Shown here: one piece after another, positions 1 to 36,124 of the stretch
Layout: each line of letters begins with the position of its first letter
Position numbering within the stretch: position 1 is the stretch's first letter
Origin: Collinsella intestinalis DSM 13280
Lineage (GTDB): Bacteria; Actinomycetota; Coriobacteriia; Coriobacteriales; Coriobacteriaceae
NCBI RefSeq assembly: GCF_000156175.1
Contig: NZ_GG692711.1
Coordinates: forward strand, 265,371-301,494
DNA length: 36,124 nt
Direction: 5' to 3'
The notes under the pieces: model-generated
The model's database searches: none
The model's input: only the letters and a program-made list of their open reading frames with translations
Told to the model about the DNA's origin: nothing
Position numbers and translations under genes: made by a program

Positions 1-273
1 GCCTGCACACGCGCCTGCGCCGCCTCGCGCGGGGCCGTTGCCTGGGCCGGCGTCGACGGCGTCCAGCTCGACAAGGTCGCGGTCGACGAGCTGGCCGAAC
101 TGGTGGGCAACCTGCGCGCGCTCGACCCGCGCCTCACCATCATCGCCGCCGGAGGCGTCAACCCCGAAAACGCGGGGGAATACGCCGCCACCGGCGTGGA
201 CGGACTCGCCACCACCGCGCCCTTCACTGCCAAGCCCATCGACATGAGCGTCCGCATGCGACGCCTGGGATAG
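1..273 (+). CDS. modD: ModD-like phosphoribosyltransferase-family protein, 3' part only
   Basis: The open frame enters from the left edge and stops at TAG 271-273, so only about 90 C-terminal residues are present. They read GVDGVQLDKVAVDEL, then IIAAGGVNPENAGEYAATGV, and end in PIDMSVRMRRLG. This is the last part of the NadC/ModD type-II phosphoribosyltransferase barrel. The QLDK motif (NadC usually has MLDN) and the AAGGVNPENA strand favour ModD, the molybdenum-transport-associated paralogue, over quinolinate phosphoribosyltransferase. The true function of ModD is poorly defined. It is followed after 6 nt by the permease gene, so the two are probably co-transcribed. The start and any mod transporter genes lie outside the window. 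Confidence 0.6.
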   Translation, partial: ACTRACAASRGAVAWAGVDGVQLDKVAVDELAELVGNLRALDPRLTIIAAGGVNPENAGEYAATGVDGLATTAPFTAKPIDMSVRMRRLG

Positions 274-279
274 GAAACC

Positions 280-1668
280 ATGACCTCTTCCTCCAAGTCC
301 GCCACCGAAGGCGGCGCCGCCAACGCCGATGCCGCCCCGGTGAAGCGCTACTCGCTGTTCACCGCGATCTGCCTGATCGTGGGTATCTGCATCGGCTCCG
401 GTATCTTCTTCAAGTCCGACAACATCCTCATCGCCACCGGCGGCAACGTCGCGCTCGGCGTCGCCATGATGCTGCTCGCCGCCACGACCATCGTCTTCGG
501 CGGCCTCACCCTGGCCCGCTTTGCCGCGCGCACCACCGGCCACGGGGGCCTGATCGCCTACGCGGAGGAATTCCTGGGCCCGCGCCGTGCCGCGTTCATC
601 GGCTGGAACTTCACCTTTCTGTACATGCCCGTCGTCTGCTCCGTGCTCAGCTGGGTTGTGGGCGTGTACGCGTGCATGACCTTCAACCTGCCCGGAACGT
701 TTGCCTGGCAGATGAGCATCGGCCTGGTCTTCCTGTTGGCTTGCACCGCGTGGAACATCCTGTGGCCCACCTTGAGCGGCTACTTCCAAAATCTCACCAC
801 GCTGGCCAAGGCTCTGCCGCTGGTGCTTGTAGGCGTGATCGGCCTCATGGTGAACGACCCGGTCGCTCAGCTGAGCTCCGACATCGCCGCCGCCCCTGCA
901 GCCGGCACCGTCTGGATCGCCGCCGCTGCGCCCATCGCCTTTGCCTTCGACGGCTGGAGCTCCGCGGTGAGCATCGCCCCCGAGCTTAAGGACGCACGGC
1001 GCAACCTGCCCCGCGCCCTCGTCGCCGCGCCCATCATCATCCTCGTGCTCTATCTGGGGTACTTCGTGGGCATCTCGTGCTTCCTCGGCCCGCAAACCGT
1101 CATCGAGGCGGGCGACGCCAGCCTCTCGCTCATGTTCGTCAAGCTCTTTGGCGAGCAAGCCGGTGCGCTGCCCAACGTCATCGCCTTCATCGCCGTTCTC
1201 GGAGGCGCCAACGGCATGGTGCTCGCAACCCTGCGCATGCCCCAGTCCCTGGCACTTCACCACATGATGCCGTTCGAGCACATCGTGAGCCGCATGAACC
1301 CGACCCTGCGCTTCCCGGTGGTGAGCGCCATGATCGCGCTCGTCACCACGTTGCTCTGGGTAGGGGTGCACACGGTGGTGAGCACTCTTGGGCTGCTTCC
1401 CAACGGCGACATCTCCGAGGTCGTGGTGGCAATGACCATGCTGATCCTGCCGCTGTACTACATCGAGGCCCTGCGTGGGGCGCTGTGCGAGGATGCCCCT
1501 GCGCTCACGCGCGCCCGCCGTGCCGCAGCGCCGGCCATCGCACTCGCCAGCTCGCTCGCCATCGGCCTGTCGAGCATCTCAGATCCCACGCGCTGGCCGT
1601 TCGTCGTCGCCTTCACTGCGTTGCTCCTCGTGATGACCTTTGCGCTCACGCCCAAGCGGGACGCGTAG
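280..1668 (+). CDS. APC-superfamily amino acid permease
   Basis: A 462-residue polytopic membrane protein. After a polar N-terminal tail of about 20 residues, the first helix carries the APC signature [11 protein letters not shown] (GSGIF at residues 39-43), the broken-helix substrate-binding motif of the LeuT fold. About twelve hydrophobic segments follow, and the length is normal for LAT/APC transporters. The ATG is preceded by ATAGGAAACC, a short but usable Shine-Dalgarno, and lies 6 nt after the modD-like stop, so the pair looks like an operon. The likely role is uptake or exchange of an amino acid across the cytoplasmic membrane. The substrate cannot be told from the sequence. Confidence 0.85.
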
Positions 1669-1685
1669 ACGTCCGGGGGCGCACA

Positions 1686-1811
1686 CTCCTCTCGTGCCTC
1701 GGCAAACGCGGCCCTCATGGTGGGGTTGCTCCGCGTGAGTTTGCAGATGCCGAGCCCCTGGGCCTTGCTGTTCGCCAGACGTAGGTTGTTCTCGCTCGAG
1801 ACCAGATTGCT
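1686..1811 (-). pseudogene. Remnant of a second DUF2130 gene (C-terminal fragment only)
   Basis: Reading leftward from about 1811, this stretch encodes [30 protein letters not shown] and AFAEAREE. It matches the C-terminus of the intact DUF2130 protein at 2278-3960 ([38 protein letters not shown]). Many bases differ between the two, so this is an old paralogous copy rather than a recent duplication. There is no start codon, and the rest of the domain is missing. It begins directly after the ygbA-like stop, giving the order DUF2130 - ygbA-like - DUF2130 tail on the minus strand. That order suggests a former tandem duplication that has decayed. Confidence 0.75.
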
Positions 1812-1815
1812 TCTC

Positions 1816-2271
1816 CTATCGTGATGAGCGGACACGCCGTCGCTCGCGTTGCGACTCGAGCATATGGCGTATCGCCATCACGGGGTGATGGAAGAGCATG
1901 CGCGGACCCGCGTACCGCATCACCGTGCGGATGCGCTCGCGCATCTCGGGCCGGTAGCAGTGCACCGTACAATTCGAGCAGAACGTCTTCTCTTCCATGA
2001 ACGGGCAGCGCTCGCTGCGCGCGTGGGCATACGCCTCGAGCTCGGCGCATTCGGGGCAGAGGTCCCGCTGCTCCCCAGAGTCCCGCTCCCGAAGGGCCGC
2101 CCCCTCCTGCACCTGCTGCATCTCGCCGCCCCGCTCTCGCAGCGGCGCCGAACGATGCGCGGAATGATTGCCCTTGCAGTACAAGGCGATCATCTGGCTT
2201 ACGATTTCCTGCTCGCGCTCGCGCTTGCGCTTCAGCGCATCGGCTGTCACACGCGTCTCACTCTTCCCCAT
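1816..2271 (-). CDS. YgbA-family (nitrous oxide-stimulated promoter family) Cys-rich protein
   Basis: A 151-residue protein whose layout matches the YgbA/PF11756 family: an N-terminal [20 protein letters not shown] segment, [38 protein letters not shown], then [20 protein letters not shown]. Six conserved-type cysteines (72, 75, 89, 98, 101, 105) suggest metal or Fe-S binding. E. coli YgbA is linked to the nitric-oxide stress response (NsrR regulon); its biochemistry is not settled. This copy carries about 30 extra polar residues (roughly 42-70) before the first CxxC compared with the short family form. The ATG lies 6 nt after the DUF2130 stop and uses a GAGGTG site inside that gene, so the two are translationally linked. 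Confidence 0.8.
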
Positions 2272-2277
2272 CGCCCG

Positions 2278-3960
2278 CTACACCTCGCAGCCATCCGCAA
2301 GATCGGGCTCGGCGCCCGGCGCCTCCTCGACGGTGACGCCCTCGCGGGCAGCGCGCTCCGCCTCCTCGCGAGCCTCGTCGAACTTCGCCTTCATGGTTTT
2401 GTTACCCCAGGTAAGCTTGCGGATGCTGAGCCCCTGGGCCTTGTCGTTCGCCAAGCGCAGGTTGTTCTCGCTCGAGATCAGGTTGTCCTTGACCTTCTGC
2501 AGGTGTTTGATGGTGGTGTCGATCTCGTCGATAGCCGTCTGGAACTTGCGGCTTGCCAGATCGTAGTTGCGGTTGAAGCCCTCCTGGAATCCCAGCAGCT
2601 TTTCCTCAAACTCCGTGACATCGATGTTTTGCTGGCGTACGAGCTCGAGCTCCTGCTTGTAGGCAAGCGCGTTCATGGCGGCGTTACGCAGCAGCGTGAT
2701 CATGGGAATGAAGAACTGCGGGCGGATCACGTACATCTTCTCGTAGCGATAGCTCACGTCCACGATGCCCGTGTTGTACAGCTCGCTCTCCGGCTCAAGC
2801 AGGGTGACCAGCACCGCGTACTCGCAGCCCTTCTTCTTGCGGTCCGAATCGAGCTTCTTGAAGAAGTCCTCGTTCTTGTGCTTGGTGGCCGTGGTGTCGT
2901 TCTCGTTCTTCATCTCGAACATGATCGAGACGATCTCGTTACCGGCCTCATCGCACTCGCGGAAGATGAAGTCGCCTTTGGTGCCGTCGGAAGCGTCGTT
3001 GTCCTTCTCGAAGTAGGCGTGCGGAAACGCCGTGGCGCGCAGTTGGTTGAACTGGGTCTCGCAGTGCTGCTCGAGGGTCTCGCCCACCATCTTGGTGGAA
3101 AGGCGCGCCTTCATATCGCGCAGACGCTCGATCTCCTCGTCCTTGTAGCGGATGAGGTCCTGAGCGCTCTTGCGGGCCTGCTCGATCTCGAGTGTGTGGG
3201 CGGTCTCGATTTGCTGCTTCTCGGCGGCGCGGACCTCCTGCTCATGGGAGAGCTCGAAGCGGGCGGCGTCCAGATCACGAGCGAGCTTGGCGCGCTCCTC
3301 CTCAAATGTCGTACGCGCCTCGGTCACCGCCTGCGTCACCGCAAGATCGCGCTGAGTGGCGCCGGCATCCAACTGGGCCTTGAGCGAGGCGATCTGCGCA
3401 TCGCGCGCGGCAAGCTGTTCGCGGAGCTCCTCCTTTTGATCGGCGGCATCCTGCTGGGCAACCATGCGCTCGCGCTGGGCGGCGACCCTCACCGCAGACT
3501 CGCGCTCCTCAACGGCGGACTCGAGCTTGGCAGAGAGCTCGGCGACACGAGCATCCGCCTCGGCGCGGACGCGCATGAGCTCGGCCGCACGCTCGCTCTG
3601 CTCCTTTGCGAGCTGAGCGGCTCCGGCAGACTGGGCCTGCTGCAGGGCCGCGGCGCTGGCAGCACGGGCCTCCTGCAGCTCTGACGCACTGCGAGCCTTG
3701 ACCTCCTGCAGCTCAGCCGAGCTACGGGCGAGTGCCTCCTGGAGCTCCGCCTTTTGGGCGGCCATCACGCGGTCGAGCTCGGCCTTGGCCTGAGAACGGG
3801 CAAGCTCGAGGGCTTGCTCGTGCTCGCGACGCAGCGAGGCGGCACGCTCCTCCACCTCATGGACAAACTGGTCGTCGCGCACTTTGCGAACGATACCCTC
3901 GTAATCGCTCTCATCGAGATTGATGACCGTCCCGCACTTGGGGCACGTGATCTGGTTCAT
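2278..3960 (-). CDS. DUF2130 domain protein with zinc ribbon and long coiled coil
   Basis: A 560-residue protein. The N-terminus (MNQITCPKCGTVINLDES) holds a CPKC half zinc-ribbon. Residues of about 40-260 are a continuous Ala/Glu/Arg-rich coiled coil with many ELQEARAxSA heptad-like repeats. The C-terminal half holds the DUF2130 core (KMVGETLEQHCETQFNQL, GDFIFRE, EMKNEND, LVTLLEPESELYNTGI), which resembles nuclease-fold domains, although its activity is not established. An in-frame ATG 24 codons upstream lacks a ribosome site, whereas the ATG at 3960 follows GAGGAGCGCAT. The protein is therefore cytoplasmic and probably DNA-associated. A 20-bp perfect palindrome lies just upstream, and the ygbA-like gene follows immediately downstream. 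Confidence 0.85.
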   Translation of the reverse strand: MNQITCPKCGTVINLDESDYEGIVRKVRDDQFVHEVEERAASLRREHEQALELARSQAKAELDRVMAAQKAELQEALARSSAELQEVKARSASELQEARAASAAALQQAQSAGAAQLAKEQSERAAELMRVRAEADARVAELSAKLESAVEERESAVRVAAQRERMVAQQDAADQKEELREQLAARDAQIASLKAQLDAGATQRDLAVTQAVTEARTTFEEERAKLARDLDAARFELSHEQEVRAAEKQQIETAHTLEIEQARKSAQDLIRYKDEEIERLRDMKARLSTKMVGETLEQHCETQFNQLRATAFPHAYFEKDNDASDGTKGDFIFRECDEAGNEIVSIMFEMKNENDTTATKHKNEDFFKKLDSDRKKKGCEYAVLVTLLEPESELYNTGIVDVSYRYEKMYVIRPQFFIPMITLLRNAAMNALAYKQELELVRQQNIDVTEFEEKLLGFQEGFNRNYDLASRKFQTAIDEIDTTIKHLQKVKDNLISSENNLRLANDKAQGLSIRKLTWGNKTMKAKFDEAREEAERAAREGVTVEEAPGAEPDLADGCEV

Positions 3961-3979
3961 ATGCGCTCCTCGCTCGTAT

Positions 3980-3999
3980 GCCCGAAGAATTCTTCGGGC
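3980..3999. promoter_or_regulatory. 20-bp perfect palindrome in front of the DUF2130 gene
   Basis: The sequence gcccgaagaattcttcgggc is its own reverse complement over 20 bases. It ends about 20 nt upstream of the DUF2130 start codon and lies downstream of a possible -10 element (TATAGT on the minus strand, 4023-4018). With no spacer it would make a poor hairpin, so an operator for a dimeric regulator is the more natural reading. It has no U-run on either side, which argues against a terminator. The function is inferred. Confidence 0.4.
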
Positions 4000-4128
4000 C
4001 CGCTCCTCATGCTCCAAACTATAACCGCCCACCCGGACAAAACTTCGGGCGGGCGGGTGCTTCGGCTCGACACACCCCTCGTCTTGCGAATGCTACCATC
4101 CAGCTGATACCGTGCAGCTCGAAGCCCC

Positions 4129-4694
4129 CTACAACTCTTTTTGCAGATACACCATGCCCCTGGGCTGAACCCCGGCTTCAAAAATCGGATGGTCGTAGTT
4201 GTCGATGAAGAAGTTGGACAGCATATGCGACCGCACAAAGCCGCATGCCTCGTTAAATGGCACGATGAGAGAGCTGTCACCCGTTCCAACCTGCAGACGT
4301 CGTGCGTCGACGAATAGCGCGCCGCCGCAAAATCAAGAAGGGCGCGACCCGCGCTGCGGCGCCGGCTCGCAGGTAAGACGGCGAGGCTCTTGACCTCGGC
4401 GACGCGGTGCCCCCGTTCATCAAAGCCTTCGTCAGTCACCACCATGCACCCGAGCGCCTCCTCCGGACGGACCGATACGTCGGGGTCGTCCTCGCCTGCA
4501 GAGGCGAAACAGGGGGCAGCAGGTGATGCACAGGCGCAATCGCCCCGCTCAAACGCAATGAATATCTCGCCTCGATGGAGATAGCGCTCGACCATGCCCC
4601 ACTGCTCATCGGCGAGCAGAAGCAGGTCGCGATATCGCTCGCGGTCGCGAACCACTGGCACGATATACAGGGATAGCGTTATGCGCACCTCCAT
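4129..4694 (-). pseudogene. GNAT-family N-acetyltransferase, frameshifted
   Basis: The first frame, from ATG at 4694, gives a GNAT-like N-terminus (LSLYIVPVVRDRERYRDLLL, EQWGMVERYL), a hydrophobic strand GCMVVTDE, then VAEVKSLAVLPASRRRSAGR, the acetyl-CoA-binding motif A region, ending in ALLDFAAAR. There the meaningful frame is lost. In another frame, ARRLQVGTGDSSLIVPFNEA, CGFVRSHMLSNFF and GVQPRGMVYLQKEL complete a normal GNAT C-terminus and stop at TAG 4131-4129. A one-base loss (or two-base gain) near 4318 explains both halves. The start has no clear ribosome site. A sequencing error is an alternative, but neighbouring genes here are also broken. If translated as written, the product would lack the end of the fold. 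Confidence 0.8.
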
Positions 4695-4723
4695 GGGAAT
4701 GCAGGGGGAACCATGCCGCCATT

Positions 4724-4853
4724 CTAGAGCGCGTCCCGCACAAACACGGCGGCGCGGACTTGGTGCCAAGGGCTGCGCTCGGGCACGACTTGCAGCACGC
4801 GGCACTCGAAAGCGGAGCCGTACCCGTAGAAGAACATTGGTGCAGCAGCTCGA
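4724..4853 (-). pseudogene. HIRAN-domain protein, C-terminal remnant
   Basis: Leftward from about 4853 one frame reads MFFYGYGSAFECRVLQVVPE then RSPWHQVRAAVFVRDAL, stopping at TAG 4726-4724. The last part matches the end of the shortened HIRAN ORF at 6914-7084 (RSPWHHVRAAVFVRDAR) almost residue for residue, and the DNA is nearly identical over about 59 bases (4727-4785 against 6923-6981). The N-terminal HIRAN half is absent here. The fragment abuts the left edge of the AT-richer restriction-modification cassette. It is read as the surviving tail of a second copy, or of the original gene split by the cassette. Confidence 0.65.
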
Positions 4854-4894
4854 CCAAGCCTGCGGCGATGTAAGCGGTCATCGCTCTGCGAGAT

Positions 4895-5130
4895 TTGACA
4901 ATTATGAGCTAGGCACTCTCGAACAGTTCTCGAGTCTTTTCATGTTTGCCGAACAGGAGGCTCTGCGACGCTCTTACTAGCCAATCAACGTTAACGAGCA
5001 ACATCGTTAAACGAGCGTACAGCGAAGCGCCTTGCCTAGATATTTCTCAGCATCCATCGAGATCTGAAGCTACCCATGTACTCAATACCCAACCCGAAGG
5101 AGCGTTCATGCCCTTGCAACATACAAACTC
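4895..5130. other. Gene-free left flank of the R-M cassette with an unidentified ORF tail
   Basis: No complete gene is visible. On the plus strand a frame ending at TAG 4978-4980 reads RFDNYELGTLEQFSSLFMFA then EQEALRRSY. It looks protein-like and could be the C-terminal tail of a lost gene carried with the cassette, but I do not recognise it and it has no start of its own. One AGATCT occurs at 5060-5065. The remainder is AT-rich DNA without a convincing hairpin or promoter. Confidence 0.3.
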
Positions 5131-5939
5131 TACAGAGCCTTCTTCGGCCCGCGCTTTCTTAACTCCGTTCCCGCAGATATAAGAAGAGTGCGAACGCGTT
5201 GGATCGAATAAGAATGCTCGGCTGCCAAGCTGCTGATTGATGCCCCGGACTCGTACTCCCTTCTAAGCGCAATTGCAACTTTGACTGAAACTTCTTTAGG
5301 GAGCCGTTCGTTTGGGCTCAGCTCGGGCAGTATAGGACCGCCCTCGTATCCCTTATAAACCTTTCCCTGCGGAACAACATCCGGATCAGACTCATTACCC
5401 CAGACGGCCCAGTGTTCGCGTGGGTATCTTGCAAACATTTCAAGATACGGACCCGGGGAGCACGACTCGATTAGTTCATACTGCTCATCGGGCTTTCTGC
5501 TATGCTCTCGTTTTCGCGTTTCAATCATATTGACCTGACTCCGACCAGGCGCCAGAGTCCTCATGTGACCCTTGACGCCAAATAATAGAAGTTCAGTCAC
5601 ATTTCTAAAGTAGAAGCCGACCCCACGACCGTCTGGTCCACCGTCCTTACGTCGCTTGGCCCAGACTATATTGCTAACATACCGAAATCCCCAGGCCTCC
5701 ATAACTTCAATGCCTTCGGGAAGAAGGGCGTTTGGAACCCATAAGTAGAGGTGGGCATTTTCTGCCGTCACGCTAGACACGGGCAGCATTTTGATTTCTT
5801 CCAAGGACATGGTGGCATACCTTCCCAACCTCTTGTGTTCAGGCGCAACCTTCCCGGTCCTGTTTTGAAATCTCCAAGGTGGATCCGATAATACCGTAGA
5901 AAAACCACCTTCAACGGTCGGCAGCGGTTCATAATTCAT
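5130..5939 (-). CDS. MT-A70 family DNA adenine methyltransferase with C-terminal helix-turn-helix
   Basis: A 269-residue protein. Catalytic motif IV is DPPW at residues 19-22 (FSTVLSDPPWRFQNR), typical of MT-A70-like adenine-N6 methyltransferases. Further matches are LYLWVPNALLPEGIEVMEAW, IVWAKRRKDGG, GYYF-like GVGFYFRNVTELLLFGVKG, and SRKPDEQYELIESCSPGPYL. The last ~42 residues (EYESGASISSLAAEHSYSIQ, RVRTLLISAGTELRKRG) form a helix-turn-helix of the type that binds DNA. The start at 5939 follows GAAGGAG with a 10-nt gap; an in-frame start 14 codons further up would extend into the palindrome region without a ribosome site. It is divergent from the BglII-family endonuclease and is the obvious protecting enzyme. 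The C-terminal domain could make it a repressor of the divergent promoters. Confidence 0.88.
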   Translation of the reverse strand: MNYEPLPTVEGGFSTVLSDPPWRFQNRTGKVAPEHKRLGRYATMSLEEIKMLPVSSVTAENAHLYLWVPNALLPEGIEVMEAWGFRYVSNIVWAKRRKDGGPDGRGVGFYFRNVTELLLFGVKGHMRTLAPGRSQVNMIETRKREHSRKPDEQYELIESCSPGPYLEMFARYPREHWAVWGNESDPDVVPQGKVYKGYEGGPILPELSPNERLPKEVSVKVAIALRREYESGASISSLAAEHSYSIQRVRTLLISAGTELRKRGPKKAL

Positions 5940-5972
5940 ACAGGACACACTCCTTCGGTTCAGATGAGGATA

Positions 5973-6016
5973 TTCTAACATAAATAGATCTTATTTTAGA
6001 TCTATTTATGTTAGAA
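5973..6016. promoter_or_regulatory. Perfect 19-bp inverted repeat with two AGATCT sites between the R and M genes
   Basis: The left arm at 5973-5991 (ttctaacataaatagatct) and the right arm at 5998-6016 are exact reverse complements, separated by TATTTT. The inner end of each arm is AGATCT (5986-5991 and 5998-6003), the recognition sequence of BglII, the namesake of the family of the neighbouring endonuclease. Symmetric TATGTT elements in the arms could act as divergent -10 boxes (plus strand 6007-6012; minus strand 5982-5977). The position between divergent R and M genes fits an operator. Control by the methyltransferase's own helix-turn-helix, or by methylation of the sites, is inference. 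Confidence 0.75.
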
Positions 6017-6037
6017 CTTAGGGCGATTGGATTGAAC

Positions 6038-6859
6038 ATGGTTGAGACAAACACATATAACGAGGTTTTCCCTGCAAACATTTTAGATAAATACACCTTT
6101 ATGGAAACGGGCTCCGCGAGCAAAATTGCAGAAGCTGTCTGCCCGTTGGAACTAAATGACATTATCGAGGTGTTAAACGACTTCGTCTTAAGCTCACGCC
6201 TGCTTTTAACGAAAGGGGGAAATCGCGGGCCAATTCCGATCATTCTTGACGGAGCCTTCTCCGACCGAGGCTGGATTGAGGCAAGAATTGACCTCTATAA
6301 AAGGGCTTTCATTTTTCAGGGGCAGAACGCTCCGACCGTTGCCGAAGATCCCTTGGGTGAAAATGCGAACAATCATCTGGTATCGGAAACATATCAACAA
6401 GGATATTCTGTCGACAACGTAAAGGGTCGCATCGCATTAGATGTGGAATGGAATCCCAAAGATGGCAATCTTGACCGAGATTTCTCCGCTTATCGCGCCT
6501 GGCACAATGAGGGCCTTATTGATCTAGCAATCCTTATTACTCGAATGCATGAAGAGACTCGCGTAATTGCGGATGAGGCGTGGGCAGAATTCATTGAGAT
6601 CGAGCCTGATTTCGCCTCGGAAAAACAAACCGTGGATTACCGCACAACAACTACGGCAAATTTTGAAAAAGCGCGCGAGCGCATTTTACGTGGCGACCTG
6701 GGGACCTGCCCAATTCTAGTAATTGGGATTGGAAAGAAAACTTGGGATGGACTGCCCTGGGATGGCTTGGCGGTGAAATACGAAAAATCACTCGGCACCC
6801 TGGTGCTAAAAGATGCTTTCGGCCGCAACGATCTGGTCGCAGAGTTTTGCGGGATATGA
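6038..6859 (+). CDS. BglII/BstYI-family type II restriction endonuclease
   Basis: A 273-residue protein from the ATG at 6038. The core matches the BglII/BstYI family: VKGRIALDVEWNPKDGNLDR holds the catalytic acidic D..E-x-(N/Q) strand, followed by DFSAYRAWHNEGLIDLAILI and TRMHEE. Later come YRTTTTANFEKARERI and GTCPILVIGIGKKTWDG. Family members cut AGATCT or RGATCY, so a GATC-centred target is expected. An ATG at 6008 is in frame, but it lies inside the inverted repeat and has no ribosome site; 6038 has only a weak TTGGA, yet it leaves the operator outside the gene. The gene diverges from its partner methyltransferase and uses AT-rich codons unlike its neighbours. Without methylation of the host target it would be lethal. 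Confidence 0.82.
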   Translation: MVETNTYNEVFPANILDKYTFMETGSASKIAEAVCPLELNDIIEVLNDFVLSSRLLLTKGGNRGPIPIILDGAFSDRGWIEARIDLYKRAFIFQGQNAPTVAEDPLGENANNHLVSETYQQGYSVDNVKGRIALDVEWNPKDGNLDRDFSAYRAWHNEGLIDLAILITRMHEETRVIADEAWAEFIEIEPDFASEKQTVDYRTTTTANFEKARERILRGDLGTCPILVIGIGKKTWDGLPWDGLAVKYEKSLGTLVLKDAFGRNDLVAEFCGI

Positions 6860-6913
6860 TATCGTCGCTATGACATTTGTCCGTGCGGCACTCGAAACGA
6901 AGTCCATCTCGCC

Positions 6914-7084
6914 TCACCTTGCGTCGCGCACGAACACGGCGGCGCGGACATGGTGCCAAGGGCTGCGCTCGGGCACGAGCTCCAGCGCGTTACCGGCCTT
7001 GAGATCGCCCAAGACTAACGCGCCATCGTGGTGTTGAAACCCGGCGATATGAAATAAGAATAAGTTGCGTGACGGTTCGTACAT
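6914..7084 (-). pseudogene. HIRAN-domain protein with internal deletion (56 residues left)
   Basis: From ATG 7084 (ribosome site AAAGGGG) the frame reads MYEPSRNLFLFHIAGFQHHD, GALVLGDLKAGNALELVPE, then jumps to RSPWHHVRAAVFVRDAR and stops at 6916-6914. HIRAN domains normally continue after the LELVPE strand with an NPYDPNAVAV-type segment; here it is missing. The C-terminal block is the same as in the remnant at 4724-4853, where it is preceded by ECRVLQVVPE. Both junction contexts carry codons for VPE (GTGCCCGAG), so loss between two short repeats is the likely route. The ORF is still open and may be translated, but the domain is incomplete. Confidence 0.7.
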
Positions 7085-7205
7085 GATTGACCCCTTTCGA
7101 TCGCCGGGGCGCACGACTCCATACGTGCCCCTCATTACGACCCAAAGGTACGGCCCCGTGCGGACAAAACTATATCGACCACACCTCAAGCAATCTAAGA
7201 CGCCC

Positions 7206-7211
7206 TATAAT
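7206..7211 (+). promoter_or_regulatory. Probable -10 box of the NUDIX gene
   Basis: A perfect TATAAT lies 35 nt upstream of the NUDIX start codon, in a short intergenic region. No good -35 box is found 16-18 nt further upstream, so this rests on the -10 hexamer alone. Confidence 0.45.
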
Positions 7212-7246
7212 CGGTGCGAAAAGTTCTCGACCCCTGGAGCATCCTC

Positions 7247-7636
7247 ATGAAAACCATCCACGTAGCAGCAGCAATCATCTTAAACGGCAATAAGGTCCTC
7301 GCCTGCCAGCGCGGATATGGCGAGTTCAAGGGCGGCTGGGAGTTTCCCGGCGGCAAACTCGAACCCAATGAGACTGCTGAGCAGGCCTGCATCCGCGAGA
7401 TCAAAGAAGAGCTGAGCGTCGATATCGAGGTCGCACGTCACCTCTACACTGCCGAGCACGACTACGACACCTTCCATCTTTCGATGGATTGCTTCGCCTG
7501 CTCGATTGTTTCCGGCACCATTGTCGATACCGAGCACGAAGACATGAAGTGGCTGCCCCTCGACAACCTCTGGTCGGTCGATTGGCTTCCGGCCGACATC
7601 AAGGTGGTAGAGGCGATCGAGGCAAGCCTGGCATAG
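7247..7636 (+). CDS. MutT-like NUDIX hydrolase (8-oxo-dGTP/(d)NTP pyrophosphohydrolase)
   Basis: A 129-residue single-domain protein. The NUDIX box is complete at residues 36-58: G36, E42, then REIKEEL with R50, E51, E54 and E55 as the metal-binding and catalytic residues. It is preceded by GEFKGGWEFPGGKLEP, typical of the MutT/NudG group that sanitises oxidised or non-canonical nucleotides. The ATG at 7247 follows TGGAGC at fair spacing; an ATG 11 codons upstream has no ribosome site. The gene converges on the large helicase gene with only 11 nt between the stop codons. NUDIX genes beside DUF3427 helicases may therefore be a functional pair, although that link is inference. Confidence 0.88.
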   Translation: MKTIHVAAAIILNGNKVLACQRGYGEFKGGWEFPGGKLEPNETAEQACIREIKEELSVDIEVARHLYTAEHDYDTFHLSMDCFACSIVSGTIVDTEHEDMKWLPLDNLWSVDWLPADIKVVEAIEASLA

Positions 7637-7647
7637 AGCCCCCGACT

Positions 7648-10602
7648 TTATGCCTCGTCGCCCTCAACAAACACGCTCGTGATGTACTCATAGATATCGC
7701 GCCTGACGGGCGTTTCCAACTGATAGCCGATTTCGACGGCGTTCTCGTTCGCGATCGTCATCGTCTGCACAAAATGCCCCGTCGGGTGCATCTGGCCGAG
7801 GAAATAAAACTCCTTACTTCCTTTGTCGTTCGTGTTCTTGCGAACAAACAGATAGATTTTCATGCCGTTACCCGGCCATGCCATGAGCCGCTGAATATCC
7901 TTCGATGCAAGCGTTCGTCTCTTTTTCGAGATGCCGATGAGCTCGCAATCCGAGACAAAACGATCCTCGTATTTGATGGTGTCGCTGATGTCGGGCGCTT
8001 TATCGTAGTTGATGAACACCGGGAACGTATTCGTCTTCTCGTTGTACATATAACCGCCGATGTTTTGCGGCGTTTCGCTTCGATCCCATCCGAGCAGGCG
8101 ACATACCTCCTCATAGGTATACTTCGCGTTCAACACGAAGCTCGTATCCCGATATGTCTGCGCGTAAAGTTCCTCATGGCGATGAATACCGAATTCGACG
8201 ACCTCATTCAACTGTCGCCTGAACTCCGGATCCAGCAGACTTGCACGGGCCGCATCCGTCCAGCGAAGGACACCATCGGCCCCCTCCTCGACGAGCGATA
8301 CGAACCAATTCGGCGAAGAAAAGCCACCGTTAAGCACATTCGTTGCGGACTTCAGAGCTGCCACTCTCGTGCCAACAGAGCTCTCCGCACTCGGCTGCTT
8401 GCCGCCACCGACAACAGCAAAAGCCCCATCCCGTGCAAGAAGCGCACGCAACAGATACAGTTCATCGGCGCGCTTACCGTTCGCGAGCTTCTTTGAAACG
8501 AATTTGAGAATGTTCTCCTGCGCCTCGCTGAATGTGACGTCGTACGCCTTTTCATATCGAGACAGAAAACCGTGATAAGAGTCATATTTATTAAAGATGA
8601 GCAATGGGTCGATCGATCCGTTGCGATCGAAATCGAGCAACGAGGGAATCGCGCCGAGCATCTGGCGCAGCCCAAGGTACTCGTCCTTCAAAAACCGAGC
8701 AGCGGTAAAATCGCCCTGATCGATTGCCTGGTAAATTCGTCCCTCCGACACGCGGTCGAAGCTCACGGTAGAGGCGCCAGGAATAACCGTGCTCCCCTCT
8801 TTTACGATCGCGCGCAAACGATCCTTGTTGTAGGTCTTATCGCCCGACAAGGCCACGGGAATCAAGAAGTTCTGCTGGTAATTTCCAATGAAGTCGAGAA
8901 CCAGCGTGCTTTCCTTGTTATCAGCCTTACGCAAGCCACGACCAAGCTGCTGCACGAACACGATGGAAGACTCCGTCCGGCGCAACATGATGATCTGGTT
9001 GACCGCAGGGATGTCGACGCCTTCGTTCAGAATGTTCACCGAAAAGATGTACTCAAGCTCGCCGCTTTCAAGCTTGCGGATCACCTCATCTCGTTCCGCA
9101 TTGCTATCGTTGCCGTCAATCGCTTCCGATTTGTATCCGCGTTGGGTGAACTGCTTCGCCAGCTCACGCGCCTCCTCCAGCCTGCTGCAGAACACCAGGC
9201 CCTTCCTGCCATCTTTCTTGACCGAGTACTCCTCGATCTTATCGATGATGTGGTTCACGCGAGCCTCGCTCGTGAGCTTGGAAAACAGCGTGAAGTCACT
9301 CTGCTCTTCCTCGTCGATGGCAAGGTCGGCGATACCAAAGTAGTGAAACGGCGCGAGCATGTCCTCGCGCAAAGCGTCTTGCAAGGTGATCTGGTAGGCG
9401 ATCACATGGTTGAACAGGGCGAAGACGTCATAGCCGTCGGTTCGGTTGGGGGTCGCCGTCATGCCCAAGCAAAACTTTGGTTTAAAGTGCTCAAGAATGC
9501 GCTGGTAGCCCTTCGCCCCCACGCGATGGGCTTCATCAATGACGATGTAGTCGAACAGCTCGGCATCGATTTTGTCGAGATAACCACAGATGGTCGAACA
9601 CATCGCAAAGGTGCAGGTGAACTCGGTTCCATCGCCACCGGCCCTATACAAGCCGTACGTGTAGTTATCCCCCAACAACTTTTTGTAGCTCGCCATTGAT
9701 GCGGTGAGGATACGCTTCCTGTGCGCCAGAAACAGGACACGGACCGGGGCCGCCGCCTTCACATCAAAGGCCGAGAGGTACGTCTTTCCGGTACCCGTTG
9801 CCGAAACGAGCAGAGCGCGAGGATCACGTCGCTCGTGCAGAGCAGCAAGGGCCTCAAGCGCCTTCTCCTGCATTTTATTCGGCTTGATCTTTTTACTCGA
9901 AGCCTCGTTCTCTCCGAGAACGGCAATGGTGCTGCCGTCCGAAAAAGCGGCCTTGCCCTTAGGACGGGGTGCCATTGCGGTTGAAATGTACTCACGATAA
10001 TGGCTGATCCACGTTTCGGTAAGGGGCGCCGTCTCCGAGCAATTCCAAAGCAGCTCGAACTCGCGCTTCAAATCTCCGACCGCACCATCCGCACCATAAG
10101 AACGGAAGAGGACATTCCACTCCTGATTGCAGGTCAGTGCTCGGTCCGTCAGGTTTGAGCTGCCCACGATCACGGTGTTCAGGCCAGACCTATTGAACAT
10201 ATAGCCCTTGGCATGCAGATTCTGCTGGTAAACGCGCGTCTCGATATTGTCATACGTCAAGAGCTTTCGATACACATCGGGGCTGTTGAAGTTAAGGTAC
10301 GTCGAGGTGAGCAGTCGTCCTTTGATGCCCCGGGCCTTCAACTCCGAGAGCATCTGCACCAGACACGTCAGGCCGCCCTCGGAAACGAATGCGACGCAGA
10401 AGTCGAATGTGTCGTTCTCCCCCAGATCCGCGAACTGACGACGCAACACCGACAGAAGGTTGTCGCCCGTTGTCTTCGAATTCGAAATGAAATGAGGACG
10501 ACTATCGAACTCAACGCTCGCCCCGGCCGAAGCGCCAACCAGATCGAGCCGACTCAAGCCATTTTCAGCAGTTGCATTCACGTGTTCCTCGACGTTAGCC
10601 AT
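7648..10602 (-). CDS. PLD-nuclease/SF2 helicase/DUF3427 fusion protein
   Basis: A 984-residue three-part protein. Residues of about 35-190 are a phospholipase-D-like nuclease domain with one HxK motif (LHAKGYMF, H130 and K132) followed by VIVGSSNLTDRAL. Residues of about 235-560 are an SF2 DEAD/DEAH-type motor: Walker A SATGTGKT (267-274), IVIDEAH (DEAH at 356-359), GMTATPNRTDG, NEGVDIPAVNQIIML and the arginine-finger motif QQLGRGLRK. The C-terminal ~380 residues are the DUF3427 region (DYVT-like YTYEEVCRLLGWDRSETPQN, IGGYMYNEKTNTFPVFINY). The motor suggests ATP-driven translocation on nucleic acid with PLD cleavage. Such proteins occur in variable genomic regions and are often suspected of anti-phage roles. 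ATG 10602 is used; a GTG two codons upstream is possible. Confidence 0.87.
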   Translation of the reverse strand: MANVEEHVNATAENGLSRLDLVGASAGASVEFDSRPHFISNSKTTGDNLLSVLRRQFADLGENDTFDFCVAFVSEGGLTCLVQMLSELKARGIKGRLLTSTYLNFNSPDVYRKLLTYDNIETRVYQQNLHAKGYMFNRSGLNTVIVGSSNLTDRALTCNQEWNVLFRSYGADGAVGDLKREFELLWNCSETAPLTETWISHYREYISTAMAPRPKGKAAFSDGSTIAVLGENEASSKKIKPNKMQEKALEALAALHERRDPRALLVSATGTGKTYLSAFDVKAAAPVRVLFLAHRKRILTASMASYKKLLGDNYTYGLYRAGGDGTEFTCTFAMCSTICGYLDKIDAELFDYIVIDEAHRVGAKGYQRILEHFKPKFCLGMTATPNRTDGYDVFALFNHVIAYQITLQDALREDMLAPFHYFGIADLAIDEEEQSDFTLFSKLTSEARVNHIIDKIEEYSVKKDGRKGLVFCSRLEEARELAKQFTQRGYKSEAIDGNDSNAERDEVIRKLESGELEYIFSVNILNEGVDIPAVNQIIMLRRTESSIVFVQQLGRGLRKADNKESTLVLDFIGNYQQNFLIPVALSGDKTYNKDRLRAIVKEGSTVIPGASTVSFDRVSEGRIYQAIDQGDFTAARFLKDEYLGLRQMLGAIPSLLDFDRNGSIDPLLIFNKYDSYHGFLSRYEKAYDVTFSEAQENILKFVSKKLANGKRADELYLLRALLARDGAFAVVGGGKQPSAESSVGTRVAALKSATNVLNGGFSSPNWFVSLVEEGADGVLRWTDAARASLLDPEFRRQLNEVVEFGIHRHEELYAQTYRDTSFVLNAKYTYEEVCRLLGWDRSETPQNIGGYMYNEKTNTFPVFINYDKAPDISDTIKYEDRFVSDCELIGISKKRRTLASKDIQRLMAWPGNGMKIYLFVRKNTNDKGSKEFYFLGQMHPTGHFVQTMTIANENAVEIGYQLETPVRRDIYEYITSVFVEGDEA

Positions 10603-10656
10603 GCTCACACCATTTCAAAATACAACAGGTCATGGCCAGGATACCAAAGCGCCGCA

Positions 10657-10662
10657 TATAAT
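10657..10662 (+). promoter_or_regulatory. Probable -10 box of the cysteine hydrolase gene
   Basis: A TATAAT hexamer lies 59 nt upstream of the hydrolase start codon, in the 118-bp gap between the divergent helicase and hydrolase genes. No convincing -35 box is seen at 16-18 nt. Confidence 0.4.
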
Positions 10663-10720
10663 GGCAGGCAGCCGGCATTTCAGATGTGTCCCAGCTCAAC
10701 TCACCAAAGGAGCCCTCGCC

Positions 10721-11251
10721 ATGTCCAACTCCTATCTCATCGTCGTCGACATGCAAAATGACTTCATCGACGGCGCCCTGGGCACGCCCGAGGCGCAGGC
10801 CATCGTCGAAGCAGTCGCCCAGCGCGCCAGCAGCTTCGACGGTACGGTCGTTTTCACCAAAGACACCCACGGCAGCGACTACGCCGCCACGCAAGAGGGT
10901 CGCAATCTGCCCATTCCCCACTGCATCACCGGCACGACCGGCTGGGAACTCGCACCCACCCTCGAAACGATTCGCGCCCGCCGCAGCGCTCCCGTGTTCG
11001 AAAAGCCCTCGTTCGGATCGCTCGACCTCGCCCACTGGCTTGTCGCGCAAAACAACGTCGCGCCCATCGACTCCATCGAACTCTGCGGTCTATGCACCGA
11101 CATCTGCGTGGTCAGCAACGCCCTCACCATCAAGGCGCACCTGCCCGAGGTCCCGCTCGCAGTGAATCCCGCCCTGTGCGCCGGCGTCACCCCCGCCGCG
11201 CACGACGCCGCGATCGCCACCATGGCGAGCTGCCAGGTGCAAATCCTGTAA
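10721..11251 (+). CDS. Isochorismatase-fold cysteine hydrolase, nicotinamidase-like
   Basis: A 176-residue protein with the isochorismatase/nicotinamidase catalytic triad: D10 (LIVVDMQNDF), K95 (VFEKPSFGS) and C129 (LCGLCTDICVVSNAL). A D48-x-H50 pair (FTKDTH) and H67 (LPIPHCITGT) are placed as the metal ligands of nicotinamidase PncA are. This favours amide hydrolysis of nicotinamide or a similar substrate, feeding NAD salvage. The ATG at 10721 follows AAAGGAGCCCTCGCC; an upstream in-frame extension has no ribosome site and is not conserved in character. It is divergent from the PLD-helicase and converges on the nuclease gene. The exact substrate is not provable here. Confidence 0.82.
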   Translation: MSNSYLIVVDMQNDFIDGALGTPEAQAIVEAVAQRASSFDGTVVFTKDTHGSDYAATQEGRNLPIPHCITGTTGWELAPTLETIRARRSAPVFEKPSFGSLDLAHWLVAQNNVAPIDSIELCGLCTDICVVSNALTIKAHLPEVPLAVNPALCAGVTPAAHDAAIATMASCQVQIL

Positions 11252-11388
11252 CCGCGCTCGGGCCTCGTCTTGCGGCGGCCCTTCGCCCCGATGACCCGCC
11301 GGAGACGGGCCCCATGCCCACGCACGGATCTCACCCCGCGCCGCCTCTCGCGACCTCGCGATTGGCGGCGTTCTTGTATTTTGGCCAA

Positions 11389-12366
11389 CTACCGCGCCAA
11401 CGCCGCAGCGTACTGTTTGAATGCGGGGATGAGCTGCATGCGCAGCACATTGCGACGAGCATCGAAACCGCCGCTGCGGATTCTCAGCCGAATGCCCATC
11501 GCACGCGCAACGTCCGCGACGAGCTGGTTATATAGATGCTCTTCGACAATGTCCTCGTACCAGACGTTCAATATGGTCCATCCCGAACCCACCAACTTGT
11601 TCTGCCTGCGGTCATCGCGGCCGGCCTGCTCGATTGCATGGAACTTGCGACCCTTGTACTCGAGACCGACCTTATGACCGGGGAATGCAACGTCCACATA
11701 GCGGTCCCCGTCGGCGGTTGAGACGCGATGGTTGAGCGAGACGGGCCCGAGGGCATAACCACCGAGTCGCCGCGGCCAGGTAAGCAATGCGCACAGAACG
11801 GATTCCATGGGCGAGTTGGACCCGTCGCTGACCAGCTCAAGCGCCTCACGGGCCCGGACGATTCCCGGCGCTCCGGGCATCGCATCTAACACGCGTGCGA
11901 TCTGCTCGACGGAAGTCAGGGGCTTCGCCGTGTTGGTAAGGCCATCCCACGAATCATCGAGGAGGTAGGTTCCACACAGCTCGAGGCCGATCAGCGCCAG
12001 CTCCTCGACGGTGCGCTGCCGCTTCTTGTGCAGGTCAACCGTTGCAAGATGCAGAAATGTCAGAGCCGGGCTCGTCACCAAGACATCCCTATTCACGTAA
12101 ATAAGCGAACGAGGTGGTAACTCCGCCGCACTGCGGTGGCACACGATGTCGTCGCGGCTACGGGCGCCCGACTCTTTGGACACCAGGATATGCACGGGGC
12201 GCGTTTTCACACCCAAGCGCTCCATGTCGTCCGTAAACATCGCTTTTGGCGATATGCCGCAGCCATCCAGCTTTTGCGTGCGCGGCCTATCCAAAAACTC
12301 CGGCGCTAATCGCCCGCTCGATCGCATAAATTCGAGCGCTGACTCTCCAAAAATGCATACGCTCAT
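11389..12366 (-). CDS. DUF559/Vsr-like endonuclease-domain protein with AbiEi-like N-terminal half
   Basis: A 325-residue protein. The C-terminal ~110 residues look like a PD-(D/E)XK/Vsr-type nuclease domain: RYVDVAFPGHKVGLEYKGRK (Asp, then E-x-K), FHAIEQAGRDDRRQNKLVGS, and GWTILNVWYEDIV. The N-terminal half (RPVHILVSKE, then PPRSLIYVNRDVLVTSPALT followed by FLHLATVDL) resembles the C-terminal region of AbiEi-type proteins, a pairing often seen in actinobacteria. ATG 12366 follows GAGGGGGCGACGGT-like sequence; an upstream extension would run into the repeat region. The protein is cytoplasmic with no signal peptide. The nuclease role is predicted from fold motifs, and no partner toxin gene is adjacent. 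Confidence 0.72.
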   Translation of the reverse strand: MSVCIFGESALEFMRSSGRLAPEFLDRPRTQKLDGCGISPKAMFTDDMERLGVKTRPVHILVSKESGARSRDDIVCHRSAAELPPRSLIYVNRDVLVTSPALTFLHLATVDLHKKRQRTVEELALIGLELCGTYLLDDSWDGLTNTAKPLTSVEQIARVLDAMPGAPGIVRAREALELVSDGSNSPMESVLCALLTWPRRLGGYALGPVSLNHRVSTADGDRYVDVAFPGHKVGLEYKGRKFHAIEQAGRDDRRQNKLVGSGWTILNVWYEDIVEEHLYNQLVADVARAMGIRLRIRSGGFDARRNVLRMQLIPAFKQYAAALAR

Positions 12367-12404
12367 GACCGTCGCCCCCTCGGCCCGATACGTTTTGCTC
12401 GGTG

Positions 12405-12429
12405 TGGTCAAAATACCCCGATTGTGCGC
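12405..12429 (+). repeat. 25-bp inverted repeat, left copy
   Basis: The sequence tggtcaaaataccccgattg plus tgcgc is the reverse complement of 12586-12610 with one mismatch. It lies in the 629-bp gene-free stretch in front of the nuclease gene. The two copies are 156 bp apart, too far for a simple terminator. Confidence 0.65.
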
Positions 12430-12860
12430 CGAGCAATCAGTGGCGCAGTCGCGTTTGCCCAGAATTGAGAAAACCGATCCGGCCAGCCACGCGCCGTGGC
12501 AACCATTGCCTCCAGCCGCCATCGGCAAAACCCCAGGATTGCCCCGCGCGAGAAAATATGCACGAGTGTTTTGACCCCGCTTTCAGCGCACAATCAGGGT
12601 ATTTTGACCATTTTCCCGGAAACGCATATTTTGTGACCCCCTTTTGAGGGTTTGAGAACTTTTTCGCGCGCCATGTTGCCGCTGCAGAACCACCCGCCGC
12701 CACCCCTCCCTGAGCGTCCAGACAAAAGCAGGGGCACAATCAGCTCTTGGCCTGTTCGGACGGACACTTAGACGCTCCATCTTCCCCGTCAACACGCCGA
12801 TCGCCATTCCACGACCATCTCCCCAAGGCCTTGAACTGCACGTTCGCTCATTTGTGAACT
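12430..12860. other. Gene-free intergenic stretch containing the repeat pair
   Basis: Between the nuclease start (12366) and the rubrerythrin start (12996) no ORF has a ribosome site or a recognisable domain. The stretch holds the two arms of the 25-bp inverted repeat and a local hairpin-like acccccttttgagggtttg at about 12635-12654. Open frames on the minus strand through the repeat (for example GVTKYAFPGKWSKYPDCALK) look like chance translation of repeat DNA. It is plausibly a species-specific intergenic repeat unit. Confidence 0.4.
12586..12610 (-). repeat. 25-bp inverted repeat, right copy
   Basis: The sequence gcgcacaatcagggtatttt plus gacca is the reverse complement of 12405-12429 except for one base in the centre. 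It is followed by an AT-rich stretch (cattttcccggaaacgcata). Confidence 0.65.
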
Positions 12861-12865
12861 ATTTG

Positions 12866-12925
12866 AGAATGAATCCTAATATGTTTCCGTTTTAGGCTCA
12901 TATGATTCTGAAACTGTGCCATAAT
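12866..12925 (+). promoter_or_regulatory. Rubrerythrin promoter: extended -10 and possible operator
   Basis: TGC followed directly by CATAAT (12917-12925) fits an extended -10 promoter, which explains the lack of a good -35 box. Just upstream, AGAATGAATCCTAA (12866-12879) and TTAGG...ATTCT (12892-12908) form an imperfect dyad in AT-rich DNA, a reasonable place for a peroxide- or iron-responsive regulator. The regulator's identity is unknown. Confidence 0.45.
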
Positions 12926-12995
12926 GCAGATGTCAAAGCGCGACCGCGGGTTCGCCCCAAGGAGCGCATTCGCCTGTGTTCAAAGGAGAACAAAC

Positions 12996-13556
12996 ATGAA
13001 GTTCGTTTGCCCCGTTTGCGGTTTCGTTGAGGAGTTCGACGGCGAGGAGCTGCCCGCTGACTTCAAGTGCCCCCAGTGCGGCGTCTCCGGCGACCGCTTC
13101 ACCAAGGTCGAGGAGGGCAAGATGACCTGGGCCGCCGAGCACATCGTGGGCGTTGCTCACGAGGAGGGCGTCACCGAGGACATCATCATGGACCTGCGCG
13201 CCAATTTCGAGGGCGAGTGCTCTGAGGTCGGTATGTACCTGGCCATGGCCCGCGTTGCCCACCGCGAGGGCTACCCCGAGATCGGCCTGTACTGGGAGAA
13301 GGCCGCCTACGAGGAGGCCGAGCATGCTTCCAAGTTCGCCGAGCTCCTGGGCGAGGTCGTGACCACCTCCACCAAGAAGAACCTCGAGATGCGTGTTGAG
13401 GCCGAGAACGGCGCCACCGCCGGCAAGTTCGACCTTGCCAAGCGCGCCAAGGCCGCTGGCCTGGACGCCATCCACGACACCGTGCACGAGATGGCTCGCG
13501 ACGAGGCCCGTCACGGCAAGGCCTTCGCCGGTCTCCTGGCTCGTTACTTCGGCTAA
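12996..13556 (+). CDS. Rubrerythrin with N-terminal rubredoxin domain ('reverse' rubrerythrin)
   Basis: A 186-residue protein. The rubredoxin-like domain comes first, with CPVCG and CPQCG (Cys 5, 8, 25, 28) binding one iron. A ferritin-like diiron four-helix domain follows, with ligand motifs [32 protein letters not shown] and [14 protein letters not shown]. The classical order is the reverse, so this belongs to the reverse-rubrerythrin type, known from strict anaerobes such as clostridia as NADH-dependent peroxide and oxygen reductases. The ATG at 12996 follows AAAGGAGAACAAAC. The coding sequence has very biased codons (GAG, GCC, AAG), as expected of a highly expressed gene. A strong terminator ends the single-gene unit. 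Confidence 0.93.
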
Positions 13557-13600
13557 ACCGAGGCAACGCTTCGCAAAACGCTTTCCATAACGGATCGCAA

Positions 13601-13631
13601 AAGACCCTGGGGTTCGCCCCAGGGTCTTTTT
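13601..13631 (+). terminator. Rho-independent terminator of the rubrerythrin gene
   Basis: A perfect 12-bp stem (aagaccctgggg / ccccagggtctt) closes on a UUCG tetraloop at 13613-13616 and is followed by a T-run. It starts 44 nt after the rubrerythrin stop. Confidence 0.95.
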
Positions 13632-13781
13632 CATATGCGGAAAGCAGGGCCCACGGCACTAGTTTTTATGAACGAACCCCCGCGTCTACAGAGCATTCGC
13701 ATCCGAATGGTAACGTTGTATCTTTAACGCTGGGCAACCGTGTCGGTTTGCGCCCAAGGGACACTCGTGAGGAGCCACTCG

Positions 13782-14354
13782 ATGACAAATGTGCTTGAGG
13801 ATCGCGCGATGCGCGAATCGCGAAAGGCCTGCGCGGAAGCCTGCCCCATGCGTTGCGCAACCAGCCCCATCGACGAGGTTGCCCACATCGCCCATATCTT
13901 AGAAACGCAGGGTAGGTTCGGCCTCACGCGAAGCTTTATCCAGCACGGCACCATGAGCGTGCATGCACACGTGATCTCCGTTGCACGCGCCAGCCTCGCC
14001 ATGGCCGGGCGACTCGAGCGCCTGGGGATCCGCATCGATCGCGCTTCGCTCATCCGCGGTGCGCTCCTTCACGACTACTTCCTCTACGACTGGCACGACC
14101 CCGACCCATCGCATCGCCTGCATGGGTTCACGCACCCATTCACCGCGCTCGCCCGCGCGGAAGAGGACTTTGACGACCTGACCGAACGAGAGCGCAACAT
14201 CATCTCCCGTCACATGTTCCCGCTGGTTCCCATCCCTCCCACCTGCCGCGAAGCATGGTTGGTGTGCCTGGCCGACAAGGCCTGTGCGCTCCATGAAACC
14301 ATCGCGGGGCGGCTACCCAAGCGCTCCACAGGCTGCAAGGAGGTATCGCAATGA
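13782..14354 (+). CDS. HD-domain phosphohydrolase-like protein
   Basis: A 190-residue protein. The HD core is visible as an upstream His-rich helix (HGTMSVHAHVISVARASL), then LIRGALLHDYFLYDWHD with the HD pair at residues 97-98, and later LTERERNIISRHMFPLVPIP and WLVCLADKACALHET with the final Asp. The family hydrolyses phosphate esters of nucleotides or cyclic nucleotides; the substrate is unknown. The start at 13782 follows GTGAGGAGCCACTCG; an upstream in-frame ATG at 13740 has no ribosome site. Its TGA overlaps the ATG of the next gene (ATGA), so the HD protein and the CmpB-like membrane protein are made together and may act on the same pathway. Confidence 0.8.
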   Translation: MTNVLEDRAMRESRKACAEACPMRCATSPIDEVAHIAHILETQGRFGLTRSFIQHGTMSVHAHVISVARASLAMAGRLERLGIRIDRASLIRGALLHDYFLYDWHDPDPSHRLHGFTHPFTALARAEEDFDDLTERERNIISRHMFPLVPIPPTCREAWLVCLADKACALHETIAGRLPKRSTGCKEVSQ

Positions 14355-15340
14355 TGACGGACTTGAGCGGGATCATCTCTGAACTGAACTCGACGGGCGC
14401 TCCCCTATCGGCGCTGTTTTTGTCGTTCATCGTCTTCTCATTCATTGGCTGGCTCTACGAATCCACCATCTGCGCCCTTGCGAACTACGGGCACTTTGCC
14501 AACAGCGGATTCCTGCTTGGCCCATGCTGCCCCATCTACGGTGTGGGATCACTCGCATGCTGGTTTCTGCTGCGAGACATTCCGAGCGTCGCCGTTCAGT
14601 TTGCGGCCGCCGCGCTCGTATGCAGCGCGATCGAATACGGCGTAGGAGCGGTGCTCGAACGGATCACCGGAGCGCGATTCTGGGATTACTCCAAGTTCCC
14701 CTTCAACATCAACGGCAGGGTCTGCCTCTATGGCGCCGCGCTCTTTGGAGCGGGGGCGGTGCTCATTTGCCGTATCGCCGAACCCGCCCTGCTGAACGCA
14801 TTGGAACTCATACCGCCGACCATCCTGGCAGCGGCAGCCTTTGCATGCGCAGCGCTCCTGGTCATCGACACCGTGTTCACGCTGGTCAGCTGGCGTCAGC
14901 TCTCGCAAAAGCTCGAGCTTCTCAGAATCGAACTCGCCGACAAGGTCAACGACTCGCTCAAAGATGCTTCCAACTCTCTGCTCGACAGAATGCCCGATGC
15001 GGCACTGGATTCTGCTGCGGGAATCAAAGCCCGGAGCGGGGAACTCAATTCATGGCTCGCCGAGATGTCGGATAGCGCCTTCGAGGCCGTACGCGGCAAG
15101 GTGGAGATGCCCTCGTTCATGGCCGAGGGCGGGCAGAACCTCAGGCTGGTTGTGCGCCATGCCCGCAGCATTGCCCAGCGCGCCGAGATCTCCACCCCCG
15201 AAAAGCTGAAGACCGTTCTTACCCGCCGTGAACTGCGTTTCTTCAACGCGTTCCCAGAGATCAAGCTGAAGGCATATGAGGGAATCATCCGCGCGACGAA
15301 CCTCAAGGAGCGAGCACGCGAGCTGTTTTGCAGGAGGTAG
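14351..15340 (+). CDS. CmpB-type (PF06541) putative ABC transporter permease membrane protein
   Basis: A 329-residue protein. The first ~190 residues hold about five hydrophobic segments with the CmpB-family pattern FSFIGWLYESTICALANYGH, FANSGFLLGPCCPIYGVGS, YGVGAVLERITGARFWDYSK and FNINGRVCLYGAALFGAGAV. The C-terminal ~140 residues are soluble, helical and charged. The family is labelled an ABC permease, but no ATPase is next to it, and its true transport role is doubtful. The ATG overlaps the HD-gene stop and has an AAGGAGG site inside that gene, which indicates translational coupling. It ends about 190 nt before the next gene. Confidence 0.75.
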   Translation: MMTDLSGIISELNSTGAPLSALFLSFIVFSFIGWLYESTICALANYGHFANSGFLLGPCCPIYGVGSLACWFLLRDIPSVAVQFAAAALVCSAIEYGVGAVLERITGARFWDYSKFPFNINGRVCLYGAALFGAGAVLICRIAEPALLNALELIPPTILAAAAFACAALLVIDTVFTLVSWRQLSQKLELLRIELADKVNDSLKDASNSLLDRMPDAALDSAAGIKARSGELNSWLAEMSDSAFEAVRGKVEMPSFMAEGGQNLRLVVRHARSIAQRAEISTPEKLKTVLTRRELRFFNAFPEIKLKAYEGIIRATNLKERARELFCRR

Positions 15341-15526
15341 CGGGCAACCATAACGGGCAGCGACATTATCACTCCACTCACGGATTGGAACCATCGCCCC
15401 ATGATGCTCCCTCCCCGTCTGCGGCATACTCAGGAGAACCGAGACGCGAAGACGTCCTCCCCCGAAAAGAGGGCTGCCGACAGCGCGCCTCAAAATGACA
15501 ATACGCAGTTTAACCTGGGAGGACCC

Positions 15527-16669
15527 ATGCTCAGCACAAGCGATGCAAAGCTGGTTAAGCGCTATTACCTGCTCCCCAAGGCAGCCTGGTATTCCCTGGT
15601 CTCCTTGTTTCTCACAGGCGGGCTCGCGATCCTGCTCGTGATGATCGACAACATCGGACTGGGTTCCAAAGGCTTTGGAGACCTGCAGCTGATCGCCATG
15701 GCCGCCTTCATGATCGCCGAGGGCGCGGTGTGCATCGCCTGCGGGGTGGTCGCCAGGCGTGGGCTTGGTAGCGCCCACTGGCAGGAACTCGAGCGTGAGG
15801 CCATCGGCGGTAACGCGAACATCGGGGCGAACCCGGCCGTCACGGGCGGCATCGGCGTGGCGGCCGCGGGGCGCTTGGTCGACACCCTGGACAACGACGA
15901 CCTCGATGCCCTGAGCGCAGGGTTGGAAATCGCCGGCGCCGCCATGTCCGCATACGGCCTCTTCGACACCATGCGTCGCATGAGCCGGGCCGCGGCCGCA
16001 GTTGCGCGCGTTCACGGGATGGAACTCCCCGGGCTCGGCCGCACGCGCCTCCTCGTGATCGGCCTGCCTCTTCTCCTCCTCACGCTCGCCTTCGTACCGC
16101 GCTTCATCGACTCCGCCGCGCAGTCCTCGGCTTCCCAAGAGGCCTCCGCACGCGCCATCCAGGCATTCAACGCCGCACTCGAACCCGTGTGCAGCTACAC
16201 CCTCGCCGACGAACCGCTCGAGCACCGTCAGGACAGCGGCTACCGCGTAAGCGGGAACATCACCGATGAAAACGGCGACATCGTGGCAAATGTCTCGATC
16301 GAGACGGACGAATACGGCAACGTCGACAGCGTGGTCTACAACGCCGACGTCAACATCGCGCGCACGCCCGAGGAGAACCTCGCCTTTGCCGAGGAGAGCT
16401 TCGCGCGCTTCTACGAGGCGATCTCCAGCGTGGATATCGAAGCGGAGGGAATCGAGCTGTTGGACACGGGACTCGTCAACGCGCCCGTGCTGCCCGAGGA
16501 ATTCCGCCAGGCCTTCCTCGCCGGCGACTACTATACCGCCATCGACACGGACCTCGACGACACCGGCACCCTGCGCGCTTGGGCCCTCTTCGACACGGAA
16601 CCGGAAGAGGAATTCGACGAGTACACCTCACCGCAAATCTCCGTCTACCTGATTACGCGCAGTCACTAG
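15527..16669 (+). CDS. Membrane-anchored protein of unknown function
   Basis: A 380-residue protein that I do not recognise. It has two hydrophobic helices near the N-terminus (YSLVSLFLTGGLAILLVMID and LQLIAMAAFMIAEGAVCIAC), an Ala/Gly-rich stretch with LVDTLDNDDLDALSAGLEIA, and a third helix (LLVIGLPLLLLTLAFVPRFI). A C-terminal domain of ~190 acidic residues follows and may face outside. That domain contains SGNITDENGDIVANVSIETD, then EYGNVDSVVYNADVNI, which looks like a beta-rich module. The ATG at 15527 follows GGGAGGACCC; an earlier ATG would add 42 polar residues with no ribosome site. It may be co-transcribed with the HD and CmpB genes. Confidence 0.6.
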   Translation: MLSTSDAKLVKRYYLLPKAAWYSLVSLFLTGGLAILLVMIDNIGLGSKGFGDLQLIAMAAFMIAEGAVCIACGVVARRGLGSAHWQELEREAIGGNANIGANPAVTGGIGVAAAGRLVDTLDNDDLDALSAGLEIAGAAMSAYGLFDTMRRMSRAAAAVARVHGMELPGLGRTRLLVIGLPLLLLTLAFVPRFIDSAAQSSASQEASARAIQAFNAALEPVCSYTLADEPLEHRQDSGYRVSGNITDENGDIVANVSIETDEYGNVDSVVYNADVNIARTPEENLAFAEESFARFYEAISSVDIEAEGIELLDTGLVNAPVLPEEFRQAFLAGDYYTAIDTDLDDTGTLRAWALFDTEPEEEFDEYTSPQISVYLITRSH

Positions 16670-16806
16670 ATGCGTTATTTTTCGACCCTCTATCCCTGAC
16701 GATTTTCCATTGCCATCTACCAGCTGTTTTAAATAACTTATTTATTAATAGGGAGAAGTGACTATAAGATTTCAATATTGTTTAACCCTCCCCGGAAGGA
16801 GAAGGC

Positions 16807-17664
16807 ATGAGGACGATTGTCGTTGGGGACATGCACCAAAAACAACATCTGATCTTACCGATCGCGGACAGCGCCGTCCGGCTCCTCGGCGCGAGGCGGG
16901 TCGTGTTGCTCGGGGATTATTGCGATGATTACAGCCCCAACAGGGACGAAACCGATGCCGAGAAGCTGCTCAGAGGACTGGAATATCAGGTGGATTGGGT
17001 CGATCGAGCGCGCACGCGCGGCCTGCGGATCGACGTCCTGCTGGGGAACCACGACGTGCAATATCTCATCGAGCGCCAGGGACCCGGCACCAATTTGAAC
17101 TGCATCGTCCCCGTCCGGCGCATGCTCGCGCAGATGAACGTGCGCATGGCGGCCGCCGTCGACGGATGGCTCGCCACGCATGCGGGACTTACCAGCCAAT
17201 TCGCGGACATCGTCCTCGAAATCGATGTCGAAGCCGAGCCGTTCGACGAGCCGTCGTATACCGCCGAGTCGCTCGCCGACCAGCTCAACACCGCGTTCGA
17301 CCACGCGCTGACCGAGATGTTCGAGCATGGAAACGATGAGGAACTCCTGCTGTTCAACCTCTGCGGCCCCGGCCGCGGCGGCATAAGCATCCCCGGGCCC
17401 CTATGGGCATCGACCAGCGAACTCACGGTCCTCGGGATGCCGCACCTCAACCAAATCATCGGCCATACACCCGTCTATTCCGTCCGCGAACTGGAAGAGC
17501 AAGGCTTCCGCGGCGAGCGCTTCATGGCATGCGACACATTCTCGACCGATTTCGAGTTCCGCCCGCTCGGCGATGGAAGCGTTTTGCTCATCGACGATGA
17601 AACGCACGAAATGCGCCCCGTTACACCCGAGGAAGTAGACTGCGAGTGGACGGGAATGAGCTAA
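16807..17664 (+). CDS. Calcineurin-like metallophosphoesterase
   Basis: A 285-residue protein with the metallophosphoesterase motifs in order: GDMH (residues 8-11), LLGDYCDDY, LLGNHDVQYL, WLATHAGLTSQF and IIGHTPVYSV. These supply the Asp, His and Asn ligands of a dinuclear metal centre. The overall pattern resembles serine/threonine-phosphatase or Ap4A-hydrolase-like members, so the substrate could be a phosphoprotein or a nucleotide. The ATG follows GGAAGGAGAAGGC. The upstream 137 bp is AT-rich (taaataacttatttattaat), unlike its surroundings, and may hold a promoter. The orphan gene follows after 55 nt in the same direction. Confidence 0.85.
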   Translation: MRTIVVGDMHQKQHLILPIADSAVRLLGARRVVLLGDYCDDYSPNRDETDAEKLLRGLEYQVDWVDRARTRGLRIDVLLGNHDVQYLIERQGPGTNLNCIVPVRRMLAQMNVRMAAAVDGWLATHAGLTSQFADIVLEIDVEAEPFDEPSYTAESLADQLNTAFDHALTEMFEHGNDEELLLFNLCGPGRGGISIPGPLWASTSELTVLGMPHLNQIIGHTPVYSVRELEEQGFRGERFMACDTFSTDFEFRPLGDGSVLLIDDETHEMRPVTPEEVDCEWTGMS

Positions 17665-17719
17665 TGCCCGCGGATATCGAACGCACCCGCCCTGCGGATT
17701 GAAAGAGAGAAGGCAAGAT

Positions 17720-18544
17720 ATGGCCAGTGAATCAACGCTCACTACTAGGAAATTTCTAGATGGCATCTTCGAGCAGATCCGACCCCATGCAGACAACCCC
17801 GAAGAGTTTGCAAGTGAGTGGGAGAGGATAACGGGTGAGCTCGACAGTAGGGTCAAGAATTTGGAGTGCTTCATGAGTAAGCGGGATGACCTGGCACGAG
17901 AGCTCATCTTGCTGATGCGCACTCAATTTGCAAACAGCTACCTGTTTGACGATCTGTGGCTCCAATACTCCCAAGGGTGCAGCGTATTGAGCGACTATGC
18001 CGAGTTATTGAGCGACCCCGAGCTTGACAGGAACAAGGGGGGTGTCTGGGGTGGACACAAGTGCGATGGCATCCATTGGACTTGGTACGAAAAGCGCGCG
18101 ATGCCGAAACCCCTGGAAGAGAAGAAACTTGATTTCCACGGCAGTATAAGTAGCGGCTGGCCATACTGCAGCTGCCTGGACCACGCCCTAAGCAACTTGA
18201 TTTGCAAAGTCTGGGGCTTTTCCGGCTTTACGGACACGAATCCTGACCGCCCTAAAACCGACTGGCTTCCCTCGGCCGACTTTAGAACCGCATGGTGGAA
18301 AGACTCAAGCATGTACCTTTCCGTGCTGCTCTGCTTTGGAATCAACATCTTGAACGACCCGATACTCCTCAAAGACCTAAAAGACGAGCAGGAAATCGAC
18401 ATCGACATTATTCCCGAGCCAAAAGAGAAACTGCGGGCCGTATTGAACGCGAAAAGCATTCGCTCGAAGCTCTGGGCGCGCATACAAGATCAAATAGAGA
18501 AGCGTGCAAAAGAGGATGGCGTGAAGCCTCCTCAGCAACAATAG
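17720..18544 (+). CDS. Orphan hypothetical protein
   Basis: A 274-residue soluble protein that I do not recognise. It is helical and charged at the N-terminus (ITGELDSRVKNLECFMSKRD, then DLARELILLMRTQF), has a Trp-rich middle (GGVWGGHKCDGIHWTWYEKR and SSGWPYCSCLDHALSNLICK), and ends in a charged helix, KLWARIQDQIEKRAKED. No signal peptide or membrane helix is visible. Codon use is less GC-biased than in the neighbours, which suggests acquisition. The ATG at 17720 follows AGAGAAGGCAAGAT; an upstream ATG at 17699 lacks a site. It stands 55 nt behind the phosphoesterase gene and before a broken yccF. Confidence 0.6.
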   Translation: MASESTLTTRKFLDGIFEQIRPHADNPEEFASEWERITGELDSRVKNLECFMSKRDDLARELILLMRTQFANSYLFDDLWLQYSQGCSVLSDYAELLSDPELDRNKGGVWGGHKCDGIHWTWYEKRAMPKPLEEKKLDFHGSISSGWPYCSCLDHALSNLICKVWGFSGFTDTNPDRPKTDWLPSADFRTAWWKDSSMYLSVLLCFGINILNDPILLKDLKDEQEIDIDIIPEPKEKLRAVLNAKSIRSKLWARIQDQIEKRAKEDGVKPPQQQ

Positions 18545-18601
18545 CTCAAGCAGCCCGCATGAGCGGCGAGGGTCATACAACATAAGCACACGGACACTCG
18601 G

Positions 18602-18789
18602 ATGGGAGCTCCCACGCGCCTTCTCGGCAACATCATTTAGACGCTCCTCGGCGGCATCTTCACCGCACTCTACCGATTCGGCATCGGGCACCTGTTCTGC
18701 ATCATCATCGTCGGTATTCCCCGGGATGTCAGGAGTTCAAGATGGCGAAGCTCTCGTTGCTGCCCTTTGGGGCACACGTGCTCGACTAG
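18602..18789 (+). pseudogene. YccF-family inner membrane protein, broken by a stop and a frameshift
   Basis: From ATG 18602 the frame reads MGAPTRLLGNII, then TAG at 18638-18640 where the family has Trp (NLLW), then TLLGGIFTALYRFGIGHLFC and IIIVGIP. A frameshift near 18722 moves the match to another frame, CQEFKMAKLSLLPFGAHVLD, ending at TAG 18787-18789. The LLGNxxW-LxGG and GIP-GxQ-FKxAKLSLxPFG patterns are those of the YccF domain (PF03733). Two independent lesions make an assembly error unlikely. The gene is therefore dead unless readthrough occurs. Confidence 0.75.
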
Positions 18790-18871
18790 CTAAGAATGCG
18801 ATGACGAACGCGGTCGCCCATGTGCTCAGCGGTTCCTACATTGAGGTCCGGACGCTACCCGCTGTGCGCAA

Positions 18872-18908
18872 TGGAGGATATGAACGGTGCAATCGTTCAT
18901 ATCCTCCA
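18872..18908. repeat. Perfect 15-bp palindrome (TGGAGGATATGAACG arms)
   Basis: Arms 18872-18886 and 18894-18908 are exact reverse complements around a 7-nt loop. No T-run follows, so it is not a standard terminator, although it lies in the 3' region of the minus-strand activase gene. The same arm sequence recurs in the next hairpin. Confidence 0.6.
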
Positions 18909-18934
18909 CGACAACCACGACTCAGCACCTTTCA

Positions 18935-18970
18935 TGGAGGATGTGAAGGTCGTACCGTTCATATCCTCCA
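18935..18970. repeat. Second copy of the TGGAGGATATGAA palindrome
   Basis: Arms 18935-18947 (tggaggatgtgaa) and 18958-18970 (ttcatatcctcca) pair over 13 bp with one G-T wobble and a 10-nt loop. It is spaced 63 nt from the first hairpin, in the same arrangement. Confidence 0.6.
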
Positions 18971-19005
18971 CCCGTGCCGCAAGGCCGCGTCGCATGGGAG
19001 CGCAG

Positions 19006-22000
19006 TTACTCCTCGCCGTCGCTCTTGCTCGCGCGCTTCCAGTGCAGACCGCGGCTCAGACGGTGCGCCACGCGCTCCACTTCGGCATCGCTCGTGAGAT
19101 GGTGCGGCTTCATGCGGCTTGTCACCGAGTCGCGACGGATGGTGGCGATGGGCTCCATCACAAAACCCTTGCCCGCGCGCATGTTCTCCTTGGCCACGCT
19201 GATCATGAGCTTGATACGGTTGAGCTGGTTGACCTCGCTCGCGCCCGGGTCGTAGTCAACGGCCACGATATTGCTCTCGGGATGCAGGCGGCGCAGCTCC
19301 TTGATCACGGCCTTGCCCACCACGTGGTTGGGCAGGCACGCGAAGGGCTGCGTGCAGATGATGTTCGGCGCACCATGGTCGATCAGGTCGAGCATCTCGG
19401 CAGTGAGCAGCCAGCCCTCGCCCATGTTGTTGCACAGGGAGAGAATCTGACGTGCCTTGTCCTGCATCACGGAGATGGGCTCGGGGCGCTCGAAGCGATC
19501 GCTCTTCTCGAGCATCTCGTCTACGGGCTTGCGCATCCAATCCACCAGGCCGATCGCAGCGTCCATGCTGGCGCGCGCCGCGGCTGAGCTGCCCAGCTCG
19601 TCCTTCTGCACCCGCGCGTTGCTCATGGAATACAGGAAGAAGTCGAGCAGGCCCGGCACCACGGCCTCGCAGCCCTCCGCCTCGATGACGTCCACCACGT
19701 GGTTGTTCGCCGTGGGGTGGAACTTCACCAGGATCTCGCCGACCACGCCCACGCGCGGCTTGGAGCCCTCACCCGTGAGCGGCAGCGTGTCGAACGCCGT
19801 GATGGCCTCGCGGGAGAGCTTGGTGAAGCTGCGGCGCGTGAACGTCGGCGCGAGGCGACGGGCGCGCTCCATGAAGTCCTCGAACAGCTCGTTGGCAGCC
19901 CCCTCCTCCGCCTCGTAGGGACGCGTGCGATAGAGCATCTGCATCATGAGATCGCCGAACAGCACGCTGTACACGCAGGACTTGAGCAACGGGACCGTGA
20001 GCTTAAAGCCCGGGTTGCTCTCGTCGAGCTTCACGGCGGAGAGGCTGATCACCGGGATGTCGGGGTGCCCGCTGTCGCGCAGGGCCTTGCGGATGAGCGC
20101 GATGTAGTTGGTGGCGCGGCAGCCACCGCCAGTCTGGGTGATCACCACGGCGGTCTTGGACAGATCGTAGCGTCCGCTCTCGATGGCCTCCATGATCTGA
20201 CCCGTCACCAGGATGGACGGATAGCAGATGTCGTTGTTCACATAGCGCAGACCCGCCTCCACGGCACCGCGGTCGGTGGAGGGCAGAAGCTCCAGGTTGT
20301 AACCGCCGGCACGGAAGACCTCCTTGATGAGGTCGAAGTGGATGGGCGCCATCTGCGGGCACAGGATGGTGTAGCCCGCCTCGCGCATCTCCTCGGTGAA
20401 GGGCACCTTGGGAAACGCCGCGCTCGCGGCGGCGCGCTGCGGCTCGAGGGCGTATTTGTGCGTGGCGAACACCGGCGCATCAGAGCTCGGCGCGACGGGC
20501 GCGGCCTCGCCCTGCTCGTACGCCTCGCCCGTGGCAGCCGCCTCGGCGGCGCGCTCGGCCTCCTGGTCTTTCAGGGCGGCCATGAGCGAGCGGATGCGGA
20601 TGCGCGCGGCGCCCAGGTTGGACACCTCGTCGATCTTGAGCACGGTGTAGATCTTACCGCTCGCCTCGAGGATCTCCTGGACCTGATCGGTAGTGAGCGC
20701 GTCCAGGCCGCAGCCGAACGAGTTGAGCTGGATGAGGTCGAGGTCGTTGCGCATGGTCACAAAACGCGCCGCGGCGTACAGGCGGCTGTGGAACATCCAC
20801 TGGTCAACCACACGGATCGGACGCTCGGGCTTCACCAGATGCGCCACGGAATCCTCGGTGAGCACCGCGAACCCAAAGCTCGCGATAAGCTCGGGCAGGG
20901 CGTGGTTGATCTCGGGATCGTTGTGGTACGGGCGACCTGCCAGCACGATGCCGTGCCCGCCATTGTCCTCGATCCAGCGCATGGCCTCCTCGCCCATGGT
21001 CTGGATATCCTGATGAAAGCGCGCGTCGGCCTCGTAAGCGGCGTTCACGGCCTGATCGATCTCGGTGCGGGTGAGCTTGGGCCCGCGCACACGGCCGCGA
21101 CCCGCCTCGGCGTCGGCCACGCGCTCCACGGCGAGCAGCTCGTACAGGCGGCGCTTGAGCTCTACCTTGTCATGGTAGGGCACGAACGGGTACATGAACT
21201 CGACGTGGTTCTCGGTGATGGCGTCGACGTTCAGGCCCAGGGCCGTGGGGTAGCTCATCACGATGGGGCAGTTGTAGCAGTTGCCCGCCGTGGGGTCCTC
21301 CTTGCGCTCCCAACGCACACAGGGCATCCAGATGAAATCCGGGTCCTTGGCGATGAGGTTCATCACGTGGCCGTGGGAGAGCTTGGCCGGATAGCACACG
21401 CTCTCGCTCGGCATGGACTCGATGCCGCTCTCGTAGGTTGCCTTGTTGGAGTTGTCGGAGAGCACCACCGAAAAGCCCAGCCGCGTGAAGAACGCATGCC
21501 AGAACGGATAGTTCTCGTACATGTTGAGCGCGCGCGGAATGCCCACCGTGCCGCGCGGGGCCTCGTCGGGGCTCAGGCACTCGCGGTCGAACAGCAGCTT
21601 GTTCTTGGCGGCGAACAGGTTGGGCGCCTCGGTCTTGCGCTTCTTGTGACCCGCGCCCTTCTCGCAGCGGTTGCCGGTGATGAATTTGCGCCCCTCGCCG
21701 AAGTCGTTCACCGTGAGCTGGCAGTTGTTGGAGCAGCGACCGCAGCGCACATGACGCTGAGCCACCGTGAGACCGGCGATCTCGTCGGCCGAGAGCACGG
21801 TGGAGGTACCGGTGGCGCCGGCGCGGTCGCGCGCGAGCAGGGCCGCGCCGTACGCGCCCATGCAGCCGGCGATATCGGGGCGCACGGCGTTCACGCCGAT
21901 GAGCAGCTCGAACGCACGCAGCGTGGCGTCGGACATGAAGGTGCCGCCCTGGACGATCACCTGGCTGCCAATCTCCTTGGGGTCGCGCAGCTTGATGACC

Positions 22001-23613
22001 TTGAACAGGGCGTTTTTGATGACGGAGTAGGACAGGCCGGCGGCGATGTCACCCACCGTGGCGCCTTCCTTTTGCGCCTGCTTCACGCGGGAGTTCATGA
22101 ACACGGTGCAGCGGCTGCCCAGGTCGACGGGGCCGCGGGCGGCGATCGCCTCGGCGGCGAAGGCGCGCACGTCCATGTCCATGGACACCGCGAAGCTCTC
22201 GATAAAGCTGCCGCATCCGCTGGAGCACGCCTCGTTCAGCATGATGTGCTCGATCACGCCGTCGCGCACGCGCAGGCACTTCATGTCCTGGCCGCCGATG
22301 TCGAGAATGAACTCGACACCGGGCAAAAACGCGCGGGCGCCGCGCAGGTGCGCCACGGTCTCGATCTCGCCGGAATCGGCCTTGAGTGCCTCGATGAGCA
22401 GGGCCTCGCCGTATCCAGTGGTGGTCACGTGGCCAATCGTGCACCCTGACGGGATGTGCGCGTAAAAGTCGGCCATGATCGTCTTGGCCGTGCCCAGGAT
22501 GTCGCCATTGTTGTTGCCGTACCAGGTGTGGAGGAGCTGGCCGTCCTCTCCCACCATGGCCGCCTTCATTGTGGTGGAACCGGCGTCCAAGCCGATGAAC
22601 ACGCGGCCCGTGTAGCCCTCGAGCTCGCCGCGGGGCACGACCTCCTTGGCGTGGCGCGTGCGGAACTCGGCCAGGTCGTCGTCGGTCGCAAACAGCGGCT
22701 CGAGGCGGGCGACCTCGGCGCCCTGCGTGTCGCCCAGGCCATCGATCGCCTCGACGAGCTCGCCGAGGCGCACGAGCTTGCTCGACTCATGCGCCATGGC
22801 AGCGCCGGAGGCCACGAACAGATGCGCGTTCTCGGGCACGATGATGTGCTCGTCGTCGAGGTCGAGCGTGAGGTAGAAGCGGTGGCGCAGCTCAGAGAGG
22901 TACTGCAGCGGGCCGCCGAGGAACGCCACATGCCCGCGGATGGGGCGACCGCACGCCAGGCCCGAGATGGTCTGCGTCACCACGGCCTGGAAGATGGAGG
23001 CGGCCACGTCCTCGGGACGGGCGCCCTCGTTCAGCAGCGGCTGGACGTCGGTCTTGGCGAACACGCCGCAGCGGCTGGCGATGGGGTAGATGTTCTCGGC
23101 GCGCTTTGCGAGCTCGTTCAGCCCCGCGGCATCCGTGTGCAGCAAGGTTGCCATCTGGTCGATGAACGCACCGGTGCCGCCGGCGCACGTGCCGTTCATG
23201 CGCTGCTCGATGCCCGAGTCGAAGTAGATGATCTTGGCGTCCTCGCCGCCGAGTTCGATGGCGACGTCGGTCTGCGGAATCAGGGTCTCCACCGCGCGCT
23301 TGCTCGCGATGACCTCCTGCACAAACTCGAGGCCGAGCCACTGGGAGAGCAACAGGCCGCCCGAACCCGTGATGGCGCAGGTCATCTGCGCCTCGGGCAG
23401 CAGCGACGCCGCGCCCTCGAACAGGTCGCGCGCGCATGCACGAACATCGGTGTGATGACGCTGGTACTTGGCGTAGACGATTGCGTTCTCGTCGTTCAGG
23501 ACCGCGAGCTTGACGGTGGTGGAGCCAACGTCGATGCCCAGGTGGAGCGCGCCGTGCGCGTTCTCGGGGTTCCAAACCGCGTTCTCAACGGCCTTAGTCT
23601 GCATGTCGGTCAT
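19006..23613 (-). CDS. Giant fused acyl-CoA dehydratase activase (2-hydroxyacyl-CoA dehydratase activator-related)
   Basis: A 1535-residue protein. Two BadF/BadG-type ASKHA ATPase domains come first: LHLGIDVGSTTVKLAVL (residues 23-39) with GTCAGGTGAF (C143), then FIGLDAGSTTMKAAMV (339-354) with DIGGQDMKCL and NEACSSGCGSF (C463, C467). The cysteines would hold the bridging [4Fe-4S] cluster of activators such as HgdC. The remaining ~900 residues contain a Cys motif (RCGRCSNNCQLTVN), the DUF2229-type region, an Ala/Glu-rich linker and a C-terminal domain resembling dehydratase subunits (GRPYHNDPEINHALPELIAS, LNSFGCGLDALTTDQV). Such fused proteins occur in anaerobes, and their substrate is unknown. 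The ATG at 23613 follows GGGAGGAACGACTG and overlaps the tetR stop (TGATG), which implies coupled expression. Confidence 0.88.
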   Translation of the reverse strand: MTDMQTKAVENAVWNPENAHGALHLGIDVGSTTVKLAVLNDENAIVYAKYQRHHTDVRACARDLFEGAASLLPEAQMTCAITGSGGLLLSQWLGLEFVQEVIASKRAVETLIPQTDVAIELGGEDAKIIYFDSGIEQRMNGTCAGGTGAFIDQMATLLHTDAAGLNELAKRAENIYPIASRCGVFAKTDVQPLLNEGARPEDVAASIFQAVVTQTISGLACGRPIRGHVAFLGGPLQYLSELRHRFYLTLDLDDEHIIVPENAHLFVASGAAMAHESSKLVRLGELVEAIDGLGDTQGAEVARLEPLFATDDDLAEFRTRHAKEVVPRGELEGYTGRVFIGLDAGSTTMKAAMVGEDGQLLHTWYGNNNGDILGTAKTIMADFYAHIPSGCTIGHVTTTGYGEALLIEALKADSGEIETVAHLRGARAFLPGVEFILDIGGQDMKCLRVRDGVIEHIMLNEACSSGCGSFIESFAVSMDMDVRAFAAEAIAARGPVDLGSRCTVFMNSRVKQAQKEGATVGDIAAGLSYSVIKNALFKVIKLRDPKEIGSQVIVQGGTFMSDATLRAFELLIGVNAVRPDIAGCMGAYGAALLARDRAGATGTSTVLSADEIAGLTVAQRHVRCGRCSNNCQLTVNDFGEGRKFITGNRCEKGAGHKKRKTEAPNLFAAKNKLLFDRECLSPDEAPRGTVGIPRALNMYENYPFWHAFFTRLGFSVVLSDNSNKATYESGIESMPSESVCYPAKLSHGHVMNLIAKDPDFIWMPCVRWERKEDPTAGNCYNCPIVMSYPTALGLNVDAITENHVEFMYPFVPYHDKVELKRRLYELLAVERVADAEAGRGRVRGPKLTRTEIDQAVNAAYEADARFHQDIQTMGEEAMRWIEDNGGHGIVLAGRPYHNDPEINHALPELIASFGFAVLTEDSVAHLVKPERPIRVVDQWMFHSRLYAAARFVTMRNDLDLIQLNSFGCGLDALTTDQVQEILEASGKIYTVLKIDEVSNLGAARIRIRSLMAALKDQEAERAAEAAATGEAYEQGEAAPVAPSSDAPVFATHKYALEPQRAAASAAFPKVPFTEEMREAGYTILCPQMAPIHFDLIKEVFRAGGYNLELLPSTDRGAVEAGLRYVNNDICYPSILVTGQIMEAIESGRYDLSKTAVVITQTGGGCRATNYIALIRKALRDSGHPDIPVISLSAVKLDESNPGFKLTVPLLKSCVYSVLFGDLMMQMLYRTRPYEAEEGAANELFEDFMERARRLAPTFTRRSFTKLSREAITAFDTLPLTGEGSKPRVGVVGEILVKFHPTANNHVVDVIEAEGCEAVVPGLLDFFLYSMSNARVQKDELGSSAAARASMDAAIGLVDWMRKPVDEMLEKSDRFERPEPISVMQDKARQILSLCNNMGEGWLLTAEMLDLIDHGAPNIICTQPFACLPNHVVGKAVIKELRRLHPESNIVAVDYDPGASEVNQLNRIKLMISVAKENMRAGKGFVMEPIATIRRDSVTSRMKPHHLTSDAEVERVAHRLSRGLHWKRASKSDGEE

Positions 23614-24344
23614 CAGTCGTTCCTCCCTGTGGAACCTGAGGTGTTGTCGTTGAAGTCTATAGCTGGAATGTCAATATTCAGTCCCATGAGCTTGGCACCG
23701 TAGGCGGGGACCTTGACGTCGATGGGCATGCCGTACAGGTCGCCCGGACGCACGAAGGCGATCACCGTCATGATGCGCGCCATGGTCTCGGGGCTCTCCG
23801 CCAGATCGCGCTCGAACCACAGCTGGACCACGCCGACCTCGGCGGAAACAACCGAAGCGAGGTAGTAGTCGAAGAACGCACCCACGGCGGCGGGAAGGAT
23901 TCCGGTCTGCATGCGGTCGGACACCTCAGAGCACGACATGTCGATGACCTTCTTGATGAAGGCCTGGTCGCCGCCGGGCCCGATGAGGGCGCCAATGAGG
24001 TCGCGGTTCTCGGAGATGTACGTGAGCAACTCGACCGAGCCGGGCGCCGGTTCGAGGCGCTCGATGTTTTTGTACAGATCGGGCAACGTCGCCTCGGCAA
24101 TGGCGCGGACGCGGACGCGAATCTCATCGAACAGGCTGTTCTCGACCTGCTCGATGAAATCGGGGATGTCCTTGTAATGCGAGTAGAACGTGCGGCGCGT
24201 GAGGCCCGCACGCTCGGTGAGCGCGGCCACACTCACGCGGGCAATGTCCACGCCCGAGCTGAGCTCCGCCACAAGGGCCTCGCGCAAAGCGCGCTGCGAG
24301 CGCAGGATACGCCGATCCGACTTCAGGGGACGCATGGCCTCCAT
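23613..24344 (-). CDS. TetR/AcrR-family transcriptional regulator
   Basis: A 243-residue protein. The N-terminal helix-turn-helix is typical: RRILRSQRALREALVAELSS, VSVAALTERAGLTRRTFYSH and YKDIPDFIEQVENSLFDEI. The C-terminal ligand and dimer domain is variable, with VGAFFDYYLASVVSAEVGVV. The chosen ATG at 24344 has AAAGGA 12 nt upstream; ATG 24335 is an alternative with GGAG closer by. The stop overlaps the activase start, so regulator and activase form one operon and the activase is its likely target. The nested dyad centred at 24392.5 is its probable operator, giving autorepression relieved by a ligand, perhaps an acyl-CoA. Confidence 0.85.
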   Translation of the reverse strand: MEAMRPLKSDRRILRSQRALREALVAELSSGVDIARVSVAALTERAGLTRRTFYSHYKDIPDFIEQVENSLFDEIRVRVRAIAEATLPDLYKNIERLEPAPGSVELLTYISENRDLIGALIGPGGDQAFIKKVIDMSCSEVSDRMQTGILPAAVGAFFDYYLASVVSAEVGVVQLWFERDLAESPETMARIMTVIAFVRPGDLYGMPIDVKVPAYGAKLMGLNIDIPAIDFNDNTSGSTGRND

Positions 24345-24375
24345 CTGTGCATCGAGTCCTTTCCATATGGGATAT

Positions 24376-24409
24376 TTCACTCGATGTGCATTATTGCACG
24401 CAGTGTGAA
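24376..24409. promoter_or_regulatory. Operator-like nested dyad over the tetR-activase promoter
   Basis: TTCAC-5-GTGCA-ttat-TGCAC-5-GTGAA is symmetric about 24392.5: both outer and inner arms pair perfectly with equal 5-nt spacers. On the minus strand, TG-C-AATAAT, an extended -10 element, lies across the centre. The start codon is about 32 bp downstream. Occupation by a TetR dimer would block RNA polymerase. The binding protein is inferred from position. Confidence 0.6.
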
Positions 24410-24465
24410 TCATCACGGAACGTCTATCGAATTGGGGCCATATCTGCACAGGACCCCAACGGGGG

Positions 24466-24495
24466 TCTCAATTGGGGACAGGTACAAATTGAGAC
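24466..24495 (+). repeat. 30-bp inverted repeat, left arm (REP-like)
   Basis: Exact reverse complement of 24536-24565, separated by 40 bp. The core attggggacaggtacaaatt is a motif I associate with REP-type intergenic repeats mobilised by Y1/RAYT transposases. No transposase gene is in the window. Confidence 0.75.
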
Positions 24496-24535
24496 GTTTT
24501 TCACCGGTCAAACACGCCGCCCGCAATCGAGAATG

Positions 24536-24565
24536 GTCTCAATTTGTACCTGTCCCCAATTGAGA
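24536..24565 (-). repeat. 30-bp inverted repeat, right arm (REP-like)
   Basis: Exact reverse complement of 24466-24495. Most of the arm recurs at 30186-30208 (22 of 23 positions identical). The pair sits between the divergent tetR and MTA/SAH nucleosidase genes. Confidence 0.75.
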
Positions 24566-24623
24566 TCCAAGAGACTCTGTGCTGGTAGAATAGGTCGCGA
24601 TTGAATTTGAAGATTGGAGACCC

Positions 24624-25436
24624 ATGGCACCTGTCATCGCCATCATCGGAGCGCTCGAGAAGGAAGTGCGCCAGATCTACGCCGCCGTCGAGAAGGGCAC
24701 CGTCGCCGACGAGGCCGGCCTGCACATCGTGGGCGGCGAATACCACGGCTTCGAGATCGTTGCCACCACGGCCGGCATGGGCACCGTCAACGCCGCGGCC
24801 GCGGCGCAGCACCTCATCAGCGCGCACGGCGCCAACGCCATCATCTTCTCCGGTATCGCCGGCGGTCTCAACCCTGCCCTGCACATCGGCGACGTCGTAA
24901 TCGGCGAGCAGCTGCGCTACCTCGACACCGACACCGCCCTCATCGCCGAATCCGCGCCCGGCCTCGAGGAATTCTCCAGCAGCGATTTCCTCGTCGAGCT
25001 CGCCGAGCAGACCCTGCGCGCTCACGGCTTTGTCGATGCCGCGCTCTCCGAGGGCGATGCCGCCACCGCCCGGGCCGAGGCCGACGCCACCCTCTTCCGT
25101 CGCAACAACACCGATTCCGAGCCGCAGCGCTTCCTGCGCGGCACGATCGCCACGGGCGACCGCTTCGTGAGCGGTGCCGAGGCCAAGGCGGCCGCAATCG
25201 CCGCTACGCAGGGCGACTGTGTGGAGATGGAGGGCGCCGCCATCGCACACGTCGCGGCCAAGAACGGCATCGATTGCCTGGTCTTGCGCGCCATCTCGGA
25301 CAACTGTGACGAGAGCTATGACGCCCTTTCCTCCCGCGAGTTCGATCTCGAGGAATATGCCAAGAGCGCCAGCTCCCTTGTGCTTTCCATCGTTCGCCGC
25401 CTCGCGGTCCAGCTCGGGATTGAGCCGCGCGACTAA
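24624..25436 (+). CDS. mtnN: 5'-methylthioadenosine/S-adenosylhomocysteine nucleosidase
   Basis: A 270-residue protein of the PNP/UDP phosphorylase fold. It keeps the MTA/SAH nucleosidase residues: E12 (GALEKEV), M202 and E203 (CVEMEGAAIAHVA), and D226 (LRAISDNCD), with FSGIAGGLNPALHIGDVV for the ribosyl pocket. It cleaves methylthioadenosine and S-adenosylhomocysteine, recycling SAM by-products; this suits a genome segment that also carries a methyltransferase and a methionine transporter. It is about 38 residues longer than the E. coli enzyme, mainly through a charged insertion near residues 138-165 (ALSEGDAATARAEADATLFR). The ATG follows TTGGAGACCC. yihA follows after about 85 nt in the same direction. 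Confidence 0.9.
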   Translation: MAPVIAIIGALEKEVRQIYAAVEKGTVADEAGLHIVGGEYHGFEIVATTAGMGTVNAAAAAQHLISAHGANAIIFSGIAGGLNPALHIGDVVIGEQLRYLDTDTALIAESAPGLEEFSSSDFLVELAEQTLRAHGFVDAALSEGDAATARAEADATLFRRNNTDSEPQRFLRGTIATGDRFVSGAEAKAAAIAATQGDCVEMEGAAIAHVAAKNGIDCLVLRAISDNCDESYDALSSREFDLEEYAKSASSLVLSIVRRLAVQLGIEPRD

Positions 25437-25520
25437 CGGCGCACCGCACATTCCCGAACGCGCCGGCCATATCCGCGCGCTCCGCAGCCCCGTCCCCGAT
25501 CACGCAGAGAGGCATTTCCC

Positions 25521-26144
25521 ATGGCAGAGGCCATCAACTACAACAAGGTCCATTTCGTCGCCAGCTACGGCAAGGCATCACAGATCCCGCCGTCGACCTG
25601 CCCCGAAGTGAGCTTCGTGGGCCGTTCCAACGTGGGCAAATCCTCGATCATGAACAAGCTGTTCAACCGCCGCGGCCTCGTGAAGGTCTCCTCCACCCCG
25701 GGCAAGACCGCCAACGTCAACTTCTTCGAGGCCGACGGCGTGCACTTCGTCGACCTGCCCGGCTATGGCTTCGCACAGCGCAGCAAGGCCGAACGCGACC
25801 GCTGGGCCCGACTCATCGGCGACTTCTTCGATTCCGAGCGCAGCTTCAACCTGGTCGTCTCCCTTGTGGACATCCGCCACGACCCGAGCAAGCTCGACCT
25901 GCAGATGATCGAGTTCCTGCGCGAGAACGGCTTCAACTTCATCGTCTGTCTCACCAAGGCCGACAAACTCTCCAAGTCGCAGCAGGGCAAGCAAGCCGCG
26001 TCGATCCGCAAGCAGATCGGCGTCCCCGCCGATCGCCTCATCGTCACGAGCAGCGAATCCGGTCTGGGCATCGACCGCCTCAAGCAGGCCATCGTCGATT
26101 TCTGCCTGGATGACGAGGACGAGAACGAGTCCGCCGTCAACTAG
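25521..26144 (+). CDS. yihA: Ribosome biogenesis GTPase YihA/YsxC (EngB)
   Basis: A 207-residue GTPase of the TrmE-Era-EngA-YihA class. G1 is GRSNVGKS (34-41), G2 is the conserved Thr in SSTPGKTANVNFFE, G3 is DLPG (78-81), and G4 is TKAD (145-148). These proteins bind 50S assembly intermediates and are usually essential. Its length is normal for the family. The ATG follows GAGAGGCATTTCCC. The gene converges with the YitT gene, and the two stop codons overlap inside a 14-bp palindrome. Confidence 0.95.
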   Translation: MAEAINYNKVHFVASYGKASQIPPSTCPEVSFVGRSNVGKSSIMNKLFNRRGLVKVSSTPGKTANVNFFEADGVHFVDLPGYGFAQRSKAERDRWARLIGDFFDSERSFNLVVSLVDIRHDPSKLDLQMIEFLRENGFNFIVCLTKADKLSKSQQGKQAASIRKQIGVPADRLIVTSSESGLGIDRLKQAIVDFCLDDEDENESAVN

Positions 26145-26149
26145 TTGAC
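26136..26149. other. 14-bp palindrome shared by two overlapping convergent stop codons
   Basis: GTCAACTAGTTGAC is a perfect palindrome. Read on either strand it gives Val-Asn-stop, so it encodes the last two residues and the TAG of both YihA (plus strand) and the YitT protein (minus strand). The two stops overlap at 26142-26143. Confidence 0.9.
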
Positions 26150-27151
26150 GCCCCTGAAGCCCTTGCCCACGATCTCGGAGCTGTCCACGATCGTGATGAA
26201 GCACCCCGGATCGACCTCGCGCGCGTATCGACGCAGCTTCACGGCCTCGCGGCGGCTCAAGACGCACATGATCACCGTCACAAGCTGACCTGAGAACGCA
26301 CCGTATCCACGGCTGATAGTGGCCGTGCGGTTGAGCTCCTTGACGATGTAGGTCTCGACCTTCAAAGGCTCCTTGCAGATGATGGTACAAACCTTCCTCA
26401 AATGGATGCTCTCGATGGCCTTATCGACCACCAGCGTCTTGGCAAACAGGCCGAGCACGCAGTAGAGGCCCACGCGCGGACCGTACAGCACCGCCGCGAT
26501 GCACACGATGCCGATATCCACCAGCAACAGCGCGCGCCCGATCTCGAGCGTGCTGTGGCGTCTGAGGATCATGGCGAGGATGTCGGTGCCGCCCGTCGAA
26601 GCGCCGATGTCGAACACCATGGCGCTGCCTATCGCGGGCAAGATCACGGCAAAGCACAGGTCGAGCCACATATCCCCCGTGATGGACGCCGTCGACGCCC
26701 CGGGGAACAGCATCTCGAACAGGGACACGTAACCCGAAAGCGCGAACGATGCGAACACGCTCCACAGGATCGCCTTGCGCTCCAAGAAGATGAATCCCAG
26801 CACCACCAGCACGATGTTGATGATCCACATGAAAGCGCCAACCGGCAACGTGGGGAACAGCGTCGAGAGGATGACCGACACGCCGGAGGTGCCGCCGAAC
26901 GCAAAGTGGTTTGGCGTCTTGAACAACACGATGGCCAGGGCGGTAAGGATCAACCCGCCATTCAAGATGGCAAAGAAGCGCAGGAGGCCCGGGTCCTTGC
27001 TGCGACGAGCGCCAACTTGCTCGCCGCGGCGGATGTCCTCCTCGCTCACGAGGTGTTCAAGGGGCTCGACCGGTGTCGTATGTTGGGTCGCCGCCCATGA
27101 AGAGGCAGCCTCCGTCGCCGTTGGCCTTGCTTGCTCTTTCTGCTCTTCCAC
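26141..27151 (-). CDS. YitT-family membrane protein (DUF161-DUF2179)
   Basis: A 336-residue protein. A polar N-terminal tail of ~55 residues is followed by five or six membrane helices in the YitT pattern: ILNGGLILTALAIVLFKTPN, FGGTSGVSVILSTLFP, FDIGASTGGTDILAMILRR and DIGIVCIAAVLYGPRVGLYC. The C-terminal cytoplasmic DUF2179 domain ends in REVDPGCFITIVDSSEIVGK. The family is a putative transporter of unknown substrate, common in Bacillota and Actinomycetota. The start used is GTG at 27151, as no ATG precedes the first helix; the ribosome site is poor (GCGGGGCGCGGC), so the start is uncertain. It runs convergently into yihA. Confidence 0.82.
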   Translation of the reverse strand: MEEQKEQARPTATEAASSWAATQHTTPVEPLEHLVSEEDIRRGEQVGARRSKDPGLLRFFAILNGGLILTALAIVLFKTPNHFAFGGTSGVSVILSTLFPTLPVGAFMWIINIVLVVLGFIFLERKAILWSVFASFALSGYVSLFEMLFPGASTASITGDMWLDLCFAVILPAIGSAMVFDIGASTGGTDILAMILRRHSTLEIGRALLLVDIGIVCIAAVLYGPRVGLYCVLGLFAKTLVVDKAIESIHLRKVCTIICKEPLKVETYIVKELNRTATISRGYGAFSGQLVTVIMCVLSRREAVKLRRYAREVDPGCFITIVDSSEIVGKGFRGVN

Positions 27152-27270
27152 GCCGCGCCCCGCTTTTCGAATCGGTTCCTCGCGCCCCTGATGGTAACGC
27201 GAACGGCCCCTTATGCAAGCAGCGTTTGCGACAGTTCGGGCAACGGACGATCACAGGCGTCATCGGCATG

Positions 27271-27299
27271 AAAAAGGCGGCCGCCCCACGGCGACCGCC
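27271..27299 (-). terminator. Rho-independent terminator of metNIQ
   Basis: On the minus strand GGCGGTCG pairs with CGGCCGCC (one G-U pair) and TTTTT follows. It starts about 57 nt after the metQ stop. Confidence 0.85.
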
Positions 27300-27355
27300 C
27301 CATATAGCCTCTTATCACCCGAGACGATACCCAGGCCCAGAATCGACAGCGAAAC

Positions 27356-28222
27356 CTAGAACGCGGGAAGCACGTCCTCGCCGTAGTTCTCCGCGAGATA
27401 GGCCTTGAAGTCCTCAGAGGTAAGCACCTTGACGAGGGCCTTGATTCCCTTGGAATCCTCCTGGCCCTTGGCGACGCAGATGATGTTGGCGTACCTCTCA
27501 ACGGCGAGCGAATCGGAGGACTCGTGCGCGAGGGCATCGGCGACGTGATAGCCTGCCTCGATGGCGTAGTTGCCGTTGATGACCGCAAAGTCGACCGAGG
27601 AAAGGGCACGCGGCAGCGCGGCGGCCTCGAGCTCCTGGAACTTGAGGTTGTGCGGATTCTCCTTGATGTCCTTGGGCGTGGACTCGAGGTTCTCGGGGTC
27701 GGAAAGGGTAATCAGGCCAAGATCCTGCAGCAGGAGCAGGGCGCGACCCTCGTTGGTGGGGTCATTCGGAATCGCGACCGTGGCACCGTCGGAGATGTTG
27801 TCGAGGTCATCGGACGCACCGGCGTACACCGCGAAGGGCTCGTAGTGAATCAAGCCGGCGGATACAAGGTCGGTGCCGTTCTTCTCGTTGTAATCCTCAA
27901 GATAGGTGATGTGCTGGAAGTAGTTGGCATCGACGGAGCCGGCGGACGTGTCCTTGTTGGGCTGGATGTAATCGGTGTACTCCTTCACCTTGAGCTCGAT
28001 GCCCTGCTTGGCGAGAAGAGGCGCGGCGAAATCTGTCAGGATCTCGGCGTGCGGCGCGGGGCTGGCGGCGACGGTCAGCACGGCGGAATCGGCCGCGGCG
28101 GAGCCGGCGGGAGCGGAAGAGCCGCCGCAAGCGGTGAGACCGCCCAGGGCAACAATGCCCAGACCGGCGGCAAAAGAGGTGAGCAGGGAGCGACGAGAAA
28201 CGGAAGCGTTGAAGTTCTTCAT
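27356..28222 (-). CDS. metQ: Methionine ABC transporter substrate-binding lipoprotein
   Basis: A 288-residue NlpA/MetQ protein. The N-terminus has SRRSLLTSF, an Arg-Arg pair that may direct Tat export, a hydrophobic stretch and a lipobox LTAC with Cys32 as the lipidated residue. Mature motifs are LTVAASPAPHAEIL, DYIQPNKDTSAGSVDANYFQ, HITYLEDYN, VAIPNDPTNEGRALLLLQDL, and VDFAVINGNYAIEAGY, all typical of MetQ. The ATG at 28222 follows AAAGGATTCCATC. It closes the metN-metI-metQ operon. The 125-nt gap after metI holds an 8-bp inverted repeat (28280-28287 with 28335-28342) that could set differential mRNA stability. Lipidation would depend on Lgt, encoded at 33 kb. Confidence 0.92.
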   Translation of the reverse strand: MKNFNASVSRRSLLTSFAAGLGIVALGGLTACGGSSAPAGSAAADSAVLTVAASPAPHAEILTDFAAPLLAKQGIELKVKEYTDYIQPNKDTSAGSVDANYFQHITYLEDYNEKNGTDLVSAGLIHYEPFAVYAGASDDLDNISDGATVAIPNDPTNEGRALLLLQDLGLITLSDPENLESTPKDIKENPHNLKFQELEAAALPRALSSVDFAVINGNYAIEAGYHVADALAHESSDSLAVERYANIICVAKGQEDSKGIKALVKVLTSEDFKAYLAENYGEDVLPAF

Positions 28223-28347
28223 GATGGAATCCTTTCGAAGGACGTTGTTGAGAGATGAATGGTCTGGGGCCAGGCAGGGTTTCCCAGATGCCGCAGGTTG
28301 ACGCAAGCGACGATTGAACGCCGAAATGCGATACCTGGGAAAGCTGG

Positions 28348-29005
28348 TCAGCGGTGATCGACCTTGCGGGCGATGAGATTGCACACTGACTGGATGAGCT
28401 GGACGAGCGCGATGAGCAACACGACCGTGGCAATCATGGCACCGTCCTCGTAGCGGTAATAGCCATAGCGGATGGCGATATCGCCCAGGCCGCCCGCGCC
28501 CACGGCGCCTGCGATGGCGGTGTAACCCAGCACGGCGATGAGCGTCACGGCGATGCCACGCACGATACTCGGCAGCGCCTCGGGCAGAAGCGCCGAGAAC
28601 ACGATACGGGGCACGGACGCGCCGCACGCCTCAGCGGCCTCCACGGCGTCGCGGCTCACCTCGGCGAGCGATTGCTCGACCATACGGGCCACGAACGGGG
28701 CGGTCGCAACCACCAAAGGCGGGATGACGCCCACCACGCCTGTGGAGGTGCCGACGAGCGCCTGAGTGGCGGGCATAAGGGCGATCAGCAGAATGATAAA
28801 CGGCAGGGAACGGCCGATGTTGACCACCCAGCCCAGCACCGCGTTCAGCACGGGCACGGGGCGCAGGCCGTTCGGCGCGGTGAGGTGCAGCACGACACCG
28901 AGGACCGTGCCGATCACATAGGCGACCGCAGTGGACGCGAACACCATGACGAGCGTGTCGATGGTGCCCTGAATGAGCAACGGAGCAAACTCCGCGAGGA
29001 AATCG

Positions 29006-29013
<8 letters not shown>
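28348..29013 (-). CDS. metI: Methionine ABC transporter permease
   Basis: A 221-residue membrane protein with five or six helices. The MetI pattern is clear: GTIDTLVMVFASTAVAYVIG, VNIGRSLPFIILLIALMPAT and PLVVATAPFVARMVEQSLAE, then the ABC-contact EAA loop VEAAEACGASVPRIVFSALL, followed by GYTAIAGAVGAGGLGDIAIR. The ATG at 29013 lies inside the last codons of metN (8-nt overlap) and has GGTGGATTGGG, so translation is coupled. It forms the membrane channel with the MetN ATPase and receives methionine from MetQ. Confidence 0.93.
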
Positions 29014-29896
<883 letters not shown>

Positions 29897-29956
29897 GAGG
29901 AAAACTCCGCTTAAAGATGGTTTTGGGATAAATGGCCATCTCCCGCCGGAGACAGC

Positions 29957-30076
29957 CTAATGGAGGCGCCCGGTCTCGGTCAGCACGCGGAAAACGCGCG
30001 GCATGACAAAGTGCCCGGGCGAGGGCATCTCCATGACCATCATCATGCTCGCGATATGTCCGTCAAACGTAATCAT
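29957..30076 (-). CDS. Met-rich short ORF in the metN leader (possible leader peptide)
   Basis: From ATG 30076 a 39-codon frame reads MITFDGHIASMMMVMEMPSP, then GHFVMPRVFRVLTETGRLH, and stops at TAG 29959-29957. Seven of 39 residues are Met, five of them within seven codons. A second in-frame ATG at 30103 would add nine residues. It lies downstream of the asp23 terminator and 60 nt upstream of metN, on the same strand. The ribosome site is weak. The family is unknown. The composition and position suggest a methionine-sensing leader peptide, but a chance ORF cannot be excluded. Confidence 0.4.
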   Translation of the reverse strand: MITFDGHIASMMMVMEMPSPGHFVMPRVFRVLTETGRLH

Positions 30077-30133
30077 GGGGATGAGCTTAACAGGGTACCC
30101 CATATCGGGCAACCATGGAAACCGCCATGAAAC

Positions 30134-30162
30134 AAAAACGGCCGTCTGCAAACAGGCGGCCG
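30134..30162 (-). terminator. Rho-independent terminator after asp23
   Basis: On the minus strand CGGCCG-C-CTG pairs with CAG-A-CGGCCG around a TTTG loop (one mismatch), followed by TTTTTG. It separates the envelope-stress operon from the metN leader. Confidence 0.88.
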
Positions 30163-30185
30163 CATGCCCTTTGGCAACATGTTGC

Positions 30186-30208
30186 AAATTGTACCTGTCC
30201 CCAATTGA
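30186..30208 (-). repeat. Single copy of the REP-like core
   Basis: aaattgtacctgtccccaat plus tga matches the 24536-24565 arm at 22 of 23 positions. Here it occurs once, between the asp23 stop and its terminator. Confidence 0.65.
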
Positions 30209-30225
30209 ACAGCTTTGGCGATGTC

Positions 30226-30768
30226 TTACTCGTCGTCCTCGGCGTGGCGCTTCTTGCTCGCCTCGTATTCCTCGCGCGTCACCACATCCTCGATGCGCAA
30301 GTTGATGCCTGCAACCTCCAGGCCGGTCATAGCGGTCAGACGCTCGGTCACGCGCTCCTTCACGTCCTCGAAGATCGCCGGCGCATAGCAACCATACTCG
30401 ATGATCACGGAGATGTTCACAATCACACGGTTGTCGTCGGTGACCTCAACGGTAACGCCCTTGGTGAGGTTCTCGGCGCCGAAGGTCTCCTGCACGAGAT
30501 GCATAAGGTTGCCCTTCATGCCGAGAACATGCGGGACCTCGCGCGTGGCCATGGCGACGATCTTCTCGATAACGCCGTTGGAATAGGTGAGAGAGTCCTC
30601 AGAATCGTCCTCGAGATCCTCTTCGAACTCAGGCTCACCCTCGAACGCGGGCTCGCCGGCCTCGTTCATGTCCTGCTCCATGGGCTGCAGCTCGCGCTCG
30701 GCCTCGTCGTCAGCCTTCGAAAACGCGACCTCGATGCCGAACAGTCCCTGTTTCTTCTCGTCTGCCAT
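30226..30768 (-). CDS. Asp23/Gls24-family envelope stress protein
   Basis: A 180-residue protein. An acidic N-terminal tail of ~60 residues (EGEPEFEEDLEDDSEDSL) precedes the Asp23 domain: LTYSNGVIEKIVAMATREVP, GVTVEVTDDNRVIVNISVII, EYGCYAPAIFEDVKERVTER and GLEVAGINLRIEDVV. In Staphylococcus, Asp23 is anchored to the membrane by AmaP; the two genes upstream here encode an AmaP-like protein and a DUF2273 protein, so the complex is probably the same. The ATG follows GGGGAGGACACC. It ends in a terminator. Confidence 0.9.
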   Translation of the reverse strand: MADEKKQGLFGIEVAFSKADDEAERELQPMEQDMNEAGEPAFEGEPEFEEDLEDDSEDSLTYSNGVIEKIVAMATREVPHVLGMKGNLMHLVQETFGAENLTKGVTVEVTDDNRVIVNISVIIEYGCYAPAIFEDVKERVTERLTAMTGLEVAGINLRIEDVVTREEYEASKKRHAEDDE

Positions 30769-30865
30769 GGTGTCCTCCCCTGTCGGGCTCTGCCGTCTGA
30801 TTTCCTCATGCTATCGAATATGCCCACGGACGCACGGTTCATGCACAGGCGCGGGCGGCGTCATG

Positions 30866-31264
30866 TTATTTGTCGAACAGACGGCGGATGAAGTTCACCG
30901 CCGCGTTATCGCCGTCACGCATTTGACCGATGACCACACCGACGCCCACGAACACGGCGATGACAATGGTGTCCCACAGCCCGATGACCAAGATGAGCAC
31001 CGCCAGCACGAACCCCATGATGCCGTACAGCGTGGCATGCGGATGCGCATCGGCGTGCTCCCACATCCTGCGCCCCAGCTCGCGGAAAAAGCCAAAGGTC
31101 GCCTCGTGGAACGTCTCGGGGCGGGTGGTCCCATCCGCACCGGTCGCGCTCGCCTGCGAGCCAGCCTCGGCGGAAGACGTATGCGTCTTGCTCTCGACGG
31201 GCTCGACGACATGCTCGATGACGGCTTTGGGCGCCCTCTGCGCGCCCTTTGCAGTATCATTCAC
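30866..31264 (-). CDS. DUF2273-type small membrane protein
   Basis: A 132-residue protein with a polar N-terminal tail, an amphipathic segment (FGFFRELGRRMWEHADAHPH) and two closely spaced hydrophobic helices (GIMGFVLAVLILVIGLWDTI, VIAVFVGVGVVIG), ending in NFIRRLFDK. That is the DUF2273 layout found in Asp23 operons, here with a longer N-terminus than usual. The start is GTG 31264, directly abutting the AmaP stop (TAAGTG), with AGGGAGG 8 nt upstream. Confidence 0.8.
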   Translation of the reverse strand: MNDTAKGAQRAPKAVIEHVVEPVESKTHTSSAEAGSQASATGADGTTRPETFHEATFGFFRELGRRMWEHADAHPHATLYGIMGFVLAVLILVIGLWDTIVIAVFVGVGVVIGQMRDGDNAAVNFIRRLFDK

Positions 31265-31801
31265 TTAGCAAACCTCCCTGGTAACAGTCACGGTCTTGCT
31301 CGGCAAGAACCGAACGCGCACGGAAACACCGGGCACGCCGAGCATCTGCTCGCACGCCCGCTGCACGCGGCCCTGCATATCCTGTCCAAGGGCCGCAAGG
31401 TCCCCATCAACAAGAGCGATCGCCTCGATCTCGATATGGACCTCCGAGCGGTCACGGCCCCGCACGTGCGCCCCGACCTCCTCGATGAGCACGTCATCGC
31501 ACTCGGCGGCAGTGCGAGAAATGGAAACGAGCGCGGGTAGGGCGACTTCGATCTGGACATCGCCGGCAAGTCGCAAAAATTCAGGCTCTGGTTTGTCCGC
31601 AATGGCCGCGATCAAAAGCACCGCCATCTGGATGAGCATCACGCACACGCACGCAAACGCGAGAACGTGTACCCACGGCACAGCCAGCAGGGCATCGAAG
31701 CGATCCGTATGGGGGCCGAATTGAGAGCCCGCGAACAGGCCAACCACAACCACGGCGGAGATCAGGTACAGCACCACGCCGATCTTGCGTATGCGCCTCA
31801 T
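31265..31801 (-). CDS. AmaP-like alkaline-shock membrane anchor protein
   Basis: A 178-residue protein. Two N-terminal membrane helices (IGVVLYLISAVVVVGLFAGS and HVLAFACVCVMLIQMAVLLI) are followed by an Asp23-like soluble domain (VQIEVALPALVSISRTAAEC, then SEVHIEIEAIALVDGD and VSVRVRFLPSKTVTVTREVC). This matches AmaP, which recruits Asp23 to the membrane. It is the first gene of the three-gene operon. The ATG follows GAGAGGAGGGCCC. Confidence 0.8.
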   Translation of the reverse strand: MRRIRKIGVVLYLISAVVVVGLFAGSQFGPHTDRFDALLAVPWVHVLAFACVCVMLIQMAVLLIAAIADKPEPEFLRLAGDVQIEVALPALVSISRTAAECDDVLIEEVGAHVRGRDRSEVHIEIEAIALVDGDLAALGQDMQGRVQRACEQMLGVPGVSVRVRFLPSKTVTVTREVC

Positions 31802-31860
31802 GGGCCCTCCTCTCTCCGATGCAACGCGCGCAGACCCTCCGCGCGCGATAACGCTTTCCC

Positions 31861-31866
31861 ATTATA
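31861..31866 (-). promoter_or_regulatory. Probable -10 box of the AmaP-DUF2273-Asp23 operon
   Basis: TATAAT on the minus strand, 59 nt upstream of the AmaP start and just after the yebC terminator. The -35 position (ATCGCC) is poor. Confidence 0.4.
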
Positions 31867-31871
31867 AAGCG

Positions 31872-31901
31872 AGCCGGGCCCACGGCGATGCGGACCCGGC
31901 T
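31872..31901 (-). terminator. Rho-independent terminator after yebC
   Basis: On the minus strand AGCCGGGTCC pairs with GGGCCCGGCT (one G-U pair) around a 10-nt loop, followed by CGCTTTATAA; the T-run is weak. It begins about 42 nt after the yebC stop. Confidence 0.7.
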
Positions 31902-31943
31902 TCACAAGCACTTCTTAACCAAGCGGCGAAAACCGCGTGGATG

Positions 31944-32750
31944 TTACTCCTCTTCGAGGGCAGCGATGACCTCGTCGGTCATGTCCATGGTGGAGTACAC
32001 GTCCTGGACGTCGTCCAGGTCCTCGAGGCGGTCGATGAGGCGCTGGACCTTCTTGGCGTCGGCGCCGGAGACGGCCGTCGGGGTGGTCGGGACCATGGTG
32101 AGCTCGGCACCCTTGACCTCGATGCCCTGAGCCTCGATGCCCTTGGACACGGCCATGAGGTCGCCCGCGGCGGTCCACACGACCCACTCGTCACCGGCGT
32201 CCTCGTAGTCGTCGCCACCGGCCTCGGCGATGACCATCATGAACTCTTCCTCATCGCCGGCAGCGCCGTTGGCCATGAGGTTCTCCTTCTTGTCGTTCGG
32301 GTCGACGATCTGCTTGGAGACCACGACCTGGCCCTTGCGCTCGAACTGGAAGGCAACGGAGCCGGTGGTGCCCAGGTTGCCGCCAGCGTGGGAGAAGGCG
32401 GAGCGGACATCGGCGGCGGTGCGGTTGCGGTTGTCGGTCAGGCACTCGACGTACACGGCAACACCGGCCGGGCCGTAGCCCTCGTACACGATGTTCTCGT
32501 ACACGGCGGCGTCGGCGCCGGAACCGAAGGCCTTGTCGATGGCGGCCTTGATCTTGTCCTTGGGCATGGACTGAGCCTTGGCCTTGGCCACGGCAGCGGC
32601 GAGGGAGGCGTTGTTGTCCGGGTTGGGGTCGTTGCCAAGACGGGCCGCGACGGTGATGTTACGGCTCAGCTTGGAGAACAGGGCGGAACGCTTAGCGTCC
32701 TGCGCACCCTTGCGGTGCTTGGTAGTTGCCCATTTAGAGTGTCCGGACAT
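31944..32750 (-). CDS. yebC: YebC/TACO1 family protein
   Basis: A 268-residue protein. It opens with the family signature MSGHSKWATTKHRKGAQDAK, then RSALFSKLSRNITVAAR, NNASLAAAVAKAKAQSMPKD, YEGYGPAGVAVYVECLTDNR, NRTAADVRSAFSHAGGNLGT and TGSVAFQFERKG. YebC proteins were called transcription factors, but newer work supports a role in relieving ribosome stalling at proline-rich stretches. It is about 20 residues longer than E. coli YebC because of an acidic segment near residue 165 (DPNDKKENLMANGAAGDEEE). The ATG follows AGAAGGAGCATCAT. Confidence 0.95.
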   Translation of the reverse strand: MSGHSKWATTKHRKGAQDAKRSALFSKLSRNITVAARLGNDPNPDNNASLAAAVAKAKAQSMPKDKIKAAIDKAFGSGADAAVYENIVYEGYGPAGVAVYVECLTDNRNRTAADVRSAFSHAGGNLGTTGSVAFQFERKGQVVVSKQIVDPNDKKENLMANGAAGDEEEFMMVIAEAGGDDYEDAGDEWVVWTAAGDLMAVSKGIEAQGIEVKGAELTMVPTTPTAVSGADAKKVQRLIDRLEDLDDVQDVYSTMDMTDEVIAALEEE

Positions 32751-32922
32751 ATGATGCTCCTTCTATTTTCCCGCCCGCGGTGTTGGCGCGAGCCCATATA
32801 AACACACGTTCAGCATGATATACCGATTGCCGACCATGCGAAAGGTCTTTGAGTCAGCTTCACACACGGTCTCAATCGAGGATGGGGCGATTGCCCGAAA
32901 GGCAAACGAGCGACCGATTGCC

Positions 32923-33753
32923 CTACAGCCAATCGCGATGTTGCGGTCGTCTGGTCTTCCATGCGTACGCAAGCAGCGCCGCGCCCACCGCGATCAACGG
33001 CAGGCTCAACAGCTGCCCCATGGTGAGCCAACCGCCGGCGAGGTAGCCGAGCTGCGCGTCGGGCAGGCGAACGAACTCGATGAGGAATCGCACGATACCG
33101 TAGCCGAGCACGAAAATGCCGAGGTACGAACCCTGGGACAGCGGCTTTGCACGACGGCTCAGCACATAGAGAATCGCGAACAACACAACACCCTCGAGCA
33201 GCGCCTCGTACAGCTGGCTCGGGTGACGTGGCACGTTGCCCGCCGCACCGCCAAAGACGACTCCCCACGGCAGATCCGTGGGCTTGCCCCACAGCTCACC
33301 GTTCACGAAGTTCGCGCAGCGCCCCAGGCAAAGCGCCAGCGGTACGCCCACAAAGGAGGCATCGGCCACCGTGAGAGGAGAGATTCGCAGGTAGCGGCAG
33401 GCGATAAACCCTCCCAGCAAGCCTCCTGCAAGACCGCCGTGGAAACTCATGCCGCTGATTCCGCCGCCGTTCGTGCCGAAGAAGATCTCAAGCGGGTGCG
33501 TGAAGTAGTAGCCGTTGCTATAGAACAGCACGTATCCCAGGCGCCCACCAATCAGCAGGCCGAATACGACAGCGATGACGACGGTCATGACGTCATCGGG
33601 GGTGAATCCGATGTTCCAGCGTTTCTGAGTCCGGTACATCACGAACCCCGCTAGCAGCGCACCGACCATATAGGCCAATCCGTACCAGTAAATCGTGATG
33701 GGACCCGCCGAGAACGCGACGGGATCGAGACTGCGATACAGCTCGTTGAGCAT
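32923..33753 (-). CDS. lgt: Prolipoprotein diacylglyceryl transferase
   Basis: A 276-residue protein with about seven membrane helices. Lgt hallmarks are present: ITIYWYGLAYMVGALLAGF, IGGRLGYVLFYSNGYYFTHP, GGISGMSFHGGLAGGLLGG with the catalytic His region, LGRCANFVNGELWGKPTDLP and RHPSQLYEALLEG. It transfers diacylglycerol to the lipobox cysteine of prolipoproteins such as MetQ. ATG 33753 follows CAAGGGGGCACT; upstream in-frame ATGs would run into the neighbouring terminator. Confidence 0.95.
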   Translation of the reverse strand: MLNELYRSLDPVAFSAGPITIYWYGLAYMVGALLAGFVMYRTQKRWNIGFTPDDVMTVVIAVVFGLLIGGRLGYVLFYSNGYYFTHPLEIFFGTNGGGISGMSFHGGLAGGLLGGFIACRYLRISPLTVADASFVGVPLALCLGRCANFVNGELWGKPTDLPWGVVFGGAAGNVPRHPSQLYEALLEGVVLFAILYVLSRRAKPLSQGSYLGIFVLGYGIVRFLIEFVRLPDAQLGYLAGGWLTMGQLLSLPLIAVGAALLAYAWKTRRPQHRDWL

Positions 33754-33797
33754 AGTGCCCCCTTGCGGCGCACCGACGAGGCACACCTTTACACAAA

Positions 33798-33837
33798 GAG
33801 CCGGGCCGGCCGTGGTGTCCACGATCCGGCCCGGCTC
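33798..33837 (-). terminator. Rho-independent terminator after the Nfu gene
   Basis: Perfect 12-bp stem (gagccgggccgg / ccggcccggctc) with a 16-nt loop that can pair internally (TGG/CCA), followed on the minus strand by TTTGTGT. It begins 13 nt after the Nfu stop. Confidence 0.8.
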
Positions 33838-33849
33838 CATCACGGATGA

Positions 33850-34131
33850 TTAGAACGGCATGTACTCGTCGTACAGGTCGTTTGCGGCATCGGCGCCGCC
33901 GCCAACCTGCTCGACGCGCGTCACGCCGGGCACATGCTCCTTGAGGATACGCTCGACACCCATGGAAAGCGTCAGCGAGCTCATGGGGCAACCGGCGCAG
34001 GCGCCCTGCAGCTCCAGCTTGACCACGCCATCCTCGGTCACACCTATGTACTCCATATCGCCGCCGTCGGCCTGGAGGTTGGGGCGGATCTGCTCAAGCA
34101 CCTCTTTGAGGAGGGTCTCGTCTACTGCCAC
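33850..34131 (-). CDS. NifU C-terminal-domain (Nfu-type) Fe-S scaffold protein
   Basis: A 93-residue single-domain protein: LLKEVLEQIRPNLQADGGDM, VVKLELQGACAGCPMSSLTL and GVERILKEHVPGVTRVEQV. Cys45 and Cys48 (CAGC) carry the transferable Fe-S cluster. The start is GTG 34131: AAAGGAG lies 5 nt upstream, whereas the ATG five codons further up would place this site inside the gene and has none of its own. Nfu proteins deliver Fe-S clusters to targets, which may include the activase. Confidence 0.88.
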   Translation of the reverse strand: MAVDETLLKEVLEQIRPNLQADGGDMEYIGVTEDGVVKLELQGACAGCPMSSLTLSMGVERILKEHVPGVTRVEQVGGGADAANDLYDEYMPF

Positions 34132-34297
34132 GGAGACTCCTTTCATCTACAGCGAGCCGGCCGATGGGCGGGCCCGCGTCAATCGCACGGGTGGTGCACA
34201 TGATACTACAGCGTGATACCCGCCCGCGGGGCTTCTATGCACCCCGGTTGCCCACAGAGCCGCCCACGGGCCCTCGCACCGGAAACGAGCGGCAAGT

Positions 34298-34768
34298 CTA
34301 CTTGTGATACGGCTCGCCGCGCATGATTTTGAACGCGCGGTACACCTGCTCGAGCAGGACCACGCGAGCCAGGTTGTGCGGGAGCGTGATGCGCCCGAAC
34401 GAAAGCCGCTCGTCGGCACGAGAGCGCACCTCGGGCGAAACACCGCACGAACCCCCGATGACAAACGTGATCGAGCTCTCGCCGCGCAGCATCAGGTCGT
34501 CCAGATGCGAGGCGATTTCCTCGCTTGAACGCTCCTTGCCGCCGATGTCGAGCAGCACCACATGCGAGCGTTCGGGGATGGCAGCGAGGATGCCCTTGCC
34601 CTCAAGGGCGCGGCCCGTCTCCTCCCCGCCTGACTTCGCGGGGTCCCGGTCGGCGATTTCGACCATCTTCACGGTCGCGTACGCCGAGAGACGTTTGGCG
34701 TATTCCGCGCAGGCATCGGCCCAAAAGCGCTCCTTGAGCTTGCCGACGGCGACGACGGTTATTTTCAT
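34298..34768 (-). CDS. rlmH: 23S rRNA (pseudouridine1915-N3)-methyltransferase RlmH
   Basis: A 156-residue SPOUT methyltransferase. Hallmarks are MKITVVAVGKLKERFWADAC at the start, the SAM-binding knot VVLLDIGGKERSSEEIA and ITFVIGGSCGVSPEVRSRAD, and the C-terminal LLEQVYRAFKIMRGEPYHK. It methylates pseudouridine 1915 in helix 69 of 23S rRNA on assembled ribosomes. The length equals that of other RlmH proteins. ATG 34768 follows AGGGGGCGTGC and lies 9 nt after the aminotransferase stop, so the two are co-transcribed. Confidence 0.95.
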   Translation of the reverse strand: MKITVVAVGKLKERFWADACAEYAKRLSAYATVKMVEIADRDPAKSGGEETGRALEGKGILAAIPERSHVVLLDIGGKERSSEEIASHLDDLMLRGESSITFVIGGSCGVSPEVRSRADERLSFGRITLPHNLARVVLLEQVYRAFKIMRGEPYHK

Positions 34769-34777
34769 GCACGCCCC

Positions 34778-36007
34778 CTAGCGCTGGCGATACGTCTCGA
34801 AGAATTCCGCCAGGTCCTCCATGGCCTCGTGGAGCACATCCATGGGCGGAAGGTAGACGATGCGGAAGTGGTCGGGTTCCGGCCAGTTGAAGCCGCCGCC
34901 GCGGGTGATGAGGATGCCCTTCTGATGCAGGAGGTCGAGGGCAAACTGCTCGTCGTCGCGGATGTTGAACTTCTTGACGTCCATCTTGGGGAAGATGTAG
35001 AACGCCGCCTTGGGCTTGACCGCAGTGATGCCGTCGATCGCGTTGAGGGCCTCGTACACGTAGTTGCGCTGCTCACACACGCGACCGCCCGGCGCCACAT
35101 AGCTCTTCACGGACTGATGCCCACCGAGCGCCGTTTGGACGATGGACTGCGCCGGCACGTTCGAGCACAGACGCATGTTGGAGAGCATGTTCACGCCGAG
35201 CATGAAGTCCTCGCCCAGACGCTTGTTGCCCGACACGATCATCCAGCCGATGCGATAGCCGGCGATCATATGGCTCTTGGAGAGGCCGGAGAACGTGACG
35301 CAGAACAGGTCGGGCGCGAGGCTGGCGATGGAGACGTGCTCCGCATCGTCCATACACAGGCGGTCGTAGATCTCGTCCGCGAAGATCATGAGCTGGTGCT
35401 TGCGGGCGATCTCCACAATGCCCTCGAGCACTTCCTTGGCGTACACGGCGCCCGTGGGGTTGTTCGGGTTGATGATGACGATCGCCTTGGTGCGAGGCGT
35501 GATCTTAGCCTCCATGTCGGCGAGGTCGGGATTCCAATCGGCCTGCTCGTCGCAGCGATAATGCACGGGCGTGCCGCCGGCCAGCGTGGCGCAAGCGGTC
35601 CACAGCGGATAGTCCGGGCTGGGGATGAGAATCTCATCGCCGGTGTCGAGCAGGGCCTGCATGCACAGGTTGATGAGCTCCGAAACGCCATTGCCGGTGT
35701 AGATGCCGTCCATGCTCACGTTGGACAGGCCCTTGAGCTGGGCGTACTGCATGATCGCCTTGCGCGCGGAGAACAGTCCGCGGCTGTCGGAGTAGCCCTC
35801 GCACTCGGGCAGCTGCTCGCGCATGTCCTGGATGACCTCGAAAGGCGTGCGGAAGCCAAACGGCGCAGGGTTACCGATATTGAGCTTGAGGATGTGCGCA
35901 CCCTCGGACTCGAGGCGAGCCGCCTCGTCGACCACGGGGCCGCGGACGTCGTAGAGGACGTTATCGAGCTTGGAAGACTTTTTAAAAGTGCGAGTGTTCT
36001 CAGACAT
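34778..36007 (-). CDS. alaA: AlaA-type pyridoxal-phosphate aminotransferase
   Basis: A 409-residue fold-type I aminotransferase of the AlaA/YfbQ group. Visible elements are ILKLNIGNPAPFGFRTPFEV, GYSDSRGLFSARKAIM, VIINPNNPTGAVYAKEVLEG (Asn183), IFADEIYDRL (Asp211), FSGLSKSHMIAGYRIGWM with the Schiff-base Lys244, and FRIVYLPP with the substrate carboxylate Arg. It would make alanine from pyruvate and glutamate. ATG 36007 follows GAAGGGAACATC; the open frame further upstream is low-complexity and lacks a site. It is the first gene of an alaA-rlmH unit. The remaining 117 bases to the window end hold no visible gene. Confidence 0.9.
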   Translation of the reverse strand: MSENTRTFKKSSKLDNVLYDVRGPVVDEAARLESEGAHILKLNIGNPAPFGFRTPFEVIQDMREQLPECEGYSDSRGLFSARKAIMQYAQLKGLSNVSMDGIYTGNGVSELINLCMQALLDTGDEILIPSPDYPLWTACATLAGGTPVHYRCDEQADWNPDLADMEAKITPRTKAIVIINPNNPTGAVYAKEVLEGIVEIARKHQLMIFADEIYDRLCMDDAEHVSIASLAPDLFCVTFSGLSKSHMIAGYRIGWMIVSGNKRLGEDFMLGVNMLSNMRLCSNVPAQSIVQTALGGHQSVKSYVAPGGRVCEQRNYVYEALNAIDGITAVKPKAAFYIFPKMDVKKFNIRDDEQFALDLLHQKGILITRGGGFNWPEPDHFRIVYLPPMDVLHEAMEDLAEFFETYRQR

Positions 36008-36124
36008 GATGTTCCCTTCGGAATGCGAGCTGGAGGTCGAGCGGTCCGCGAACGTGCGGGGCTCCGGAAAGGCGGCGGCAGGCCGCGCCTCGGCTCGTCC
36101 GGGAGGATCGGACATCGCGGGGCT

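Follow-up and report, generated by a model that had tools for sequence, protein, structure and literature searches.

The genome of Collinsella intestinalis DSM 13280 contains a restriction-modification (R-M) system whose two divergent genes are separated by a long inverted repeat, and the question raised by this locus is what the repeat does and how it relates to the sequence that the two enzymes recognize. The window, that is, the whole stretch of DNA analyzed, covers 36,124 nucleotides of contig NZ_GG692711.1 (positions 265,371 to 301,494). A preliminary description had placed a perfect inverted repeat with 19-bp arms, each with an AGATCT at its inner end, in the spacer between an MT-A70 methyltransferase with a C-terminal helix-turn-helix (HTH) and a divergent endonuclease of the BglII family; repeat search and profile matching recovered every one of these elements. 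The repeat, the candidate operator, occupies positions 5973 to 6016 (no strand), and its 19-nucleotide arms (5973 to 5991 and 5998 to 6016) are 100% complementary and enclose a 6-nucleotide loop. By motif match, the two AGATCT sequences, which are forms of RGATCY, lie at 5986 to 5991 (site 1) and 5998 to 6003 (site 2), again without strand, and are 12 bp apart from start to start.

A chance origin of the 19-bp dyad is ruled out, because perfect arms in 200 dinucleotide shuffles of positions 5850 to 6150 never exceeded 9 bp. The arm is unique in the 1.81-Mb genome in a search allowing up to 2 mismatches. The arrangement AGATCT-N6-AGATCT is found at one other place in the genome (L122, G000:C3:697588-697605), which was judged by eye to be coding sequence and is probably a chance occurrence. 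AGATCT shows no enrichment over the window as a whole (9 occurrences, versus 6.9 expected).

The methyltransferase gene lies on the minus strand at 5130 to 5939, with a likely start at 5939. A longer open reading frame (5130 to 5981) has its start inside the repeat, and a Shine-Dalgarno-like AAGGAG at 5950 to 5955 is found 10 nucleotides before the likely start codon. The product matches the MT-A70 profile PF05063 (E value, 8.9e-29) and, at residues 234 to 279 of 283, the HTH_58 profile PF19575 (E value, 1.7e-7); the C-terminal part searched alone (5133 to 5324, minus strand) matches PF19575 with an E value of 9e-9. The DPPW motif (D19-P-P-W22) is invariant among 18 aligned relatives, and m6A is the expected product. 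In the structural model (mean pLDDT, 74), the catalytic part is METTL3-like, with a Z score of 16.6 in a fold search whose listed matches span the catalytic part only, and three helices follow at residues 215 to 230, 235 to 242, and 246 to 255, the 10-residue blocks of residues 211 to 260 having pLDDT values of 80 to 92. Profile searches of the host's own genome identified a single MT-A70 gene and no MethyltransfD12 (Dam-type) match at E values up to 0.001, on which grounds confounding by Dam was dismissed.

The gene for the BglII/BstYI-type restriction endonuclease is on the plus strand at 6038 to 6859 (likely start, 6038; a longer open reading frame begins at 6008), and its product matches Endonuc-BglII PF09195 above the cutoff (E value, 4.5e-24). 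In a profile search against the PDB, BstYI was the sole clear relative (E value, 7e-4, versus 0.67 for the next match), and the structural model resembles BstYI (Z score, 16.0) and BglII (Z score, 15.0) about equally. The BglII/BstYI relationship is visible to profile and model only and was missed in a PDB search with the single endonuclease sequence. A PF09195 nuclease fold and an adjacent methyltransferase of the DPPW-containing MT-A70 family are both present, as in type II R-M systems of the BglII/BstYI-MT-A70 kind. The likely starts at 5939 and 6038 leave 98 bp between the two genes, too little for a controller gene (open reading frame list, at least 80 amino acids).

A 69-bp direct repeat, 90% identical between its two copies (4731 to 4799 and 6921 to 6989), is present on both sides of the R-M genes, and the segment from 4980 to 6860 has a G+C content of 48.6%, compared with 61.8% in its surroundings; the R-M genes look like an insertion with target duplication. 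A large protein encoded nearby (7648 to 10608) contains PLD-like, ResIII/helicase, and DUF3427 domains and is possibly the product of another defense gene.

The target of the window enzymes is very likely RGATCY, by analogy with relatives that act on this sequence. The preliminary description had left a choice between AGATCT and RGATCY, and the tested relative Nph3I makes the degenerate motif the better option. The phage methyltransferase NRS3_07 (M.Nph3I) is 73% identical to the window methyltransferase over residues 27 to 210, and the R.Nph3I nuclease is 29% identical to the window nuclease. In tests of the synthesized enzymes, M.Nph3I is reported to methylate RG(m6A)TCY and R.Nph3I to cut RGATCY, and SMRT data are reported to show near-complete RG(m6A)TCY methylation in the Nph3I host and phage (PMC10734518, PMC9723563). 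M.Nph3I is also reported to have a strong in vitro preference for GGATCC over the other three forms. An Acinetobacter system with a nuclease of the BglII/BstYI superfamily is likewise reported to carry m6A at RGATCY (PMC10287943), and it is because both this system and the Nph3I relative act on RGATCY that we consider it the likely target here.

The base composition of the host gives little guidance on this point. RGATCY occurs at 0.99 times the expected frequency in 311 kb of the host; in the window, it was counted 26 times versus 40 in dinucleotide shuffles, and GATC was counted 189 times versus 225. In the 311 kb and the window, RGATCY is avoided no more than the scarcity of GATC accounts for. 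Avoidance was discarded as evidence for specificity, the shortfall of RGATCY accompanying that of GATC, and the host genome neither supports nor excludes an RGATCY target because the one deficit only parallels the other. Given this lack of avoidance, the R-M system is perhaps a recent arrival in its host.

Relatives of the methyltransferase were gathered from genomes, plasmids, and viral contigs as distinct sequences of at least 55% identity. Duplicates by catalytic-domain sequence and matches that were too short or below 55% identity were dropped before counting, and three viral scans took the best 80 of 109, 104, and 116 relatives. The C terminus of each relative was classified with a hidden Markov model built from the HTH part, and a pair was defined as two or more RGATCY sites at a distance of 6 to 30 bp from each other in the 250 bp that precede the methyltransferase gene. 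The final set contained 122 relatives, from which L128 and L331, whose open reading frames run off the contig, and 8 relatives with less than 250 bp upstream were left out.

Paired RGATCY sites were found upstream of all 20 genes encoding an in-frame HTH methyltransferase and upstream of none of the 92 HTH-less relatives with closed open reading frames, and a search region reaching 250 bp above the last upstream stop gave the same counts. Homologues thus keep the paired target sites, the point on which the preliminary description had proposed to compare spacers, and keep them together with the C-terminal HTH. In the first set of 110 relatives (20 with the HTH), the pair was present in 20 of 20 HTH loci versus 0 of the 83 HTH-less loci that had 250 bp upstream, the open-ended L128 being within the 83, and Fisher's test of the association in this set gave a P value of about 1e-21 with kinship ignored. 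Chance was ruled out as a source of the pairs by 200 dinucleotide shuffles of the 20 HTH upstream regions, in which a mean of 0.16 and a maximum of 2 loci had a pair, and by 32 control palindromes of this type, among which the runner-up to RGATCY was paired in 2 of the 20 HTH loci.

Two of the 20 HTH loci (L123 and L124) were fetched only once the other 18 had shown the pattern; a search for more HTH members in other genome families and in two more viral scans added none. The 20 loci are related by descent and so do not count as independent. The tree requires 4 changes in the HTH trait (109 rows) and likewise 4 in the pair (101 rows), and the well-supported independent contrasts number 2, both agreeing and too few for a sign test. 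One relative counted as HTH-less (L126) has, behind the methyltransferase at about 1570 to 1760, an out-of-frame HTH that looks intact, and its 889 bp of upstream sequence contain no RGATCY; either the HTH and the operator were lost together, or the frameshift is a sequencing error and the score becomes 20 of 21. The catalytic domain of the HTH-less relatives shows an identity similar to that of the HTH relatives. Some HTH-less relatives, L137, L161, L172, and L191 (about -31) and L131 (-25), have a single RGATCY above the aligned methyltransferase start, and these perhaps have one-site control like that of CfrBI.

Found as RGATCY, the 42 pair-member sites at the 20 HTH loci consist of 30 AGATCT, 9 AGATCC, and 3 GGATCT sites, with GGATCC absent (0 of 42). 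The 12 AGATCC and GGATCT sites are spread over 8 loci and retain the R/Y degeneracy of the motif. The bases flanking the sites at positions -1 to -3 are A or T in 213 of 252 cases, in upstream regions with a G+C content of 54%. The spacing between sites is 12 bp at nine loci, 19 bp at four, 23 bp at two, and 14, 20, and 24 bp at one locus each; two further HTH loci have three sites, which brings the overall range to 8 to 24 bp. Such variable spacing is unusual for one fixed dimer.

The window has seven divergent counterparts, namely, L004 and L016 from one Atopobiaceae-type genus, L003 from Adlercreutzia, L017 from another Coriobacteriia genome, L010 from Gordonia, L039 from a viral contig, and L005 from Nesterenkonia. 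Two RGATCY sites are exactly 12 bp apart in six of the seven, the pair of the viral contig being GGATCT plus AGATCC, and the Nesterenkonia locus has three sites with spacings of 8, 16, and 24 bp. Only the window and L017 have a long outer dyad; in the remaining divergent pairs, the perfect arm, counted outward from where the sites end on the inside, is at most 10 bp. The long dyad was rejected as a conserved feature, the outward perfect arms running from 19 down to 0 bp at the HTH loci. The preliminary description had envisaged homologues that keep the dyad and lack the target sites, and the reverse was found, namely, that the sites stay while the outer dyad shrinks or vanishes.

Gene order comparisons revealed that the methyltransferase is divergent from a BglII-type nuclease at 8 of the 20 HTH loci and tandem or convergent at 7 and that no such nuclease was detected nearby at 5. 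At the 7 tandem or convergent loci, the pair precedes the methyltransferase gene, and none of these loci has a pair within 300 bp upstream of the nuclease gene; among the HTH-less loci, 1 of 58 has one there (L043, spacing of 6). On these sequence grounds, the site pair is a possession of the methyltransferase gene, because it stays with that gene at tandem and convergent loci and at those where no BglII-type nuclease was detected nearby. This corrects the earlier view, in which the paired sites were tied to the divergent R-M pair as such. At L007, a BglII-type nuclease (4001 to 4711) is 81% identical to that of L012, and no relative of the methyltransferase was detectable within 4 kb on either side.

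In four plasmids, the gene for an HTH methyltransferase with a similar site pair adjoins an AAA_5 ATPase gene (L096, 970 to 2790; L097, 3944 to 6812; L098, 1 to 2701; L099, 1 to 2800), and the next gene is McrC-like (PF10117) in all three plasmids tested (L097 to L099). These loci possibly encode an RGATCY system with an effector of the McrBC/LlaJI type, the McrBC-like function being assigned from family membership only. It seems that the control module moves together with the methyltransferase and works with different kinds of restriction effector.

The position of the pair relative to the methyltransferase promoter was read from the sequence. A proposed extended -10 element, TGTTAGAAT, occupies 5972 to 5980 on the minus strand, and its TAGAAT begins 8 nucleotides past the promoter-proximal AGATCT. 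The pattern TANNNT starts 5 to 9 nucleotides beyond the last site at 8 of the 20 HTH loci, versus 6% of background positions. By our own reading, the last site at these 8 loci would sit between the -35 and -10 elements of the methyltransferase promoter. A sigma-70 scan of the window in which both hexamers were required gave no promoter at the repeat.

The comparison of relatives establishes a strict co-occurrence of the HTH and paired RGATCY sites, attached to the methyltransferase gene; binding of the pair by the HTH, repression as the sign of control, an effect on the endonuclease, and a role for methylation are what we infer from it. We regard it as likely that these methyltransferases autoregulate through the HTH from paired target sites, whether or not methylation has a part in it. 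In this model, the methyltransferase would act as its own repressor, with the C-terminal HTH bringing the enzyme to its own promoter, where two RGATCY substrate sites, one of them in the -35/-10 interval, would form the operator. With growing amounts of enzyme, the site pair would fill and the methyltransferase gene would be shut off. At divergent loci, the same DNA is just upstream of the endonuclease gene, so that occupancy would alter endonuclease expression too, and this might relieve the endonuclease of competition between the promoters, as with SsoII and CfrBI. Repression is favored because it fits the position of the sites, the precedents of self-repressing methyltransferases, and the Acinetobacter regulator.

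The operator could be unmethylated, hemimethylated, or fully methylated, and its state could tune binding. Such gating by methylation is plausible; in its favor, an exact RGATCY pair is present at every HTH locus, and R/Y is kept in the 12 sites that differ from AGATCT. Counting against it, the sites were located with the RGATCY pattern itself, and an HTH that tolerates R/Y to the same degree would leave the same picture. In its fullest form, this would be a methylation counter, in which MT-A70 methyltransferases have gained a C-terminal HTH and an operator made of their own m6A sites, repression reads the modification state through two promoter sites, and the module is coupled to either a BglII-type nuclease or a McrBC-type motor nuclease. 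We put this fuller version forward tentatively, as somewhat short of an even prospect.

The strongest alternative overlaps with HTH-dependent autoregulation and differs from our main reading in the methylation step alone. It holds that the HTH operator is of the SsoII kind, that the HTH happens to recognize an AGATCT-like sequence, and that methylation has no role in regulation. What the pair is strictly linked to is the HTH and not the catalytic domain, which the HTH-less relatives also have at similar identity, and the A/T-rich flanks suggest contacts outside the target; moreover, regulation and methylation by M.SsoII are reported to be separate and mutually exclusive (PMC6100179). Against this alternative stand the exact RGATCY pair at every HTH locus and the retention of R/Y in the departures from AGATCT, among sites found as RGATCY, as well as the report that the M.SsoII operator differs in sequence from the M.SsoII methylation site (PMC6100179). 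We consider it a possible explanation with an appreciable minority share of the probability.

A CfrBI- or LlaDII-like mechanism, in which m6A in the promoter by itself changes the binding of RNA polymerase with no repressor bound, is unlikely. It would suit the window in that divergent genes flank the site pair, the enzymes' own target as judged from a relative, near the proposed -10, much as has been reviewed for CfrBI (PMC12707154), and methylation of the sites would be expected from the tested relative Nph3I. However, the sites would then be expected also in the HTH-less relatives, whose catalytic domain is the same, and the pair is found in 0 of 92. Such a mechanism also leaves the HTH without a role and makes two sites needless, whereas in this family a DNA-binding domain is fused to the methyltransferase and pairs occur only with the HTH.

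That the repeat instead works as an RNA hairpin, a terminator, or a cruciform is very improbable. Folded as RNA, the repeat in the window has an energy of -24.7 kcal/mol (z score, -8.2), and among four relatives folded, those of L017 (z score, -6.9), L010 (z score, -4.8), and L003 (z score, -3.0) beat their shuffles, but at L039, 9 of 200 shuffles fold at least equally well. Two palindromic sites alone already give some stem, the long stem varies (outward arms of 19 to 0 bp) while the RGATCY pair persists, and a terminator scan gave none at the repeat. As improbable is a self-cutting fuse, in which the endonuclease limits itself by cutting its own promoter at unmethylated sites until methylation is complete; both sites are just upstream of the endonuclease gene in divergent pairs, but the pair is also found at non-divergent loci (0 of 7 upstream of the nuclease) and at the 5 loci where no BglII-type nuclease was detected nearby.

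HTH-dependent autoregulation from paired target sites would bear on the timing of methyltransferase versus nuclease expression, which decides whether restriction systems enter new cells without killing them. The family ranges across actinobacteria, alphaproteobacterial plasmids, and viral contigs. Comparison alone links a DNA-binding domain in this family to an operator apparently built from the enzyme's own substrate, and the natural relatives with and without the HTH, together with the same control beside unlike effectors, make the sensing of self-methylation directly testable.

Several methyltransferases, namely, those of SsoII, Ecl18kI, EcoRII, LlaJI (M1.LlaJI), MspI, and ScrFIA, are reported to repress their own genes (PMC3978073). 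The window family resembles SsoII and Ecl18kI in having a fused HTH, an intergenic operator at the methyltransferase promoter, and expected autorepression (PMC12707154, PMC3978073, PMC6100179). In SsoII and Ecl18kI, as described in these sources, a C5-cytosine methyltransferase carries the HTH at its N terminus, and its 15-bp regulatory site is separate from the site that it methylates; in contrast, the window family has a C-terminal HTH_58 on an MT-A70 protein, and its proposed operator consists of paired methylation sites, which all 20 HTH loci have upstream. EcoRII likewise has a repressor domain fused to its methyltransferase (PMC3978073), and methylation of its sites is reported to be required for repression (PMC12707154). 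EcoRII is a C5-cytosine enzyme, whereas the window enzyme belongs to the MT-A70 family.

The LlaJI system has two C5 methyltransferases. Its site is asymmetric, unlike the palindromic RGATCY. The LlaJI promoter is reported to contain two LlaJI recognition sites (PMC1459862), and M1.LlaJI represses its own gene (PMC3978073), as we propose for the window methyltransferase; the restriction part of LlaJI is McrBC-like (PMC12707154), as are the neighbors of some of the HTH methyltransferases found here. Control of a methyltransferase promoter by methylation has been described for CfrBI, LlaDII, and AhdI (PMC12707154), and a CfrBI target site is reported within inverted repeats where the divergent promoters overlap (PMC12707154). 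The cited account of these three systems describes no fused HTH, whereas in the window family the sites come paired and only with the HTH.

The closest tested enzymes found are those of Nph3I from the Nitratiruptor phage NrS-3, reported as an MT-A70 methyltransferase and a BglII-family nuclease acting at RG(m6A)TCY; the M.Nph3I match spans the catalytic part only (residues 27 to 210), and the HTH is apparently absent there. The R-M cluster of Acinetobacter baumannii A118 is also reported to act at RGATCY with m6A, and its HTH regulator is a separate gene between the methyltransferase and the nuclease (PMC10287943). Deletion of that regulator is reported to have raised methyltransferase mRNA about 50-fold with no significant change in nuclease mRNA (PMC10287943). 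Among the matches listed in the open-licence PMC literature, none describes an MT-A70 methyltransferase that has a C-terminal HTH and acts at its own target sites. The novelty claimed in the preliminary description therefore apparently stands for the arrangement of C-terminal HTH, MT-A70 enzyme, and proposed operator identical to the likely target; it does not extend to target sites in promoters, which are known from CfrBI, LlaDII, AhdI, and LlaJI, nor to dependence on methylation, as reported for EcoRII. What these systems have separately, promoter methylation sites and a fused HTH repressor, the window family joins in one MT-A70 protein whose operator appears to be its substrate.
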